Origin: Chloroflexota bacterium
GTDB lineage: Bacteria > Chloroflexota > Dehalococcoidia > Lucifugimonadales > Lucifugimonadaceae
Direction: 5' to 3'
DNA: 64,000 bases
NCBI GenBank assembly: GCA_018650845.1
Contig: JABIFF010000018.1
Coordinates: 1-64,000 of the forward strand
Shown here: positions 1 to 64,000 of the stretch, in pieces
Layout: each line of letters opens with the position of its first letter
How positions within the stretch are numbered: position 1 is the first letter of the stretch
Program-made: the position numbers and the translations under genes
The notes under the pieces: model-generated
Told to the model about the DNA's origin: nothing
Seen by the model: only the letters and a program-made list of their open reading frames with translations
Databases searched by the model: none

Positions 1-98
1 TGGCGGGAGTGCAAGGGAGTCGAACCCTCCGCGCACGCCGAAGGACGCACGCCAGCGGAGTTGAAGTCCGTGAGGCCCACCGGGACCCATCCACTCCC
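1..98 (-). tRNA. selC: tRNA-Sec (anticodon UCA)
   Basis: Read on the minus strand this is a 98-base class II tRNA ending in an encoded CCA at position 1. The acceptor starts GGGAGTG and pairs with CACTCCC. The anticodon loop is CTTCAAC, giving UCA, which reads UGA. There is a 6-bp D stem, a 7-bp long variable arm (GCGTGCG with CGTGCGC, two wobbles) and a T loop TTCGACT. The long extra arm, extended D stem and UCA anticodon are the hallmarks of tRNA-Sec. The eighth acceptor pair, expected in bacterial tRNA-Sec, would be a G-G mismatch here. It implies that SelA, SelB and SelD are encoded elsewhere in this genome. A UGA-containing gene at 18142-18777 is a plausible client. Confidence 0.93.
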
Positions 99-195
99 CC
101 ACTGATTTGTTGCCGTTGGAACGGGAACTCAGCAAGATTACCGCGAGTTTGCGGGAATCTGTGCTCAAACAAGCCAAATTTCTAGCAGTTGAACA

Positions 196-223
196 TGATT
201 CTGAATCTAGTTCAGAATGACAT
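196..223. repeat. Palindromic repeat, copy A
   Basis: Arms ATTCTGAA (198-205) and TTCAGAAT (211-218) form a perfect 8-bp stem around a 5-base loop, followed by GACA. It is identical over about 29 bases to copy C near 61222-61250 and related to copies at 43765, 44098 and 61121. The rest of the stretch 99-263 between the tRNA and the terminator holds no gene I can support. Confidence 0.8.
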
Positions 224-263
224 TCGTTCTGCACGCATTCGCCTATCCTCCCAAACAACGAAC

Positions 264-305
264 AAAAAAAGACCCCGTCAGCGTAAATCTGGCGGGGTCT
301 TTTTC
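264..305 (-). terminator. Rho-independent terminator of the thioredoxin gene
   Basis: Stem GACCCCGTCA (271-280) pairs with TGGCGGGGTC (290-299) with one G-T pair. It is flanked by A7 on the left and T5 on the right, so it can work in both directions. It lies 15 bases past the thioredoxin stop codon. Confidence 0.9.
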
Positions 306-319
306 TTTTCAGAAATCTC

Positions 320-649
320 TTAGACAGTCATTGCGTCTTCGAGTCGTGCCTGCAACACGCTCTTTGGAACAGCTCCAACTACCTGACCAACTGGGGCTCC
401 ACCCTTGAAGATCAACAGAGTAGGAATGCTGCGCACGCCGTACTTAGCTGAAGTCTGCGGGTTGAAGTCGACGTTCAACTTTACAAACTTAGCCTTGCCG
501 TCGTACTCACCGGCCAATTCTTCAACAACCGGAGCGATCATTTTGCAGGGACCGCACCATTCTGCCCAAAAATCGACAAGTACTGGAATATCTGAGTCGA
601 TAACTTCGGCCGTGAATTCGGCGTCGTTTACATCCTGCGGTTTTGCCAT
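320..649 (-). CDS. trxA: Thioredoxin
   Basis: A 109-residue single-domain thioredoxin, the usual family length. The redox motif WCGPC sits at residues 31-35 after the buried Asp26, and the cis-proline loop SIPTLLIF follows in the second half. It would act in the cytoplasm as a general disulfide reductant for targets such as peroxiredoxins and ribonucleotide reductase. It is the last gene on the minus strand before a strong terminator and follows the NADH-dehydrogenase-like module after a 152-base gap, so it probably has its own promoter. The reductase that recharges it is not in the window. Identification is secure; the choice of trxA among possible paralogues is by convention. Confidence 0.95.
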
Positions 650-801
650 TTACTTTCGTCCCTTTAGCGATTGTTCACTCTACAACCAGCACATCATAGC
701 CGATTGAGAAAGCTGCTTTCGTGGCAGCCTTCGAGATATTAGATACAGGTTGTTGCAAAAAGGATGCAACGAATCTGCATTATGCACACAATTTTGCGGC
801 T

Positions 802-3483
802 TTAGTCGGCCGCTGCGCCAGCTTCTTGCTCAACTGGTGCAGATTCTAGTGTAACCGTTGAATACCCCAAACCTGGCATCTGAGGCGTCCAATCTGGAAC
901 GTCCAACTCATGCATTTTGGTTGCCAACTCACCAAACAAAGTCGTAGCGCCCACGAGTCCCACCTGAGGAGATTCAAATACAGCCTTACCGCGTGCAAGC
1001 ACATGGCCATCATCAGTTTTGACCTGAATGATGTCGCCCTCGTTTAGTCCAGCTGATTTTGCGTCATCAGGGTGAACCTGAACGAACTGCTCACGGTCGA
1101 CATAGTTCATGTCGGCCGGTTTTCGGACAATTACATCACGTTCTGGCTGGCTAAGAACACGCCCCGGAGCGAACTTCAACGATGTGCTTTCGGTCGAATT
1201 TGCCAGTTCGTCGTAGCTCAAAGCTACAACAGTTACTTTCGAACCTTCATCCGAGAACAAAATCGAGGAATCAACCGGCCACTGAACACCGCCCGACTGT
1301 AGTCGTTCGTAGTTCAATCCACTGTAGTTAGATACTTCCTGTGCAATTTCGGTGAACACATCTGAAGAAGTTGCGTAGTCGAAGCCAGAGCCGCCCATTG
1401 CATTGGCAATAGCAGCCACGGTTTCCCAGCCAGTCTTTTCTTCGTGCTTAGGTTCAGCAGTTACACGAAGCAACTGCACTCGACGCTCAACGTTTGTGAC
1501 AGTCGAGTTCTGCTCAGCATAAGTAGCGGCCGGCAGAACAACATCAGCGTGATGAGTGATTTCAGAATCAAGCGCAGCTGATACGACCAAGAAGTCGAGC
1601 TTCTCAAGCGCTGACGGCAGCGTCTGCAGATTCGGGGAGTAACCCGAAACACCGTCGGCCATGACCAACGCCGCTTTCACGTCGCCAGAAGACATACCGG
1701 CGATCATCGCTGCGATATCCCGACCGTTCTCACCGGGAGTAGCTCCCATGTCTCGGGCACCAAGTGTGTTTGCACCCTGGTACAGCGGGAATATTCCGCC
1801 AGATGCTTTTCCGATGTTGCCTGTAATTGCAGCAAGATCGACAGATGCATCGACAACCTGTGCGGCAGCGCTAGCGCTTAGGCCATCGTCACCTAGCAAT
1901 ATTGCTCCGGCATCGCTTTCTGCAAATATTCGGGCTGCTCGTCGAATCTGGGAGTCTTCGATACCGGTGTCTCGTGAAACCTTCGCAAGATCAAATGTCC
2001 AGAGCGACTGTTTCAGTTCTTCAGCCTGATCAAGACGTGAACCAACGAATTCTTTGTCTTCAAGAGCTTCGTCGAGAATAACTCGGCTGATTCCAGCAAT
2101 CAGAAGAGCTTCAGAACCCGGCTTTGGTCGAAGCCATTCTGTGGCGTATCGAGTCAGCTCAGTTTCTCGTGAATCGATCACTACAAGCTTGGCGCCTTCT
2201 CGAACGGCCTTCTTGGCAGGAACTGCAAGAACGTTCTGTTCCTCAGTCGGGTTACCGGCAACAACGAGCAGGCTCTTCGAGTTCTCAAGATCCCAAATTG
2301 GGTTCGTTGCAGCTCCAGCGCCTAAGCGCTGTTCCAAGCGAGACAACATTGCGTTGTCGAAGTTCAGCGCTGAATCAACGTTCGCTGTTTTCAGTACTGA
2401 TTTTGCAAATTTGGCTGCCACGTACTGATCTTCGTTAGATCCACGTGGCGATGTAATAACTGCAAGTTCTTCAGCTGCACGACCACCAAGACCTGCCTTG
2501 ATCTTCTCAAGCACTTCGTCCCAGCTTGCCTTGCGAAGAATTCCACCCTCACGGATGTAAGGTCGCTTCAAGCGAGAAGTGTCGTTCGTGTACTCATATC
2601 CGAACTTGCCTGTCATGCAGGCCTGTCCGTTGTTAGCAGCTCCGGCAAGGTCAGCCTTGAACCGAACTACTTTGCCGAAATTGTTCACTTCAGCAATCAT
2701 CTGACAACCGACAGGACAGTTCGTGCAGACAGTTGCTACTTCGCTGACAGCCTTCTCCCACTTGTAGTTACGCTCGGTAAGCGAACCGGTTGGGCAAACA
2801 TCGACACATGCTCCACAGAATTCGCATCCTGATTCAAGCAACGATGTGCCATGAGCTGTTCCAACAAGAGCCACACCTGAACGTGATGTCAGAGTGAGTG
2901 CAGTGTCGAAACGTACTTCGTCACAAACACGCACACAACGTGAGCAGACGATACACAGGTTGTAGTCACGATCGTAGAACGGATCATCCGAGTGGATCGG
3001 CAGATCGCGGCGGTGATAGTTCAAAGGTGTACGAAGGTCGAGTTCAACCGCACGTACCGTGTCTTTGAGCTCACATCGCTCGTTCTTAGGGCAAATAGTG
3101 CAACGGTCGGTAACCGTCACGTGTCGCTGACAAATATCTTGCGGACCACAAAGTTCGATTCTGTGGCAAGTAAGACAACCGTGTGGGTGCTCACTCATTA
3201 GGAGTTCGACTACGTTTCGTCGAAGTCCCTGAACCTCTTCGCTGTTCGTGGTTACTTCGGCTTCAGGCATCGGAGGAGTGGTGCAAGAAGCGACCATCAT
3301 CTTCCGACCGTTCGCTTCAACTTCAACCATGCAAGCCCGACACGAGCCTTGAGGCTTCATCTTCGGGTAGTAGCAAAGGTACGGGATGTAAATATCCTGA
3401 TCCATTGCTGCCTGCAGAATCGTCTGGCCACGTTTTGCGACTACGTCGCGACCATCGATCTTGAAGGGGGTTCCATCGGCCAT
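802..3483 (-). CDS. nuoG: NuoG/FdhA-like iron-sulfur subunit of an NADH-linked oxidoreductase
   Basis: 893 residues. The N-terminal 2Fe-2S ferredoxin domain has C37, C48, C51 and C67. A His-Cys 4Fe-4S motif follows (H99, C103, C106, C112), then an extra CTICPKNERC segment, two ferredoxin-type 4Fe-4S motifs (CIVCSRCVRVC and CEFCGACVDVC), and a molybdopterin-oxidoreductase-like domain opening with CTNCPVGC. Where formate dehydrogenases carry the Sec or Cys metal ligand followed by His, this protein reads LNFDNAMLSRL, so formate oxidation is unlikely. Complex I NuoG-type electron transfer fits better. The gene is third in a nuoE-nuoF-nuoG order with gaps of 44 and 48 bases, consistent with one operon. 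The rest of complex I is not in the window. The electron acceptor is inferred, not seen. Confidence 0.85.
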   Translation of the reverse strand: MADGTPFKIDGRDVVAKRGQTILQAAMDQDIYIPYLCYYPKMKPQGSCRACMVEVEANGRKMMVASCTTPPMPEAEVTTNSEEVQGLRRNVVELLMSEHPHGCLTCHRIELCGPQDICQRHVTVTDRCTICPKNERCELKDTVRAVELDLRTPLNYHRRDLPIHSDDPFYDRDYNLCIVCSRCVRVCDEVRFDTALTLTSRSGVALVGTAHGTSLLESGCEFCGACVDVCPTGSLTERNYKWEKAVSEVATVCTNCPVGCQMIAEVNNFGKVVRFKADLAGAANNGQACMTGKFGYEYTNDTSRLKRPYIREGGILRKASWDEVLEKIKAGLGGRAAEELAVITSPRGSNEDQYVAAKFAKSVLKTANVDSALNFDNAMLSRLEQRLGAGAATNPIWDLENSKSLLVVAGNPTEEQNVLAVPAKKAVREGAKLVVIDSRETELTRYATEWLRPKPGSEALLIAGISRVILDEALEDKEFVGSRLDQAEELKQSLWTFDLAKVSRDTGIEDSQIRRAARIFAESDAGAILLGDDGLSASAAAQVVDASVDLAAITGNIGKASGGIFPLYQGANTLGARDMGATPGENGRDIAAMIAGMSSGDVKAALVMADGVSGYSPNLQTLPSALEKLDFLVVSAALDSEITHHADVVLPAATYAEQNSTVTNVERRVQLLRVTAEPKHEEKTGWETVAAIANAMGGSGFDYATSSDVFTEIAQEVSNYSGLNYERLQSGGVQWPVDSSILFSDEGSKVTVVALSYDELANSTESTSLKFAPGRVLSQPERDVIVRKPADMNYVDREQFVQVHPDDAKSAGLNEGDIIQVKTDDGHVLARGKAVFESPQVGLVGATTLFGELATKMHELDVPDWTPQMPGLGYSTVTLESAPVEQEAGAAAD

Positions 3484-3531
3484 GCAAAAATCTCCGAACG
3501 TGTGGGCGTCTCTCGACGCCCCAAAAAGAAG

Positions 3532-5253
3532 CTAAGGACGAGTACGAGTAGGAAGAATCATCGTGCCATCACCGAAGACGCCACCGGGGGCAATTTCTCC
3601 AGCTAAGCAAGATTTGATCTCATCTCCAAAGTACTTCAGAGCAGATGCGATCGGGTTGAATCCAAGCTGACCGTGTCCGCAAAGCGAACCAGCCTTCATG
3701 CTTGTGCCAACTCGTTCAAGTAGAGCGAGATCGGCTGATTTGGCTTTGTTCTGGCACATACGGTCCAGAATCTCGAGCATATGAGTGTTACCAAGTCGGC
3801 AAGGGAAGCATTTTCCACAAGATTCGAATTGGTTGAATGCAATAAGTGATCGAAGTAGGTCGACAACGTTAACCGTTTCGTTTCCTACGATGATTCCACC
3901 GGAACCAATAGATGCTCCAGCTGCCGACATAGCGTCGAAGTCGATCATGGTGTCGAACGCATCTTCACCTAGTAGACCGTTGAGAGGCCCACCAGCCTGA
4001 AGAACCTTGATTCGTTCACCAACAGAAACACCACCACCGACTTTTTCGAGCACTTCTCGAATAGTCATACCCATCGGCACTTCGTACATGCCTGGGTAGG
4101 TGATGTGACCTGAAAGGCAAACAATCGCTGTGCCGGACGTGGTTTCCGTTCCGATGCTCTTGAACCAATCAGATCCGTTGCGAACGATTTCAGGAACGTA
4201 AGCGAGTGTCTTTACGTTGTTGATATTTGTTGGCTTTTGCCAAAGACCAGCTGCAGCCGGGAATGGAGGCTTGAATCGAGGGGTCGATCGTTTACCTTCA
4301 ATCGCTTCCATGAGAGCAGTTTCTTCACCAGCGACATATGAGTCACCAGTGAGGGAAACTTCCATGTCGAACGAGAAGTCGGTGCCGAGAATGTTTTTAC
4401 CGAGTAGCCCAGCTTCATAAGCTGCTGCAATTGCCTTGCGAGCCGACTCGATCGGCAACTCGTGACCGGTACGAATAAAAATGTACCCGTGAGTAGAACG
4501 AGTGGCGTAACCGTTAATGATCAGCCCTTCAACGAGTGTGTGAGGATCGTTCTCGATGATCCCCTTATCGTTGAATGCGCCGGGGTCGCCCTCTTCACAG
4601 TTACAAAGAACATATTTCACCGGAGCGTCTGAAGGAGCTAAGAAACTCCATTTCACACCAGCCGGGAACGCTGCACCACCGCGACCACGAAGACCAGCGG
4701 CCTTCACTTCATCGACGATCTCAGCAGGAGTCATTTCTGTCAGCGCACGGTTAAGGGCTGTGTATCCACCGTTTGCAACGTACTGAAGTAGATCGTGCGG
4801 GTCAGTGTCACCAAAGTTTCGAGTAGCAATCCGCTGTTGAAGCGAAACCATTGGCATGCTCTGGAGCTCAGGCAGGTTGCCCACGCCAGTTCCATCGCCA
4901 CCTGAGTATGCAAATGCACGTTCGGTAAGAGGTTTGCCCTCTTTCACATGCTGCTCGACAATCGCCTTGGCTTCTTCTGGTTCTACGTTTCCGTAGTAAA
5001 CACGTGCGCCGTTCGGCATGAGAATGTCGACCTGAGGTTCGAGGTACATCAAACCCATAGCGCTAACCATAGATACGTTAGCGTTTACACCGGTCGATTC
5101 AACAGAGCTCTTGAAAGCCTCCAGTACGGCGTCGGCACCGGCGGCTTGGCCTGACGTACCACCGCCAACACGGATCCAAGCGCTTTCACCTTCAGTTAGC
5201 TCGCTCCAGCGTTTTGCTGCGCGTGCTTGAAGATCTTCGAACGGCGTTGACAT
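3532..5253 (-). CDS. nuoF: NADH-binding NuoF-type subunit with degenerate thioredoxin-like N-domain
   Basis: 573 residues, longer than the roughly 430-residue complex I NuoF and close to HydB/HoxF/FdsB-type subunits. From about residue 150 it shows the FMN/NADH-binding domain (GLRGRGGAAFPAG and the NCEEGDPG motif). Near the C terminus is the 4Fe-4S motif SCGKCFPCRLGN with the fourth Cys in SLCGHGQLG. The first 120 residues resemble the thioredoxin-like 2Fe-2S domain (IRVGGGTSGQAAGAD, VSAMGLMYLEP), but the Cys positions are Gly, Ala or Met, so no cluster should bind there. It would oxidise NADH and pass electrons to the NuoE and NuoG partners encoded on either side. Confidence 0.88.
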   Translation of the reverse strand: MSTPFEDLQARAAKRWSELTEGESAWIRVGGGTSGQAAGADAVLEAFKSSVESTGVNANVSMVSAMGLMYLEPQVDILMPNGARVYYGNVEPEEAKAIVEQHVKEGKPLTERAFAYSGGDGTGVGNLPELQSMPMVSLQQRIATRNFGDTDPHDLLQYVANGGYTALNRALTEMTPAEIVDEVKAAGLRGRGGAAFPAGVKWSFLAPSDAPVKYVLCNCEEGDPGAFNDKGIIENDPHTLVEGLIINGYATRSTHGYIFIRTGHELPIESARKAIAAAYEAGLLGKNILGTDFSFDMEVSLTGDSYVAGEETALMEAIEGKRSTPRFKPPFPAAAGLWQKPTNINNVKTLAYVPEIVRNGSDWFKSIGTETTSGTAIVCLSGHITYPGMYEVPMGMTIREVLEKVGGGVSVGERIKVLQAGGPLNGLLGEDAFDTMIDFDAMSAAGASIGSGGIIVGNETVNVVDLLRSLIAFNQFESCGKCFPCRLGNTHMLEILDRMCQNKAKSADLALLERVGTSMKAGSLCGHGQLGFNPIASALKYFGDEIKSCLAGEIAPGGVFGDGTMILPTRTRP

Positions 5254-5297
5254 CGGGTATCTGGTCCTCTGGTGTTCCTGATCGACTATCGAATCGA

Positions 5298-5792
5298 CTA
5301 GCTGCTTTGACCACGAAGTTCACGTGCGATTTTCGCAGCTGACTCCGGTGTCTGTTTACCGATTAGATGGTGGTTGATCGCAATCACCGGACCCTGAGCG
5401 CATGCGCCTAGGCAGGTGTTGTACTTCAAAGTCACTTTGCCATCAGGGCTTTCACCCTCTTCTTTGATCTCGAGTGCTGCATGCACTGAATCGAGGATTT
5501 GCTGTGCTCCAACAAGGTGACACGAAGGTCCCCAACAGACGTCGAGCGTCTTGTCGCCGGGTTTTGTGAACCGGAAGTTCGTGTAGAACGATGCAACGCT
5601 CCACACTTCGTTGATGGTGGAACCGCAGAACGTAGCCGTTTCTTTAATGGCTTCGTCTGGAAGGTAATGAATAGAATCCTGCACCGCTATAAGCGATGAA
5701 AGGACTGTGATCGTAGGCTGTGCCTGAGCATTCAGCACTTGCCTGATCTGTTCGCGTAATTTCGAGCTCTGCTCTGTCTCAGCAGTAGTCAA
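5298..5792 (-). CDS. nuoE: NADH dehydrogenase 24 kDa-type 2Fe-2S subunit
   Basis: A 164-residue thioredoxin-fold protein with the NuoE cluster ligands CWGPSC and CLGAC, four cysteines in the usual C-x4-C and C-x3-C pairs. The N-terminal helical part (SSLIAVQDSIHYLPDEAI) matches the family. It is the first gene of the three-gene module and likely the promoter-proximal one; the 104 bases upstream separate it from the RraA-like gene on the same strand. It forms the peripheral NADH-oxidising arm with the next two products. Length and motifs are ordinary. Confidence 0.92.
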   Translation of the reverse strand: MTTAETEQSSKLREQIRQVLNAQAQPTITVLSSLIAVQDSIHYLPDEAIKETATFCGSTINEVWSVASFYTNFRFTKPGDKTLDVCWGPSCHLVGAQQILDSVHAALEIKEEGESPDGKVTLKYNTCLGACAQGPVIAINHHLIGKQTPESAAKIARELRGQSS

Positions 5793-5896
5793 CTTAACCT
5801 CAACGAAAAAGGGGAATATTCGACTTCGAGAATCGAATCACAATCCTAGCAGAGCCCAATTGGCCAGACAACGAAAAAGTTGTGAATATTTCAGAC

Positions 5897-6547
5897 TTAG
5901 AATAGTCGGTACTTTTTATACGCTTCTTGCGGGTCCATACCGTTCAATATCATCGTGCGGAGCTCGCTTTCAGTCGACATGATTTCCTCAGTCTTATCGA
6001 GAACTTTCTCGATCATCGACTGGGGAATCACCACAACGCCATCGATATCGGCCAAAATCCAGTCTCCCGTCGTTATCTCGACATCGCCAATGACGATTGG
6101 TTCAGCCATCGATTCGACAGCCCACTTCCCTACTACGTCTTTAGGCGTGTAGTACCGGAAATACACTGGCCATCCGAGTTTCTTGATGAAATCGGAATCT
6201 CGATTTCCACCATCGACGACATACCCAAGCACGCCGCGATGATTCAGGGTTTCGGCCGAGAGCTCTCCCATGTGAGCAATCGTGGAGTCGTTTGGCTGGC
6301 AAACAAGCACTGAACCACCAGGTGCTTTACTCAGCAATCCGGTCCAGCTCATCAATGAGCCGTCGTCGGAAAGATTCTCGTCGATTCGACCGCTGCAAGT
6401 CCAAATCGGACCAGCCAGAGTCTGCGTGTCGTCTAGTGGGCGAATGTCATGCGGAAGCACGCAGTCGGGGTGCCCCATCTCTCGCATAACGTCGTAAACA
6501 GCGCCCGTGTAGCAATCGCTCAGTCGCTCTGTGATGCTCTTCGCCAA
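5897..6547 (-). CDS. RraA-family aldolase/decarboxylase (HMG/CHA aldolase-like)
   Basis: 216 residues matching the RraA/4-hydroxy-4-methyl-2-oxoglutarate aldolase family. The core motif VVDGGNRDSDF has the Arg-Asp pair that binds the substrate carboxylate and metal, and ADIDGVVVIP near residue 165 is typical. Members either cleave 4-carboxy-4-hydroxy-2-oxoacids to pyruvate products or decarboxylate oxaloacetate; some bind RNase E instead. RNase E inhibition is unlikely here because the next gene, divergently transcribed 83 bases away, is an enolase-family dehydratase. A catabolic aldolase acting on a 2-keto acid made by that neighbour is a reasonable inference. The exact substrate cannot be read from the sequence. 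Confidence 0.85.
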   Translation of the reverse strand: MAKSITERLSDCYTGAVYDVMREMGHPDCVLPHDIRPLDDTQTLAGPIWTCSGRIDENLSDDGSLMSWTGLLSKAPGGSVLVCQPNDSTIAHMGELSAETLNHRGVLGYVVDGGNRDSDFIKKLGWPVYFRYYTPKDVVGKWAVESMAEPIVIGDVEITTGDWILADIDGVVVIPQSMIEKVLDKTEEIMSTESELRTMILNGMDPQEAYKKYRLF

Positions 6548-6630
6548 CTCGAATCCCCTTCATTTCTTGGTTATGCCGCTTAGAATACGGCGATTCGATC
6601 GATTCCGTCACCAGCCAATGGAGTGTCAAC

Positions 6631-7914
6631 GTGAAGATTGCCTCAATAGAAACGATTCAGATAGAAGAATTTCCGGCAATAATCTGGGTTCAGGTGAAAA
6701 CTGATTCAGGTCATGTGGGGCTAGGCGAAACGTTCTTTGGGCCTCGAGCCGTCGCTGGCTGTGTTCACGAGATGTTCGCCCCAATGCTTATCGGCAAAGA
6801 CCCTCTAGCGATCGAGCGGCACTGGCGTGACATGTTCGATATGGCGAACGCATACGGTTATGCCGGCGCTGAGGCACGAGCAATATCAGCTATAGATATC
6901 GCTTTATGGGACATTGCGGGTCAAGTCGCAGGGCAACCGATCTACAACATGCTGGGTGGTGCCTGTCGAGACAAAGTTCGTACCTACAACACGACCGGCC
7001 AGTACGGCGACAATAAAGATATGGAGATGGCGATTGTCGATGCTGGCACGTTAGCTAAAAGCCTCGTAGACGACGGTATAACCGCCATGAAGTGGGCATT
7101 CACCGATCAGTTCGCCGATATCAACCGCGGCACTCATATCTCTAATGAGGATATGAAGCTTTTAATAAAACCTGTTGAAGATATTCGAGCCGCCGTTGGT
7201 GACCAGCTTGAAGTCGCCAATGACGGCCACGGCCGATGGAATTTGAACTCAGCCATCAAGATCGGCAAGGCAATGGATCATCTTGACATGATGTGGCAGG
7301 AAGAGCTAATTCAGCCCACCAACGTTGAAAGTCACCTACGTTTGGCTGACGAGATTGAAGCACCAATTTGCGTATCTGAACGACTAATTAGCAAGTATCA
7401 ATTCAGGGAATATCTTCGGGCTGGAGCAGCCGAAGTCGTGATGCCCGATCTTATTTGGACCGGCGGAATTACCGAAACCAAAAAGATTTGCACTATGGCG
7501 GAAGCCGAACAACGCCCTGTAGCTCCCCACGACATGACTGGCCCCGTGAACGTATTCGCTTGCGCACACATCTCGATGAACGCACCAAACGTATTCCTCA
7601 TGGAATCTTGCCGAGCTTTCTATGGAAAAGGCGGTTGGTACGAAAAGGTGCTTGAGACCAACATCAAAGTTGTCGACGGCTACATGCTCGCTCCTGAGGG
7701 TCCCGGTCTTGGTACTCGACTGCGAAGAGACGTATTCGATCGCTCGGACATAACAATCGAAGTAACCGACGAACCTGGCAACCACTTCCACTGGGGTGGT
7801 CACGAATCACCAGTCTTTGAAGTCGTGGGAGATCGCGGTGAACGTCGTGTGCAATATCGAGAATCGTGGACTGGTGTAGACCCAGATATGGTTTCTCAGC
7901 AAAAAACACGTTAA
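6631..7914 (+). CDS. Enolase-superfamily (mandelate racemase/MLE) dehydratase
   Basis: 427 residues starting at GTG. The N-terminal capping domain (about 1-125) is followed by a TIM barrel. Metal ligands appear as Asp in EVANDGHG, Glu in MWQEEL and Glu in CVSERL. The Asp of MPDLIWTGG and His of VAPHDMTGP make the expected Asp-His dyad. The barrel Lys lies in AMKWAF. Such enzymes abstract the proton next to a carboxylate and usually dehydrate sugar acids to 2-keto-3-deoxy acids. It is close in sequence to the genes at 25176 and 26432 and distinct from the five-gene array at 51008-57192. It is divergent from an RraA-type aldolase, which could act on its product. Substrate unknown. Confidence 0.92.
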   Translation: MKIASIETIQIEEFPAIIWVQVKTDSGHVGLGETFFGPRAVAGCVHEMFAPMLIGKDPLAIERHWRDMFDMANAYGYAGAEARAISAIDIALWDIAGQVAGQPIYNMLGGACRDKVRTYNTTGQYGDNKDMEMAIVDAGTLAKSLVDDGITAMKWAFTDQFADINRGTHISNEDMKLLIKPVEDIRAAVGDQLEVANDGHGRWNLNSAIKIGKAMDHLDMMWQEELIQPTNVESHLRLADEIEAPICVSERLISKYQFREYLRAGAAEVVMPDLIWTGGITETKKICTMAEAEQRPVAPHDMTGPVNVFACAHISMNAPNVFLMESCRAFYGKGGWYEKVLETNIKVVDGYMLAPEGPGLGTRLRRDVFDRSDITIEVTDEPGNHFHWGGHESPVFEVVGDRGERRVQYRESWTGVDPDMVSQQKTR

Positions 7915-7947
7915 TCTCTGTGAACGCACTAAGCTGCGAACGAGATT

Positions 7948-8343
7948 ATGAAACGATTTACAGTCACAACCGAACTCCCCGCATCGCCTCAGGTAGTTTT
8001 CAATGCGTGGCTGGATAGCGACCGGCATTCGGCGATGACGCAATCTCCAGCAACCGCTTCAACTGAAATCGCAGGAATTTTTACAGCCCACGATGGCTAC
8101 ATCAACGGAATCAATCTTGAGATTGACGATGGCCAGCGAATATTGCAGACGTGGCGAACTAGCGAATTCGATGACACTGATCCAGATTCATCGATAGAAA
8201 TCGTGCTTAAAGAAATACCGACTGGCACCCTGCTCACTTTGACTCACTGGAATATTCCAAAGGATCAAGCTGAGAGTTACCAGTCGGGATGGCAAGATCA
8301 TTACTTCGCACCGATGCTGGAATATTTCTCCAGCAACGGCTAA
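7948..8343 (+). CDS. SRPBCC-family (AHSA1-like) protein
   Basis: 131 residues with the pattern of the START/SRPBCC ligand-binding fold: an opening TTELPASPQVVFNAWLD helix-strand, a central GQRILQTWRTSEFDD strand set, and the closing helix around SGWQDHYFAPMLEYF. AHSA1-domain proteins bind small hydrophobic ligands or act as chaperone cofactors; function cannot be assigned. It starts 33 bases after the enolase gene on the same strand, so it is probably cotranscribed. It ends 7 bases from the convergent SDR gene. Family assignment is fairly secure, role unknown. Confidence 0.75.
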   Translation: MKRFTVTTELPASPQVVFNAWLDSDRHSAMTQSPATASTEIAGIFTAHDGYINGINLEIDDGQRILQTWRTSEFDDTDPDSSIEIVLKEIPTGTLLTLTHWNIPKDQAESYQSGWQDHYFAPMLEYFSSNG

Positions 8344-8349
8344 AACGGG

Positions 8350-9132
8350 CTACTCGTTTGGCGATCCGGCCTTAGCAGCAACTTCCATGTCGATCGACCG
8401 GTCTCGAGGCTGAACTGGCGACATGACGATCTGTTCGATCACAGTACGTCCCGGCAACGTAGCGCACAGCAATATTGCAGCAGCTACGTCCTCAGGCATC
8501 ATCATGGTTGCCCTTGCTTCTGCATCTGGATTATGAGGACGGCCATTAAGAATCGGCGTATCGACTTCAGCAGGTAGAACGGTGCACGCACGAATTCCCT
8601 TAGCGTTCAGTTCAGCGTTGATTCCGCGCATCAAATTGAACGATGCTGCCTTTGCAGCAGAATAAGCAGCACCACCGAGAAGTCCCGGTTGCAGAGCTGC
8701 CATCGATGAAGTTGTGATTACAGTTCCAACGCCACGTTCAACCATCGAGCCAACAACAGATTGCGTGAGTCGATACACGCCTTCGACGTTGACCTTGAAC
8801 ACGCTTTCCCATTCTTCGACACCAACGTATTGGATCGAACGAACACGTGAGCTGTGACCGGCGTTGTTGACTAGAACGTCAACCTGGCCAAATTCAGATA
8901 GAACCCACTCACCGAGCGCCGCAGCAGCGTTGCTGTCTTCCATATCGACTGACTTCGCTACTGCCGAACCGCCCTTGGCTTCGATCAGTGCGACCACCTC
9001 GTTGAGTGGCTCGATGCGTCGACCAGTGATAACGAGCTTGGCACCCTCGTCGGCGAACATCAGTGCCGCTTCACGGCCAATACCCGTGCCTGCACCGGTG
9101 ATGATTGCTACTTGTCCGTCGAGATGTCCCAT
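8350..9132 (-). CDS. Short-chain dehydrogenase/reductase
   Basis: A 260-residue classical SDR. The cofactor motif TGAGTGIG lies at about residues 13-20, with NNAG in the middle and the catalytic Ser followed by YSAAK. GR at the end of beta-2 (VITGRR) suggests NADP preference. It would oxidise or reduce a secondary alcohol or ketone. The C-terminal part MSPVQPRDRSIDMEV extends the fold normally. The next gene upstream on the strand is 54 bases away. Specific substrate not identifiable. Confidence 0.92.
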   Translation of the reverse strand: MGHLDGQVAIITGAGTGIGREAALMFADEGAKLVITGRRIEPLNEVVALIEAKGGSAVAKSVDMEDSNAAAALGEWVLSEFGQVDVLVNNAGHSSRVRSIQYVGVEEWESVFKVNVEGVYRLTQSVVGSMVERGVGTVITTSSMAALQPGLLGGAAYSAAKAASFNLMRGINAELNAKGIRACTVLPAEVDTPILNGRPHNPDAEARATMMMPEDVAAAILLCATLPGRTVIEQIVMSPVQPRDRSIDMEVAAKAGSPNE

Positions 9133-9186
9133 AGTTCAGTTATTCCAGTCCCTAGTCATTATCAATTTACGAGCAGTTGCGGAAGT

Positions 9187-10524
9187 TTACTTCCAGTTCG
9201 ACCAATTTTGTTGTTCGTCGTTAATGATCGTTTCAGCGAGTTCACGCCCCATTTTGATCGAGTAGTTAGTACCTCGATCTTCAGGATAAATTTGAGTTGT
9301 GTTCGCCAGATACAGCTTCTTCACCGGAGTACGGTGATCGGGAATCGCCTTCGAATAGTTCGTACCAATAATTGGCTGAGCAGCGCTGAGAGCGTTGTAG
9401 TGAACTTTCTTGATCCACGAACGATCGAAATCAGGGTTGAACTTGCTCAGATGAGGAAGGTACAAATCGAGAAGTTCATCTTCCGACATTTTGTACACAT
9501 CGTCAGTTCGATCGAGGTAGTTCGTCAGATAGAGAATATTCTTCCCGTTGTACCACTCTTTGGGCAGCATGTTTGTATGCTCGATCAGGCCAAGGAACGG
9601 AACATCTGAATCAGCAATGTTCATCCAGTAGAAGCTCGTCAGCGGCTGTGTAAGTTCAAGAACTACGACTACGGCAGCGAGATAGTGAACATCGGTGAGG
9701 CGTTTCTTGTAATCGTCTGGAAGGTCAACCATATCTGGGAATGAAAACGATGGAACTGTCGACAATACAGTGTCGAATTCTTCTCGTATCTGCTCGCCAG
9801 AAGGTGATTTAGCTACGAGCGCCTTTGCGACGCCATCGACGACTTCAACCTTTTCGACCGGAGTCGAGATATGAATTTCGCCATCATTCGCTTCGATAGC
9901 GGCTTTTAGCTTGTCGAGGATCGTGTCAAAGCTGCCATCGGGGTAACCGAGCATCTCGCGACCGCGGATTCCCTGCCGAGAGGCGAATCGTGTTTGGATT
10001 TTCGACCAGAACCACGGCATTCCGATTTGATCGAAATAACGGCCGAACTTGCCCTTGAGCAACGGTGCCCAAACCTTCTCGTAGGCCTTACCTCCGAGAC
10101 GTTCTCGCAACCAGTAATCGGCTGTCTCGTTCTCGAGGTTGCGCCAATCCTTGATTCGCCCAACCTTAAGTGCAAATAAGCCAAGTTTGATTCGATCTAA
10201 GAACGGGATTGCGCCGAAGCGAAGTAGATCAAGAGCAGTAGTGGTCTTGTAAACCTTGCCTGATGTGTATGTACCCACTCGGGATGGATACCACTTCATG
10301 GCGTCGCCGATACCCAGATCGTCCATCAGATCGAGAATAGCTTTGTCATTGGTGAAGAGGTGGTGATAGCCACGCTCCAATGGACTTCCGCCAACCGGGA
10401 TAGTTGAAGCCTGGCCGCCTATGAAATGAGCAGCTTCGTAAACAACAACTTTGTGACCCTTTTTAGAAAGATCATAAGCCGCGGCGAGTCCCGCTATTCC
10501 TGCACCAATAATTCCGATCTTCAT
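9187..10524 (-). CDS. FAD-dependent amine-oxidase/desaturase-like oxidoreductase
   Basis: 445 residues. The N-terminal Rossmann motif GIIGAGIAGLAAAYDL and the GG doublet following EAAHF place it in the NAD(P)/FAD amine-oxidase superfamily, which includes carotenoid desaturases, protoporphyrinogen oxidase and UDP-galactopyranose mutase-like enzymes. The C-terminal FAD segment PEDRGTNYSIKMGRELA is also visible. No signal peptide. Its start overlaps the stop of the flippase-like gene by 4 bases (10521-10524), so the two are translationally coupled. That and the following glycosyltransferase-type genes suggest a role on a membrane lipid or polyprenyl-linked substrate. This is inference from context. 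Confidence 0.8.
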   Translation of the reverse strand: MKIGIIGAGIAGLAAAYDLSKKGHKVVVYEAAHFIGGQASTIPVGGSPLERGYHHLFTNDKAILDLMDDLGIGDAMKWYPSRVGTYTSGKVYKTTTALDLLRFGAIPFLDRIKLGLFALKVGRIKDWRNLENETADYWLRERLGGKAYEKVWAPLLKGKFGRYFDQIGMPWFWSKIQTRFASRQGIRGREMLGYPDGSFDTILDKLKAAIEANDGEIHISTPVEKVEVVDGVAKALVAKSPSGEQIREEFDTVLSTVPSFSFPDMVDLPDDYKKRLTDVHYLAAVVVVLELTQPLTSFYWMNIADSDVPFLGLIEHTNMLPKEWYNGKNILYLTNYLDRTDDVYKMSEDELLDLYLPHLSKFNPDFDRSWIKKVHYNALSAAQPIIGTNYSKAIPDHRTPVKKLYLANTTQIYPEDRGTNYSIKMGRELAETIINDEQQNWSNWK

Positions 10525-11612
10525 GCTGACGAACTATCTCCTGCCCCGGCTATCGATTGATCGTTTGCTTTCGCACCCTTCATCAATCCCGAAAGTGAAT
10601 TTCCATCCAATATTAGAATGATTCCACCGACTACCGTTGGCGGAACCCAGAGCGCTACGTGGACTGTTAGCGCATACGCTGCAGCAACTTCCTGGCCGAC
10701 GCCAAGCGCCACGAGTGCTGCTGCACCAAAGAAATCGAACGGCCCCCAACTGCCAGCCGTTGAAGGAAGTACACCGGCAAGGTTTGCAGCCGATGTGAAT
10801 ACCAATATAGCTGCGATGAATTCCATCTGAGAATCGAATATAGGGCGAAGGTCAAAGCCGATGGCGATGAGGTAGTACATCACAGCCTCGGCAGCCCATA
10901 CAGGCAACGACCAAGCAAATACTTTGGCAAGGTCGACTGGCGAGCTAACAACGGTTAGTCCTTCGAGCAATCGTTCAGCAATTCCCAATAGACGGGTGCG
11001 AAGATTTTTGCCGACCATGAACATCATCCGGTCGAGCCAGCCAAGGACGGTATTCGTACTAGCGGTAGAAATTACCAGCACGACCGAGAACACTCCAACG
11101 AACGGAAGCAACGCCACGAGAGCCAGTACAGTCGCTCCTCCAGGGATGTCGGAAGAGATATCGCCAACCGCACGCTCTACGCCAACGGTTCCCATCAGTC
11201 CGGCAGCTGCGAAGAAGAACAGTAGAGCGAGGACATCTGTGGCTCGTTCCACGGCGACAGTTCCAAAAGCTGCAGGAGCTGAGCATGATTCTCGAAGGCT
11301 CAGGTAGTACGACCTAACAACTTCACCGATTCTGACCGGAATCAAGTTGTTTGCCATGTAGCCGACCACAACTACGGAGTAGATGCTCTTCTGCGGCTTT
11401 CCAATGAGGGGTCGTAGTAAGAATTTCCAGCGTGCCGAACGGAACCAAACGGCGATGAAATAGAAAACTAGCGACGGAGCTACGTACGCGTAATTGGCGT
11501 TTGCGAGCACATCACCGATGGTGTCGAAATCGACAAACAGTACGACGAATACTGCAAGGAATGCAGCACTACCAATCGCACCTAGCCAAAAGGCCTTGTT
11601 GCCAAAAAACAT
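10521..11612 (-). CDS. Flippase-like integral membrane protein (UPF0104/LPG synthase TM family)
   Basis: 363 residues with about eight hydrophobic segments and the family marks VWFRSARWKFLLRP, NLIPVRIGEVVRSYYL and VERATDVLALL. This family includes the membrane domain of lysylphosphatidylglycerol synthase and archaeal or bacterial lipid flippase-like proteins. No aminoacyl-transfer domain is attached. It lies between two giant membrane glycosyltransferase-type genes upstream and an FAD oxidoreductase downstream with a 4-base overlap. A job in moving or modifying a lipid-linked intermediate across the membrane is inferred. Confidence 0.85.
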   Translation of the reverse strand: MFFGNKAFWLGAIGSAAFLAVFVVLFVDFDTIGDVLANANYAYVAPSLVFYFIAVWFRSARWKFLLRPLIGKPQKSIYSVVVVGYMANNLIPVRIGEVVRSYYLSLRESCSAPAAFGTVAVERATDVLALLFFFAAAGLMGTVGVERAVGDISSDIPGGATVLALVALLPFVGVFSVVLVISTASTNTVLGWLDRMMFMVGKNLRTRLLGIAERLLEGLTVVSSPVDLAKVFAWSLPVWAAEAVMYYLIAIGFDLRPIFDSQMEFIAAILVFTSAANLAGVLPSTAGSWGPFDFFGAAALVALGVGQEVAAAYALTVHVALWVPPTVVGGIILILDGNSLSGLMKGAKANDQSIAGAGDSSSA

Positions 11613-11655
11613 GTGAAGTTATCGATGTCCTTGCAAAACGGAACGCATGAACGTT

Positions 11656-14031
11656 CTACTTTGCGGGAGAAAGCGGTATCAGGTCTGAAAAATAAACGTA
11701 CGAATCGATCGTGCCCAAGGGGTTCGATAATTCACGGTAGAGGAAATAGTCTACCGTTCCAGCCCATCGATCACGATCCTTCAGCGTGTCAATCACAGTA
11801 CCAACTGTTACATCTCGGTATCGCTCAGGGAACCACCAACGGTGAACCAGTTTGCGTCCCTCGGAAAATCCGTCAGGCATTGTCGTGATCGCTTTAGCGT
11901 TGTTGTTCTCATTGATGACAGCGATAACCCTCTCTTCGCCGACTTCGATTTCATCGCTGGTGTGGTCTCTAAACGAGACCTCGTTATAGCGTCTCAAGTA
12001 CCACTGCCACGGCCACGAATAGGCGTCACGAATATCGATAGCAACTTTGATGTCGTATCTATCACCGGTCAGTTCAGCGGCTCGTTCGATCTCTTCGACA
12101 AGATTATGAATATCAGGAGCGGTCTGGGTGTAGACGAGCATCTCTTTCGGAACGTCACCGTTCTCAAATGATGCGACCCAGCCGGCACGGAAAGTGAATC
12201 CGAACATGATCACCACGGTTATCAGTCCAACGATGCCGAGGGCCTGTGAACGCCCGATTTTGCTTCCTAGAACCTGAAGCCCCAGTAATAGAATTCCAAG
12301 AATCGCCAGAATCGCCCAAGCAGAGGCGAACTGTCGTGTGCCCTCGCCAAGATCGTGCATGGCGATCTTCCAAATCATGATGAAGAAAACAGGCACGCCG
12401 ATAATCGCGAGCCCAGCCTTGTTCCTCCAAGCCTTCTTCCAATCGATCGACATGACGATGTCGTTGATTGTGTACGCAGCGAGGATGATCGCCGGAAGAA
12501 CCACGTTCACAAGTAGCCACGGCATCTTTTCGCCGGCCTCTGTGTAGGCGATGAACGTACCAATCGTCCAGAAGAACAGGAATTTATTGAATTTTGAAAT
12601 CTTTAGCGTGAACGGAAGAGCAATGAATGAGCCGAACACAACAATCAATGCGAGTTGCCCAACGTAGGTCAGCACATCGTGTTCTGAGCCTTTTATCAAT
12701 CCGCGTTCGAAGCTAATCGAACTATCGGCAAGTATCGCCATTCCAATGCCAGCGAGCAGCAAGAGTAACCACGGTTTCAAACCTGATTTGAAGCTGTAGT
12801 AGAGCCCCGCAGAAAGTGCGACTACAAACGGCAGAAACTCGTAGATAGCTCCGATAGTGAAGTAGTAATACCAAGGTTGATTACCACGAGCGACGTCCTG
12901 CTGAGCCAGCCAGTAGCCAAGCGATTGCCACGCACCACTGCCTATACCTGCAGGGTTCGATCCAAAGTTCGCAAATACCATTGCGAACACTCCAGCAAAC
13001 ACGGCGAACGCCAGTAGGAACACTTTTCTGTTCCAGTACCAGCCAATCGCCAATGATGCCGCTAAGAACGCTGCGCTTACTGCTATAGCAACGTTCCAGC
13101 CTGCACCAACCGGGCTACCGGTAGCGACTCCCGGAGTGCCGTCTTCAGCGGCAAGTGTTACGCCGAGCATGTTTTGGAATATTGCGATACCAGCTGCCAA
13201 GAGTGGCAGGGTCATCGTCGCGAGCAGCACTAAGAATGAGGCTTCAGGAGTGAACTCATCGAGAGTGCGTCGAGCGTAGAGCCAATCTCGAATTTCTCGC
13301 CAAACCTGAGTGAACAGAAATGCGCCTAATAGAGCAATAACGATGTACTGGGTTTCTTTCGTTGTGAATCCCAACGCAACCAATGCTGCCGCCAAGTACA
13401 GCCATCGATTTTTTCGTTCGTCGATGTATCGCCACATCACTCCAACAAGAGCGAGTGTGAACACAGCCATAAATATGTCATTACGAGCGAATCGGCTGTA
13501 GTAGAGCATCGAAGGCGAGAACGCGAGCAATACTGCGGCTATCAGTGCTCCGAATTGACCTATACGAGGTTTCAGTAGGAGTGGAACTAAAACCAGACCG
13601 ACACCGAACAATGCCATCGGAAGCCGAAGTGCGTAATCGCTGTCACCAACTAGAAAGAAAGATGTCGCTACCGAATAGAACAGGAACATTCCGTGCATCA
13701 ACGGGTTGTGGTCATATCCACCGCCGTTGAACAGTTGATAGGCGAAGTACCCATGCAAACTTTCGTCGTGGTGCACTGCCCGTCCGCCAAGATCGTACAA
13801 ACGCATTGCTAGTGCCACGAGAACTAACGCGGTGTAAATCGAAAATTCGATTCGGAACGGTACCGAGAATCCTTTTTTAGGATCTGAATCGTCTTTGCGA
13901 ACTTCGGTAGTGCTCGGTCGAGAAACCTCGACATTCGCTGCGTCGCCTGTAACCCAAGCACCATCAATCCAACGTCCAGCAGCAGACGTCGAGGGCGCTA
14001 TCGAATCGGTATATGGATTATCTGTGGTCAA
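11656..14031 (-). CDS. Large GT-C-type membrane glycosyltransferase (TIGR03663-like)
   Basis: 791 residues, roughly a dozen transmembrane segments after an 80-residue soluble N-terminal tail. The first luminal loop has the GT-C acidic motif (YDLGGRAVHHDESLHGYFAYQL), as in PMT/dolichol-phosphate mannosyltransferase-type enzymes. The C-terminal soluble part contains the SWPWQWYLRRY segment typical of the TIGR03663 family, known mostly in Chloroflexi and Archaea. It should transfer a sugar from a polyprenyl-phosphate donor at the outer face of the membrane. It starts 3 bases after the stop of the next large membrane gene, so both are cotranslated. Acceptor unknown. Confidence 0.85.
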   Translation of the reverse strand: MTTDNPYTDSIAPSTSAAGRWIDGAWVTGDAANVEVSRPSTTEVRKDDSDPKKGFSVPFRIEFSIYTALVLVALAMRLYDLGGRAVHHDESLHGYFAYQLFNGGGYDHNPLMHGMFLFYSVATSFFLVGDSDYALRLPMALFGVGLVLVPLLLKPRIGQFGALIAAVLLAFSPSMLYYSRFARNDIFMAVFTLALVGVMWRYIDERKNRWLYLAAALVALGFTTKETQYIVIALLGAFLFTQVWREIRDWLYARRTLDEFTPEASFLVLLATMTLPLLAAGIAIFQNMLGVTLAAEDGTPGVATGSPVGAGWNVAIAVSAAFLAASLAIGWYWNRKVFLLAFAVFAGVFAMVFANFGSNPAGIGSGAWQSLGYWLAQQDVARGNQPWYYYFTIGAIYEFLPFVVALSAGLYYSFKSGLKPWLLLLLAGIGMAILADSSISFERGLIKGSEHDVLTYVGQLALIVVFGSFIALPFTLKISKFNKFLFFWTIGTFIAYTEAGEKMPWLLVNVVLPAIILAAYTINDIVMSIDWKKAWRNKAGLAIIGVPVFFIMIWKIAMHDLGEGTRQFASAWAILAILGILLLGLQVLGSKIGRSQALGIVGLITVVIMFGFTFRAGWVASFENGDVPKEMLVYTQTAPDIHNLVEEIERAAELTGDRYDIKVAIDIRDAYSWPWQWYLRRYNEVSFRDHTSDEIEVGEERVIAVINENNNAKAITTMPDGFSEGRKLVHRWWFPERYRDVTVGTVIDTLKDRDRWAGTVDYFLYRELSNPLGTIDSYVYFSDLIPLSPAK

Positions 14032-14034
14032 GTA

Positions 14035-16416
14035 TTAGTTATCGATGCTGAACACGGTGTACTTCCCGTGCTCGATTATGCGGTCACCAAGCGTATCGAA
14101 CATTGCGAGGTCAATGTTGCCGTAGGTTGACCTTTCCCGTGGTCCGACGACCACCATCGTGAGCCCATATTTGCTAGTTAATCGCTTCAATTCAGCACTA
14201 TCTTCAGTTGTATAAATATCTCGCACATCATTTTCACGGTCGGCAAACAATTCATCACTGCCATGCCACTGGGTTTCATGGAACACCCATCCGATAACCG
14301 CAGGAACACCTGAGGCTTCGGATATCCGAGCGAAATCGGTATAACTACCGCCCACAGCTTCGACCAACACGTCATCTTTCGTGGCAACGGCGTTGATATC
14401 AGAAATTACATTCAACTCGTCTGAATCACTGCGTTCGAGGAAGCTCAAGCTATTTAGTTCGGGGCCTAATCCCGATGCCGTGGTCTTTGAAACTGCCGCA
14501 GCGACCGGGAAATAGATCGAACTTATAACTACTACGGCGAGAAGCCCGAGAGCGGTTCTACTGAGTAGCAACATTCGGCCTTTGAGCAACGAATGATGCC
14601 GCTGCCAGACGATTGCTCCGTAGCCAGCGACGACCGAGAGCACGATCCATGCTTGGTAGTAGAACTTGAAAACGGTGTTCATTCGGTTGCCAAACAGATC
14701 GTGCACAAAGAACAATTCTGCGGCAAAGATCAGGTATATCGCTAGCGTTCCTAGTATCAATACGAACTGAGCACCATCGTCGGCTCCACGTCGAGCTCGG
14801 GTTAGCACAACCGCTATTCCGATGGTCGAAACCGTTGCTAGCAATCCTGTAGTGGGAATCCTAGTGAATATATCGAGTATTTGAGATTTTTCGTTGAATG
14901 CGAGATGAGTTACAACCCAGATCGCCCATGGCACCAACGTAAGAATCAATGCTGTGATCCAGGCGGGGCGCCAAATCAGATGACGTTCCGACTGTGGAAT
15001 CTGGTTGTCGTCTCTGAAATATCTGACTACTACACAGACGTATCGATTCGTTAAGAAAACCAAAGTTGGCACTGCGAGTCCCAACAGCAGAATCCAGATC
15101 GATATCAGGTGAATTGGACGAGTTCCGTATTTCACAGGAGCCAACGGTGGCCATTGAACCTGGCTTTCAGCTGTTCCGAAGTAGAACGGCGAAAAGACCA
15201 ATATGCCTACAATCCACAATACTGCCAGAGGAAGTCCGGCTCGCAGTAACGATCTAAATCCGGTCTGACGAGTCGATATCCAACCAGCAATCACGAGACC
15301 ACTCGATAGCAGCAGCAGTAATCCAACGTCCCAGAAATTAATGAATCCTGAAGCACCTATCACGACTGCCACGATGATCGCTGCGGGTATGTTCCTGCGT
15401 AGCGCCGAAAATGAAATTGATCGATTCGCAATAAATAACGCGACGAGAACAGTTATCCCGGTGAGCACGAACGGAATCGACATCAGGTGCGGATGGAAAT
15501 CTCCCAGCAGGATGCTGAAGAACGGGTATTCCTGAATGGTGAAATCGAGCTCGTCACCAAACTCACCGAACGAATTGGTGATCCGTGAACTCTTCCACCA
15601 CCACCAGAAATCATCAGGACGCCACGTGACGATCTCGTCGATACGATCGTAGTCACTGCCTCGATACCAATTGAGGAGCCAAAGTGGAGCCGCTTTGGTT
15701 ATATCCAGAATCGTCCACAAACCTGAGAGATTCGATGTAATCAGTAGGAGGATCGCCGACGCCACACCAGCTAGTAGTGATGTTTTCGTCCGAACACCAT
15801 CACGCCGCGCCAAAGTAACAACAAACGATGCTGCAATCGAAGCGGCCAACCCTGCGACAAGGGCGATACCAACGTTGAAGGCAACAGCCGGAACGGTGCC
15901 AGCCATTGCGTTCACACCGCCGTATATCCAGTAGCCGAAGTAGTAATAGGCGATCGGTTCGCCAGCCAGCCAGAGATCCTGCGGTGGAGCATGCTCTGCG
16001 CCTGTTACGGCGGTGAGCATCATCAAATCCATCGGCTTCTCAGTGCCTGAGGCTGCAGGATCGAACGCACGCATCGACAGGAACATCACGAAGAACAATA
16101 TGAAGATCAGTTCGATCGTGAGGATTATTCGCCATCGACGCACGAACGTGCGCTTTAGTAGCTGATAGTCAGTCCGCAGTATCCAAATACTCGCAACCGC
16201 TAGCAGAGCGAGTGCTACCCACCATGTGATCGGCGAATTGGGAACCAGCTGGGTGTACGAAGCCAGCCAGACGACAGTTGCTATCAGCAACATGCCTATC
16301 GGTTTAGATATCGCCCATCCACGATCGGCAAGAACTGGGAATGCACGAGCAACAATCGGGAACGCGACGAGTCCAATGAGCTCGACCGTTAGTAGTGTTG
16401 CGATTGCTTGCAGCAT
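14035..16416 (-). CDS. Large membrane protein of the DUF2298/Chlor_Arch_YYY family
   Basis: 793 residues with many transmembrane helices. The family hallmark of consecutive tyrosines is present (EPIAYYYFGYWIYGG), along with FYYQAWIVLSVVAGYG and the loop ILLGDFHPHLMSIPF. This family pairs with TIGR03663-type proteins in Chloroflexi and some archaea and is thought to be a GT-C-like glycosyltransferase, but no activity is established. A soluble domain of about 130 residues closes the protein. It is the first gene of a run of four on the minus strand (14035, 11656, 10521, 9187) and follows ftsY by 36 bases. Confidence 0.85.
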   Translation of the reverse strand: MLQAIATLLTVELIGLVAFPIVARAFPVLADRGWAISKPIGMLLIATVVWLASYTQLVPNSPITWWVALALLAVASIWILRTDYQLLKRTFVRRWRIILTIELIFILFFVMFLSMRAFDPAASGTEKPMDLMMLTAVTGAEHAPPQDLWLAGEPIAYYYFGYWIYGGVNAMAGTVPAVAFNVGIALVAGLAASIAASFVVTLARRDGVRTKTSLLAGVASAILLLITSNLSGLWTILDITKAAPLWLLNWYRGSDYDRIDEIVTWRPDDFWWWWKSSRITNSFGEFGDELDFTIQEYPFFSILLGDFHPHLMSIPFVLTGITVLVALFIANRSISFSALRRNIPAAIIVAVVIGASGFINFWDVGLLLLLSSGLVIAGWISTRQTGFRSLLRAGLPLAVLWIVGILVFSPFYFGTAESQVQWPPLAPVKYGTRPIHLISIWILLLGLAVPTLVFLTNRYVCVVVRYFRDDNQIPQSERHLIWRPAWITALILTLVPWAIWVVTHLAFNEKSQILDIFTRIPTTGLLATVSTIGIAVVLTRARRGADDGAQFVLILGTLAIYLIFAAELFFVHDLFGNRMNTVFKFYYQAWIVLSVVAGYGAIVWQRHHSLLKGRMLLLSRTALGLLAVVVISSIYFPVAAAVSKTTASGLGPELNSLSFLERSDSDELNVISDINAVATKDDVLVEAVGGSYTDFARISEASGVPAVIGWVFHETQWHGSDELFADRENDVRDIYTTEDSAELKRLTSKYGLTMVVVGPRERSTYGNIDLAMFDTLGDRIIEHGKYTVFSIDN

Positions 16417-16452
16417 TGGTGTTCGATAGCGCTGACGTTCGGTTACCCCGTC

Positions 16453-17385
16453 CTAGGAGGTTGGTTCAGGAAGCAGAGCGTCGGCGAATGCCTCGGCGTC
16501 GAATGCTGACATATCAGCTGATTTCTCTCCGGTTCCGATGAACCAGATCGGCAGACCGAGTTCACCTGCAATGGCCAGAGCAACTCCGCCCTTTGCAGTT
16601 CCGTCGAGCTTCGTTAGGAATACTCCGTTGCAATCTACCGCTTCGGTAAACGACTTAGCCTGCATCAGGCCGTTTTGACCAGTAGTTCCGTCGATCACCA
16701 ACAAGATTCGTTCGGTGAAGCCAGTTCCGTTCTTTTCTACGATTCCACGGACTTTACGGAGCTCTTCCATCAAGTTGTGAGTCGTGTGAAGTCGTCCAGC
16801 GGTGTCGATAATCAAAAGATCGACATCACGTGCACGGGCCGCGTTCAGCGCATCAAACGCCACAGCTCCGGGGTCACTTCCGGCCTGCTGCGAGATAACA
16901 GGAACGCCAAGACGTTCGCCCCATATGTTGATCTGTTCGATAGCACCGGCGCGGAACGTGTCGGCTGCTGCGAGCATCACGTTTTGGCCTTCAGATTTCG
17001 CTACATCCACCAGCTTTGCGATCGACGTTGTCTTTCCAGCACCGTTCACACCCACTACAAGTAGAACTACAGGTTCGTTATCGGGAATCGCATCGAAATC
17101 AGATGAATCTGTAAGCATCTCAGCGATCAGGCCTCGCATGCGTACACGAACTTGATCAGGCTCTTTCAACGACTCGTTTTTGACGATGTCTCGGAGATCA
17201 TCGATCAGCGCCATCGTGGTGTTAACCCCGACGTCGGAAATCACGAGTGCTTCTTCCAGTTCGTCCCAGAAGTCATCATCGATGCTGGAACGACGAAAAA
17301 TGCCGCCAAGTCGACCTCGCCATGCTGAGCTAGTCTTTTCAGAACTCTCAGTCGTTTTCTCTTTCTTTTTAAATACGCCGAACAG
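16453..17385 (-). CDS. ftsY: Signal recognition particle receptor FtsY (CTG start proposed)
   Basis: SRP-family GTPase that docks the SRP-ribosome complex at the membrane. P-loop GVNGAGKTTSIAKL, DTAGRLHTT and TKLDGTAKGG are all present. The usual start call (GTG at 17244) removes the first N-domain helix. The frame stays open upstream to a TAG at 17401 and encodes LFGVFKKK, later IDDDFWDELEEALV, exactly the FtsY N terminus. The only start-like codon in front is CTG at 17383-17385, 7 bases after GAGGA. That gives 310 residues, normal for a short FtsY. The extension is seen; use of CTG is inference. It follows rnc by 24 bases and probably shares its transcript. The SRP RNA is at 35368. Confidence 0.88.
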   Translation of the reverse strand: MFGVFKKKEKTTESSEKTSSAWRGRLGGIFRRSSIDDDFWDELEEALVISDVGVNTTMALIDDLRDIVKNESLKEPDQVRVRMRGLIAEMLTDSSDFDAIPDNEPVVLLVVGVNGAGKTTSIAKLVDVAKSEGQNVMLAAADTFRAGAIEQINIWGERLGVPVISQQAGSDPGAVAFDALNAARARDVDLLIIDTAGRLHTTHNLMEELRKVRGIVEKNGTGFTERILLVIDGTTGQNGLMQAKSFTEAVDCNGVFLTKLDGTAKGGVALAIAGELGLPIWFIGTGEKSADMSAFDAEAFADALLPEPTS

Positions 17386-17397
17386 AGCCGGTTCCTC
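17386..17397 (-). promoter_or_regulatory. Shine-Dalgarno site deciding the ftsY start
   Basis: On the minus strand GAGGA (17397-17393) stands 7 bases before CTG at 17385. No ATG, GTG or TTG occurs in frame between the TAG at 17401-17403 and the GTG at 17244, which lies inside the conserved N domain. Confidence 0.6.
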
Positions 17398-17409
17398 TTT
17401 CTACGTCCG

Positions 17410-18135
17410 TTACTCGGACTGAGCTTTCGATTGAAGTATTTCTAGCGCTTTTCTGGCGGCTTCGCGTTCAGCATCAACTTTTCGTGACCCTGCACCCGAA
17501 GCAACTGAAGATTCGTCGATTACAACTTCCATAGTAAATATTAGATCACTCGGTTCGCCCGATTCAGCGACGAGTTTGTATCGAGGTGGCTTGCTGCCGT
17601 TCCCTTGCAAATACTCTTGCAGTAGCGATTTCGGATCTTTCTTCGTTTCCGTACGTAGTGCTTCGTCTACATGTTCGCCGAGCCAGTGATTCACAAAAGC
17701 AAACGTCTCTTCGTACCCACGGTCGATATAAACAGCGCCTACGACAGCTTCGAACGTATCGGCGAGATTCGATGATCTATTGTCGCCTCCGGCCGCCGCT
17801 TCGCCTTTCCCCATAACAAGCCATTGCCCGAGCCCGATAGTGCGGGCAGCAGCAGCGAGCGTTTCGCGGCGCACTACTTGCGAACGACGAACGGTGAGAT
17901 CGCCTTCGGGCAAGTCTGGGGCGCCTAAGTACATACGATCAGCCACTACCATGCCGACAATCGAGTCACCCAAAAATTCCAACCGTTCGTTAGAAACCGG
18001 TGGGAGATCAGGATGCTCGTTGACGAACGATTGATGAGTCAACGCGAGAACAAGAACGCTCTTGTCGCCAAATTTGACGCCAAGAGCGTGTTCTACCGCC
18101 TCTAGCTGATCTATATCGAGTGGAGTTGTCGGCAA
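17410..18135 (-). CDS. rnc: Ribonuclease III
   Basis: 241 residues. The RNase III signature NERLEFLGDSIVGMV lies at about residues 44-58 with the catalytic acidic residues, and the second acidic site is in NLADTFEAVVGAVYID. A dsRNA-binding domain closes the protein (DPKSLLQEYLQGNGSKPPRYKL to AREAARKALEIL). It processes rRNA precursors and structured mRNAs. The rnc-ftsY order is common in bacteria. The selenoprotein gene ends 6 bases upstream of its start codon, so transcription probably begins before that gene. Confidence 0.97.
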   Translation of the reverse strand: MPTTPLDIDQLEAVEHALGVKFGDKSVLVLALTHQSFVNEHPDLPPVSNERLEFLGDSIVGMVVADRMYLGAPDLPEGDLTVRRSQVVRRETLAAAARTIGLGQWLVMGKGEAAAGGDNRSSNLADTFEAVVGAVYIDRGYEETFAFVNHWLGEHVDEALRTETKKDPKSLLQEYLQGNGSKPPRYKLVAESGEPSDLIFTMEVVIDESSVASGAGSRKVDAEREAARKALEILQSKAQSE

Positions 18136-18141
18136 GTGTGT

Positions 18142-18777
18142 TTAGTCTCGAGCATTGCGCGGCCATGGTGGCTGCGGTCGTTTTAGTTCGCCAAAATATT
18201 TTCGGCTACTTGCAATTCCCATGAAATCTTTGAACGCACTCATTGCTTCATTTTCAGGCGGAGTGAACATTTTTAAAAACGCTGCAGTTCCATCTTCGAA
18301 TACGAAGGTCGGCGTTCCAAAGACTCCATGAGTAAGAGCTTCCTCATGATCAGTGCCGATTTGTGCCAATGATTCCGGAGAATCCATGACATCAGTGAAC
18401 TTGTCGATATCGAGATTAGCATTCGCCGCTATCTCTAGAACTGACTCACGAGTTCGTACATCTTCACGGTCGACGTGCTTAGCGTGGAGAATCTTTTCCA
18501 TGAAATCGTTATGGGCGTCGGTTCCCTGTGCCCGTGCAGCGATACCACCGCGCAATGGCCAAAGCCCTCTGCTCACATAGTCGGCGTCTTGCTCCCACGC
18601 TTTCCAGTCATCGCCTTCTTTGGAGTTGACTTGCTCGAGCGCGAAACTACGCCAGTTGATCTCAAGATCATCCCCAAGTTCTTCTTTCACCTGGGCCAGC
18701 CAAATGCCGGCCTGTCGCACCCATGGTCAGGTGTAGTCGATGAACACATCTATCTTTACTGGCGTGTCAGTTTGCAT
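18142..18777 (-). CDS. DsbA/FrnE-family thiol oxidoreductase, selenoprotein with in-frame UGA
   Basis: A thioredoxin-fold DsbA-type protein. A standard call starts at 18720 and lacks the first beta strand and the active site. Upstream the same frame reads ATG at 18777-18775, then MQTDTPVKIDVFIDYT, a TGA at 18729-18727, and PWVRQAG. DsbA/FrnE relatives read DYxCPWC there, so the UGA sits exactly at the catalytic Cys (residue 17) and should encode selenocysteine; the second Cys of the CxxC is Val. The cis-proline loop FGTPTFVF is intact. Length 211 residues matches the family. A hairpin follows the UGA, and tRNA-Sec is at 1-98. The substrate is unknown. A sequencing error (TGC to TGA) is the alternative. 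Confidence 0.85.
18694..18729 (-). promoter_or_regulatory. Putative bSECIS hairpin after the UGA codon
   Basis: On the minus strand the UGA (18729-18727) is followed by 14 bases and then a 7-bp stem, GGCCGGC with GCTGGCC (one G-U pair), around the loop ATTTG. The apical loop lies 21 bases after the UGA, within the distance known for bacterial SECIS elements. The loop does not begin with the G usually favoured, so the assignment is tentative. Confidence 0.5.
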
Positions 18778-18890
18778 CGCAGTAGAAAATCTTTCTCTAA
18801 TCCCTCGCGGTTCGGTCAAAGTCTAGCAACACCACATCAAATCATTCGGGCAAAGATTCGGTTTTTACACTTAGTATTTGGTTTTCTGGA

Positions 18891-18904
18891 TATTCTGATT
18901 GTAA
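18891..18904 (+). promoter_or_regulatory. Possible -10 element for a leaderless transcript
   Basis: TATTCT at 18891-18896 ends 8 bases before the ATG at 18905, and no Shine-Dalgarno sequence precedes that ATG. A transcript starting at or next to the ATG is suggested. No convincing -35 is seen. Confidence 0.3.
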
Positions 18905-20179
18905 ATGCCCAACTTAGCCCAACTACTAACTTCCAAATCTTCCGCCGAGTATCAGCGCGTATTCAACATATGCCGGGATATTTCAAGTGAACTGGAAGAT
19001 GTTGATGGCGTTTACGTGGTTGGTGGCGTTGTTCGTGATCTGATTCTCGACCGCGAACCAGGCGATATCGATCTATCTGTAGTTGGCGACGCGGCAGCAT
19101 TCTCTTTGGCTCTGGCTTCACGTCTTGGCGCTCGGTCACCAATCGAATCTCAGTTCCAAACCTTCAAGATTGACTCTGAGAAAATGACGATAGGAATGCC
19201 GTCAGTCGATGTTGTAACCGCTCGATCAGAGACATATACAGAGCCTGCTGCCCTTCCGGATGTCACTGTTGGCACGATTGATGACGATCTCAAACGCCGC
19301 GATTTCAGCGTTAATGCCATGGCTGTTTCTCTTTCTGCGACCGACTGGGGAAATCTTGTTGACCCGGCTAATGGTTTCGGCGACATCATGCGAAAGCGAA
19401 TCAAGGTGCTGCACGATGGCAGTTTCGTTGATGATCCAACTCGAATTTTCAGAGCGGTGCGTTACTCGATTCGACTAAGTTTCTCGCTAGACGCTCGCAC
19501 GAAGTCACTCATCGAAAAGTCACTGGCCAATATCGATATTCTTAGCGGCACACGGGTGAGGAACGAATTTGAGCTCATGCTCACCGAACCGGGATTGGTC
19601 GAGTTACTTCGAACGTCAGAAGAAATTGGTTTGCTAGCGGCGATTTCACCGGGCTTACGAATCGGCTCAAAAGCCCTGCTGGTGTTGGAAGAGATGGCAG
19701 AAAATGATTCAGTTCCCTCCGACCAAACCGATCTACTGGCCCTGCTGACATTCGGGATGAACGAGGATGAAGCTGCTCAGGTCGTCAATCGATTCCAAGG
19801 GCCTGCAAACTGGGGTGAGTCGATCGTCGGTAACGCTGAACTCGCCAAGCATGTTGCCGTGCTCGATAAGAGTGACATTCTTCCGAGCGAAGTCGTGGAG
19901 ATTTTGAAGCCTGTTCCAACAGCCTCAATTCGAGCTTACGTTGAAGCAGGACCACCACTCCCGCGTCGAGACCGTCTAAATCAATATCTTGAAAAACTTC
20001 AGTTCGTAAAACCAGATACGACTGGTGCTGATCTGATTGACGCCGGTATTCCAGAAGGCCCAGTAATGGGCAAACTAATCGAAGTTATCAGACGCGCCAA
20101 ACTCGATGGTCAAGTCAAAACCAAAGATGAAGAATTGGAACTGGCTAAAAGTCGGTTACCCGGCTTCCTAACGAATTAG
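18905..20179 (+). CDS. CCA tRNA nucleotidyltransferase/poly(A) polymerase-type enzyme
   Basis: 424 residues. The class II nucleotidyltransferase head is at about residues 35-65: GGVVRDLILDREPGDIDLSV, with the catalytic Asp-x-Asp. KRRDFSVNAMAVSL and the RIFRAVRYSIRLSF motif follow, then an alpha-helical C-terminal half. It should add or repair the CCA end of tRNAs; in some lineages the same family makes poly(A) tails or only adds part of CCA. The tRNA-Sec and tRNA-Leu seen here encode their CCA, so repair would be its main task for them. It overlaps the convergent OGG gene by 4 bases at its stop. Confidence 0.92.
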   Translation: MPNLAQLLTSKSSAEYQRVFNICRDISSELEDVDGVYVVGGVVRDLILDREPGDIDLSVVGDAAAFSLALASRLGARSPIESQFQTFKIDSEKMTIGMPSVDVVTARSETYTEPAALPDVTVGTIDDDLKRRDFSVNAMAVSLSATDWGNLVDPANGFGDIMRKRIKVLHDGSFVDDPTRIFRAVRYSIRLSFSLDARTKSLIEKSLANIDILSGTRVRNEFELMLTEPGLVELLRTSEEIGLLAAISPGLRIGSKALLVLEEMAENDSVPSDQTDLLALLTFGMNEDEAAQVVNRFQGPANWGESIVGNAELAKHVAVLDKSDILPSEVVEILKPVPTASIRAYVEAGPPLPRRDRLNQYLEKLQFVKPDTTGADLIDAGIPEGPVMGKLIEVIRRAKLDGQVKTKDEELELAKSRLPGFLTN

Positions 20180-21111
20180 TTTTCGTCTTCAGGCAGCGCT
20201 CGTTCAACGTGCGTGCCGCCCCATTCAGACGCTCGACGTGCCAAGCGTTCCCTGTGGAACATGTACTGGTTTGCCAATGCAGCGTGATTTCCAAAGAAGT
20301 CACGTGCCCAATCAGCAGCGTAGGTAAGGGATGCCTTTTCAGGCAGGTCGTACCACTTGTGCAAAGCTCTCAAGATGTGGCGATCTACGATGAACGACTC
20401 AGGCTTGTCGAGAGCGAAGGCCAATACACAATCAGCTACCTTCTCGCCCACACCATGCAGCGCGACCAAAGCCTCGCGTGCCTCTGCGTACGACGCTTCA
20501 CGCAAATCCGAGAGCCGAAGCTGCCCTGATGCGACTGCTTCAGCGGCAGGTACTAGATATTTCGCCCGGAATCCAAACCCTAAATCGCGAAGAAACTGTT
20601 CGCCAGCTTCAGCTACAACTTCAGGTTCAGGGAATGTCACATCTCGTGCTTCGGGACCTACTGAATATCCGAGATGTTCGGCGGCATTGCCGACGTTAAG
20701 TTTGATACGAGGGATGTTCGAAGTGCTTGAGGTGATAAAGCTGAACAGGCTCTCCCACGGATCCTGCCGCAACACTCGTAGTCCTGAATATCCTCTTAGA
20801 GCGGGACCTAAGCACGGATCATCAGCAAACCGAGTTCGAAATCCTTCAAGATCCTGATCATGTCCCAAGTACTCGAGCATCGAATGCTGAAGACCATCAA
20901 TCCCTTTGCCATCGACGGGAGTAATCGTTACCCCACCGTCGATTTCGTCGACATTCACAACACGACGACCAACAACACCCCGGTAACCACCGGTTTCTTC
21001 CGGCCACCATCGAAACGCCTGACCACCGTCGAGCGTTGCTTCAATGTCGACATAGCCGACTGGTAAAAATACTGATTTCACCGTAGTTGTGCTGTTTTCA
21101 GAAGTTGTCAC
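20176..21111 (-). CDS. 8-oxoguanine DNA glycosylase/AP lyase (OGG1-type)
   Basis: 311 residues. An OGG_N-like N-terminal domain (DIEATLDGGQAFRWWPE) is followed by the helix-hairpin-helix GPD domain with LVALHGVGEKVADCVLAFAL. The Lys in GVGEKVADC corresponds to the Schiff-base Lys of OGG1 and the Asp in FIVDRHI to its catalytic Asp. It should excise 8-oxoguanine opposite C and nick the strand. The C-terminal MFHRERLARRA is normal for the family. Its ATG overlaps the stop of the helicase gene by 4 bases (21108-21111), so the two repair genes are translationally coupled. Confidence 0.92.
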   Translation of the reverse strand: MTTSENSTTTVKSVFLPVGYVDIEATLDGGQAFRWWPEETGGYRGVVGRRVVNVDEIDGGVTITPVDGKGIDGLQHSMLEYLGHDQDLEGFRTRFADDPCLGPALRGYSGLRVLRQDPWESLFSFITSSTSNIPRIKLNVGNAAEHLGYSVGPEARDVTFPEPEVVAEAGEQFLRDLGFGFRAKYLVPAAEAVASGQLRLSDLREASYAEAREALVALHGVGEKVADCVLAFALDKPESFIVDRHILRALHKWYDLPEKASLTYAADWARDFFGNHAALANQYMFHRERLARRASEWGGTHVERALPEDEN

Positions 21112-23918
21112 TCAAAAGTCCCATCACGCCAGCTCTCCAACAATGGGAAGAGGCGTTCCGTGCTAACTCGGCGAACCGTACATCTCGGTAGGGAACGCTG
21201 GAATTTCACTCCGTAGCTCTTGGTCACGATTCGGTTATCGAGAATCACGAATACCCCGCGATCAGTCCGCGACCGAATAAGGCGACCAAACCCCTGCCGG
21301 AAACGCTGAACTGCTTCAGGAATGCTGTACTCACCAAACCCATCTTCGAATTGTTCGCTTCGAGCCGCAACAATTGGGTCAGATGGAACCGGGAACGGCA
21401 ATCGAGCCATCACCAGTGCGTCGAGTGAAGCTCCCTGAAGGTCAACACCTTCCCAGAGGCTACTTGTTCCCAACGCTATAGTTGGGCCATCTTCCGCAAG
21501 CATTCGCATGATTCTTGCTGGCGAGCCATCAGCACCTTGAGCAATAACTCGAATTCCCTCGCGTCCAAGTACCGAAGAAATCGCTTTACGTGCATTATCG
21601 AGTGCAGAAATCGAGGTGAAGAGGACAAGTACACGCCCAGCACTCGATTTCGCTATGTCGATCAAAACATCGGCAGTTGCATTAGCGAATCCAGGATCGC
21701 CCGGCGCTGGCATATCTTCGGGAACAGCGATGAGCGTGTTCTTCTTGTAATCGTACGGCGAACCTAGAACCAGATCGTTCCCGGTCTCAAGCCCGATGGA
21801 ATTACGATATCGCTCAAAACTCTTCTCATAGGCAATAGTCGCCCCTGTGAGAATTACCGACCGATCACCTTCGAATAGCGCCTGATTCAGCTTTTTCGAT
21901 ACGTCGAGCGGAGCACCGTTGATGTTGGTGCCTCGATTGCCCGATTGCGCTCGAAGCCAGTAGACGCTGTCGTCTTCGGGTTCGGGGATCGCCTGCCTGA
22001 GCGACGTAACCGCCGCCTCAACAGAGTCCTTCACGGCGTACGCATCAAGCACGAGACCTTCGGCAGAACTGTCTTTCGTTGCAGACGCTTGCTCACATAG
22101 TTCGCCGATATGTGCTGCAACTTCTAACAACCGGGCGTTAGCGTTCTCCCAAGCGATCTCAAGATCACTCCATATTGGTTGGGTACGCACACCGTTGGTA
22201 AGGCGAATTTCCGATTGCTGTTGCGATCCACGAGCAGCACTCGCAGCAATTTCGGCAGCGAGATCGAACATCACTGATGCATTTTGAATTGCAGCCTCAA
22301 CAGCTTCGGTTGCTTGGGCGGCAATGTTTGTCGATGCATCAAGTGCGTTTACGACGCCCTTTGAAATGGTTGCTGCGAGTTTTGCCAAATGACCGCGATT
22401 TCCAGTTAGTTGTCGTAGCTCGTTCTCAAGCTGGAACTGATTCACTGAAAAGCCCAAGTGAGTCGTTGCTGCCGATTCGAGGTGATGTGCTTCGTCAACA
22501 ATCAACACGTCGTGGTCAGGCAGCAAGCCACCACCCATGGCGATATCTGACATCAGTAACGCATGGTTGATTACAACAACGTTCGAAGCATTCGCCTGAT
22601 TTCGAGCTTTCCTCAAGAAGCACGGACCTTCGTTCGAGGGGCACATGATCGCACCTTGAGCGGAAAATCGACCGAACAGCGGTGTTAGTCGGCCAAGTGC
22701 CAACTCGCTTCTGTCGCCGGTTTCTGTCTCACGCAACCAAACAAGAATTTTTGAAAGGATTTTTGATTCGATATCGTTTGGATCGGTCGACAGAACTGCG
22801 TTTTGCCAACGCTTGAAACAAACGTAGTTGGCTCGCCCTTTCAGCTGGGCAGCCCGCATACGATCTGATTTCTCTCCATATTCCTCAAGCGCACCCGAGG
22901 TAATCTCAACATCTTTGCCGATGAGCTGTTCTTGAAGATTGATCGTATTCGTCGATATGACCACTTTCTTGCCAGAACGAATTGCGAACAGAACTGACGG
23001 AATCAGATATGCGAGTGATTTACCAACACCAGTCCCCGCCTCAACGATGAGATGTTCGCCTTCTTCGATAGCGTTCGCCACCGCTTTGGCCATCTCTACC
23101 TGCTCCGGGCGTGATTCAAATCCGTCGAGTGATTTTTCAAGCGATCCACCCTCGCCAAAAATCTCATCAACCGAATCTTCAACCTTTTGAGAATCTTTCT
23201 CATCCTGGTCGTATTTGTGCGGTTCTACAGACGGGATTTTCGAAGATGAACGAAGTCGTTGCGATAGCTCTTTTGGATCGATGCCAGTGAGACTGTCGCT
23301 GGTCGGAAGTAACGGCGAATCGTCGCCATCGATAATTCGTCTGGCGAGCGCACCTAAGGGCGTATTCGCCTTTTCACCAAGCAGTTTGATCTGCTCGATA
23401 ACAGATCGATCGAATTTTTCGATGATGCCTAGAAGATGAAGAAATAAGTCCCGGGTTGCGAGTGCGTCAGAGAGCGCCCGGTGAGGATTGTCGTGCAGAA
23501 ACCCGAATCGCTGCGACAAGCGTCCAAGGCTGTACTCAGGGCCTGCTGGAAGGGCGATCTCCGCCATCGACATGGTGTCGTACAAGCCATCTGGCTTCAC
23601 GCCATGTGATCGCAAGAACGATGCGTCGAATCCAACGTTGTGTCCGATAATCGGCACACCAGCGATGAAATCAGCGACCTCCGATTTCACGTCTTCCCAA
23701 TCCGGAGCAGAATCGACATCCGATTGGGTAATCCCCGTTAGCCCAACGATAAAACTCGAAAGTTTTCGCTGAGGGTTCACAAGCAAGCTCAGAGTATCGA
23801 CTTGCTCTCCGCCCTGAAATTTAACGGCACCGACCTCGATAATGTGATCAGATTTGGCGTTCACACCTGTCGTTTCAAGGTCAAGCGCTATGAGTGTGTC
23901 TTCGTGAATTCCAGACAA
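21108..23918 (-). CDS. dinG: DinG-family helicase with N-terminal DEDDh exonuclease
   Basis: 936 residues. Residues about 8-170 form a PolC-epsilon-like 3'-5' exonuclease (IALDLETTGVNAKSDHIIEVG, GHNVGFDASFL, HRALSDALATRDLF). The rest is an XPD/DinG superfamily 2 helicase: EAGTGVGKSLAYLIP Walker A, VDEAHHLE box, and the late motif QRFRQGFGRLIRSRTDRGV. Between motifs Ia and II three cysteines are visible (NYVCFKRW, MCPSNEGPCF), so whether a full 4Fe-4S cluster forms is uncertain. The fused layout is that of Gram-positive DinG/YoaA-like proteins acting in DNA repair. It is coupled to the OGG gene. Confidence 0.93.
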   Translation of the reverse strand: MSGIHEDTLIALDLETTGVNAKSDHIIEVGAVKFQGGEQVDTLSLLVNPQRKLSSFIVGLTGITQSDVDSAPDWEDVKSEVADFIAGVPIIGHNVGFDASFLRSHGVKPDGLYDTMSMAEIALPAGPEYSLGRLSQRFGFLHDNPHRALSDALATRDLFLHLLGIIEKFDRSVIEQIKLLGEKANTPLGALARRIIDGDDSPLLPTSDSLTGIDPKELSQRLRSSSKIPSVEPHKYDQDEKDSQKVEDSVDEIFGEGGSLEKSLDGFESRPEQVEMAKAVANAIEEGEHLIVEAGTGVGKSLAYLIPSVLFAIRSGKKVVISTNTINLQEQLIGKDVEITSGALEEYGEKSDRMRAAQLKGRANYVCFKRWQNAVLSTDPNDIESKILSKILVWLRETETGDRSELALGRLTPLFGRFSAQGAIMCPSNEGPCFLRKARNQANASNVVVINHALLMSDIAMGGGLLPDHDVLIVDEAHHLESAATTHLGFSVNQFQLENELRQLTGNRGHLAKLAATISKGVVNALDASTNIAAQATEAVEAAIQNASVMFDLAAEIAASAARGSQQQSEIRLTNGVRTQPIWSDLEIAWENANARLLEVAAHIGELCEQASATKDSSAEGLVLDAYAVKDSVEAAVTSLRQAIPEPEDDSVYWLRAQSGNRGTNINGAPLDVSKKLNQALFEGDRSVILTGATIAYEKSFERYRNSIGLETGNDLVLGSPYDYKKNTLIAVPEDMPAPGDPGFANATADVLIDIAKSSAGRVLVLFTSISALDNARKAISSVLGREGIRVIAQGADGSPARIMRMLAEDGPTIALGTSSLWEGVDLQGASLDALVMARLPFPVPSDPIVAARSEQFEDGFGEYSIPEAVQRFRQGFGRLIRSRTDRGVFVILDNRIVTKSYGVKFQRSLPRCTVRRVSTERLFPLLESWRDGTFE

Positions 23919-24044
23919 ATAATTGAGTTCTCAGCGAGCATGCAAGCGGGATTGTGGAGCAGTTAGAATCGTGACACAGACTCTATCGGAATCCCTTCAT
24001 TTTGCGACGGGATTCCAGACGGATTTCGCCTGTGTTGTGGCTGA

Positions 24045-25118
24045 TTAATATCCGGCGGACTTCAGCACACGTTCGACATTGTCGAACCCGGATTCGATTT
24101 CTTTGGCGTCAATAGCTCGAATTACATCAGCCATTGCAGCGTTGACCGGAGTGTCGATGCCAACACTCGCACCCTGCTGGCAAACAAAACCGTTCATCTG
24201 GTAAATCTCAGTTGGCCTACCTTTTACAACGTCTTGCGCCATCGAAGGTCGCCAGTTGGCACCAGAGGATTTTTCAGCAAGTTCGCCGTCGAGCAATTCA
24301 TAAACATCGCCACGTGACGCATCCGCCCACTCCTGAGCCGACTTGCCACCGAAGTTTTCGACATCATGCCCGAGTGCAAGACCGACAGAAGCCACTTCCT
24401 GCGCAAGTCGAATTTGCAGTTCTCTGCCCCGGGCGTGCTTGTTCAGATCTGCCATACCCATGCCGCTCGAAGCAGCGACAGGGTTGCCCATCGAGTTCTG
24501 ACCCAGCTTCGCCCAGCGTTCGCCCCACAAATTTGTAGTGATCTTTCCGCCGTCAACAGGATCGAGTATTTCGATTAGTTCATGTAATCGAGTGGTTTCG
24601 CTGCCATCGTGGTTCCCTGCCCTGAAAACGATGTGACCGTGATCGCGACGTCGGGTATCACCGGGTCGTTCAACCTTGCCGGCTTCCCACATAGCTACTG
24701 AAATGCTCGACATCACCAGGCCAACCGCGCGTTCTGCGCCAACAGCCTCAGCAATTGCAGGATCGGTCCAAGTGTTCTGAGAAGAAACGATGTAGCCCTC
24801 GGGTTTTACAAACTTGTTGATGAACGTTGCTGCCCATGCTGTGTCGTAGGCTTTTACGGCGACAAATCCAATATCGAACTGCTCTTCACGAGCAAGCAAT
24901 TCGTTTTCATGAAGGTGAAACATCGTTGGATGAGCGACGAACGTGTCGTGTGGACCTTCTACCTGTAATCCGTCGCTTCGAATTGTCTCAACCTGCTCGT
25001 CCCAAAGATCGACGAGTGTCACATCGTGACCGGTGTGGGAGAGCCATCCACCCAGATAAGAACCAACCGCACCGGCTCCAATAAAGATAATTCGTTTCTT
25101 GTTTGAATTGTCAGACAT
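24045..25118 (-). CDS. Ketopantoate reductase (ApbA/PanE)-family protein
   Basis: 357 residues. N-terminal NADP motif IIFIGAGAVGSYLGGWLSHTG, then the C-terminal helical domain with the conserved LWGERWAKLGQNSMGNPVAASSG around the catalytic Lys. It is longer than typical PanE (about 300) and has a paralogue at 42737 in the same window, so it is more likely a catabolic 2-keto acid reductase than the pantothenate enzyme. The neighbours on the same strand upstream are two enolase-family genes, whose 2-keto products it could reduce. This is inference; the true substrate is unknown. Confidence 0.82.
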   Translation of the reverse strand: MSDNSNKKRIIFIGAGAVGSYLGGWLSHTGHDVTLVDLWDEQVETIRSDGLQVEGPHDTFVAHPTMFHLHENELLAREEQFDIGFVAVKAYDTAWAATFINKFVKPEGYIVSSQNTWTDPAIAEAVGAERAVGLVMSSISVAMWEAGKVERPGDTRRRDHGHIVFRAGNHDGSETTRLHELIEILDPVDGGKITTNLWGERWAKLGQNSMGNPVAASSGMGMADLNKHARGRELQIRLAQEVASVGLALGHDVENFGGKSAQEWADASRGDVYELLDGELAEKSSGANWRPSMAQDVVKGRPTEIYQMNGFVCQQGASVGIDTPVNAAMADVIRAIDAKEIESGFDNVERVLKSAGY

Positions 25119-25175
25119 TCGGATTGTTCTCTTTTGTTTCTAGTTCAGCTGTGGACGGTAGCGGTGATTGGTCGA

Positions 25176-26435
25176 TTAGTCGTAGTAAACAGAATCGGCG
25201 CCAGCTTTGCGCCGATCATTACTGTTGATGAATTCTTCTTGAAGTTCAGGCGGAGGATAGGTATATCGCTTGCTCGACATGAGCCAGCCTTCCGCACGTT
25301 CATTACTCGTGCGAACAGTGACATCGGATCGTTCCATCACTGAACTCTTAAGGTGCGTACCTAACCCCGGCTCTGTCGGAGCCATCAGGTAACCATCCTT
25401 GATTTCAAAATCAGGTTCGATGAAATCTCGGTACCAGCCAAGATGCATCGCACGGTTGTACTCCATGATCATCACGTTCGGAGTTGCCATTGCGATATGA
25501 GCGCACGCGAACATGTTTACTGGCCCGACACAGTCGTGTGGAGCTATCGGCATCTGATGCGCTGACGCGAGAATCGCTATTTTCTTCACTTCAGAAATGC
25601 CGCCTGTCCAAGTGAGATCAGGCATCGATATGCGTGCTGCCGGTGATTCGATAAATCGTCGGTGCTGGTATCGCGTCATCAGTCTTTCAGCAGCTGCGAT
25701 AGGCGTCGTTGTGGCATCTTGCAAACGAACGTGCGCGTCTTCGTTGAGGGGCGAAATCAGCTCTTCGTGCCACATTGGGCGCAGTGGTTCCATCTCGCGG
25801 ACTATTCGCAATGCGCTAGGAAGATTCCATTTGGCGTGAGCGTCGTTGGCGACCTCGATCTCCATGCCCAGTTTGTCTCGAATTTCCCTAAGTGGACGAA
25901 GCGCCCAATCAAGATCGTCTTGATACAAGACTTGCCCGTCGGATTCACGAGCTATGAAATCTGTCGGCGACATCTTCATTCCGGTGATGCCCTGATCAAG
26001 TAGGCGTTGAGCGACCTCGACTGGTTTCGTCCACACGTCGTATCCGTCAGTGATATTGCCATACACACCAAGCGTGTTGTAAACCTTGATGCGGTGCCTT
26101 GTGCCTCCTCCGATTATCTCGAAGATCGGCATTTGAAGAACTTGGCCTTTGATATCCCACAAAGCAACATCGATCGCTGATATTGCTCGAAGTTCCGCTC
26201 CGCCATATCCAGCGTGATCTGAAAGCCGGAACATGGTCTGCCAATGGCGTTCGATCTCAGCGGGTTCACGTCCGATTAGGAGCGGACCGAAATGATCGTG
26301 GATAGCGGCTTCGACGGTCGAAGCGCCGTACCAGGTCTCACCAAGCCCAATCACGCCGGTATCAGTGTGAATCTGCACAAAGATGAGATCCGGGAATTGG
26401 CCAACTCGGATGGTCTCGATTTTGGAGATGATCAT
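25176..26435 (-). CDS. Enolase-superfamily (mandelate racemase/MLE) dehydratase
   Basis: 419 residues. Capping domain, then a barrel with metal ligands in EVANDAHAKW (Asp), MWHEELI (Glu) and AAAERLM (Glu). The Asp-His dyad appears as MPDLTWTGG and IAPHDCVGP. The barrel Lys is in GMKMSP. It is the same subfamily as the genes at 6631 and 26432, sharing the RLxxxxQxRxFI segment. Its start codon overlaps the stop of the 26432 gene by 4 bases, so both proteins are made from one message and might form a mixed oligomer or act on related substrates. Substrate unknown. Confidence 0.92.
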   Translation of the reverse strand: MIISKIETIRVGQFPDLIFVQIHTDTGVIGLGETWYGASTVEAAIHDHFGPLLIGREPAEIERHWQTMFRLSDHAGYGGAELRAISAIDVALWDIKGQVLQMPIFEIIGGGTRHRIKVYNTLGVYGNITDGYDVWTKPVEVAQRLLDQGITGMKMSPTDFIARESDGQVLYQDDLDWALRPLREIRDKLGMEIEVANDAHAKWNLPSALRIVREMEPLRPMWHEELISPLNEDAHVRLQDATTTPIAAAERLMTRYQHRRFIESPAARISMPDLTWTGGISEVKKIAILASAHQMPIAPHDCVGPVNMFACAHIAMATPNVMIMEYNRAMHLGWYRDFIEPDFEIKDGYLMAPTEPGLGTHLKSSVMERSDVTVRTSNERAEGWLMSSKRYTYPPPELQEEFINSNDRRKAGADSVYYD

Positions 26436-27757
26436 TGCTGGTCACCTTCCTCATCGTCTTTGAACCACGTGGCAATTCCACCGCCTGGTCCTGCGGTCGG
26501 CGAATCACCGTCACCAGTTGTTAGACGCTCAGAGATGGGCGAACCTTGTGCTCGGAAATCAGTGATCTCTTCCATCTCTCGCCACATCTCTTTCGAGAAG
26601 TTGTCGGCGCCGCTCCAGCCCTCGTCGTTCATTCCCATGATCATGACCGACTCATCGCTAACTCGCAGCATGATGTCGGGTCGATCAAATACTTCAGGTC
26701 GTAATCGAGTTCCGATGCCGGGGTTCTGAGGCGCATGCAGCCAACCGTGTTCGATAGGTGGCAACGGATCGACAAATTCTCCGTACCAACCGTAGAGATA
26801 CGGCCTGACATGTTCCATGATCATTGCGTTCGGAGAATTCATGCAAATGTGTGCACAAGCGAAAATGTTCACTGGCCCCGTAGCGTCGTGCGGAGCGACC
26901 GGTACTTGGTGAGCCGACGCCATCACCGCAATTCGGTGTGTCTCGCTAATACCACCTGTCCAAATAAGATCAGGCATTACGATCTGGGCAGCACCGTTTT
27001 CGATAAATTCACGCAGTTGCCAACGAGTGAGCAATCGTTCAGAAATACATACCGGAGTACTTGTTGAATCTTGGAGTTGTCGTAGCGCCTCAGGGTTCAG
27101 AAGTGGCATGAGATCTTCCTGCCACATGATGTCGAGCGGTTCCATTTCTTTCGCAATTTGTATGGCAACCGGCAACGCCCATTTGCCGTGACCATCGTTA
27201 GCGATTTTGATATCGCCACCAACTGCATCACGCACGTCACGGAACGGTTTTAGAACGTGATCAAGTTCTTTAGGAGCTAGATACTGACCTTCCGACGGCG
27301 TGGCAACAGTAATCGTTGGTCCCATCTTCATGGCAGTAATACCATCGTCGATCAGTTCTTTGGCTAGATCGCCGCATCCTTCGAATGGTGCACCGGTTGC
27401 GTACACACGGATCTTTTTACGGACGGCTCCACCGAGCAGCTCGTACACAGGCACGCCAGCAGCTTGGCCTTTGATATCCCACAGAGCCATATCTATCGCT
27501 GAGATCGCCCGTAGCTCAGCACCGCCATAGCCAGCGTGATCCGACAGTCGGAACATATTCAGCCAGTGTCGCTCAATGGCGAACGGGTCTCTTCCCACGA
27601 TCAAAGGCGCAAAGTGATCGTGAACCGCCGATTCGACAGTTTTCGATGCGTACCAAGTTTCACCAAGGCCGATCAGACCGGTATCAGTGTGAACCCGAAC
27701 CCAGATGACATCGGCAGGGTCACTTACTCGTACTGTTTCAATATGTGTGATCTTCAC
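26432..27757 (-). CDS. Enolase-superfamily (mandelate racemase/MLE) dehydratase
   Basis: 441 residues, the longest of the group because of a C-terminal tail of about 40 residues ending in acidic residues. Metal ligands in IANDGHGKW (Asp), MWQEDLM (Glu) and CISERLL (Glu), dyad in MPDLIWTGG and VAPHDATGP. It resembles its downstream partner at 25176 clearly but not closely, so the pair is an older duplication than the array at 51008. It is the first gene of the coupled pair; 153 bases separate it from the divergent alcohol dehydrogenase gene. The reaction is probably dehydration of a sugar acid. Confidence 0.92.
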   Translation of the reverse strand: MKITHIETVRVSDPADVIWVRVHTDTGLIGLGETWYASKTVESAVHDHFAPLIVGRDPFAIERHWLNMFRLSDHAGYGGAELRAISAIDMALWDIKGQAAGVPVYELLGGAVRKKIRVYATGAPFEGCGDLAKELIDDGITAMKMGPTITVATPSEGQYLAPKELDHVLKPFRDVRDAVGGDIKIANDGHGKWALPVAIQIAKEMEPLDIMWQEDLMPLLNPEALRQLQDSTSTPVCISERLLTRWQLREFIENGAAQIVMPDLIWTGGISETHRIAVMASAHQVPVAPHDATGPVNIFACAHICMNSPNAMIMEHVRPYLYGWYGEFVDPLPPIEHGWLHAPQNPGIGTRLRPEVFDRPDIMLRVSDESVMIMGMNDEGWSGADNFSKEMWREMEEITDFRAQGSPISERLTTGDGDSPTAGPGGGIATWFKDDEEGDQQ

Positions 27758-27910
27758 GTCTAGCAGCTGCCTTGATCGTACTTGTCTAAAAATAGGGTCG
27801 AACGGTCGCCGAGTATACGCCGGGTCAGGTTAGAATTCGCCCGAAAATCGCCATTCGGGTTCAGATAACCGTCCAGTGATCCCAGAGTTCAACGTGATAA
27901 GAGGAACGAA

Positions 27911-28876
27911 TTGAAAGCAGCCAGAGTAGTAGCCCGTCGAAAAATCGAATTCTTAGATGTCCCTGAGCCAGGCCCATTAGAAGCAGGTGAAGTTCAGGTC
28001 AAGCTCGAATCACTATCGATCTGCGGAAGTGACATATACCTCGAATACGACGCTGAACTCCCCGAAGAGGATTACCCGTTCGTTCCCGGTGCACCAATGC
28101 ACGAATGCGCAGGTGTCGTGGTCGACAGTCGTGATCCAGACTATGCCGAAGGTCAGCGAGTGATCGTTGTTCCACGGGAAGTAGCAGGAATGCAGGAACA
28201 GGTTGTTCAGACGGCCGACCGTTTGATCAAACTTCCTGAATGGGGTGATCTTTCTGAATGGGTTATGTGTCAACACTCCGGCACAGCCCTCTATTCAGCA
28301 CGCAAGTGGGGCAACCCGATGGGCCGTAAAATAGCGGTGATCGGTCAGGGTGGAATTGGTCTTACGTTCACGATGATTGCTGAACGCCAAGGTGCACAGC
28401 AGATCGTCGGTATCGATTTGGAAGAGTATCGCTGCCGAAAATCTTCAGAGCTAGGCGCTACTCACACCATCAATGCTTCCAACGAGAACACTGTCGAAGC
28501 ATCGACCGAAATCACCGGTGGTGAAATGTTCGACGTCGTGGTTGATGCCAGCGGCAACCCTGAGGGGCTTGGAATAGCTCTCGATCTCGTTCGTGAGCAG
28601 GGGCAAATCATTTCGTTCAGCCTAGTCGATCCAACTACTGTTTCGTTTGATCACCGCAAGTGGATGAGCAAGAACATTCAAATGAATGCCACGGTAATTG
28701 CCGCAACTAACGAACCTATTCAAGAAATTCGTGACATTGTTGCCCTCAAAGAACGAGGATGGATCGATCCCGGCGTACTCAAAACGCACGACGCGAAGTT
28801 TGAAGACGCTCAGGAAACCTTTGAAATGTACCGACAGCGACAAGATGGAGTCATCAAGGTGGCTATGTCCTTCTAG
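27911..28876 (+). CDS. Zinc-type alcohol dehydrogenase-like protein
   Basis: 321 residues from a TTG start preceded by AGAGGA. MDR fold: the catalytic zinc Cys lies in LSICGSDIY and the His-Glu pair in PMHECAGVV. The NAD motif is AVIGQGGIGLTF, with Asp in VGIDLEEY suggesting NAD. The four-cysteine structural zinc lobe is absent, so the protein is shorter than most polyol dehydrogenases. It is divergent from the enolase pair at 25176-27757 and may oxidise a sugar or polyol feeding that pathway. Function beyond the family is inferred. Confidence 0.87.
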   Translation: MKAARVVARRKIEFLDVPEPGPLEAGEVQVKLESLSICGSDIYLEYDAELPEEDYPFVPGAPMHECAGVVVDSRDPDYAEGQRVIVVPREVAGMQEQVVQTADRLIKLPEWGDLSEWVMCQHSGTALYSARKWGNPMGRKIAVIGQGGIGLTFTMIAERQGAQQIVGIDLEEYRCRKSSELGATHTINASNENTVEASTEITGGEMFDVVVDASGNPEGLGIALDLVREQGQIISFSLVDPTTVSFDHRKWMSKNIQMNATVIAATNEPIQEIRDIVALKERGWIDPGVLKTHDAKFEDAQETFEMYRQRQDGVIKVAMSF

Positions 28877-28939
28877 CTAGGTAGCTGGCATAATCTTGCT
28901 AGCAATTTATTTGTTATTACGCATAAATAGGAGTTTTAC

Positions 28940-29413
28940 ATGTCCGGCGAAGTAGGAACCACGGCACCAGCATTCAATCTGTTGGACACCGACGGCAACG
29001 AATTCAATTCAAGCAGCTTTGCAGGCAAGAAGACCGTCATTGCGTTCTTCCCAGCAGCATTCAGTGGCGTTTGCGCTGAAGAACTCTGCAGCTTTCGAGA
29101 CGCACTAGCGGATTTTTCGGCAGTAGATGCTGAAGTCATCGGCGTGTCGATCGATGGACGATTCGCCAACGGTGCTTTCCGTGATGCGAACAATCTTCCA
29201 TTCCCACTGCTCAGCGATTACAAGCAGTCGACAATCGCCGACTACGATGTTGTTTGGCCTGACTTTGCTGGTATGGACGGTTACACAACCGCCCGACGGT
29301 CGGTATTCGTAATTGGCACCGATGGAAATATCTCTTGGAAGTGGTTATCGGATGTCCCATCTGATCTACCATCGATAAGTGACGTGCAGGCAGCCGTAAA
29401 CGCAGCCAGCTAG
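28940..29413 (+). CDS. Peroxiredoxin (AhpC/TSA, AhpE/Bcp-like)
   Basis: 157 residues. The active-site stretch PAAFSGVCAEELC has the peroxidatic Cys45 and a second Cys50; the usual Thr of PxxxTxxC is Ser42. APAFNLLDTDG at the start and the later ARRSVFVIGTDGNI strand are typical. It would reduce hydrogen peroxide or organic hydroperoxides with thioredoxin or a similar reductant; trxA is at 320. A clear AGGAG lies 7 bases before the ATG, and a strong terminator follows, so it is monocistronic. The paralogous Sec forms exist in other bacteria but here the codon is Cys. Confidence 0.93.
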   Translation: MSGEVGTTAPAFNLLDTDGNEFNSSSFAGKKTVIAFFPAAFSGVCAEELCSFRDALADFSAVDAEVIGVSIDGRFANGAFRDANNLPFPLLSDYKQSTIADYDVVWPDFAGMDGYTTARRSVFVIGTDGNISWKWLSDVPSDLPSISDVQAAVNAAS

Positions 29414-29440
29414 CACGATTCGCTAAATAGACAGAACTGA

Positions 29441-29474
29441 ACAAGCCCCAGAGCAATATTCTGGGGCTTGTTTG
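29441..29474 (+). terminator. Rho-independent terminator after the peroxiredoxin gene
   Basis: ACAAGCCCCAG (29441-29451) pairs perfectly with CTGGGGCTTGT (29461-29471) around a 9-base loop, followed by TTT G CTTT. Confidence 0.85.
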
Positions 29475-29538
29475 CTTTAACCGACTAGCGCATCATTCGC
29501 TCGATCAAGTAACCCACTGTTCTACCGGACCAATCTCG

Positions 29539-32094
29539 ATGTCGAAGTTCACCCCCATCTCCCTATCAGCCAACCTCAACGCTGCTCGCACCGATGCGCT
29601 GCACTGGACCGGCAAGACTGCCAACGCTGTTTCTCAGTTGCCAACAGGCAGTCAATCCTTCTGGGGTGTTCCGTTCGATATCGTTTCTGAAGGCAGTAAT
29701 CTGCTGGTTCTGGAAAATAACAGCGAAATCACCGTTGAAATCAACGCTTCCGGATCGCACCTGACATTCGCCCATTTTTGCGACGAAAAAGCTTCTACAA
29801 CTGTCGCCGGCCAGTCTTCTGACTATCTGAACCCTGTCGTGACAGCGCCGGGCGAACATATCGCTGACTACGTGGTTGTTTACGAAGATGGTTCTGAGCA
29901 CCGACAGTCGATTCGCAGGCGCTTTGAAATCAACCAAGTACAAACTCGTATGCAAAGTGGTTTTGCATCACGCCAGCACCAAGGAATAAGTAGCCTTCCT
30001 AAACGCGGCCCTTACCCAAATAACGCATGGGGTCGATGGCAAACAGGTGTGATGGTTGGTGATGCACCGGCAGACGGAAGAACTCCAGCGAAGCTCGATC
30101 ATGCAGGCCGATCAAATCCGCCTTCTTCTTGGACCATCTACGCTCTCGAGTTGCCTGATTCCTCGAAGAAAGTGGCATCACTGAGAATCGAAGCTAAAGG
30201 TGCGACTTCTTTCGCTATTGGCGCCATAACGGTGTTCGATGGTCAGGAGAATCCACTTAGGCACGAGCCGCTCGAAACTATTCAGATCGAATCTAGTGGT
30301 AAATCGGCTGAAGAAATCGACGTAGCGGTTGATCTAGGCGTGATCGCCCGACAGCAGGATATTCAAAACTTTGATGGCGATGCCTGGATAAACAATCCGG
30401 TGCGTGGCTGGGGCGAATCTGCGGTAGATCCAAAGACAACAGCCTCTATCGACCTAACGGCATCGAGCGATGCAACGTTGTCGGTCGATGGACAAGATAT
30501 AGATGTTCGATCTTTGCTCGACTCCGGAGAAGCAAAAAGTGCCGATGGCACGGTGAGCGCACGAGTTCTAACCTCAGAACGAACGTGGGTGCACGGAAAA
30601 ATCATCGATTCCAGCACCGGTAATCCAACCGCTGCTCGCGTTCACTTCCGCTCTCCCGACGGTCGATATTTCCCGCCGTACGGTCACACTCACGAAGTGA
30701 ACGACAACTGGTTCGAGGACTATGGCGCCGACCTGCTACTGGGCGACACGCCTTATGCCTACATCGACGGCACGTTCCAGGGCGAACTACCTGTCGGCGA
30801 TGTCTATGTCGAAGTTTCCAAAGGTTTCGAATTTGAGCCGATTCGACAGAAAATCAACATCAAGCCCGGCCAACGTGAGCTAGAAATTACGCTCGACCGT
30901 AATTCAAATCTGCGTAAGTCGGGATGGGTCACTGCCGACACTCACACCCACTTCCTAACCCCTGAAACAGCCCACCTTGAGGCGGCTGCCGAAGATATAA
31001 ACATCATCAACTTGCTCGCCGCCCAGTGGGGCGATCTCTACACAAACGTCGGCGATATAACTGGCGAAGTGTCGGGTTCATCTTCGGAAGAAACGATCGT
31101 GTGGGTCGGTAGTGAGAATCGACAGCACTTCATGGGACACATCAGTCTCATGGGAGCGACAGGCTCGCCTATCTTCCCAATGTCGACCAGTGGCCCTACC
31201 GAAGGTTACATCGGCGATCCAACAGTCCGTGCCATGAGCGAATGGGCAGACGAAGCCCAGGAAAAAGGCGGACTTGCGATTGTTCCTCACTTCCCATTCC
31301 CTCACTCAGAGGTGATTGCTGAAGTAGTGCTTGGAAAAGTCGATGGGCTAGAGATTCGAGACTTCCACGTACCAAGCATGGACACTTTCGCTGTTCACGA
31401 ATGGTATCGCCTAATGAGCTGTGGATACCGTGTTCCAGCTGTAGGCGGCACCGACAAAATGTCGGCAGGAATGCCAGTCGGCGGAGTTCGAACCTACGCC
31501 TACATCGGTGACAACGAACTTTCACACGAAACATGGAGCGACGCCGTCCGTGCAGGCCGGACCTACACAACGAGTGGTCCACTGATGGACTTCACCGTAG
31601 AAGGCTTGCGACCCGGCGATGAACTAAAGCTGCCTGAATCTGGCGGTTCAGTTCATGTAACGGCTACTGCAACCTGCGCAATGCCTATCAACAAGCTTGA
31701 AATCGTGTTCAACGGCAAAGTGATCGCACAGGCCACTTCGGATGAGGGTTCCAAGTTGCTAGCTATAGACGAAGCTATCGATCTGCCCGGAAGTGGTTGG
31801 ATTGCCGCTCGTGCCGTGAGCACACACGTTGCATGGCACGTATGGCCGGTGAACTTCGCAGCTCATACATCGGCCGTGTACGTGAAGGCAGGACAGACTG
31901 ATGTGTTCGATGCAGCGCTTGGCCAGTACCTCATCACGACGATGGAAGGTGGAGTTGAGTGGCTAGACAATCTAGCGACTCGAGCCGATGCCGAACGTCA
32001 CGCCACGATCAAGAAAGTCTTCACCGACGCTATCGGGTCAGTGAACAAGAAGATGCCGCACACCCACTCCGACGGCACAACGCACACGCACTAG
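29539..32094 (+). CDS. CehA/McbA-family PHP metallohydrolase
   Basis: 851 residues. The first 450 residues are beta-rich, without cysteine or membrane segments, and include a carboxypeptidase-regulatory-like stretch (GKIIDSSTGNPTAARVHF). Then comes the PHP-type metal site: TADTHTHFL, later IVPHFPFPHSE and GGTDKMSAG, ending in a beta domain. CehA/McbA proteins hydrolyse esters, carbamates or phosphate-like bonds, but most members have no known substrate. The last 14 residues carry six histidines, a possible metal-binding tail. No signal peptide is evident. It stands alone between a terminator and a convergent SDR gene. Confidence 0.82.
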   Translation: MSKFTPISLSANLNAARTDALHWTGKTANAVSQLPTGSQSFWGVPFDIVSEGSNLLVLENNSEITVEINASGSHLTFAHFCDEKASTTVAGQSSDYLNPVVTAPGEHIADYVVVYEDGSEHRQSIRRRFEINQVQTRMQSGFASRQHQGISSLPKRGPYPNNAWGRWQTGVMVGDAPADGRTPAKLDHAGRSNPPSSWTIYALELPDSSKKVASLRIEAKGATSFAIGAITVFDGQENPLRHEPLETIQIESSGKSAEEIDVAVDLGVIARQQDIQNFDGDAWINNPVRGWGESAVDPKTTASIDLTASSDATLSVDGQDIDVRSLLDSGEAKSADGTVSARVLTSERTWVHGKIIDSSTGNPTAARVHFRSPDGRYFPPYGHTHEVNDNWFEDYGADLLLGDTPYAYIDGTFQGELPVGDVYVEVSKGFEFEPIRQKINIKPGQRELEITLDRNSNLRKSGWVTADTHTHFLTPETAHLEAAAEDINIINLLAAQWGDLYTNVGDITGEVSGSSSEETIVWVGSENRQHFMGHISLMGATGSPIFPMSTSGPTEGYIGDPTVRAMSEWADEAQEKGGLAIVPHFPFPHSEVIAEVVLGKVDGLEIRDFHVPSMDTFAVHEWYRLMSCGYRVPAVGGTDKMSAGMPVGGVRTYAYIGDNELSHETWSDAVRAGRTYTTSGPLMDFTVEGLRPGDELKLPESGGSVHVTATATCAMPINKLEIVFNGKVIAQATSDEGSKLLAIDEAIDLPGSGWIAARAVSTHVAWHVWPVNFAAHTSAVYVKAGQTDVFDAALGQYLITTMEGGVEWLDNLATRADAERHATIKKVFTDAIGSVNKKMPHTHSDGTTHTH

Positions 32095-32098
32095 GGCG

Positions 32099-32926
32099 CT
32101 AGTCGTCGCCTTTTGGATTCGCAGGTCGTACTGAACCGGCGCTGACTCCTCCGTCCATGAGGAGTTCGGCTCCGGTCATGTAAGAGGCGTCATCTGACGC
32201 AAGGAACAGAATTCCACCTGCAATATCTTCAGGCTTGCCCCAGCGTCCGAGCGGAACTCGATCTGTGCGGAACTTGCTCTGCACAGGGTCGCTGTACAAA
32301 TAGTCGGTAAACGGAGTGTGAACCCAACCCGGCATGATCGTGTTCACACGAATACCCATACCCGACAACTGCAACGCCGCCGACATCGAGAAGTTCAACA
32401 TTCCGCCTCGTGAGAACGAGTAGGCAGAGCCGTACGATCCTGAACCTTGCTTGGCTGCCATCGACGCAAGGTTGATGATGGAACCGCCGCCAGATTTCTC
32501 CATCGGTTCTGCGACAGCACGTGTGCCGAGGAAAATTCCAACGGTGCTGATTTCCATCGTCTTTTTCCATACTGCAGGTTCGATATCGAGTATGGATTTC
32601 GGGTCGAGAATTCCAGCTATATTTACCAGCACGTCAAGGCGACCAAAATGCTTCATCGTGGCATCAACAACTGAAGTCCACTCGTCTTCTTCGGTCACAT
32701 CCAAGTGCATGTAAATAGCGTCGTGACCAGCGTCTCGAAGTTGCTGGGCAGAACGTTCACCGACTTCGTCTTGAACGTCAGTGATGACAACGCCCTTGCC
32801 ACCCTCTTCGAGGAATCGCCACACGGTTGCCCCACCAAAGCCCATTAGCTCATCTTTGTTGGTGGCAGCCGAACCCGTTAGGAGTGCTACTTTTCCTTCG
32901 AACCGATTGGCGAATCGCGTGGACAT
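32099..32926 (-). CDS. SDR-family oxidoreductase with altered motifs
   Basis: 275 residues. The SDR fold is clear (NIAG, late PGWVHTPFTDY, and DGGVSAGSVRP near the end), but two key motifs differ. The cofactor loop is TGSAATNKDELMGFGGA, longer than TGxxxGxG. The active site reads YSFSR, so the usual catalytic Lys of YxxxK is Arg. It may still bind NAD(P), but catalysis could be weak or altered. It is convergent with the metallohydrolase gene 4 bases away. Compare the canonical SDR at 8350. Confidence 0.85.
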   Translation of the reverse strand: MSTRFANRFEGKVALLTGSAATNKDELMGFGGATVWRFLEEGGKGVVITDVQDEVGERSAQQLRDAGHDAIYMHLDVTEEDEWTSVVDATMKHFGRLDVLVNIAGILDPKSILDIEPAVWKKTMEISTVGIFLGTRAVAEPMEKSGGGSIINLASMAAKQGSGSYGSAYSFSRGGMLNFSMSAALQLSGMGIRVNTIMPGWVHTPFTDYLYSDPVQSKFRTDRVPLGRWGKPEDIAGGILFLASDDASYMTGAELLMDGGVSAGSVRPANPKGDD

Positions 32927-33044
32927 TTTTGTCTCTTGACCTTTTCTTACCGAACTTTATTTCGACATTTGCGGAATAACTAATCCCAGCAAATAAGTTC
33001 GGCAAGTTTAGCCCCATCTGCGCGCCAATGTCAGAGCGAACCAG

Positions 33045-33482
33045 CTAGATGTTCGAGCGCTGTATGGCAACAACGAGATTCGGTATTAGAAATCCGAATA
33101 TTCCCAAGAACACCAGAATTTCTCCGAGCAGGTGCTGTTTTCTGTCACGGAAGAAAATGAACGCTGGAATCGATATGAACAAAACTACGAACAGCACCAC
33201 GAATAAGTAGATAGGACTTGGAGCTATCGATAGCTGAGTGCCATCGCCTGACAACAGCGCTTGAGCGGCAAACGCCATCATGATCGCCAACACGTTCCAA
33301 CCCAAGAACGTTACAAGAGCTGCCATGGTTATCAAATTAGCAACAGTCGATTCCGCAGCACGTTCTCGTAGCGCACGTGGCGGGCTATAGACCAGCAGCA
33401 ACGCAAGATGCGTGACGAACACCATTCCCATTAGCGCACCGCCGATCATTCCGGCGATCACAGTTCGCAGAGGTTCTTCCAA
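33045..33482 (-). CDS. Small integral membrane protein, unknown function
   Basis: 145 residues with four predicted membrane segments (around MIGGALMGMVFVTHLALLL, LITMAALVTFLGWNVLAIMMAF, IYLFVVLFVVLFISIPAFIFF and ILVFLGIFGFLIPNLVV, quoted in part). Starts at TTG directly after the ispE stop codon at 33483, so it is translated with ispE. No family recognised. The context (isoprenoid gene upstream) is too weak to suggest a function. Confidence 0.7.
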   Translation of the reverse strand: MEEPLRTVIAGMIGGALMGMVFVTHLALLLVYSPPRALRERAAESTVANLITMAALVTFLGWNVLAIMMAFAAQALLSGDGTQLSIAPSPIYLFVVLFVVLFISIPAFIFFRDRKQHLLGEILVFLGIFGFLIPNLVVAIQRSNI

Positions 33483-34379
33483 TTAGGACCCCGCCTCGGT
33501 GAGTATGGCCGGTGATGGGTCGACTAAGAACGCTCGTTTTCCTTGCACTGTGGTGAGTAATAAGTGCCAGGCGGTTCCGAGTTCTTTGGATGGCGGCACA
33601 GTGAACATTGAAGGACCAGCGCCGCACAACATCACATCACGAGCACCAAGCGTCATCAGACTATCGCGTTCGACATCCCATCCCGGAAATAACCGCTCAG
33701 CAAGAATTCCGAATTGGTTGAAGAAGAATTCCGGAGGACAGTCTCCGCCAGCCCTGATTCGTGCAGCCAGCTTGTGTGTGAGGCTTCCTCTGGTAAACAT
33801 CGATTCGTTCACGTGCGAGAAAACAGATGCCGTTTTCGCAGTGTGATTCTCAAGATTAATTTCAGGAGTGAGAATCAGGAATTTCGGGATTTTTGCCGGA
33901 CTAATCGGGGTTACTTCTTCTCCCCTGCCCTGCACAAGTGATGTGCCTCCGCTGACGAGAAACGGCACGTCGGATCCGACATCAGCAGCCAGCTCGGTAA
34001 GTTCATCCAGCGAAAGGCCAAGCTTCCAGAGTTTGTTCAACCCTCGAAGCGCAGCTGCTGCGTCGGTCGATCCGCCGCCCATTCCAGCCGATACAGGGAT
34101 GTTTTTCTTGATTGAAATATTCGCACCAAGCGACACACCAGTCTTGCGTTGAAGTGCTTGTGCCGCTTTCGTTGCGAGATTGATCTCAGGCGTGATCTCA
34201 TCGTCATCGCAGGTGACCAACACGTCGTCTGCTTCGGAAAACTCAAGCGTGTCGTACAAATCAACGGTCTGCATCACAGATGCGAGATTGTGGTAGCCGT
34301 CGCGACGTTTACCAAGAATCTCCAACGTGAGATTCACTTTGGCGAATGCTTTTTCGGTTATCGATACTGCGCTAGTCAT
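33483..34379 (-). CDS. ispE: 4-diphosphocytidyl-2-C-methyl-D-erythritol kinase
   Basis: 298 residues, GHMP kinase family. AFAKVNLTLEILGKRRDGYHNL at the start is the IspE signature, the ATP loop is PVSAGMGGGSTDAAAAL, and the C-terminal motif is LCGAGPSMFTV. It phosphorylates CDP-methylerythritol in the non-mevalonate isoprenoid pathway. Its ATG overlaps the rsmA stop by 4 bases (34376-34379); rsmA-ispE is a common bacterial pairing. Other MEP genes are not in the window. Confidence 0.96.
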   Translation of the reverse strand: MTSAVSITEKAFAKVNLTLEILGKRRDGYHNLASVMQTVDLYDTLEFSEADDVLVTCDDDEITPEINLATKAAQALQRKTGVSLGANISIKKNIPVSAGMGGGSTDAAAALRGLNKLWKLGLSLDELTELAADVGSDVPFLVSGGTSLVQGRGEEVTPISPAKIPKFLILTPEINLENHTAKTASVFSHVNESMFTRGSLTHKLAARIRAGGDCPPEFFFNQFGILAERLFPGWDVERDSLMTLGARDVMLCGAGPSMFTVPPSKELGTAWHLLLTTVQGKRAFLVDPSPAILTEAGS

Positions 34380-35233
34380 TGAGACTTTTCTTGACGGTTT
34401 TTCTGGCGTTTACGACGAACTGAGCCCTGAACTTGCAGAGGTCGCCCAGCTTTCACCCACACATCGTACAAAATCTGCCAATCGCCCAAAGATAACGTTG
34501 AAGGGCGTCGAGAAGTCTCGAAGCCTGTTTCTTCAACTAGCGCCCGAGCATCATCGAGTGGGATGAAAAGACCATCCGACAACGAATTGTGCAGTTGCTT
34601 TCGAGGACTCTTAAACCCACAGCGCGCCAGCTTGAAAAAATCATCAGCTGATTCAAAAGTGATCCGAGTCTCGTTGGTTGGAACGAGTTTGATTACTGAC
34701 GAATGGACTTTCGGTGGCGGGTTAAAGCATTCAGGCGGGGCGTTCACAACATGCTCGGCGGTTGAGTAAATCTGAACCGCCAGCGAAAGCAAGCTCATAT
34801 CGCCCGGTTTCGCTGCCATGTCGTTGGCAACTTCACGCTGCACCATAATCACCATCGAAGTCGGCTTACGAGTCGACTCCAGAAAATTCCGAGTGATCGG
34901 ATTGGCAGCGTAATAAGGAAGATTCGCAACAACTTTGTAGTCGCTGTCGACAAGCCAAGGATCGAGATCAGAACCAAAATCACGTGCGTCTACGTTCAGA
35001 ACGCGAACGTTGTGGTTCGATTCGTACTTGAACGCTAGTCGGTCGGCGAGATCTTCATCGAACTCAAGCAGCAACACTCGACCAGCTCGTTCAACCAGAT
35101 CGGAAGTGAGTGCGCCTCGGCCGGGACCAACTTCAACGACGGTGTCTTCAGGTCGCAAATCAGCAGCTTCGATAATCGCATCGATTACCGATCTATCTTC
35201 TAGAAAGTGCTGACCCAGCCGTTGTGGGGACAT
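34376..35233 (-). CDS. rsmA: 16S rRNA dimethyladenosine transferase RsmA/KsgA
   Basis: 285 residues. GQHFLEDRSVIDAIIEAA and the SAM motif VVEVGPGRGALTSDL are followed by VANLPYYAANPITRNFL, the catalytic NLPY motif of the KsgA family. FNPPPKVHSSVIKL and CGFKSPRKQL mark the C-terminal domain. It dimethylates two adjacent adenines near the 3' end of 16S rRNA. It heads the rsmA-ispE-membrane protein operon. The C-terminal tail is basic (RRKRQKNRQEK), which fits rRNA binding. Confidence 0.96.
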   Translation of the reverse strand: MSPQRLGQHFLEDRSVIDAIIEAADLRPEDTVVEVGPGRGALTSDLVERAGRVLLLEFDEDLADRLAFKYESNHNVRVLNVDARDFGSDLDPWLVDSDYKVVANLPYYAANPITRNFLESTRKPTSMVIMVQREVANDMAAKPGDMSLLSLAVQIYSTAEHVVNAPPECFNPPPKVHSSVIKLVPTNETRITFESADDFFKLARCGFKSPRKQLHNSLSDGLFIPLDDARALVEETGFETSRRPSTLSLGDWQILYDVWVKAGRPLQVQGSVRRKRQKNRQEKSQ

Positions 35234-35367
35234 GGGCTAATCCAACCCGGATTTTGTGCGTGCTAAACCTATCGAATCAGTTCCGAAGGAAAGTTAGCAG
35301 AAAGAAAATATGACCGTGCATCCCCGTGTCGCCAGCTGCTTAAAACATAGAAGGCAATACCGACTCT

Positions 35368-35464
35368 AGCCCGGCATTCCCACGGCACCCGAGGTGGTTC
35401 GCTTACCGCTGCTACCTTCCGGTCCTGACGGAGTTCACGAGGCCTCGCCGCGCGGGACCAGGCT
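35368..35464 (-). ncRNA. ffs: Signal recognition particle RNA (4.5S-like)
   Basis: The minus strand contains the SRP RNA core GTCAGGACCGGAAGGTAGCA and the partner strand with GGTGCCGTGGGAATGCC. The ends AGCCTGG and CCGGGCT pair. Size about 97 bases, as for small bacterial SRP RNAs. Ends are estimated from pairing. It lies in a 429-base stretch without protein genes (35234-35662); the rest of that stretch shows only the possible galU promoter. Confidence 0.93.
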
Positions 35465-35650
35465 ATCAACGTCTAAATACTGACTTTAGAGGTCAAAAGC
35501 GAACAGTCTCGACAGGGCATTCAGTCTCGCTATAGCGGATTGCGAGTACAGGGCACCGCTACTGCCCCACCTAGCACGATCAAGTTAATCGTACTACCGA
35601 GTCATCGAATAGTCGCTGAAATACGACACGAATACAGCGTCGATTCCCGT

Positions 35651-35662
35651 TAGAATCTCGAC
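35651..35662 (+). promoter_or_regulatory. Possible -10 element for a leaderless galU transcript
   Basis: TAGAAT at 35651-35656 lies 6 bases before the ATG at 35663 and there is no Shine-Dalgarno sequence. If it is the -10, transcription would begin at the start codon. The -35 region is not recognisable. Confidence 0.35.
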
Positions 35663-36553
35663 ATGCCTTCACAAACGTCCAATCAATCTGGCGATATGCC
35701 AGCAATCACCAAAGCAGTAATTCCGGTCGGCGGACTGGGAACGAGGTTTCTCCCAGCCACTCGCACAGTTCCAAAACCATTGCTTCCAGTGCTGAACGTC
35801 CCGGTTATCGAATACGCAGTTCGAGAAGCTGCCGAGGCAGGTGTGACTGACGTTGCAATCGTGATGTCGCCAGGAATGGAATCTGTCGCCGACTACTTTG
35901 GCAATCAAGAAGTCCTGGAACGAGAATTACGATCACGAGGCCGTGATGAACTGCTGGAAAAACAGCTCGAAATCGCTTCATTGGTGAACGTAACGACTGT
36001 TTATCAGCACGACCCGAAGGGACCAGGTCACGCTATCTTGCAGGCTCGAGAGTTTTGCGATGGCGAATCGTTCGTAACGATCTTCCCTGACGACGTAATA
36101 ATCAATGATGTTTCCGCCACTGAGCAATTGATGCAGGTGTATCGAGAACACGGTGGCTCAGTATTAGCCGTAACCGAGACTGCCGACGAGATCATCCACA
36201 CGAAGGGTGTCGTTGGCGGGAGTTCCAAGGGCGATGGTGTTCACGAAGTCGATGCTCTTGTTGAGAAGCCTGCCTTGAAAGACGCTCCGAGTAACTTGGC
36301 AATCGTCGCCCGATACATTCTCAATAACGCCGTATTCGACTATCTGGCTGAAGAACACGCGGGTGCCGGCGGTGAAGTTCAGATCACCGACGCAATAGCT
36401 TCATTGCTGGGCAACAGTCCAATTCACGCTAGGGAAATCAGTGGATTCCATGCCGACACCGGAAATCCCGGCGGCATGCTTCAGGCTGCGATTCATGTCG
36501 CTAAGCAGGATCCGGAATTAGCTGAAATCGTGAACCAGGCCCTGCGAGGCTAA
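35663..36553 (+). CDS. galU: UTP-glucose-1-phosphate uridylyltransferase
   Basis: 296 residues. Nucleotidyltransferase motif PVGGLGTRFLPATRTVPKPLLPV near residue 21, the TTVYQHDPKGPGHAIL segment, FPDDVI with the metal Asp, and VEKPALKDAPSNLAIVARYIL are all diagnostic of GalU. It makes UDP-glucose for cell-surface glycans, which fits the glycosyltransferase genes in the window. The ATG used here gives 11 residues before the first core strand; a second in-frame ATG at 35696 (MPAITKAVIPVGG) matches more GalU proteins and could be the real start. Monocistronic, convergent with the MFS gene. Confidence 0.94.
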   Translation: MPSQTSNQSGDMPAITKAVIPVGGLGTRFLPATRTVPKPLLPVLNVPVIEYAVREAAEAGVTDVAIVMSPGMESVADYFGNQEVLERELRSRGRDELLEKQLEIASLVNVTTVYQHDPKGPGHAILQAREFCDGESFVTIFPDDVIINDVSATEQLMQVYREHGGSVLAVTETADEIIHTKGVVGGSSKGDGVHEVDALVEKPALKDAPSNLAIVARYILNNAVFDYLAEEHAGAGGEVQITDAIASLLGNSPIHAREISGFHADTGNPGGMLQAAIHVAKQDPELAEIVNQALRG

Positions 36554-36564
36554 TTAGCGGCGGG

Positions 36565-37836
36565 TCAAATTCGGCGAAGTGATGGTGAGACAGCCATTGC
36601 GATCAGCCCTGTAGCGATCACAACTAATCCGGCCGCGGCAAGTGCCCACTGAACCCCGACCAGCTCTCCTACGGCTCCAAGACCAAGATGCCCGATCCAG
36701 CCGAAGCCGATAGCAAATACCCACGCTCCCACCGCTCGACCTCGCATTTCGTCAGGAACGTTCAACTGCAATAGAGTCCACTGCATCGCATCGAAAGCTG
36801 CGGCAGATGCTCCCACTCCCATGATCAGTACGAGTGCGATTGCATAAGACCCGAAAGCAGAGAACGTAGCGAGGAACACCCCGTAAGCGATTGCGATTGC
36901 CATCAATAGCAGTCCTTTACGCTGGAAATTGCCCAACAACATCAAAAACAAAGTGCCGAACATCGATCCAAACCCGGCCATCATCGTGAGCGTGCCGAGT
37001 CCTTTTTCGTCAACATTCAAGACTTCCTTCGCCACTGCAGGCATCACAGCTCCGTAGGCAAATCCAAAGATCTCTACCATCACAGCCGTGATCAATATCA
37101 TCCGAACTATCGGTAACGTTTTCATCAGTCGCAGGCCATCGAGGATGTCTCTGACAATTGAAGTGGTAGTTCCAGCTACCTTCGCCTTCAAACCTCGGTT
37201 AGCAAGCAGCGCCAGAAATCCGCCCAGTGCGAATGCAATTCCTGAAGCCAAAAAGGTTGCCGGAACCCCCATCAAGCTGATTGCGAATCCGGCTGCGAGT
37301 GCTCCCAATGCACCGACAGCTCGCATTCCGGTCGATTGCACAGCTACGGCGTTCATCCGGATATTACGAGGGACTGATCCGGTCACCATTCCTTGAACAG
37401 ACGGTATTTCGAACGAATGTCCCACACCTGAAAAAGCGAGGATCACGAACAGCAGCCAAAGCGGTTCAAGTCCGTTCAAGGCAACAAGTGCTAATCCCGC
37501 CAACACGATTGCTTTGTACACCCCGGTGGCAAGCATAATTTTGCCTCGCGAAAATCGATCAGATATCGCACCGCCTATTGGGGCAAAGATTAACTGGGGT
37601 GCCTGCCGTACAGCGAATGACGCTGCGGCGAGGAATACCGATTCCGTTTCATTCAGAACCACCCATCCTGTGGCGAGTCGTTCACCCCAGTTACCGAGCG
37701 AGAATATGACCGAAGCCAGAAACACTCTCCGGAACCGCGGGAATGCGAACGCGGCCAAGGGGCCACGCGGGCGCGAAAATTTGGATGTTGCGGAACTAGA
37801 AGTCGTCATGCGCCCGTCATTCTGAGCGCGACCCAC
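36565..37836 (-). CDS. Major facilitator superfamily transporter
   Basis: 423 residues with about 12 transmembrane segments. The loop between helices 2 and 3 reads GGAISDRFSRGKIMLATG, the MFS motif A. The pattern (FRRVFLASVIFSLGNWGERLATGWV and VQGMVTGSVPRNIRMNAVAV) is that of the EntS/DHA3-like drug or siderophore exporters. Substrate unknown. It is convergent with galU (11 bases between stops) and 23 bases downstream of nothing on its own strand except lepA, which ends the other side. No regulator is adjacent. Confidence 0.9.
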   Translation of the reverse strand: MGRAQNDGRMTTSSSATSKFSRPRGPLAAFAFPRFRRVFLASVIFSLGNWGERLATGWVVLNETESVFLAAASFAVRQAPQLIFAPIGGAISDRFSRGKIMLATGVYKAIVLAGLALVALNGLEPLWLLFVILAFSGVGHSFEIPSVQGMVTGSVPRNIRMNAVAVQSTGMRAVGALGALAAGFAISLMGVPATFLASGIAFALGGFLALLANRGLKAKVAGTTTSIVRDILDGLRLMKTLPIVRMILITAVMVEIFGFAYGAVMPAVAKEVLNVDEKGLGTLTMMAGFGSMFGTLFLMLLGNFQRKGLLLMAIAIAYGVFLATFSAFGSYAIALVLIMGVGASAAAFDAMQWTLLQLNVPDEMRGRAVGAWVFAIGFGWIGHLGLGAVGELVGVQWALAAAGLVVIATGLIAMAVSPSLRRI

Positions 37837-37859
37837 TCGTTAGTCGATAGACAATATCG

Positions 37860-39704
37860 CTAGTCGAGCGAAAGCACTGCCATAAATGCCTCTTGAGGCA
37901 CTTCGATCGACCCGACCATCTTCATTCGACGCTTCTTACCCTTTTTCTGCTGTTCTAGCAGTTTTCGCTTACGAGTAACGTCACCGCCGTAACACTTGGC
38001 GAGAACGTTCTTCCGAAGGGCTTTAACGTTCGTTCGGGCTACGATCTTTCCACCGATTGCGGCCTGAATAGGCACAGCAAACATTTGCCGTGGAATGAGA
38101 TCCTTTAGTTTCGACGTGAGCGAACGACCGTATGAAGCGGCTTCGTCGCGGTGAGTGATCATCGATAGCGCATCGACTGGCTCGTGATTCACGAGTACAT
38201 CAAGTTTGACCAGATCGGCAACACGATTGTCGATCATCGAGTAGTCCATCGACGCGTAGCCTTGAGTACCGGACTTCAGTTTGTCGTGGAAGTCGACGAG
38301 AATCTCAGAGAGCGGAATATCGTACTCAAGCATCACGCGAGCGTCACGGGATGCAGCGCTAGCTGAATCGGAATCGTCTTGTGCTACCGACTCGAGATAT
38401 TCCATCTTTTTATACTCGCCACGTTTGGTCGTAACCAATTCCATGATGGCGCCGATATAGCGCGCTGGGGTGACGATGGTGATATTGACCCATGGTTCTA
38501 GAATCGAATCATAGGCGTGGTTCTCTGGCAGCTTCGACGGGTTGTCGACAGTAATAATGTCGCCGGTTTTTAGCAGTACCTGATAACTAACGCTTGGCGC
38601 CGTTGCGATTAGGCCGAGGTTGTACTCACGCTCTAGTCGTTCTTGGACGATATCCATGTGGAGCAATCCAAGAAATCCACAGCGATAGCCGAAGCCCAGC
38701 GCCGCAGAAGATTCTGGCTCAAACACCAACGCTGCGTCATTGAGCTGTAGCTTCTCGAGTGCGTCCCGCAACTCGGGATAGTCTTCGCCTTCAGTTGGGA
38801 ATATCCCTGTGAAGACCATCGGACTTTGAGCAGCATAACCCGGCAACGCCTCTGAGGCAGGCTCGGTTGCGACGGTCATGGTGTCACCGACACGCACTGC
38901 TTTGACGTCTTTTAATCCAGTTGCTACATATCCGACTTCACCGGTTTTTAAACCAGTCGTTTTCTCGAGTACCGGGCTGAAGAAGCCGGTTTCCAAAACT
39001 TCAGCTTCGGTTTCAGTTCCCATCAAGCGCACACGGTCGGTGCTTTTCAGCGATCCGTGCATCGCACGAACGTACGCAATCACGCCTTTGAACTGATCGT
39101 ATTTGGAATCGAAAATTAGTGCTCGGAATTGATCGTCAACGTCGCCAGTCGGTGGTTCGATACGGCTAACAATCTGCTCGAGAAGCGCATCCACACCGTC
39201 ACCGGTTTTAGCTGAGATTTTCAGTACTTCATCTTCGCTGAAGCCGAACGTCTGCTCTAACTCGGTGAGAACTCGCTCCGGCTGTGCCGCCGGCATATCG
39301 AGTTTGTTGATGACTGGAATGATCTCGAGATCATTCTCTAGCGCAAGGTAAACGTTAGCGATGGTCTGCGCTTGAATGCCTTGGGTTGCGTCGACAAGAA
39401 GCACTGCGCCCTCACAAGCGGCGAGTGAACGTGACACTTCATAGGAGAAATCGACGTGCCCGGGAGTGTCGATCAGGTTCAGCTGAAATTCGGCGCCTTC
39501 ACCGTTGGTGTACTGCAACCGAACGGCCTGAGCTTTGATCGTGATGCCGCGCTCCTGCTCCAGCTCCATCGTATCGAGGTGCTGAGAGGTCATTTTCCGT
39601 TCTGACACAGCACCAGTGAGTTCGATCAGGCGGTCGGCGAGGGTCGACTTGCCATGATCGATGTGGGCGATGATGCAGAAATTTCTAACTTGATCTTGCG
39701 ACAT
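37860..39704 (-). CDS. lepA: Elongation factor 4 (LepA)
   Basis: 614 residues, full length. G1 [15 protein letters not shown]2 region [15 protein letters not shown]3 [13 protein letters not shown]4 NKLDMPAA and the LepA-specific C-terminal part ([13 protein letters not shown] and [24 protein letters not shown]-type tail) are present. It is a ribosomal GTPase that acts on stalled or mistranslocated ribosomes. Its promoter region (39705-39780) is short and shows nothing distinctive. Confidence 0.98.
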
Positions 39705-39780
39705 ATATTCAATAGTAGTCGCAAAATGTCGAAATTCCTTGCGTTGAAACTACCGAGTTACGGTGAAGTTCGACGCTAAC

Positions 39781-40488
39781 CTACTTCGGAATCGCCGAAA
39801 TCAGCACTTCAACGTGTACTTCATCCTTCACAACGAAGAAGTTACTGGTCGGTGCGGTCATGTCGAAGTCGTCCCAAGTGAAATCGCCTTTCACGAGTAC
39901 CAATAGGCGATCGGGATCAAGCCGTGACTCGATCGTGAACTCCACATCAGCATCGGTGCCGTTCACGTTCACTTTGCCAATCACTGTCGATGTGAACGCT
40001 TCGCCGGATGCGAATATTTCGGGGATATCAGGGAAGTCGGCAACACTGATTGTGGCGGTCGACTGCGTAGGGAAAAGTCGATCTCGTATGTAACGATCTC
40101 GGCGAGTGTCATCACTTTCCAGAGCATGGAGATTGATAACCAACTCGGCAGTTTCAGCCGAGAGGTCGATATCACCGGTTATATCGCCGGTTCGCATGAC
40201 AGCATCGTTTGGCAACGGCAGTCGAGAAAGCTTTTCGTTAACCGTGAACGTCGCTTCTGAGCCTTCACTGACTTCGAAAGCTCCATCGGTAGAACCGGGA
40301 ACAGGCGTGTCGTTGGTCACGATTTCAGATGTCGACGGCGTAGTTGTTGGCGGTGTCGCTGGCGGTGGTGTCGTCTCCGCAGCCGGTTCATCTGAATTTC
40401 CGCAAGCGACACTGAGAACCGCCAATGCGGAGATTAGCGCGATCAATAAATATCCGTTTGTTCGAAATTTCATATCCAGCCCGTACAA
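39781..40488 (-). CDS. YceI-domain lipoprotein
   Basis: 235 residues. After an optional second start (MKFRTNG, ATG at 40473) comes a lipoprotein signal peptide with lipobox LSVAC at about residue 29. A Pro/Thr-rich linker (TTPPPATPPTTTPS) leads to a YceI-like lipocalin-fold domain of about 170 residues (DITGDIDLSAETAELVINLHAL, RDRYIRDRLFPTQSTA). YceI domains bind isoprenoid chains or amphiphilic compounds. It should be anchored outside the cytoplasmic membrane. It follows the small membrane protein gene at 40511 by 22 bases on the same strand. Confidence 0.87.
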   Translation of the reverse strand: MYGLDMKFRTNGYLLIALISALAVLSVACGNSDEPAAETTPPPATPPTTTPSTSEIVTNDTPVPGSTDGAFEVSEGSEATFTVNEKLSRLPLPNDAVMRTGDITGDIDLSAETAELVINLHALESDDTRRDRYIRDRLFPTQSTATISVADFPDIPEIFASGEAFTSTVIGKVNVNGTDADVEFTIESRLDPDRLLVLVKGDFTWDDFDMTAPTSNFFVVKDEVHVEVLISAIPK

Positions 40489-40510
40489 ATTATTTATGGA
40501 GTTCCCAAGT

Positions 40511-40993
40511 TCAAGGTGCTGGTGGCAGTGAAAGCGAGCCAGATTCCTGATCGCCCTGCCCTGCCAACAAAAGACTTAGTGCCACGGCAACTATTACGAG
40601 AATACCGTTGATCCAGATTCCAAACCTATCGTTAGACGCAGCTATAGGCGTTCCAACAATTGGAATGACTGCTGATATCAAAGCGAGTGGGATCGTGAAT
40701 GCCAGTGGATCGTCGAACTGAAATATTGCTGCCACAGCGATCGCAAGTGCCGCTACAAGCAGCCCGATGGAACCACCTAGATACACGTGTTTACGTTGAA
40801 ATCGATGCGTTGTCTCCGCTGTATGCCAGAGAAATCCAGACAATGCACCAAGTCCTAGCGCCCCGAAACCAATCGAAGCAGCGTTGAACACGATGTCATC
40901 GGGAGATTCCAACGGAAGCGATACAAGAACAGCAATGATCGCTGCGACAGCGCCCACGCCCAACCCTGTGTAAATATCTCTGTAAATCGACAT
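40511..40993 (-). CDS. Small integral membrane protein, unknown function
   Basis: 160 residues, about five hydrophobic segments (GVGAVAAIIAVLVSLPL, AASIGFGALGLGALSGFLW, GGSIGLLVAALAIAVAAIF, AFTIPLALISAVIPIVG, INGILVIVAVALSLLLAG). Cytoplasmic start MSIYRDIYTG. No family recognised. It is 22 bases upstream of the YceI lipoprotein gene and probably cotranscribed, so it may act with that lipoprotein at the membrane; this is only context. Confidence 0.7.
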   Translation of the reverse strand: MSIYRDIYTGLGVGAVAAIIAVLVSLPLESPDDIVFNAASIGFGALGLGALSGFLWHTAETTHRFQRKHVYLGGSIGLLVAALAIAVAAIFQFDDPLAFTIPLALISAVIPIVGTPIAASNDRFGIWINGILVIVAVALSLLLAGQGDQESGSLSLPPAP

Positions 40994-41067
40994 TGCTGGA
41001 GAGTTTATCGCTGGTGAACCAGCTAATCATCAAGAAAACATTAAGAGACCAGCAATATCGAACGTAG

Positions 41068-42651
41068 CTAGTGACCTCGACGCAACGCCTGCCCCGGTGT
41101 CGCTCCGGTATTCATTCCATGCTCGATCACAACTTCACCGTTCACGATCACATAGTCGATACCGACCGGATAGTGCTTCGGATCATCCTTCGTAGCATCA
41201 GTACGAACAGTGTCGGGATCGAAAATTACGATGTCGGCTCGGAAGCCATCTCGCAACACACCCCGATCAGTTAGCCCAAGGCGCTGTGCAGGGAACGATG
41301 TCATCTTGCGAATCGCTTCAGGCAACTTCAGATGTTTTTCAGCACGAACAAATTCAGCGAGAACCACCGGGAAACATCCGTAAGTTCGTGGATTCGGATA
41401 CTCGCCGAACAAAATAGCGTCTGATGCGATCATTCCGTACGGATGCGAAACAAATTCGGGCAGAGTGTGCGCATTGGTTCCTGTACCAACTTCGCTGATA
41501 CCGAGTCGTTCTTCCAGCAGTAGATCGAACAACGCATCCGCCGGATCTTGTTCGCGCATTTCAGCGATGTGTGAAATCGATTTACCGTCGTATTTTTCGT
41601 TCTGAGGCTGGCGGAAGTTATGTAGCCAGCGTTCCCGCCATATCTCTTGGATATCGGAACGAGAATTCATATCCCGCTTCATCTTTTTACGATCCTCAGG
41701 ATCAGTAAGTGCCGCCATTATTCGTTCAGGTCCACCGTCTTTAGCCCAGAACGGCAACTGAATGGTGACCGAAGTTCCCGAATACGGGTACGTGTAGCAA
41801 TCGAAGGTAACGTCGACTCCTTCAGCACGCGCATCTTCGACAAGACCTAAATAGCCGTTGTGAGAACCCTCGCCTTGCTTGGGCTGCCGGAAGTGCGTCA
41901 GATGAATAGGTATACCTGACTTTCGACCTATCTCAACCGCCTCTTCCCACGGTGCGTACGTGCCTTTTGACTTCAGCGAGGCACGAGTGTGGGTGTGATA
42001 AAAACCGCCCATGGCTGCGGTTTGCTCAGATAAAGCAATCAATTCTTCGGTGGAAGCGTAAGCGCCCGGAGGGTAGTCGAGTCCGGTCGAAAGCCCCCAA
42101 GCACCCTCCTCCATCGACTCCCTGATTACCGCTTTCATATTCGCGATCTCGGCTTCGGTCGCAGGCTTGTCATTCCACCCTGTCGCCCAGATTCGTACTG
42201 GCGAATTGCCAAGAATATAGGCGATGTTAATCGCCACCGTGCCGTCGTACTTGTTCAACAGCTCCTGAGTAGTAAGCCAATCTGGCTCAGGCGGATACCA
42301 GTTCAACCCTGCATCCATCCAGATGTACCGTTCAAGTTCGTCACGGGTCTTGAACGGAGCGTGCGAAATGCCGTCGATTCCAACCAACTCGGTAGTCACG
42401 CCTTGTCGAACCTTGGGATCGTGATGAGGTTCACCGAGAATTGTTAGGCCAGCGTGTGAGTGGAGATCAACAAAGCCGGGACAAACTACTTTGTCTTGTG
42501 CGTCGATCACACGGGTCGATTCATATCGATCGAGATCAATTTCACCCCGTTTGATCGTGATCGTGTTGTCATCGACAAGCACTGATCCTCGGAACCAGGG
42601 CGAACCTGTTCCATCAATTATTTTGGCGTTATGAATGAGAAGTTGAAGCAT
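41068..42651 (-). CDS. N-acyl-D-amino-acid deacylase-like amidohydrolase
   Basis: 527 residues. Amidohydrolase fold: small beta domain, then the metal motif GFVDLHSHAG (HxH) at about residue 60, IHLTHFRQP in the barrel, and the C-terminal GFRADIVIFDPDTVRTD that rebuilds the beta sandwich. The layout and VVCPGFVDLHSH match the D-aminoacylase/N-acyl-D-glutamate deacylase group. The bridging Cys of D-aminoacylase (GNCG) is not at its place; the segment reads VGIDGIS. It may hydrolyse an N-acyl D-amino acid or another cyclic or linear amide. Divergent from the KPR-like gene at 42737. Confidence 0.85.
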   Translation of the reverse strand: MLQLLIHNAKIIDGTGSPWFRGSVLVDDNTITIKRGEIDLDRYESTRVIDAQDKVVCPGFVDLHSHAGLTILGEPHHDPKVRQGVTTELVGIDGISHAPFKTRDELERYIWMDAGLNWYPPEPDWLTTQELLNKYDGTVAINIAYILGNSPVRIWATGWNDKPATEAEIANMKAVIRESMEEGAWGLSTGLDYPPGAYASTEELIALSEQTAAMGGFYHTHTRASLKSKGTYAPWEEAVEIGRKSGIPIHLTHFRQPKQGEGSHNGYLGLVEDARAEGVDVTFDCYTYPYSGTSVTIQLPFWAKDGGPERIMAALTDPEDRKKMKRDMNSRSDIQEIWRERWLHNFRQPQNEKYDGKSISHIAEMREQDPADALFDLLLEERLGISEVGTGTNAHTLPEFVSHPYGMIASDAILFGEYPNPRTYGCFPVVLAEFVRAEKHLKLPEAIRKMTSFPAQRLGLTDRGVLRDGFRADIVIFDPDTVRTDATKDDPKHYPVGIDYVIVNGEVVIEHGMNTGATPGQALRRGH

Positions 42652-42736
42652 GTGGCAGATGATAGCTGTTCACTAGTGGCTGCGACTGCCCTAAGATTGG
42701 CGCCTGAATCTGATTCCAATACTGATAGGGCTGAAG

Positions 42737-43687
42737 GTGAATTTGTTGAGCAACGATACGTTCAGAGTGGCAGTTGTAGGTGCTGGCGGCACTGGTGCCT
42801 ACTACGGCGGAGCGCTCGCTAGAGCCGGTGCAGATGTAACGATGATCGCCAGAGGTCCGCATCTCGAAGCGATCAACAAAAGCGGATTACAACTGAACTC
42901 CGTTTTGCTTGGCGATTTCGTGGTTGAGTGTTCTGCTACCGACGATATGTCGTCAATCGACCGAGTCGATCTCGTTATTTTCGCTGTGAAAAGTTGGGGA
43001 ACCGACGCCGCTATCGAAGCGATGGCATCAGGTGGCATGGTCGGCGAAGGCACGTTGATCATTTCCACACAAAACGGAATCGACAGCGAGCCTCAGTTGT
43101 CGGCCGCTTTCGGAGCCGAGCATGTTCTTGGTTCCACTGCCACAGTATCGGCATTGATTTCCGAGCCGGGTGTTGTGAGTCAGAACGGAGGTCCAGGCTC
43201 GCTGGTGATTGGTGAACTTGGCGGAGGGCCATCTGATCGGGTTACAGCGCTCGTTGAACGATGTGTTTCTGCAGGTTTGGCTGCGGAAGCCGACGACAAT
43301 ATCGAAATGGCTCTTTGGATGAAGTTCACGTTCATATGTGCGCTCAGCGGAATGACTGCTCTCACACGCAAGCCTATTGGCGATATCTTCGCTCAAGAGA
43401 CTACAACCGCAATGTATCGGCAGGTGCTTTCTGAAGTAGCCGCGGTGGCACGTGCTAAAGGTGTGGCCATTTCGGACGAATTGGTTTCTTCAACTCTGAA
43501 AGCGACTCAAGGTCGTGAGCCGTTCATCATCGGATCTATGGGGCACGATTTGATCGCGGGCAACCCGATAGAAATCGGACTACTCAACGCACGAGTAGTC
43601 GAGATGGGCAAGGAACTATGCGTAGACACCCCAGCCAACTTCGCCATCGAGGCAGCACTACGCCCACACGAGGGTGGGGCTGGGTAA
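42737..43687 (+). CDS. Ketopantoate reductase (ApbA/PanE)-family protein
   Basis: 316 residues. NADP motif VAVVGAGGTGAYYGGALARAGADV, the middle LWMKFTFICALSGMTALTRKPIG with the catalytic Lys, and GHDLIAGNPIEIGLLNARVVEMG near the end. It has the usual PanE length and could be the real 2-dehydropantoate 2-reductase for pantothenate synthesis, unlike its longer relative at 24045. The reported start is GTG; TTG at 42743 or 42746 is also possible, with an AAGGTGA upstream. It is divergent from the deacylase gene 85 bases away. Confidence 0.85.
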   Translation: MNLLSNDTFRVAVVGAGGTGAYYGGALARAGADVTMIARGPHLEAINKSGLQLNSVLLGDFVVECSATDDMSSIDRVDLVIFAVKSWGTDAAIEAMASGGMVGEGTLIISTQNGIDSEPQLSAAFGAEHVLGSTATVSALISEPGVVSQNGGPGSLVIGELGGGPSDRVTALVERCVSAGLAAEADDNIEMALWMKFTFICALSGMTALTRKPIGDIFAQETTTAMYRQVLSEVAAVARAKGVAISDELVSSTLKATQGREPFIIGSMGHDLIAGNPIEIGLLNARVVEMGKELCVDTPANFAIEAALRPHEGGAG

Positions 43688-43764
43688 AAGTTTTGAGAAT
43701 CCGACACTGAAGTTTCGAGTTCGTACAACCTGTTTAATAAACTGACAAGCCGTCTGCTTTCCTA

Positions 43765-43795
43765 CGTCATCCTGAACTTGATTCAGGATATCGAA
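43765..43795 (+). repeat. Palindromic repeat, copy D (left boundary)
   Basis: CGTCA, then stem ATCCTGAA (43769-43776), loop CTTGA, stem TTCAGGAT, then ATCGAA. It ends 5 bases before the GIY-YIG start codon. Confidence 0.8.
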
Positions 43796-43800
43796 ACGCC

Positions 43801-44148
43801 ATGTCTAGCAAGAATCGCTCGTACGTCTACATTCTTTCCAATCACAGCAAAGCGATATACATCGGAGTCACATCCGATCTCCAGAGACGCGTGTGGCAGC
43901 ACCGGTATGGATCAGGCGGTATCCACACGTCTCGATTCAATATCAGTCGGTTAGTTTGGTTCGAAGAATCGGACGATATTCGCATCGCTATAGCTAGAGA
44001 AAAGCAGATCATAAACGGGCGAAGAGATTGGAAAGATGCTTTGATCGTTAAGACTAATCCAGCTTGGAAAGATATCGCTGAAGATTGGTTCGACTCGTTC
44101 GATACCCTGAATCAAGTTCAGGGTGACGTTCTTAATATAAAAGGGTGA
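43801..44148 (+). CDS. GIY-YIG domain endonuclease-like protein (UPF0213 type)
   Basis: 115 residues. The GIY-YIG core reads YVYILSNHSKAIYIGVTSDLQRRVWQHR, with the two YIL/YIG strands, Arg and His, at residues 7-34. A later REKQIINGRRDWKDALI supplies the Glu-Lys helix and Trp. The family is a small nuclease without a DNA-binding domain; cellular role unknown. The C-terminal 17 codons are encoded by the right palindromic repeat (FDTLNQVQGDV), so the repeat has become part of the protein. The flanking inverted repeats suggest that gene and repeats move together. Confidence 0.88.
   Translation: MSSKNRSYVYILSNHSKAIYIGVTSDLQRRVWQHRYGSGGIHTSRFNISRLVWFEESDDIRIAIAREKQIINGRRDWKDALIVKTNPAWKDIAEDWFDSFDTLNQVQGDVLNIKG
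44098..44128 (-). repeat. Palindromic repeat, copy E (right boundary)
   Basis: Inverted copy of D inside the GIY-YIG reading frame. Stems ACCCTGAA (44104-44111) and TTCAGGGT (44117-44124) keep full pairing although two bases differ from D. Confidence 0.8.
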
Positions 44149-44171
44149 GCAAAAATGCTCACCCTTTTATA
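44136..44171. terminator. Bidirectional Rho-independent terminator
   Basis: A 16-bp perfect stem (44136-44151 with 44156-44171) around a 4-base loop, with AAAA and TTTT at the outer part. It separates the convergent GIY-YIG and ThDP-enzyme genes and overlaps the GIY-YIG stop. Confidence 0.9.
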
Positions 44172-44189
44172 TTTCACGCAACCAAAACC

Positions 44190-45845
44190 CTAATCCAGCA
44201 ACCCGTCCTGCGGAGTCGTCCACGGTGCTCGGGCTGACCACTGCTTTGGTCGTGGCACACGATTTACCGGTACGTCGATAAACACTGGTTTGTTCATTGC
44301 CAGCGCCTTCGGGATAACGTTCTTCACGTCGTACGGATCCTTCGCTCGAAGACCAACCGCTCCGTAAGCCTCGGCAAGTTTTACAAAGTCGGGGTTCACG
44401 AAATCAGTTTCGTAAGTTCCACCGAAATCGTCATCCATGTCACGAGCTACGTTTCCGTAGTGACCATCGTTGTAGATAACCGTTACGAGATTGATTCCGT
44501 ACTTCACAGCCGTAGAAATCTCCGACGAGTTGTACATAAATCCGCCATCACCAGAAACACAAATCACTGGCTTGTCGGGATTACCAACCTTCGCACCCAA
44601 TGCAGTCGGGAATGCGAAACCGAGGTTTCCCGAGTAACCGGAATCGATGTACGACTTCGGGTTCTCAGTAATCCAGCGTGGTCGTGAGTAATATCCGAGC
44701 TGCGTCATACCGAAGATCATGATCGCATCATCAGGAGCGCCTTCTTGAAGTGCTCGAATGTAATCTTCCTGAGGCTGGTTCAGTTCTTCTTCACTGTTGG
44801 TCAGCGCATCTTGAATTCGAGCAACTTCCGGAGCCGGAGAGTCCCATTTACCACCACCAGCAGCTGCAATTGCAGCCTGGAGTTTTGGCAGAGTGGCTTT
44901 TACGTCGCCGATCACGCCGAGTGAATTTTCGTGAACATGGCCGATCATTTCAGGATCGGCATCGATGTGAACAAGTCGAGCTTCAGCAGCTGCCTGATTT
45001 CGCATCGAGAAACGAGTTCCAATACCGATAACAACGTCGGCATCCTCGATGTAGTCCTTCAATTGACCCGTTGGGCCAAGCGATCCTCCCAAGGCGAGAG
45101 CGTGTCGTTCCGACATCGTGCCTTTACCACCAGCTGAAGTCAGAACGGCGATTTGGTGAGCTTCTGCGAACGCAATAAGTTCGGCTTCAGCATCGGATCG
45201 AGCAACACCACCACCAGCGTAGATAACTGGCTTACGAGCCGCTGCGATCTCTTTCGCAGCCTGTTCGATCACTGAATCAACAGGAACTTTGCGTTCGATC
45301 TTTGCTGGCTCAAGAAGTTCTACTTCTTCTCGTTCGACCATCGTCTCTGGTGGGAGTTCGAAGTGAACTGGCGAAGGTCGATCCGACTGTGCCTGCCTAA
45401 ACGCTTCGTGAATACTTTCAGGAACCTCGTGGGGACGAAGAACCTGCTTCTGCCACTTGGTTACAGGATTGGTGATTTCCTTCTGGTCGTTCACTTCGTG
45501 AAGTCCGCCAAAGTTCTTACCAATACCGTCTCGAGGAATCTGGCCTGCAATTAGCACAACCGGTGACGAGCGAGAGAACGCAGTCGAAAGTCCGCCACCT
45601 GCGTTGTAAATTCCAGGTCCGGGTACAACCATCGCAACGCCGGGCCTACCGGTGGTTCGGGCGTAACCGTCCGCCATGTAGGTAGTAGATGTTTCGTTGC
45701 GAGTAACAACAAATTTGATGCTGGGTTCATCTCGAAGTGCGGCGACGATGCCGTACATCTGCACGCCAGGCAAGCCGAAAATCACTTCGACGCCCTCACG
45801 AACCAAAGATTTGATGAGAGCTTCTCCACCTGAGAGTTTTGCCAT
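44190..45845 (-). CDS. Thiamine diphosphate enzyme (acetolactate synthase-like large subunit)
   Basis: 551 residues with the three ThDP-enzyme domains. The activating Glu is in VTRNETSTTYMADGYAR (residue about 50), and the ThDP motif GDGGFMYNSSEISTAVKY to IYNDGHYGN lies in the C-terminal domain. It aligns in layout with acetolactate synthase, glyoxylate carboligase and oxalyl-CoA decarboxylase. No acetolactate synthase small subunit or ilvC follows, so a catabolic ThDP role (carboligation or decarboxylation of a 2-keto acid) is as likely as branched-chain synthesis. The zinc alcohol dehydrogenase gene lies 119 bases upstream on the same strand. Confidence 0.85.
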   Translation of the reverse strand: MAKLSGGEALIKSLVREGVEVIFGLPGVQMYGIVAALRDEPSIKFVVTRNETSTTYMADGYARTTGRPGVAMVVPGPGIYNAGGGLSTAFSRSSPVVLIAGQIPRDGIGKNFGGLHEVNDQKEITNPVTKWQKQVLRPHEVPESIHEAFRQAQSDRPSPVHFELPPETMVEREEVELLEPAKIERKVPVDSVIEQAAKEIAAARKPVIYAGGGVARSDAEAELIAFAEAHQIAVLTSAGGKGTMSERHALALGGSLGPTGQLKDYIEDADVVIGIGTRFSMRNQAAAEARLVHIDADPEMIGHVHENSLGVIGDVKATLPKLQAAIAAAGGGKWDSPAPEVARIQDALTNSEEELNQPQEDYIRALQEGAPDDAIMIFGMTQLGYYSRPRWITENPKSYIDSGYSGNLGFAFPTALGAKVGNPDKPVICVSGDGGFMYNSSEISTAVKYGINLVTVIYNDGHYGNVARDMDDDFGGTYETDFVNPDFVKLAEAYGAVGLRAKDPYDVKNVIPKALAMNKPVFIDVPVNRVPRPKQWSARAPWTTPQDGLLD

Positions 45846-45964
45846 GTTTTTCCTCTAAAACACCGTTCGAAGGCGCTTTGTTATGAACCAGCCGTTTATT
45901 GCGAGCGAGCGCAGAATACCGCTGTATTCGTCGATGCGCCAGCATTGTTTGAATTAGATACGAA

Positions 45965-46966
45965 TTAGTCGTGCGGGGCGATCATGTACTTCACACCGCC
46001 ACCCTTTGCCGAAATCTCCAATGCCTTGGAAGTTTCCTCAAGCGGGAATCGACCGCTCACAACGCCTTCAAGGTTTAGCTTTGGAAGTGTTTCTAGAGCC
46101 TCACCGAACGCATCACCAGCACCGAACGCACCGCTCATGGTGATCTCTTTGTAGTGAAGGTCGTAGAGATCGACCGGCAATGCTGATCCCTGAGGCGAAA
46201 CGCCAACCAAGACCAGATTTCCACGTGGGCGAATCATCTTCGAAACGTTACCTACCAAAGCCGGAACGCCGACTGCTTCTGCACCGATTTTGACGCCATA
46301 GCCGCCGGTCACTTTATTAACCAGTTCGGCTAGATCGTCTTTCGTCGGATCGTTGAGATAGTTGGCACCGAACTGTTCACCCATAGCGAGTCGTTCCGCA
46401 TTGGGTTCCGAAAGGATGATGTTTTTTGCGCCGCGTAGCTTCAGAAGACCAACGGTTAGGAGTCCGAGGAGTCCACCACCAACGACAAGAGCGTCACAGC
46501 CTTCTTCGACGTCGATCATGTTGAACGTCGAGATTACGCATGCAAGCGGTTCTGCCATCGAAGCGGTTTCGTGGTCGAGTCCGTCTGGAACGATGTGTGC
46601 TTGACGGTGATCGACTAGAACGTATTCTGCAAATCCACCTGAGTAGCGCTTGTTGCGTTCACAGTGCATCGCTGACCATGTGAGACAGCCCTGACATTCG
46701 CCACAGGCAGGGTTCAGCGTGCAGCCGATGACTTTGCCGATAAGCGATTCGTCGACGCCCTCTCCGACTTCGATAACGGGACCAACGAACTCGTGACCCA
46801 GAATGTCGGGCGGAGTGGCAGGGAATAATCCCTGTGTCTTGTGAATATCAGTTCCACATATTCCTGATGAAAGAACCTTCATCACCAACTCGCTCGGTCC
46901 TGCCTTAGGCATAGGAACTTCATCGATCGTTATTTCAGTGCCGCCGCGCCAGGTCGCTACTTTCAT
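45965..46966 (-). CDS. Zinc-dependent alcohol/polyol dehydrogenase
   Basis: 333 residues, MDR family. Catalytic zinc residues in SGICGTDIH and LGHEFVGPV. The structural zinc loop is complete (ACGECQGCLTWSAMHC, four Cys). NAD motif VVGGGLLGLLTVGLL, with SEPNAERL after beta-2. This is the threonine/sorbitol/L-idonate dehydrogenase-like group. GGAG lies upstream of the ATG. Next to the ThDP enzyme; a polyol or sugar-acid oxidation role is inferred. Confidence 0.9.
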   Translation of the reverse strand: MKVATWRGGTEITIDEVPMPKAGPSELVMKVLSSGICGTDIHKTQGLFPATPPDILGHEFVGPVIEVGEGVDESLIGKVIGCTLNPACGECQGCLTWSAMHCERNKRYSGGFAEYVLVDHRQAHIVPDGLDHETASMAEPLACVISTFNMIDVEEGCDALVVGGGLLGLLTVGLLKLRGAKNIILSEPNAERLAMGEQFGANYLNDPTKDDLAELVNKVTGGYGVKIGAEAVGVPALVGNVSKMIRPRGNLVLVGVSPQGSALPVDLYDLHYKEITMSGAFGAGDAFGEALETLPKLNLEGVVSGRFPLEETSKALEISAKGGGVKYMIAPHD

Positions 46967-47080
46967 TTCATCTCCGTTAGATCGTATTAGAGAGGATCAA
47001 TCCCCTCTTTCATGCTCAATGCGACGAATCTTATTCCCACACCACTCACAACGAAACCCAAACGACGCCCTTAAACCAAA

Positions 47081-47116
47081 AACTCCCGGGTATTCGGAAT
47101 GGCCCGGGAGTTTTTG
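47081..47116 (-). terminator. Rho-independent terminator of the first ECF operon
   Basis: AAAACTCCCGGG (47081-47092) and CCCGGGAGTTTT (47105-47116) form a 12-bp stem; on the minus strand it is followed by a T run. The terminator and about 65 bases around it are duplicated at 49055-49120. Confidence 0.9.
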
Positions 47117-47147
47117 TGTCGACGACTATTCAGTTCTATTTAGCTTC

Positions 47148-48161
47148 CTAGTTCCTGCACATTTCGATTACAGCGTCGTCTTTTGCGAACATACCGACAA
47201 GTTTCACTCCAAGATCTGCAGTGACAACGAAGTTTTCCGTGGTCAATTTGAGATCAAGCTTTTTAGGGTCTGGACCGTCATGCGTGATTGGTGAATCTGC
47301 TTCGGCGGTCAGCACGAGGTGGAAGTCACCTAGCGGATCGTCAACTGTTGTGTAGAGGTCCCAAGCGAACGTCTCGCCAACTTCTACCGGTTTCTCCGAG
47401 TGTTGCAAGTAAACGCCGCGACCGTCATCGCAGAACGCAAACTCTTCAACGATGATTACATTGGGGTCGTCGGCGGACAGCGCCCAAGATCCAGGAGTGT
47501 TCCCACCCGGAGCAGAGTCGAAATCATGAATGAATGGGGAACCATCGATCAATGGATCGAAACCCGGAGCGTAGATCAGGAGCAACATGCGGAGTCTGCC
47601 GAACGCGATATCCCTGAGTTGCGTCTGAAGAGTAGAAGCGACCAATTCGTCAGATGCACTGTGAGGGAGGAACCCGGGGGCAGATCTTATACCTTCGCGT
47701 AATCTCATTGAGTCCCCAACCCACGTATCCCACATAGCGAACGCATTCAAGTCCTCGAACGGGGTCAGTTCACCCGGCACCGTCAGCTTCGCAATCGGTG
47801 TTGCTTCTGGAACCGCCGGTTCAGTTGTCGGTTCTGTCGTAGCCGTCGCCTCTGCCGCCGATCCTGAATCTGCTGACTCGTCCGAACCGGCAAACGCCAC
47901 GTAACTTCCAACTACTACTGCTATCGCTACAAGCACAAGCGCTTGCGCCATTCTTTGCTTAGACACGGGTATGAACCTCCAGAGGGCTAATTCGGATATG
48001 CCCGAGAGTCGCGTGCGCAAACTCGGTCCATCCTGTTCATTTAGCCGATCCTGGATTGCGAAGAACGTGCCACGTCGAGGCGATTGCTGATCTTTGAAAT
48101 CAGTCATCAACTCTTGGAATTGGTTTTCGGCCTGTTGATCAGACATGTTTTGCTTGTCCAT
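47148..48161 (-). CDS. Membrane-anchored ECF partner protein (putative anti-sigma factor)
   Basis: 337 residues. An N-terminal cytoplasmic part of 70 residues (FFAIQDRLNEQDGPS), a single membrane segment at about 71-91 (MAQALVLVAIAVVVGSYVAF), a Ser/Ala/Thr-Pro linker, and an extracellular domain of about 220 residues with FCDDGRGVYLQHSEKPVEVGETFAWD. No zinc HxxxCxxC motif. Its ATG overlaps the sigma stop codon (48161), so it is cotranslated with the ECF sigma factor, the normal position for an anti-sigma factor. The paralogue at 49130 shares the transmembrane part almost exactly. The anti-sigma function is inferred from order and topology. Confidence 0.75.
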   Translation of the reverse strand: MDKQNMSDQQAENQFQELMTDFKDQQSPRRGTFFAIQDRLNEQDGPSLRTRLSGISELALWRFIPVSKQRMAQALVLVAIAVVVGSYVAFAGSDESADSGSAAEATATTEPTTEPAVPEATPIAKLTVPGELTPFEDLNAFAMWDTWVGDSMRLREGIRSAPGFLPHSASDELVASTLQTQLRDIAFGRLRMLLLIYAPGFDPLIDGSPFIHDFDSAPGGNTPGSWALSADDPNVIIVEEFAFCDDGRGVYLQHSEKPVEVGETFAWDLYTTVDDPLGDFHLVLTAEADSPITHDGPDPKKLDLKLTTENFVVTADLGVKLVGMFAKDDAVIEMCRN

Positions 48162-48766
48162 CAGCCCACCCCTTCCTTGCCTGGTTTACTTGGTTCGCCG
48201 ACCAATCTCAAATGGGTCGGTTCTTCCAGTCTTTTCTTCGAGTTACGCAGACCACGGAAGATTCGAGACTTAACTGTCCCAAGTCGCCAACCGGTTACTT
48301 CGACGATTTCGTCGAGCGACAGTTCTTCGTAATACCGCAATGCGAGAACCGTTCGTTGGTCCTCAGGCAGTGTCGACATCACAGAGAAAATCTCAGCCGA
48401 CGATTCACGGTTTAGGGTTCGGCGGTCAGCTCCACCAGTTTGATCTTCGACCGACATTGCGGCCTCCATTCCAACTTGCGGCACGTACTTCTTCCGTTTT
48501 TGGTCTTTCAAATAGTTGAAGAGAATTCGCATCAGCCACGCCTGCAACTTTGAAGGGTCACTTAGTGACTTAATACGAGTCCATGCTCTGACGAACGTCT
48601 CTTGTGTAGCGTCTTCTGCATGACCGGGGTCGCCGGTAATGAGAAGAGCGGTTCCATAGAGTCGGCGGTCGAAAAGATCCACAATCGAGTTGAACTCGTT
48701 GCGGTTGCCTTGCTGACAGAGCCTCACAGCTCTATTCAGTATTAGGTTCTTTGTGCCGTCGTCCAT
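48161..48766 (-). CDS. ECF-type RNA polymerase sigma factor
   Basis: Sigma-70 family, region 2 (LITGDPGHAEDATQETFVRAWTRI) and region 4 (LPEDQRTVLALRYYEELSLDEIVEVTGWRLGTVKSRIFRGL). ATG at 48766 gives 201 residues and aligns start to start with the paralogue at 50163; a start at 48796 adds 10 residues with no counterpart. It should direct RNA polymerase to the GGAACC/GTCTGG promoter 84 bases upstream, i.e. autoregulation. Coupled to the membrane protein gene downstream. Confidence 0.92.
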   Translation of the reverse strand: MDDGTKNLILNRAVRLCQQGNRNEFNSIVDLFDRRLYGTALLITGDPGHAEDATQETFVRAWTRIKSLSDPSKLQAWLMRILFNYLKDQKRKKYVPQVGMEAAMSVEDQTGGADRRTLNRESSAEIFSVMSTLPEDQRTVLALRYYEELSLDEIVEVTGWRLGTVKSRIFRGLRNSKKRLEEPTHLRLVGEPSKPGKEGVG

Positions 48767-48849
48767 GCCGCCAGACCAACCATTCGAACGCTTCATGCGT
48801 TTCCAGTTTCAGCATAGAGAATCACAACGATTTGTGTTTCTCACTAAGA

Positions 48850-48877
48850 CCAGACGGAAGAATCCCGAAAAGGTTCC
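48850..48877 (-). promoter_or_regulatory. Putative ECF promoter (GGAACC-N16-GTCTGG)
   Basis: On the minus strand GGAACC (48877-48872), exactly 16 bases, then GTCTGG (48855-48850). The same arrangement, with GGGAACCTTTTC shared, stands before the second sigma operon at 50862-50835. The -35 matches the GGAAC class of ECF promoters. Confidence 0.7.
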
Positions 48878-49061
48878 CCTGTTTTGGATGAGTTTTGCGG
48901 CGGACGACATTACCGACGGTCTACAGCTGATTTCCCGAGTGCAGCCGAGGGATCTGGGGTGAGGTCGCGCTAGGCTGAATCGGACAGTCCAGCCGTTATT
49001 CACTGATTGCCACGTCGCCGGACTCCTCGCAATAACAAACAGTACATCCCGCTTAAAACCA
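48878..49061. other. Intergenic, no gene seen
   Basis: Together with the promoter and the next terminator this fills the 300-base gap between the two ECF operons. I see no further ORF, RNA or repeat in it. Confidence 0.6.
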
Positions 49062-49097
49062 AAAACTCCCGGGTATTCGGATGGCCCGGGAGCTTTT
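49062..49097 (-). terminator. Rho-independent terminator of the second ECF operon
   Basis: CTCCCGGG (49066-49073) with CCCGGGAG (49085-49092), flanked by AAAA and TTTT with one mismatch. It is a diverged copy of the terminator at 47081. Confidence 0.85.
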
Positions 49098-49129
49098 GTG
49101 TCGACGACTATTCAGTTCGGCTCAGTTGC

Positions 49130-50170
49130 CTAGTTCTTGCACATGGCAATCACCGCAGGGTCTATGCTGAACATTCCTACCACCGTTGTGTCAGCCTCCT
49201 CGATTTTGGTCGTGAAGACACCAACTTCCGTAATCGTGAATTGAGCATCCAACCTCTTTGGGTCGGGACCGTCATGTGTAATTGGGGAATCTAGTTCCGC
49301 AGTCATAATCAGGTGGAAATCACCCGGCGGGTCTTCCGGCCTCGCTTCAACATCCCATGCGAAGGTCTCCCCCACTTCCACAGGCTTCTCTGAATGTTGG
49401 AGATAAATCCCGCGACCGTCGTCACAGAAAGCGATTTCTTCAGCGATGATCACTTCGGGATCGTTGGCTGATAGTGTCCAGGAGCCGGCTGTGTTACCGC
49501 CCGGGTCAACTTCATAATCGATGTCGAACGGGGAGCTGTCGGCAAGCGGGTCGACTCCCGGAGCGTAGATCAGAAGTTGCATACGACTACTGCCGAAAGC
49601 AAAATCTTTCAGCAGTTTCTCGAGCATGAAGTTTTGTTTTTCAATTGATGAACCGTAAGGCAAATGAGCGAAATCTGGTTGTATTACCGAGTTTTCGGGC
49701 AATACGAAATTGTTTCCAGCCCATTCACCCCACATCATGCTTCCCTCTAGCTCTTCAAACGGTGTTAGATCGTTAGGAACAATAATCTTGGCAATCGGAG
49801 TTGCTTCTGGAACAGCCGGTTCAGTTATCGGTTCTGTCGTAGCCGTCGCCTCCGCCGCCGAACCTGAGTCGACTGCGTCATCCGATCCTGCGAACGCTAC
49901 GAAACTTCCAACCACTACTGCTATCGCTACGAGCACAAGTGCTTGCGCCATTCTTTGCTTAGACACGGGGATGATCCTCCAAATCGCTTCAGAGAAATTT
50001 TCGAGAGAATCGGCAACACGCTGTCGCATGCCCGGTCCTTTCTGTTCTCCAAGTCGATCCTGAATTGCGAAGAAAGTCCCACTGTTAGGTGATACTTGTG
50101 CTGAGTCGTTGAATAGCGAGCTCTGGATGAGATGCTCGATCTGCTGATCGTTCATGGGTGATTTATCCAC
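49130..50170 (-). CDS. Membrane-anchored ECF partner protein, paralogue of the 47148 gene
   Basis: 346 residues from GTG at 50170, chosen because VDKSPMNDQQ then aligns with MDKQNMSDQQ of the paralogue and the start overlaps the sigma stop codon as in the first operon. A longer open frame to 50281 has no homologous extension. The same membrane segment (KQRMAQALVLVAIAVVVGS), linker and FCDDGRGIYLQHSEKPVEVG domain follow. The N-terminal 70 residues and parts of the outer domain have diverged most, which suggests the two proteins sense different signals or bind their own sigma factor. Confidence 0.75.
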   Translation of the reverse strand: MDKSPMNDQQIEHLIQSSLFNDSAQVSPNSGTFFAIQDRLGEQKGPGMRQRVADSLENFSEAIWRIIPVSKQRMAQALVLVAIAVVVGSFVAFAGSDDAVDSGSAAEATATTEPITEPAVPEATPIAKIIVPNDLTPFEELEGSMMWGEWAGNNFVLPENSVIQPDFAHLPYGSSIEKQNFMLEKLLKDFAFGSSRMQLLIYAPGVDPLADSSPFDIDYEVDPGGNTAGSWTLSANDPEVIIAEEIAFCDDGRGIYLQHSEKPVEVGETFAWDVEARPEDPPGDFHLIMTAELDSPITHDGPDPKRLDAQFTITEVGVFTTKIEEADTTVVGMFSIDPAVIAMCKN

Positions 50171-50762
50171 CAGTAGCCTCCTCTTCAACTCGTGACTGAA
50201 GCAAGGGGTTCGGACCAAGTCGTTCCATCTGCCGCCTTGCATGACGCAAAGCACGATGAATGCGTGACTTGACCGTTCCAAGTCGCCAGCCGGTTGCTTC
50301 GACTATCTCTTCAAGAGAGAGTTCTTCGAAGTACCTGAGCACTAGTACTGTTCTCTGGTCGGCCGGTAATCCGGCGATAACCAGTGACATTTCCGATGCG
50401 GTTTCGGCGGCCAGTGTCTGTTGATCAGCCCGTGCAGGGTCGGCAACGTTCACAGCAGCCTCGATCTTCGCTGTTGGCACCGTGTTGCGGCGCCGTTGAT
50501 TCTTCAGGTAATTGATGAGGATCCTCGTGAGCCATGCGGTTAGCTTCCAAGGTTCGGAGAGGGAACGGATTTGCTGCCATGCCCTTATGAACGATTCTTG
50601 GGTGGCGTCTTCAGCGAGTCCGTGATCGCGGGTGATCAACCACGCAATTCGGTACAAACGCTGGGAGTAGGCATCAACGATGGCTTTGAATTCATCGCGG
50701 TTGCCTTCCTGACAGAGCCTTATGGATCTGCCTAACACCAGTTGTTCCCTTTGTTCGTTCAA
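50163..50762 (-). CDS. ECF-type RNA polymerase sigma factor, second copy
   Basis: 199 residues from a TTG start (MNEQREQ). Region 2 LITRDHGLAEDATQESFIRAWQQI and region 4 LPADQRTVLVLRYFEELSLEEIVEATGWRLGTVKSRIHRAL; helix 4.2 is almost identical to the first sigma factor, so both should read the same -35. Its GTG-started partner overlaps its stop. It is followed, across 245 bases, by the divergent enolase array. Confidence 0.92.
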   Translation of the reverse strand: MNEQREQLVLGRSIRLCQEGNRDEFKAIVDAYSQRLYRIAWLITRDHGLAEDATQESFIRAWQQIRSLSEPWKLTAWLTRILINYLKNQRRRNTVPTAKIEAAVNVADPARADQQTLAAETASEMSLVIAGLPADQRTVLVLRYFEELSLEEIVEATGWRLGTVKSRIHRALRHARRQMERLGPNPLLQSRVEEEATGG

Positions 50763-50834
50763 GTTTCCAGCCCTTGAGAGCTAATAACCGATTTGGCTAT
50801 AAGGACTGCTACCTGATTGCAGCCCTCACAAGTT

Positions 50835-50862
50835 CAAGACACGGGTTATCGGAAAAGGTTCC
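50835..50862 (-). promoter_or_regulatory. Putative ECF promoter (GGAACC-N16-GTCTTG)
   Basis: Minus strand: GGAACC (50862-50857), 16 bases, GTCTTG (50840-50835). Same spacing as the first operon and a common GGGAACCTTTTC -35 core. Confidence 0.7.
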
Positions 50863-51007
50863 CGCATATTTGGTGGAATTTATATCAATTTGCACATTTC
50901 GACGAGATTCACATGTTTTTCAGTGCCATCGCCAAGGGGCGGGCATAGAATTTCGAACGTATTTTTCTGCCATCGTCGCGCAATGCGACTGTCACCCGGA
51001 GTAACCA

Positions 51008-52204
51008 ATGAAAATCACGGATCTTAAAGTCGCAGTCATCGGCGATGCACCTATCGTTCGGCTCACAACTGATGAAGGAATCGACGGTGTCGGTGCTGCC
51101 GAATACTGGAAGCCCTACCTGAAGCCAATGATCGAGTTCTACAGGGACATGGTTATCGGCAAGGACCCAACGGATGTCGAACGAGTAATGCTCGGCATTC
51201 GCCGTATGGGCTCGTTCAAACCCTGGGGTGCCGCCGTTAGTGCGATCGAAATGGCTCTGTGGGACATTGCGGGTAAAGCTGCGAACTTGCCTGTGTACAA
51301 ACTTCTTGGCGGAAAGATTCGAGACAAGGTTCAGGTTTACAACGGAAACGTTCGGTATGAAATGGAGGGTGACGACCGCAGCCCAGATGCCTACGCCCGG
51401 AACATGCAGAAGATGATCGATCACCCATACAACTTCTCGATCATCAAGCAAGCGGTTTCGTTCCATGGCGGTATGCAGAACGTTCCCGATTTCTACTACG
51501 GCACTCCAACAACTACAACGCGTTACCCAAACCGTGGCACGATAACTGCCAAAGGCTTTAAATACCTTGTGTCACGCATCGAGGCGATGCTCGACGTATG
51601 TGGCGATGAAGTTGGGCTTGCTTTGGACTGTGGCCCAGGAATGACTGTGCCGGATGCCTTAAAGTTGGCGAAAGAGCTTGAAGGCTCGAACATCATGTGG
51701 CTCGAAGACATGATTACTGGTGACTACTCTCCGTTCGTTCTTGCCGATCTGTACACACAGGTCACGCCGTACACGTCAACTCCGATTCACACTGGTGAAC
51801 AGATTTACCTGCGTCAGAACTTCGTAGAACTAATTGAACGAAACGCTGTGAACGTGTTGGGTCCTGACGTCGCAGACGTCGGTGGTATTGCCGAGATGAA
51901 GTTCATTGCCGAATACGCTGATCTTCACGGCATCCTATTCGCACCGCACGGTACGTTCGACGGTCTAATTGGTCTTGCCGCACAAACTCACATGGCTGCG
52001 GTATTGCCAGACAACTACATAGCGTTCGAACTTCCTCAGCCAGACCCACTATGGTGGCTCGACATTATGGAAGGTGGCGAACAGTTCAAAGTAACCGACA
52101 GTCACATCGATGTGCCAGACACACCGGGTCTGGGACTAACCTTCATCCCTGAAGAAGGCAAAAAATACCTTCGTGAAGAGGACGCTGGTTTCTTCGACGA
52201 CTAA
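51008..52204 (+). CDS. Enolase-superfamily dehydratase, tandem array member 1
   Basis: 398 residues. Capping domain with MKITDLKVAVIGDAPIVRL, then barrel. Lys in FSIIKQAVS, metal ligands Asp (LALDCGPGMT), Glu (MWLEDMI) and Glu (HTGEQIYL), dyad Asp (GPDVADVGG) and His (FAPHG). The end FFDD is shared by all five. GGAG lies 7 bases before the ATG. First gene of a five-gene run, with 15-base gaps to member 2 and from 2 to 3. It should abstract a proton next to a carboxylate; substrate unknown. Confidence 0.93.
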   Translation: MKITDLKVAVIGDAPIVRLTTDEGIDGVGAAEYWKPYLKPMIEFYRDMVIGKDPTDVERVMLGIRRMGSFKPWGAAVSAIEMALWDIAGKAANLPVYKLLGGKIRDKVQVYNGNVRYEMEGDDRSPDAYARNMQKMIDHPYNFSIIKQAVSFHGGMQNVPDFYYGTPTTTTRYPNRGTITAKGFKYLVSRIEAMLDVCGDEVGLALDCGPGMTVPDALKLAKELEGSNIMWLEDMITGDYSPFVLADLYTQVTPYTSTPIHTGEQIYLRQNFVELIERNAVNVLGPDVADVGGIAEMKFIAEYADLHGILFAPHGTFDGLIGLAAQTHMAAVLPDNYIAFELPQPDPLWWLDIMEGGEQFKVTDSHIDVPDTPGLGLTFIPEEGKKYLREEDAGFFDD

Positions 52205-52219
52205 GGATTACCGCCGAGA

Positions 52220-53413
52220 ATGAAAATCACCGACCTGAAAGTCGCAATCATTGGCGACGCCCCTATTGTCCGAGTCACAACTGACGAGGGAATCGATGGC
52301 GTTGGCGCTGGTGAAACTTTCAAGCCGTACCTCAAGCCGATGATCGAGTTCTACCGGGACTTGATCATCGGCAAAGACCCAACCGACGTAGAACGCGTCA
52401 TGCTCGGCATACGTCGCATGGGTTCGTTCAAGCCGTGGGGAACGGCGGTCAGTGCTATAGAGATGGCACTCTGGGACATTGCCGGCAAAGCGGCCGGAGT
52501 TCCGTCGTACAAGTTACTGGGCGGAAAAATCCGAGACAAGGTTCAGGTCTACAACGGGAACGTTCGCTTTAAACGCGAAGGAAATGAACCCGAGCATTTC
52601 GCTGCCGATATGCAGGTAATGAAGGATCACCCTTACAACTTCTCGATCATCAAGCAGCCGGTGTCGTTTCACGGTGGCATGCACCGGTATATGGATGATT
52701 TCCATTTTGGGACGGCAGTACAGAACCGACGTTATCCAAATCGCGGCACGATAACGCCAAAGGGATTCAAGTACTTGCTCGCCTGTATCGAGGCGATGCA
52801 GGACGTTCTTGGCGATGACGTCGGGCTTGCTTTGGATTGTGGTCCGGGCATGACTGTTCCAGACGCCTTGAAACTGGCGAAAGAGCTTGAGGGATCCAAC
52901 ATCATGTGGCTCGAAGACATGGTGATCGGAAACTATCACCCGTACGAATTGGCCGATCAGTACACCCAAATCACCCCGTACACATCAACTCCAATTCACA
53001 CGGGAGAGCAGCTTTACCTTCGACAGAATTGTGTTGATCTGATCGAACGAAACGCAGTGAACGTACTTGGACCTGATGTCGCAGACGTTGGCGGAATCGC
53101 CGAAATGAAGTTCATCGCTGAATACGCCGACCTACACGGTATTTTGTTTGCACCGCACGGAACGTTCAACGGCTTGATTGGTCTTGCTGCTCAGACTCAC
53201 ATGGCTGCAGTCCTGCCAGAAAATTTCATAGCATTCGAACTTCCTACAGCGGATCCAGCTTGGTGGCTAGACATCATGGAAGGCGGCGAACAGTTCGCTG
53301 TTACCGACAGTCACATCGATGTTCCAGACACTCCAGGTCTTGGGCTGACATTCATCCCTGAAGAAGGGGGAAAATACCTTCGGGAAGAGGACGCTGGATT
53401 CTTCGATGACTAA
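52220..53413 (+). CDS. Enolase-superfamily dehydratase, tandem array member 2
   Basis: 397 residues, nearest to member 1 (the N-terminal 60 residues differ at few positions). All catalytic sites are kept: IIKQ, LDCGPGMT, MWLEDMV, HTGEQLYL, GPDVADVGG, APHG. The most variable part is residues 120-175 (FKREGNEPEHFAADMQ and YMDDFHFGTAVQN), which lies in the lid region and may set specificity. Clearly a recent duplicate, in the same operon, with 15 bases to both sides. Confidence 0.93.
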   Translation: MKITDLKVAIIGDAPIVRVTTDEGIDGVGAGETFKPYLKPMIEFYRDLIIGKDPTDVERVMLGIRRMGSFKPWGTAVSAIEMALWDIAGKAAGVPSYKLLGGKIRDKVQVYNGNVRFKREGNEPEHFAADMQVMKDHPYNFSIIKQPVSFHGGMHRYMDDFHFGTAVQNRRYPNRGTITPKGFKYLLACIEAMQDVLGDDVGLALDCGPGMTVPDALKLAKELEGSNIMWLEDMVIGNYHPYELADQYTQITPYTSTPIHTGEQLYLRQNCVDLIERNAVNVLGPDVADVGGIAEMKFIAEYADLHGILFAPHGTFNGLIGLAAQTHMAAVLPENFIAFELPTADPAWWLDIMEGGEQFAVTDSHIDVPDTPGLGLTFIPEEGGKYLREEDAGFFDD

Positions 53414-53428
53414 GGACCTCCGCAAACT

Positions 53429-54631
53429 ATGAGAATCACAGACCTAAAAGTAGCCATCATCGGCAATGCTCCTGTTGTTCGAATCACAACTGATGAAGGA
53501 ATTGACGGCGTTGGTGCGGGACAGCCAAGCAAGCCTTATCTAAAGCCGATGATCGAGTTCTACAGGGACATGATCATAGGCAGAGACCCCACGGATGTTG
53601 AGCGAGTGATGCTTGGCATTCGTCGTATGGGGGCTTTTAAGCCATGGGGTACTGGCGTAAGCGCAATCGAAATGGCGCTATGGGACATTGCGGGTAAAGC
53701 AGCGGGACTTCCCGTTTACAAACTACTTGGCGGCAAAGTTCGAGACGAAGTTCAGGTCTACAACGGGGTGGTCCGCTATCCGCGCGAAGGCAACGAACCC
53801 GAGCACTACGCCGAAAACATGCAGAAGATGAAGGATCACCCCTTCAACTTTTCGATCATCAAACAAGCCGTTTCGTTCCACGGAAAAATGGAGCGCGATT
53901 TCGACGATTTTTACTATGGTGAACCCGTGTTCGTCGATCGTCATCCAGGTCATCCAAATCGTGGAGCGATTACGCCTAAAGGTTTCAAGTACATGCTCAA
54001 GTGCATCGAAGCGATGCTCGATGTGCTTGGTGACGATGTTGGTTTAGCGCTCGACTGCGGCCCCGGCATGACTGTTCCCGATACTCTCAAGCTTGCGAAA
54101 GAACTTGAGGGATCGAACATCATGTGGCTCGAAGACGCTATTACCGGCGACTTCAATCCCTACGTACTCGCCGATCTCTATACGCAGGTCACGCCTTACA
54201 CATCGACGCCAATTCATACCGGAGAGCAGATATACCTGCGCCAGAATTTCGTCGAACTAATTGAACGCAACGCTGTAAACGTGCTTGGACCCGACCCAAT
54301 GGACGTTGGTGGGCTAGCCGAGATGAAGTTCATCGCCGAGTATGCTGATCTTCATGGCATCCAGTTCGCTCCGCACGGAATTTTCGGTGGGCTTATAGGA
54401 CTCGCTGCACAAACTCACCTTGCTGCTGCTCTGCCTGACAACTTCATTGCGTTCGAACTCCCTCAGGCAAGACCTGAATGGTGGAGCGACATCATGGCTG
54501 GCGGTGCGCAATTCCCAGTAGTTGACAGCCATATCGAGGTGCCTGAAACGATAGGACTCGGCGTGACGTTCATCCCTGAAGAAGCCAAAAAGTACCTACG
54601 TGAAGAAGACTCTGACTTCTTCGACGACTAG
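53429..54631 (+). CDS. Enolase-superfamily dehydratase, tandem array member 3
   Basis: 400 residues. Catalytic sites kept (IIKQ, LDCGPGMT, MWLEDAI, HTGEQIYL, GPDPMDVGG, APHG). Compared with members 1 and 2 the lid reads RDFDDFYYGEPVFVDRH, three residues longer, and APHGIFGG replaces APHGTFDG next to the catalytic His. These differences suggest another substrate. 50 bases separate it from member 4. Confidence 0.93.
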   Translation: MRITDLKVAIIGNAPVVRITTDEGIDGVGAGQPSKPYLKPMIEFYRDMIIGRDPTDVERVMLGIRRMGAFKPWGTGVSAIEMALWDIAGKAAGLPVYKLLGGKVRDEVQVYNGVVRYPREGNEPEHYAENMQKMKDHPFNFSIIKQAVSFHGKMERDFDDFYYGEPVFVDRHPGHPNRGAITPKGFKYMLKCIEAMLDVLGDDVGLALDCGPGMTVPDTLKLAKELEGSNIMWLEDAITGDFNPYVLADLYTQVTPYTSTPIHTGEQIYLRQNFVELIERNAVNVLGPDPMDVGGLAEMKFIAEYADLHGIQFAPHGIFGGLIGLAAQTHLAAALPDNFIAFELPQARPEWWSDIMAGGAQFPVVDSHIEVPETIGLGVTFIPEEAKKYLREEDSDFFDD

Positions 54632-54681
54632 AATCTCATCCGCACTAGACGAACAGCTGCTGAGCAGCACACGGAGCTGAA

Positions 54682-55881
54682 ATGAAAATTACTGGCATGA
54701 AAGTCGCAATCATCGGGAATCACCCGGTGGTGCGCATCACAACCGACGAAGGTATCGAAGGCATCGGCGCCGCTGAATTAGCCAAGCCGTACCTCAAGCC
54801 TATGATCGAGTTCTACCGAGACATGATTGTCGGTAAAGACCCGACGGACGTTGAACGTGTAATGCTCGGCATACGTCGCATGGGCTCGTTCAAGCCATGG
54901 GGAGCTGCCGTCAGCGCAATCGAATTTGCACTGTGGGACATCGCCGGTAAAGCTGCCAACTTGCCGATCTACAAGCTGCTCGGTGGCAAGATTCGAGACA
55001 AGGTTCAGGTCTACAACGGCAATGTTCGATTCAAGATGAACGGGAAAGAGCCTGAACACTACGCCGAAGTAATGCAGAAGATGAAGGACAGCCCTGAAAA
55101 CTTCTCGATCATCAAACAGGGAATTGCATTCCACGGCGATATGGCCACCGAAGTTCCCGACTTCTACTACGGCACGCCTTCTACCGGTCTGGGCGGTCGA
55201 CACCCCAACCGCGGCTTGATGACCCCAAAGGGATTCAAGCACATGATCAAGTGCGTCGAAGCAATGCTCGACGTTCTGGGCGATGACGTTGGCCTAGCGC
55301 TTGATTGCGGTCCTGGATTCACTGTTCCTGATGCCTTGAAACTTGCCAAAGAAGTTGAAGGCACGAACGTGATGTGGCTCGAAGACATGCTTACGGGGGA
55401 CTACACGCCGTACGTCCTCGCCGATCTGTACACGCAGGTCACGCCATACACATCGACCAATATTCACACTGGCGAGCAGATTTACTTGCGTCAGAACTTT
55501 GTGGAACTGATCGAACGAAACGCTGTAAACGTACTGGGACCTGACCCTGCTGACGTTGGTGGCTTGCAGGAAATGAAGTTCATCGCTGAATACGCCGATC
55601 TTCACGGAATCTTGTTCGCACCGCACGGAACTGTCGATGGCCTGATTGGTCTTGCGGCTCATGTGCAGCTTGCCGCTGTATTGCCAGAGAACTACATCGC
55701 ATTCGAGCTTCCAACTGGCAAGCCCGAATGGTGGTACGACATTCTCGAAGGCTCCGATAAGTTCGGTGTTACAGATAGTCACATTGATGTGAACGATGCA
55801 CCGGGACTCGGCATCAGCTTCATCCCTGAAGAGGCGAAGAAGTACCTCAGGGAAGAAGACTCAGACTTCTTCGACGATTAG
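54682..55881 (+). CDS. Enolase-superfamily dehydratase, tandem array member 4
   Basis: 399 residues. Sites kept (IIKQGIAFHG, LDCGPGFT, MWLEDML, HTGEQIYL with NIHTGEQ instead of PIHTGEQ, GPDPADVGG, APHGTVDG). GGAG is 5 bases before the ATG. A double palindrome follows in the gap before member 5, so transcription may be reset or regulated there. Confidence 0.93.
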   Translation: MKITGMKVAIIGNHPVVRITTDEGIEGIGAAELAKPYLKPMIEFYRDMIVGKDPTDVERVMLGIRRMGSFKPWGAAVSAIEFALWDIAGKAANLPIYKLLGGKIRDKVQVYNGNVRFKMNGKEPEHYAEVMQKMKDSPENFSIIKQGIAFHGDMATEVPDFYYGTPSTGLGGRHPNRGLMTPKGFKHMIKCVEAMLDVLGDDVGLALDCGPGFTVPDALKLAKEVEGTNVMWLEDMLTGDYTPYVLADLYTQVTPYTSTNIHTGEQIYLRQNFVELIERNAVNVLGPDPADVGGLQEMKFIAEYADLHGILFAPHGTVDGLIGLAAHVQLAAVLPENYIAFELPTGKPEWWYDILEGSDKFGVTDSHIDVNDAPGLGISFIPEEAKKYLREEDSDFFDD

Positions 55882-55891
55882 ATAGCTGGCT

Positions 55892-55938
55892 CGCTCGAAT
55901 CATTTGAGAACAATCAGACCTCTCGAATGATTCGAGCG
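55892..55938 (+). promoter_or_regulatory. Double palindrome between enolase genes 4 and 5
   Basis: Arms 55892-55909 and 55921-55938 can form an 18-bp hairpin with one G-U pair and an 11-base loop. Each arm also contains a near-palindrome CTCGAAT-N-ATTYGAG. No T run follows, so an operator pair or processing/attenuation hairpin is more likely than a terminator. Confidence 0.6.
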
Positions 55939-55989
55939 TAGAATGCCGCTGCAGAAAATATCTACATTGGCTAGGACCTCGGAGTTGAG

Positions 55990-57192
55990 ATGAAGATCAC
56001 TGATATTAAGTACGCCGTCATCGGAGAAAATCCCGTTATTCGGATTACTACCGACGAGGGGATCGACGGAATCGGTGGTGCCGAGCGGTCGCGTAACGAG
56101 CCGTTCTTCGGTCCACAGATCGAGTATTACAAGAACATGATCGTGGGACTCGATCCGACCGACGTAGAGCGTGTGCTTCTCAGAATCAGGCGCACCGGTG
56201 GTTTCAAGCCATGGGGATCAGGTGTCAGTGCGATCGAAATCGCCCTTTGGGACATCGCCGGAAAAGCGCTTGGCGCCCCCATATACAAGCTGATGGGCGG
56301 AAAGATCCGAGACAAAGTACAGGTATACAACGGCGGTTACCGCAAACCAGTCGCCGGATACCAACCTGAAGATTTCGCAGCTTCAGCGAAGTACATGAAG
56401 GAGCTGCCCCAGAACTTTTCGATCGTCAAGCAGGGTGTCGCATTCCACGGATCGCCAACTCTCAAAGACATGCCTGATTTCCACTACGGGGAGTACATCG
56501 CCGACGAGAAATATGGGAACCGCGGCGTGATGACCGAAAAGGGATTCAACATCACCGTTGATTCTGTGATTGCGATGAAAGAAGTGCTTGGTCCTGATGT
56601 TGGACTCGCTCTTGACTGCGGGCCAGGAATGACCGCATCAGACACTTTGCGTTTGGCAAAAGCACTTGAGCCATATCACCTCATGTGGTTGGAAGACACA
56701 ATCACCGGCGACTACACGCCATATGTTCACCCAGAGTATTTCCTACAGGTGACTCCCTACACGTCGACTCCAATTCACACCGGAGAACAGGTGTATCTAC
56801 GGCACGGCTTCAAGGATTTGATCGAGCAACACGCAGTTGACGTTGTTGGTCCCGACCCGATGGATGTTGGCGGAATTTCCGAGCTGAAGTGGATTTGCGA
56901 GTTCGCCGATCTTCACAACATCCAGATGGCTCCGCACGGAACGGCGGATGGAATTATCGGAGTCGCAGCTCTGACGCAGGTATCGGCTGCCATGCCAGAT
57001 AACTTCCTCGCTTTCGAGTTGCCTTTGGTAAGCCCCGATTGGTGGTACGACATTTTCGAAGGCAGCGAAGCACTTAAAGTAACCGACAGTCACATCACCG
57101 TGCCTGACGCTCCCGGGCTCGGAATCACGTTCCGAGCAGAAGAAGCGAAGCGATATCTCAGTGAAGAGCACGCCGGATTCTTCGACGATTAA
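55990..57192 (+). CDS. Enolase-superfamily dehydratase, tandem array member 5
   Basis: 400 residues, the most diverged member: GAERSRNEPFFGPQIEYYKNM replaces the KPYLKPMIEFYRDM segment, and the third metal site is HTGEQVYLRHGF. Other sites are kept (IVKQGVAFHG, LDCGPGMT, MWLEDTI, GPDPMDVGG, APHGTADG). GGAG lies 5 bases before the ATG. It follows a 108-base gap with a double palindrome and a TAGAAT that could be a -10, so it may have its own promoter. Confidence 0.93.
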   Translation: MKITDIKYAVIGENPVIRITTDEGIDGIGGAERSRNEPFFGPQIEYYKNMIVGLDPTDVERVLLRIRRTGGFKPWGSGVSAIEIALWDIAGKALGAPIYKLMGGKIRDKVQVYNGGYRKPVAGYQPEDFAASAKYMKELPQNFSIVKQGVAFHGSPTLKDMPDFHYGEYIADEKYGNRGVMTEKGFNITVDSVIAMKEVLGPDVGLALDCGPGMTASDTLRLAKALEPYHLMWLEDTITGDYTPYVHPEYFLQVTPYTSTPIHTGEQVYLRHGFKDLIEQHAVDVVGPDPMDVGGISELKWICEFADLHNIQMAPHGTADGIIGVAALTQVSAAMPDNFLAFELPLVSPDWWYDIFEGSEALKVTDSHITVPDAPGLGITFRAEEAKRYLSEEHAGFFDD

Positions 57193-57213
57193 TTTTCGAA
57201 CTTAGGACAAACG

Positions 57214-57253
57214 AAAACGCCCCAACGGAATTATTCCGTCGGGGCGTTTTTTT
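57214..57253 (+). terminator. Rho-independent terminator of the enolase array
   Basis: AAAACGCCCC (57214-57223) pairs with GGGGCGTTTT (57241-57250), with an inner CGGAA/TTCCG stem, followed by TTT. It can also serve the convergent dehydrogenase gene. Confidence 0.92.
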
Positions 57254-57275
57254 ATTGACTATTTCCGACTATTGG

Positions 57276-58265
57276 CTAGCTCTTGATTCGAGCGTTGCCT
57301 GCGATCTCTGCCTGGTTCACGCAGTAAGGGGGCCAGTCGCCCGCAACACCGGCGAGAACGTTTTCCACACTCATCATTGCCATCTTCATACGAGTATCGC
57401 CTGTGGCGCTCGCTACGTGCGGCATGATGAGGCAGTTGTCGAGGGTAAGCAGCGGGTGGTCAGCAGGAATCGGCTCGGGAACGGTTACGTCTAGGGCAGC
57501 TCCAGCGATTTCGCCCGACTTCAATGCTTCGTAAAGGGCGTCCTGATCGACAACAGGTCCACGAGTTGTGTTGATCAAAATAGCCGACTTCTTCATGAGC
57601 TTGAACTGTTCAGTGCTCATCATGTTCGTCGTTTCAGGCGTCAGCGGATTGTGCAAAGAAACGTAGTCAGATCGTTCGAGAATCTCTTCTAGCGAATCGA
57701 CGTACGTTGCACCGAATTCTTCATCACGTTTGTTTCGGTTGAAGTACAAAACGTTCATGTTGAATCCAGCAGCACGTTTTGCCATCTCGGATCCGATGTT
57801 GCCCATGCCGACGATTCCCAACGTCTTGTGATGAATATCGGTTGCAAGATATCCAAGTGGGTCGAAATCTCCCCATTCACCACGCTTCACCATCGCTGGC
57901 AGATCGTTTGTGCGTCGAGCCATAGAAGCCAACAACGCAAACGCCTCGTCGGCTGTGCTCTCAGAAAGAATTCCAGGAGTGTTGCAAACAGCGATTCCAC
58001 GCTCGTTCGCCGCAGCAATATCAATGTTGTCGTAGCCAACACCAAACTCAGCGATAACTTTCAAATTTGGTGCAGCGTCCATCACTTCAGCAGTTACCTG
58101 ATTAGTGATGTGAGCGTACAGACCGTCAACATCGGCGACAGCGGCGATCAAATCGTCCTGAGAAGGAGCATCCGCATCTTCCCAAATCACTACTTCCGCT
58201 CCGCTTGCACGTAGTGCCTGTGCGGCCTCTGAAAATGTTCGGCGAGTTACGAGGATTTTTGGCAT
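57276..58265 (-). CDS. D-2-hydroxyacid dehydrogenase (glyoxylate reductase/PGDH-like)
   Basis: 329 residues. NAD motif LGIVGMGNIGSEMA, catalytic Arg in INTTRGPVV, Glu in VPEPIP and His in PHVASAT, the full triad of this family. No C-terminal ACT domain, so it resembles glyoxylate/hydroxypyruvate or 2-keto-gluconate reductases more than serine-pathway SerA. It could reduce the 2-keto acid made by the neighbouring dehydratases; inferred from position only. Confidence 0.9.
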   Translation of the reverse strand: MPKILVTRRTFSEAAQALRASGAEVVIWEDADAPSQDDLIAAVADVDGLYAHITNQVTAEVMDAAPNLKVIAEFGVGYDNIDIAAANERGIAVCNTPGILSESTADEAFALLASMARRTNDLPAMVKRGEWGDFDPLGYLATDIHHKTLGIVGMGNIGSEMAKRAAGFNMNVLYFNRNKRDEEFGATYVDSLEEILERSDYVSLHNPLTPETTNMMSTEQFKLMKKSAILINTTRGPVVDQDALYEALKSGEIAGAALDVTVPEPIPADHPLLTLDNCLIMPHVASATGDTRMKMAMMSVENVLAGVAGDWPPYCVNQAEIAGNARIKS

Positions 58266-58371
58266 GTTTCTTCTTCGGCTTTATCGATTAGTGAATGCGA
58301 ACGTCGTTGCGGAAAGCAACGGTAACGTAAAAGCGTCGCGAGTGTAGCGTGTCGACGACCTATAAATGAAA

Positions 58372-58457
58372 TGGTGGGGAAGGTGGGAGTCGAACCCACA
58401 CGCCTGTTAAGGCACATGCTCCTAAGGCATGCGCGTCTGCCATTTCGCCACTCCCCC
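58372..58457 (-). tRNA. tRNA-Leu (anticodon UAG)
   Basis: 86 bases on the minus strand with encoded CCA. Acceptor GGGGGAG with CTTCCCC, anticodon loop CTTAGGA (UAG), a long variable arm TGCCTTAACAGGCG and T loop TTCGACT. Class II tRNA with anticodon UAG reads CUA/CUG leucine codons. Confidence 0.97.
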
Positions 58458-58519
58458 GTTTAAGGTCGGTCGCTCACTGCGAACAGCTAACTATTGTAGG
58501 CAGTAAAAGCCTGTTGAAG

Positions 58520-59449
58520 CTAGCCCCGTTGCTCCCAACCTGACGACAGTTTGTCCCATCGAGCGTGAAGATCTGCCACCGTGGCATCAGATACTCCAAG
58601 AAGTTGAGCGACCATCTCAAGATTCGACTTCATGTGACGAGGCTGCTGTGTTCCAACAATTGTCACATCGACCTCCGGGTGAGCGAATGTGAATCCGAGC
58701 GCCAGCCTGATTCGATCGTTCGGATTATCGGTCAACGGGCCTTCATCACTCATCACACCTGCACGCCTGAAATATTCGGCGGCGTATTCAGGAATGTGCT
58801 GATATGGAACAGGATCGGCATCAGCTCCCCATACGGCATTGCCGATTGGTCGTTTGATTATCAGGCCCATATCTTTGGCTTCAACATCGGCGAACAAATT
58901 CGTTCGAGCTGACTGATCAACGAGGTTAAAGCTGGTTTGTAGCGTGTCGAACAATCCGCTGGTTACAGCCCATTTAGCGTTCTCGTTGTCTCCGCTGTAG
59001 CCAACAAACCGAGTTTTACCGGCAGCTTTGGCGTCCTGAAGCGCACGAATCACGTCACCGCGTTCAAGTACTTCGACGGTGCAAGAGTGAAGCTGAACGA
59101 GATCGACGTGATCGGTCTTCATCAGTTCCAGCGAACGGTCGATCGACGAAATGATCAGTTCGTAAGTCCAATCTTCGCCTTCGCCTCTTGGAAGATAGTG
59201 GCCAGCTTTTGTTGCGAGAACGAACTCGTCGCGCCGCTCAGAAGCCACGATTCCGAGCAGTTCTTCGCTGATGCCGTAGCAAGCAGCGGTATCGAGGAAA
59301 TTGACGCCGCTATCGAGCGCCTGATTGATAACTTGGCGGGCTTGATCGACATCCGCAATTTCCAAATTGAAACCAACCTCAGAGAGTCCGATTCCGAGAC
59401 GTCCCACTTCAAGATCGGTCTTGCCAAGTCGTTTCGTTTCCATCGCCAT
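58520..59449 (-). CDS. Aldo/keto reductase family protein
   Basis: 309 residues, TIM-barrel AKR. The catalytic tetrad is visible: Asp in NFLDTAACYG, Tyr in the same stretch, Lys in LATKAGH and His in LVQLHSC. The NADP-binding end VDVTIVGTQQPRHMKSNL is typical. It should reduce an aldehyde or ketone, or act in sugar metabolism like the L-fucose/galactose dehydrogenase-like group. Divergent from the sulfatase. Confidence 0.9.
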   Translation of the reverse strand: MAMETKRLGKTDLEVGRLGIGLSEVGFNLEIADVDQARQVINQALDSGVNFLDTAACYGISEELLGIVASERRDEFVLATKAGHYLPRGEGEDWTYELIISSIDRSLELMKTDHVDLVQLHSCTVEVLERGDVIRALQDAKAAGKTRFVGYSGDNENAKWAVTSGLFDTLQTSFNLVDQSARTNLFADVEAKDMGLIIKRPIGNAVWGADADPVPYQHIPEYAAEYFRRAGVMSDEGPLTDNPNDRIRLALGFTFAHPEVDVTIVGTQQPRHMKSNLEMVAQLLGVSDATVADLHARWDKLSSGWEQRG

Positions 59450-59645
59450 ACATCACCAAGTCTTCTCATTTGAACGCTGCCCAAGAATTTATGGTGATCA
59501 CAATACTCGCTGGCACCGAAATTCGACATGTGCGGCGACGTGCTCTCGCAGGGATGTTGCTACATTGCTCGGTATATTCGTGATTCGCTCGCTTGGCGCG
59601 ACCGCCTTAGCCAGTCACGAAACCAAGAAAGAAAGTGAGATTCCT

Positions 59646-61061
59646 TTGAGCGGACCAAATATCGTACTGATGGTCGCCGACGACATGGGCTACGGAGATT
59701 TTGGTCTCTACTCAGAAGGCAGGGTTCACACACCAGCCCTCGACGAACTCGCATCTCAAGGGATTCGACTAACCCAGCACTACGCCGGATCGGCTGTGTG
59801 TTCACCTTCCCGAGCCGCATTGCTAACTGGCAGGTATCCGATTCGCACGGGGGCAGTCACGCCTCAGGAAGTGCTGGGGAACGACCGGATTGCACTGGAT
59901 GAAGCAACTATCGCCGATTCGTTCAAATCAGCTGGCTACGCAACCGGAATGGTTGGCAAATGGCACAACGGTGCTCTTGACCCACGATTTCACCCGAACG
60001 CCCGCGGCTTCGACGAATTCGCAGGTTTTAGGGGCGGCTGGGCCGACTACTACAAGTGGAATCTCGACCGCAACGGCGTGCTCGAAAAATCTGATGGTCG
60101 GTATCTAACCGATGTGCTAGCCGACGAAGCTGCAAGTTTTATCAATCGTCATCAAGCCGAACCTTTCTTCCTAATGATTACGTGGAACGCGCCACACTCT
60201 CCATTGCAAGCCCCTGAAGAGGTCACCCAGAGATACGTAGATGCAGGATTTGAGCACGGAATAGCTCTGATTTACGCGATGATCGAAGTGATGGATCGTG
60301 GTATCGCCAAGGTTCGTGAGACGCTGCGAGCTGCTGGAATTGAAGACGACACGCTGCTGATGTTCACAAGCGACAACGGTCCGGCTTTCGGTCACCGCTA
60401 CGATCAGGTTCCTGACGGCGTTTCACTAGATGGAACTCGATATAACAACGGTTTTGCCGGAGCGAAGGGATCGGTTTACGAAGGTGGAATTCGTGTGCCA
60501 ATGATCGCTCGGTGGGCAAACGGATTGCCACAGAACGTTGAGATTAGCGATCAGATCTGTTTCACCGACTGGTTGCCTACCCTGCTCTCGCTCACCGGTT
60601 CATCGCACGTGGGTGAAAAACCAGTGGATGGTCACGACGTGGGGTCTGTCCTCAAAGGCGATTCTCCGCAGGAGCAGCCTCGTCGATTCTGGCAGTGGAA
60701 CGGCGATACACCTATAGGCGTCACGAACGCTGCGATGCGTCATGGCGACTGGAAATTGGTGCGCCCTGCCCTCGACATCCCGTATGCGTCCGATGCCGAT
60801 AAGCAGTTGGCAGACGACTACATCGAAAAAGATATCGAGTACAAGTACCACCCCGAGAACATCACCGAAAAGTTCAACTGGCCGGAGCCCAAAAAGATCA
60901 TCCCCGAGCCACCGACGCCTGAGCTTTACGATCTCTCCGTAGATCCCGGCGAAACGAACAACGTGAGCGCTGCCAATCCTGCGATGGCCAGCAAGATGCT
61001 CGCCGAGCTAGAAACGTGGTTCGAGGAAGTCGAGACTGAACGGCAAGCGATAGTGGAGTAG
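59646..61061 (+). CDS. Type I sulfatase (arylsulfatase family)
   Basis: 471 residues from TTG at 59646 (LSGPNIVLMVADDMGYGDFG). The longer open frame from 59367 overlaps the aldo/keto reductase gene and its translation has no domain, so I reject it. Metal Asp pair in VADDMG, formylglycine site GSAVCSPSRAALLTGRYP (Cys type), GKWH and TSDNGPAF motifs are complete. It hydrolyses sulfate esters of sugars or aryl compounds, which fits marine polysaccharide or lipid turnover. No clear signal peptide with this start; a secreted form cannot be excluded. No maturase in the window. Confidence 0.88.
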   Translation: MSGPNIVLMVADDMGYGDFGLYSEGRVHTPALDELASQGIRLTQHYAGSAVCSPSRAALLTGRYPIRTGAVTPQEVLGNDRIALDEATIADSFKSAGYATGMVGKWHNGALDPRFHPNARGFDEFAGFRGGWADYYKWNLDRNGVLEKSDGRYLTDVLADEAASFINRHQAEPFFLMITWNAPHSPLQAPEEVTQRYVDAGFEHGIALIYAMIEVMDRGIAKVRETLRAAGIEDDTLLMFTSDNGPAFGHRYDQVPDGVSLDGTRYNNGFAGAKGSVYEGGIRVPMIARWANGLPQNVEISDQICFTDWLPTLLSLTGSSHVGEKPVDGHDVGSVLKGDSPQEQPRRFWQWNGDTPIGVTNAAMRHGDWKLVRPALDIPYASDADKQLADDYIEKDIEYKYHPENITEKFNWPEPKKIIPEPPTPELYDLSVDPGETNNVSAANPAMASKMLAELETWFEEVETERQAIVE

Positions 61062-61120
61062 CTTGGGCTAGTTCACATTGCGTCGCCGTCGTTAAGCATT
61101 AGGGATACGGACGGCGCAAT

Positions 61121-61150
61121 TGTCATTCTGAACTTGATTCAGAATAGTTT
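61121..61150 (+). repeat. Palindromic repeat, copy B
   Basis: GTCA, then stem ATTCTGAA (61125-61132), loop CTTGA, stem TTCAGAAT (61138-61145). Same orientation as copy D. Confidence 0.8.
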
Positions 61151-61220
61151 CCAACCGCTGTGATCGTGCAAAGCCGCCTCGTCTAGGCCCGCTCGGGAAC
61201 GACGATTGTCTCCGGTGTGA

Positions 61221-61250
61221 CCATGATTCTGAATCTAGTTCAGAATGACA
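61221..61250 (-). repeat. Palindromic repeat, copy C
   Basis: Stem ATTCTGAA (61226-61233), loop TCTAG, stem TTCAGAAT (61239-61246), then GACA. Inverted relative to copy B 75 bases away and the same as copy A. Confidence 0.8.
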
Positions 61251-61282
61251 ATATCGGGGATTCTGTGCGCTTGATATCGCTA

Positions 61283-62470
61283 TTAGAAATCCAGATACGG
61301 TTCGTCTTGAACCTGCACGAAATCGGTTGGCGGGTACTTTGCCAGCTGCTCAAGATCGATGTCAGCACCCCAACCTGGTCCGTCTGGCACCGTGGCGAAT
61401 CCGTCAGTGATGTCGATCGGATTTGTAAGCACGTCCTGATATCGATCAAAGAACGATACGAATATCTCCTGCATGAACGAGTTCGGAATACTCATTTGGA
61501 GATGCAGACTCGCCAGCGTGGATAACGGACCGTTCGAGTTGTGAGGTGCGACAGGCACGAAGTAGGCTTCGGCCATATCGGCAATCTTGCGAATTTCTGT
61601 GAAACCACCACAGTGACAAATGTCAGGCTGAATCATCCTCACCGTGTTCGTTTCGAGAAGAGGCCTGAACTCCCAGCGGTTGTAAAGCTGCTCACCAGTC
61701 GACACCGGAACGTTTACAGAGCGAGCGAACTCGGCCATGGCGTCGATATTATCGTAAAGGATCGGCTCTTCCATCCACGCAATGTTGAACTGCTCCAACT
61801 GCTGTGCAGCTCGTCCAGCGCTCCACGGATTTAACCGAGCCCGAACGTCGATTCCAATTTCCATATCTGGGCCAACCGCGTCGCGAACAGCTCGCACTAG
61901 TTCAATTCCATGACTGATCTGTGCCGGAGTCGTTGTCTGCGGTCCGCCAAACGGGTAGAACTTGAGCGCTGTCCATCCTTCTTCCTTCAGCTTCAGAGCA
62001 GCTTCGGCGTGAAGCTCAGGAGAAGCCTGACGAGCGACCGATTCAGCCGGTACGCCGGGAACGGGTTCAGTTAGGTCTTCGAACCAGCCATTGGCATACA
62101 CACGAACCTTTTCACGATGCATTCCGCCAGCAAGTTCCCAAACCGGAACATCAAGCGATTTTGCCTTGATGTCCCAAAGTGCGAGATCGATTGCAGCTAT
62201 TGCCGACATCGAAACTGGGCCACCCGCCCAAGTTACGCGCCGGTAAAGCGAAGTCCAAATCCAATCAATTCTTCGAGGGTCTTTTCCTTCGAGGAATTTT
62301 CCAAAGTCGAGAATTTCAGCTTCTAGCGCTGCGTCCTTGTACTGAAGAGATCCTTCTCCCCAGCCTGAAATACCAGCATCGGTATCGATCCGAACAAATA
62401 GCCAATTCGTGCCAGCGGTTTTGTGAACTGGCGTAGCCATTCGAAACACTTTTACATCAGTGATCTTCAA
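61283..62470 (-). CDS. Enolase-superfamily dehydratase (galactonate dehydratase-like)
   Basis: 395 residues. Lys in ALKFYPF, metal ligands Asp (IGIDVRARLN), Glu (AWMEEPI) and Glu (VSTGEQLYNR), Asp in IQPDICHCGG and His in VAPHNSNGPL. The PHNSNGP and STGEQLYNRWEF motifs are those of the D-galactonate/gluconate dehydratase-like group. It is the third kind of enolase-family protein here. A six-bladed-type lactonase gene follows upstream on the same strand, so lactone opening then dehydration is a sensible pathway. Confidence 0.92.
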   Translation of the reverse strand: MKITDVKVFRMATPVHKTAGTNWLFVRIDTDAGISGWGEGSLQYKDAALEAEILDFGKFLEGKDPRRIDWIWTSLYRRVTWAGGPVSMSAIAAIDLALWDIKAKSLDVPVWELAGGMHREKVRVYANGWFEDLTEPVPGVPAESVARQASPELHAEAALKLKEEGWTALKFYPFGGPQTTTPAQISHGIELVRAVRDAVGPDMEIGIDVRARLNPWSAGRAAQQLEQFNIAWMEEPILYDNIDAMAEFARSVNVPVSTGEQLYNRWEFRPLLETNTVRMIQPDICHCGGFTEIRKIADMAEAYFVPVAPHNSNGPLSTLASLHLQMSIPNSFMQEIFVSFFDRYQDVLTNPIDITDGFATVPDGPGWGADIDLEQLAKYPPTDFVQVQDEPYLDF

Positions 62471-62527
62471 ATCGTATTTACCTTGTGATTTCTAGAGTGA
62501 TACTCAGGTGGAGAGTTACGTTACCTA

Positions 62528-63592
62528 CTAGTCAGCTGCAAGAAATTGCAGGCAAACCGGGGCAGGCACCTTGATAGTCGATCCTGTTGGCGTCAGCGTT
62601 CCATCGCTCTCGCGCTTGAACGAAACGATTGAATCCGAGTCTTGATTCTCGGCGAGCAAGAACTTTCCATCTGGGGTGATGGCAAAGTTTCGAGGTGTCT
62701 CACCCTGTGTCGATTCGTGACCAACAGCGGTGACATTACCTGTCGACTGATCGATCGAGAAGATAGCAATCGAGTCGTGTCCTCGGTTAGAAACGTAAAC
62801 GAAAGCGCCATCAGGAGAAACGTGGATATCAGCTGTGTGCGTAACACCGTCCCATCCGTCAGGAATCGTGGATTCTGTCTGCTTGGGGCTGAGTGACCCA
62901 TCGCTGCCAAGATCGTAAACCGTGATGGTGTTACCCAGTTCATTGTTCACGTACACGTACTTCCCTGAAGGGTGGAACGTGAAGTGGCGAGGGCCTTCTC
63001 CAGGTGCTTCGTCGACAGTTGAAGCGAGAGACAACTTGCCGTTGGCGATGTCCACGTCATAAGTAAGAACTTGGTCCTTACCTAGATCGCAAACATATGC
63101 GCGCTTGTTGGCGTTATCAATATTCACCGAGTGAGCGTGAGCTTCCTGCTGTCGCTGTTGATTCACCGATGAACCAACGTGCTGTACGAAGTCGGAATGC
63201 TCGCCAACAGATCCATCGACCGCCAGCGGATGTATCGAAACGCTTCCGCCTGAGTAGTTAGTGACAATCGCCACTGAATCAGTCTCATCGATCATCAAGT
63301 GACAAGGGCCGGGACCACCTGTCGATTGCTGGTTGATCTGGGTTAGTTCGCCGGTCGTACGGTTCACGTTGAACGCTGTAATTCCACCAGATCCGTTAAA
63401 GCCACTCGATTCGGAAACTGCGTAAAGGTGATCGCCCGAAGGGTCGAGCGCTACGAATGAAGGATTCTCGAGTCCGGTCGCGACCGAAAGCTGAGTTAGT
63501 TCACCCGTTTCGCCGTTCAAGCGAAGTGTGTAAACACCCTCGCTACCAAGCCGGGTATATGTGCCGATAAAGGCGAATTGGTCGTTAGCCAT
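62528..63592 (-). CDS. Lactonase family protein (6-phosphogluconolactonase-like beta-propeller)
   Basis: 354 residues, PF10282-type seven-bladed propeller. Repeats with the pattern FVALDPSGDHLYAVSES, FTFHPSGKYVYVNNE, HVSPDGAFVYVSNRG, FAITPDGKFLLAENQ. It would open a sugar lactone to the acid. Between two enolase-family genes on the same strand (58 and 31 bases), giving a likely sugar-acid operon. Confidence 0.9.
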   Translation of the reverse strand: MANDQFAFIGTYTRLGSEGVYTLRLNGETGELTQLSVATGLENPSFVALDPSGDHLYAVSESSGFNGSGGITAFNVNRTTGELTQINQQSTGGPGPCHLMIDETDSVAIVTNYSGGSVSIHPLAVDGSVGEHSDFVQHVGSSVNQQRQQEAHAHSVNIDNANKRAYVCDLGKDQVLTYDVDIANGKLSLASTVDEAPGEGPRHFTFHPSGKYVYVNNELGNTITVYDLGSDGSLSPKQTESTIPDGWDGVTHTADIHVSPDGAFVYVSNRGHDSIAIFSIDQSTGNVTAVGHESTQGETPRNFAITPDGKFLLAENQDSDSIVSFKRESDGTLTPTGSTIKVPAPVCLQFLAAD

Positions 63593-63622
63593 GTAAATAT
63601 TTCCTAAGAGAATAAGAAGTGA

Positions 63623-64000
63623 TTAGTCGTTGATGATTAGATCAGGATCGATCTCGAGTCCGATTCCAGGTCCTGTTGGAAGCGGCATGAAGCCATCTGA
63701 ATCCACTTCAGGAGCATTGGTGAACATCGAGAACTTGTTCTTGTAGTGACCAATTGGTGGGTCGTGCAGCAATTCCATGAACGGGGCATGTCGCCACGAC
63801 GCTACTAGGTGCTGGTGAGCAATAACACCGATATTTCCGCCGCCGTGGTGAGGCACAAGTTCCTTATTGTGAAGTTCGGCGAGAACTCCAACCTTGCGCA
63901 GGTTGGTCATACCGTTCATCACCATGCTCTCGGGTTGGAGCATCTTGTACGTGTCCATCTCACACATCTGAACGAACTCGTGGAGACCAGGGTTGTTTTC
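63623..64000 (-). CDS. Enolase-superfamily protein, C-terminal part (runs off the window)
   Basis: Open to the right edge; at least 125 residues visible. LRKVGVLAELHNKELVPHHGGGNIGVIAHQHLVAS carries the barrel-7/8 His (VPHHGGG), and LPTGPGIGLEIDPDLI is a typical end of the family. The PHHGGG motif differs from PHNSNG and APHG of the other nine, so this is another subgroup. The start lies beyond the window. Confidence 0.85.
   Translation of the reverse strand, partial: ENNPGLHEFVQMCEMDTYKMLQPESMVMNGMTNLRKVGVLAELHNKELVPHHGGGNIGVIAHQHLVASWRHAPFMELLHDPPIGHYKNKFSMFTNAPEVDSDGFMPLPTGPGIGLEIDPDLIIND

Follow-up and report, generated by a model that had tools for sequence, protein, structure and literature searches.

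A reading frame on the minus strand of a 64,000-nucleotide stretch of Chloroflexota DNA (the whole stretch is referred to here as the window) encodes a DsbA-like protein and is interrupted near its start by a single in-frame TGA, which raises the question whether this codon ends translation or is decoded as selenocysteine (Sec). An earlier note on the window, made from the letters alone, had claimed that the frame extends upstream of its apparent start, across one TGA, to an ATG. Direct reading bore this out: the frame runs from an ATG to a TAA over the full length given in Table 1, and its only in-frame TGA is codon 17, in the context MQTDTPVKIDVFIDYT-U-PWV. Judged from sequence comparison, the gene, which appears shortened by a stop codon, very probably encodes a small redox protein whose active site has Sec, a rare amino acid that contains selenium.

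Table 1. Positions of the Sec-DsbA gene and of the features discussed with it, numbered along the window.
Feature	Coordinates	Strand	Description	Basis
Sec-DsbA gene	18142–18777	minus	predicted DsbA-like protein of 211 residues with Sec17, probably cytosolic	read directly; Pfam DSBA; relatives
UGA codon, putative Sec residue 17	18727–18729	minus		relatives covering this region have either Cys or an in-frame TGA here
candidate bacterial SECIS hairpin	18694–18712	minus	GGCCGGC/GCUGGCC stem (7 bp), AUUUG loop	
rnc, ribonuclease III	17410–18135	minus	directly downstream of the Sec-DsbA gene	Pfam Ribonucleas_3_3 (113 bits) and dsrm
tRNA-Sec	1–98	minus	anticodon TCA	ARAGORN; Rfam RF01852

Among 40 related genomes searched, the genome of the window included, 31 contained a match, with one in-frame TGA in 28 of them and Cys in three (G023, G024 and G032), in all three at the column of the TGA. 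Alignment placed the TGA at the same column of the same peptide in 26 of the 28 genomes, the matches in G004 and G012 being fragments outside this column check. When the genome search was pooled with the loci of named relatives, and two fragments without the active-site part (L023 and L090) were dropped from the counts, 89 distinct genes with the motif were obtained, of which 75 have Sec (TGA verified for each) and 14 have Cys at column 17. The residue is followed by P-[WFY]-V in all 89, and U-P-[WFY]-V is the motif of all 75 distinct Sec genes. The expectation of the earlier note that relatives would have Cys at the column of U17 was thus confirmed in every relative without TGA, and the comparison likewise supports its proposal of a DsbA-family selenoprotein whose Sec aligns with the catalytic Cys. 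The TGA is also present in the record of a cultured strain, JH1073 (L039).

The codons preceding the TGA provide a further line of evidence. Compared with the window, 15 genes from the same genus show 32 synonymous and 13 non-synonymous codon differences in the nine codons 5' of the TGA, and third positions account for 44 of the 56 base changes; because of this bias within the genus, we regard the stretch as translated and protein-coding. Over all 74 other distinct genes, which are far more diverged, the same nine codons show 125 synonymous and 258 non-synonymous differences. It is barely credible that the UGA is a true stop in a gene that has decayed or been misread and whose translation restarts at the GTG at 18720. 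The longest conventional ORF of the frame does begin at this GTG, 3' of the TGA, and comprises 192 residues, but such a stop is at odds with the conservation of the TGA at an identical column across many species, including the record of the cultured strain, with the third-position bias 5' of it and with the presence of SelA, SelB, SelD and tRNA-Sec. A sequencing error was rejected together with the true stop, on the conservation of the TGA, the coding bias and the Sec machinery.

The tRNA-Sec that the earlier note had placed in the window was found both by ARAGORN and with the Rfam model RF01852 (positions 5–98, 66.4 bits, cut-off 47). A check for selA and selB, which the note had also suggested, found both in the host's own genome with NCBIfam models, and the Sec reading held. 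Scores of SelA and of SelB exceeded the NCBIfam cut-off in 37 of the 40 genomes each, and every one of the 28 TGA-form genomes had both. The genomes lacking both proteins were G022, which has no Sec-DsbA homologue, and G023 and G024, two of the three with the Cys form; a loss of Sec in these two would fit the absence of SelA and SelB. In the third, G032, the Cys form (L029, G032:C17) occurs while SelA and SelB stay above their cut-offs. The SelD of the host's own genome has an in-frame TGA as well (L119, G000:C21:78185-79111, read CAGUAGK) and is itself a selenoprotein candidate, with a hairpin shortly 3' of its UGA.

Two of the features by which a bacterial selenoprotein is recognised, a UGA aligned with the catalytic Cys of homologues and SelA, SelB, SelD and tRNA-Sec in the genome, are found here, and we consider the comparative evidence for insertion of Sec at codon 17 to be strong. 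The comparison alone does not give the identity of the inserted residue, and decoding of the UGA as another amino acid, by general reassignment or leaky readthrough, would also produce a full-length protein. We regard this as a very remote prospect in view of the presence of SelA, SelB, SelD and tRNA-Sec and of Cys as the aligned alternative in all 14 distinct genes that lack the TGA. In addition, L014 and L026 end their Sec-DsbA genes with TGA, which seemingly also serves as a stop.

Sec insertion in bacteria would further call for a SECIS element behind the UGA. A hairpin 14 bases 3' of the UGA had been described in the earlier note, and an arm starting with GGCC does begin at this distance. 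The window hairpin is only a fair match to the rule for bacterial SECIS elements, and its support comes from the gene set rather than from the hairpin alone. Taken by itself, the window gives mixed evidence. A 50-base stretch of the window folded no better than its dinucleotide shuffles (z −0.51), with a minimum-energy fold that differs from the candidate hairpin, and a 32-base stretch gave z −2.29 against synonymous-codon shuffles. After this unconvincing fold of a single sequence, synonymous-codon shuffles were adopted on the whole gene set. In the stretch from +10 to +42, the 75 Sec genes folded better than their shuffles (mean z −1.36), with p of 0.05 or less in 25 of them. The excess was smaller in the 13 Cys genes (mean z −0.47, p of 0.05 or less in none), a small set whose base make-up differs from that of the Sec set. 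In a scan along the gene with 35 of the 75 Sec genes, offsets 1 and 13 gave z of −1.38 and −1.51, and the values at the remaining 31 offsets lay between −0.41 and +0.39.

A stem resembling CAGCC/GGCUG with a GUGU loop is present at the hairpin position in 34 of the 75 Sec sequences. RNAalifold on the 34 sequences with GTGTGG returned a 5-bp stem that was paired in 33 or 34 of them and showed almost no covariation; it returned no common structure over all 75 Sec sequences or over the 41 without GTGTGG. Bacterial SECIS elements require a G early in the apical loop; 52 of the 75 sequences have a G at this place in one of their three best hairpins, and it is absent from both hairpins listed for the window. 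A scan with Rfam at a loose threshold gave only one match, at chance level. A SECIS hairpin 3' of the UGA is in our view likely, not proven.

With 60.4 bits (cut-off 25.6), the window protein is assigned to the Pfam family DSBA (PF01323), while the Rv2466c-like family PF22234 scored barely above its cut-off (28.5 versus 27 bits). No NCBIfam model scored above its cut-off for this protein, and automatic annotation may therefore lose the active site. An AlphaFold model built from 41 sequences (mean pLDDT 92) has a DsbA-type fold. The thioredoxin fold has its first long helix at residues 18–37, and residue 17, entered as Cys, stands directly before it. In two alignments with U entered as C, A1 with 29 rows and A2 with 41 rows (every second row of the named loci, 40 in total, plus the window), the residues D14, U17, P18, V20, W26, P156, K169, E197, K199, P201 and P204 are invariant and a PQPPWP tail is nearly so. 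P156 is conserved in all 41 rows and lies in a GTPT loop, at the place of the cis-Pro of thioredoxin folds. No signal peptide was seen by eye in the window protein, which starts with MQTDTPVKIDVFIDYT, and strand 1 begins at residue 7 of the model; the product, estimated at about 24 kDa, is probably cytosolic.

The window protein contains no Cys at all, as do the products of 54 of the 75 distinct Sec genes, and in an alignment of 112 rows Cys occurs in at most seven rows at any column other than 17. A conserved resolving Cys is thus missing, and an outside thiol should be needed. The CxxC motif of canonical DsbA and FrnE is not present, since the fourth position is Val in all 89 distinct genes. 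The earlier note had called a Sec site without a second Cys unusual, which is correct with respect to DsbA but does not apply within the subfamily, where the second Cys is absent from 89 of 89 distinct genes, Cys forms included; a DsbA selenoprotein with the motif UxxV was, moreover, listed as early as 2008 (PMC2398784).

An even draw of 301 genomes from the phylum, for which a completeness of at least 80 was asked, gave matches in 46 genomes at 1e-20. Among the 20 of these more distant relatives that were read, the motif is C- or U-P-x-[VAT] in 18, and a second Cys is present in the other two; three are U-P-x-V forms, and one of the two with a second Cys carries Sec in the motif UPWC. The second Cys thus appears to be absent from the wider group and not from the Sec form alone. 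G063 and G249, each with one TGA, were rejected as Sec forms: their TGA is close to the C terminus, and Cys occupies the active site. The matches in G123 and G326 contain one TAA each.

Taken together, we think it very likely that the gene encodes a selenoprotein, a DsbA-like redox protein of the thioredoxin fold with one selenol, which is represented by a Cys form in SAR202 genomes without SelA and SelB. SelB, Sec-tRNA-Sec and the hairpin 3' of the UGA would act together to let the ribosome insert Sec at codon 17. The single selenol would then take the place of the attacking Cys, in a motif without a second Cys, and would most likely attack a disulfide, a sulfenic acid or a peroxide. The resulting selenosulfide or selenenic acid would be resolved by an outside thiol, either thioredoxin or a small thiol. 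The redox function, the thiol partner, the details of the SECIS element and the cytosolic location are what we infer beyond the insertion of Sec. With regard to candidate thiol routes, neither BshC nor GCS2 was found in the two genomes searched, and the MshC model gave one match in each of the two, only below its cut-off (307 versus 485 bits), which may be a cysteinyl-tRNA synthetase.

Alternatively, the selenoprotein could belong to the DsbA superfamily as an enzyme without redox function, of the isomerase or kappa-class glutathione transferase type, in which the selenol serves as nucleophile towards a small molecule. Kappa-class glutathione transferases are among the fold matches (ranks 19, 22 and 24), as is a possible 2-hydroxychromene-2-carboxylate isomerase (rank 35), and a site with a single nucleophile would suit such an enzyme, as would the PQPPWP tail, which might hold a ligand. 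However, exchange of Sec and Cys as the attacking residue, combined with a kept Pro loop as around Pro156, is typical of thiol redox proteins, and GCS2, the gene missing from the two genomes searched, is one route to glutathione. We therefore rate a non-redox enzyme as unlikely and favor the one-selenol redox protein.

Directly downstream, rnc starts after a gap of six bases (counted to its listed TTG start), and the two genes are probably co-transcribed. Further 3' of rnc follow a gene for an ftsY-like SRP GTPase and one for a DUF2298 membrane protein, and a poly(A) polymerase-like gene lies upstream of the Sec-DsbA gene in divergent orientation. In 70 of the 78 named loci with sufficient room, Cys forms included, rnc is found within 400 bases 3', and from the conserved gene order the arrangement looks like an old operon. 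The six-base gap and this frequent proximity could also suggest that the selenoprotein mainly couples rnc to selenium, with Sec shortage causing a stop at the UGA, an untranslated message and less rnc. The neighbourhood is, however, also kept with the Cys form (L073-L078), so Sec is not needed for it, and we judge such a coupling to be highly improbable. The wider proposal that SAR202 relies on a Cys-free one-selenol DsbA-like enzyme as a core redox catalyst, encoded in a fixed operon with rnc, and that selenium supply sets both its redox activity and RNase III output through decoding of the UGA, appears to us very unlikely as well; a redox protein whose gene lies with rnc in what looks like an old operon is the reading that we retain.

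Elsewhere in the window, five MR_MLE genes (mandelate racemase/enolase superfamily) are arranged in tandem on the plus strand (51008-57192), and one more is found on the minus strand (25176-26435), consistent with a report of numerous genes of the enolase superfamily in isolates of SAR202 (PMC10444878). A bacterial large SRP RNA (35314-35579, minus strand, 171 bits) is an ordinary feature.

The host clusters with Candidatus Lucifugimonas (SAR202), and Candidatus Lucifugimonas marina JH1073 is the nearest among the relatives listed. Of 207 named relatives, the best 80 are labeled as Chloroflexi/Chloroflexota, Dehalococcoidia, SAR202 or Lucifugimonas, in addition to three Thermomicrobiales. Two scans of viral contigs yielded no relative, and a viral origin was rejected. 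Two adjacent copies of the gene, each with its own in-frame TGA, occur in L089 (4051-4692 and from 5013) and in L105 (from 4213 and from 4998). On an unrooted tree of 82 genes, of which 70 have Sec and 12 have Cys, the two residues interchange at least four times, be it by gain or by loss of Sec; the Cys forms closest to the window sit among Sec forms. The tree comprises 80 rows from 80 named loci, the window and L029; two loci contributed two rows each, and L090 and L083 were left out, the latter, with its many unread bases, being excluded from the folding test and the row set as well. L029, L072 and L104 form long branches, and their placement is unsure.

From the sequences compared, the Sec-DsbA gene is common in marine SAR202 bacteria, a clade that has been called ubiquitous in the ocean (PMC10444878), and the finding points to the use of Sec in this clade. 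The paper on the cultivation of Lucifugimonas describes aerobic, light-inhibited growth, and no word starting with 'selen' occurs in its main text (PMC10444878). Since the cultured relative shares 88–90% identity with the window protein, selenium dependence can be tested.

Among solved structures, DR2335 of Deinococcus radiodurans (PDB 7dk9 and 7dka; native and C24S) ranks first both by sequence profile (2.1e-21) and by fold (TM score 0.80). At 22% identity, DR2335 shares the single-nucleophile site, which in its case is C-P-Y-A, with Cys in place of Sec and Ala in place of Val; the alignment stops at RPVP near the end of the chain, without the PPWP tail. FrnE (5cnw) belongs to the same superfamily, is a weaker match than DR2335 and shows the two-cysteine site CPWC in the alignment. 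Another weaker match from this superfamily is Rv2466c (PF22234), which uses mycothiol and has a two-cysteine CPWC site, whereas Sec-DsbA has U-P-W-V. DR2335 is predicted to be cytosolic, and a review knows of no experimental data on its function or expression (PMC8945050). Canonical periplasmic DsbA differs in that a signal peptide is expected. The DsbA-like form 1 (UxxC) has Sec in the first position, as in Sec-DsbA, but keeps the second Cys (PMC1088965, PMC13188914). The distant DsbA relative with U-P-W-C (L137, G164:C212), from another family of the phylum, is a candidate selenoprotein of this UxxC type.

Selenoproteins in the phylum Chloroflexi as such are not new, as a survey of 2006 gave three selenoproteins in three families for it (PMC1794560). 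Joint literature searches for selenoprotein or selenocysteine with SAR202 found no paper on selenoproteins of this clade. Two published entries resemble Sec-DsbA more closely. Table 2 of a study of the Global Ocean Sampling data lists 'DsbA 3, pfam01323, UxxV', with five Sec sequences in three samples and 72 Cys homologues (Zhang and Gladyshev, 2008; PMC2398784). Compared by domain and motif rather than by sequence, the two have pfam01323 and UxxV in common, and the motif of Sec-DsbA fits DsbA 3 well; as listed there, DsbA 3 comes without host or gene context. Table 1 of a 2026 review, citing Peng et al. (2016), lists a 'DsbA-like protein form 2' (PF01323, DxxUP, MDP6049977.1; PMC13188914). 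Sec-DsbA, in which D14, U17 and P18 are invariant, shares PF01323 and D-x-x-U-P with form 2 and is perhaps of the same kind, a formal fit of the motif with MDP6049977.1 compared by its description. Form 2 also carries the label crotonase/enoyl-CoA hydratase (PMC13188914), which in a 2022 review belongs to another domain, PRK06023, given without a motif (PMC9312934); the word crotonase is absent from the main text of Peng et al. (2016; PMC5029168), and nothing in the Sec-DsbA protein resembles a crotonase. This kind of selenoprotein is already in print, and Sec-DsbA is a well-placed further member, to which our analysis adds a host clade with a cultured member, an anatomy with one selenol only, Cys forms from genomes that lack Sec insertion, and a position before rnc that is conserved.
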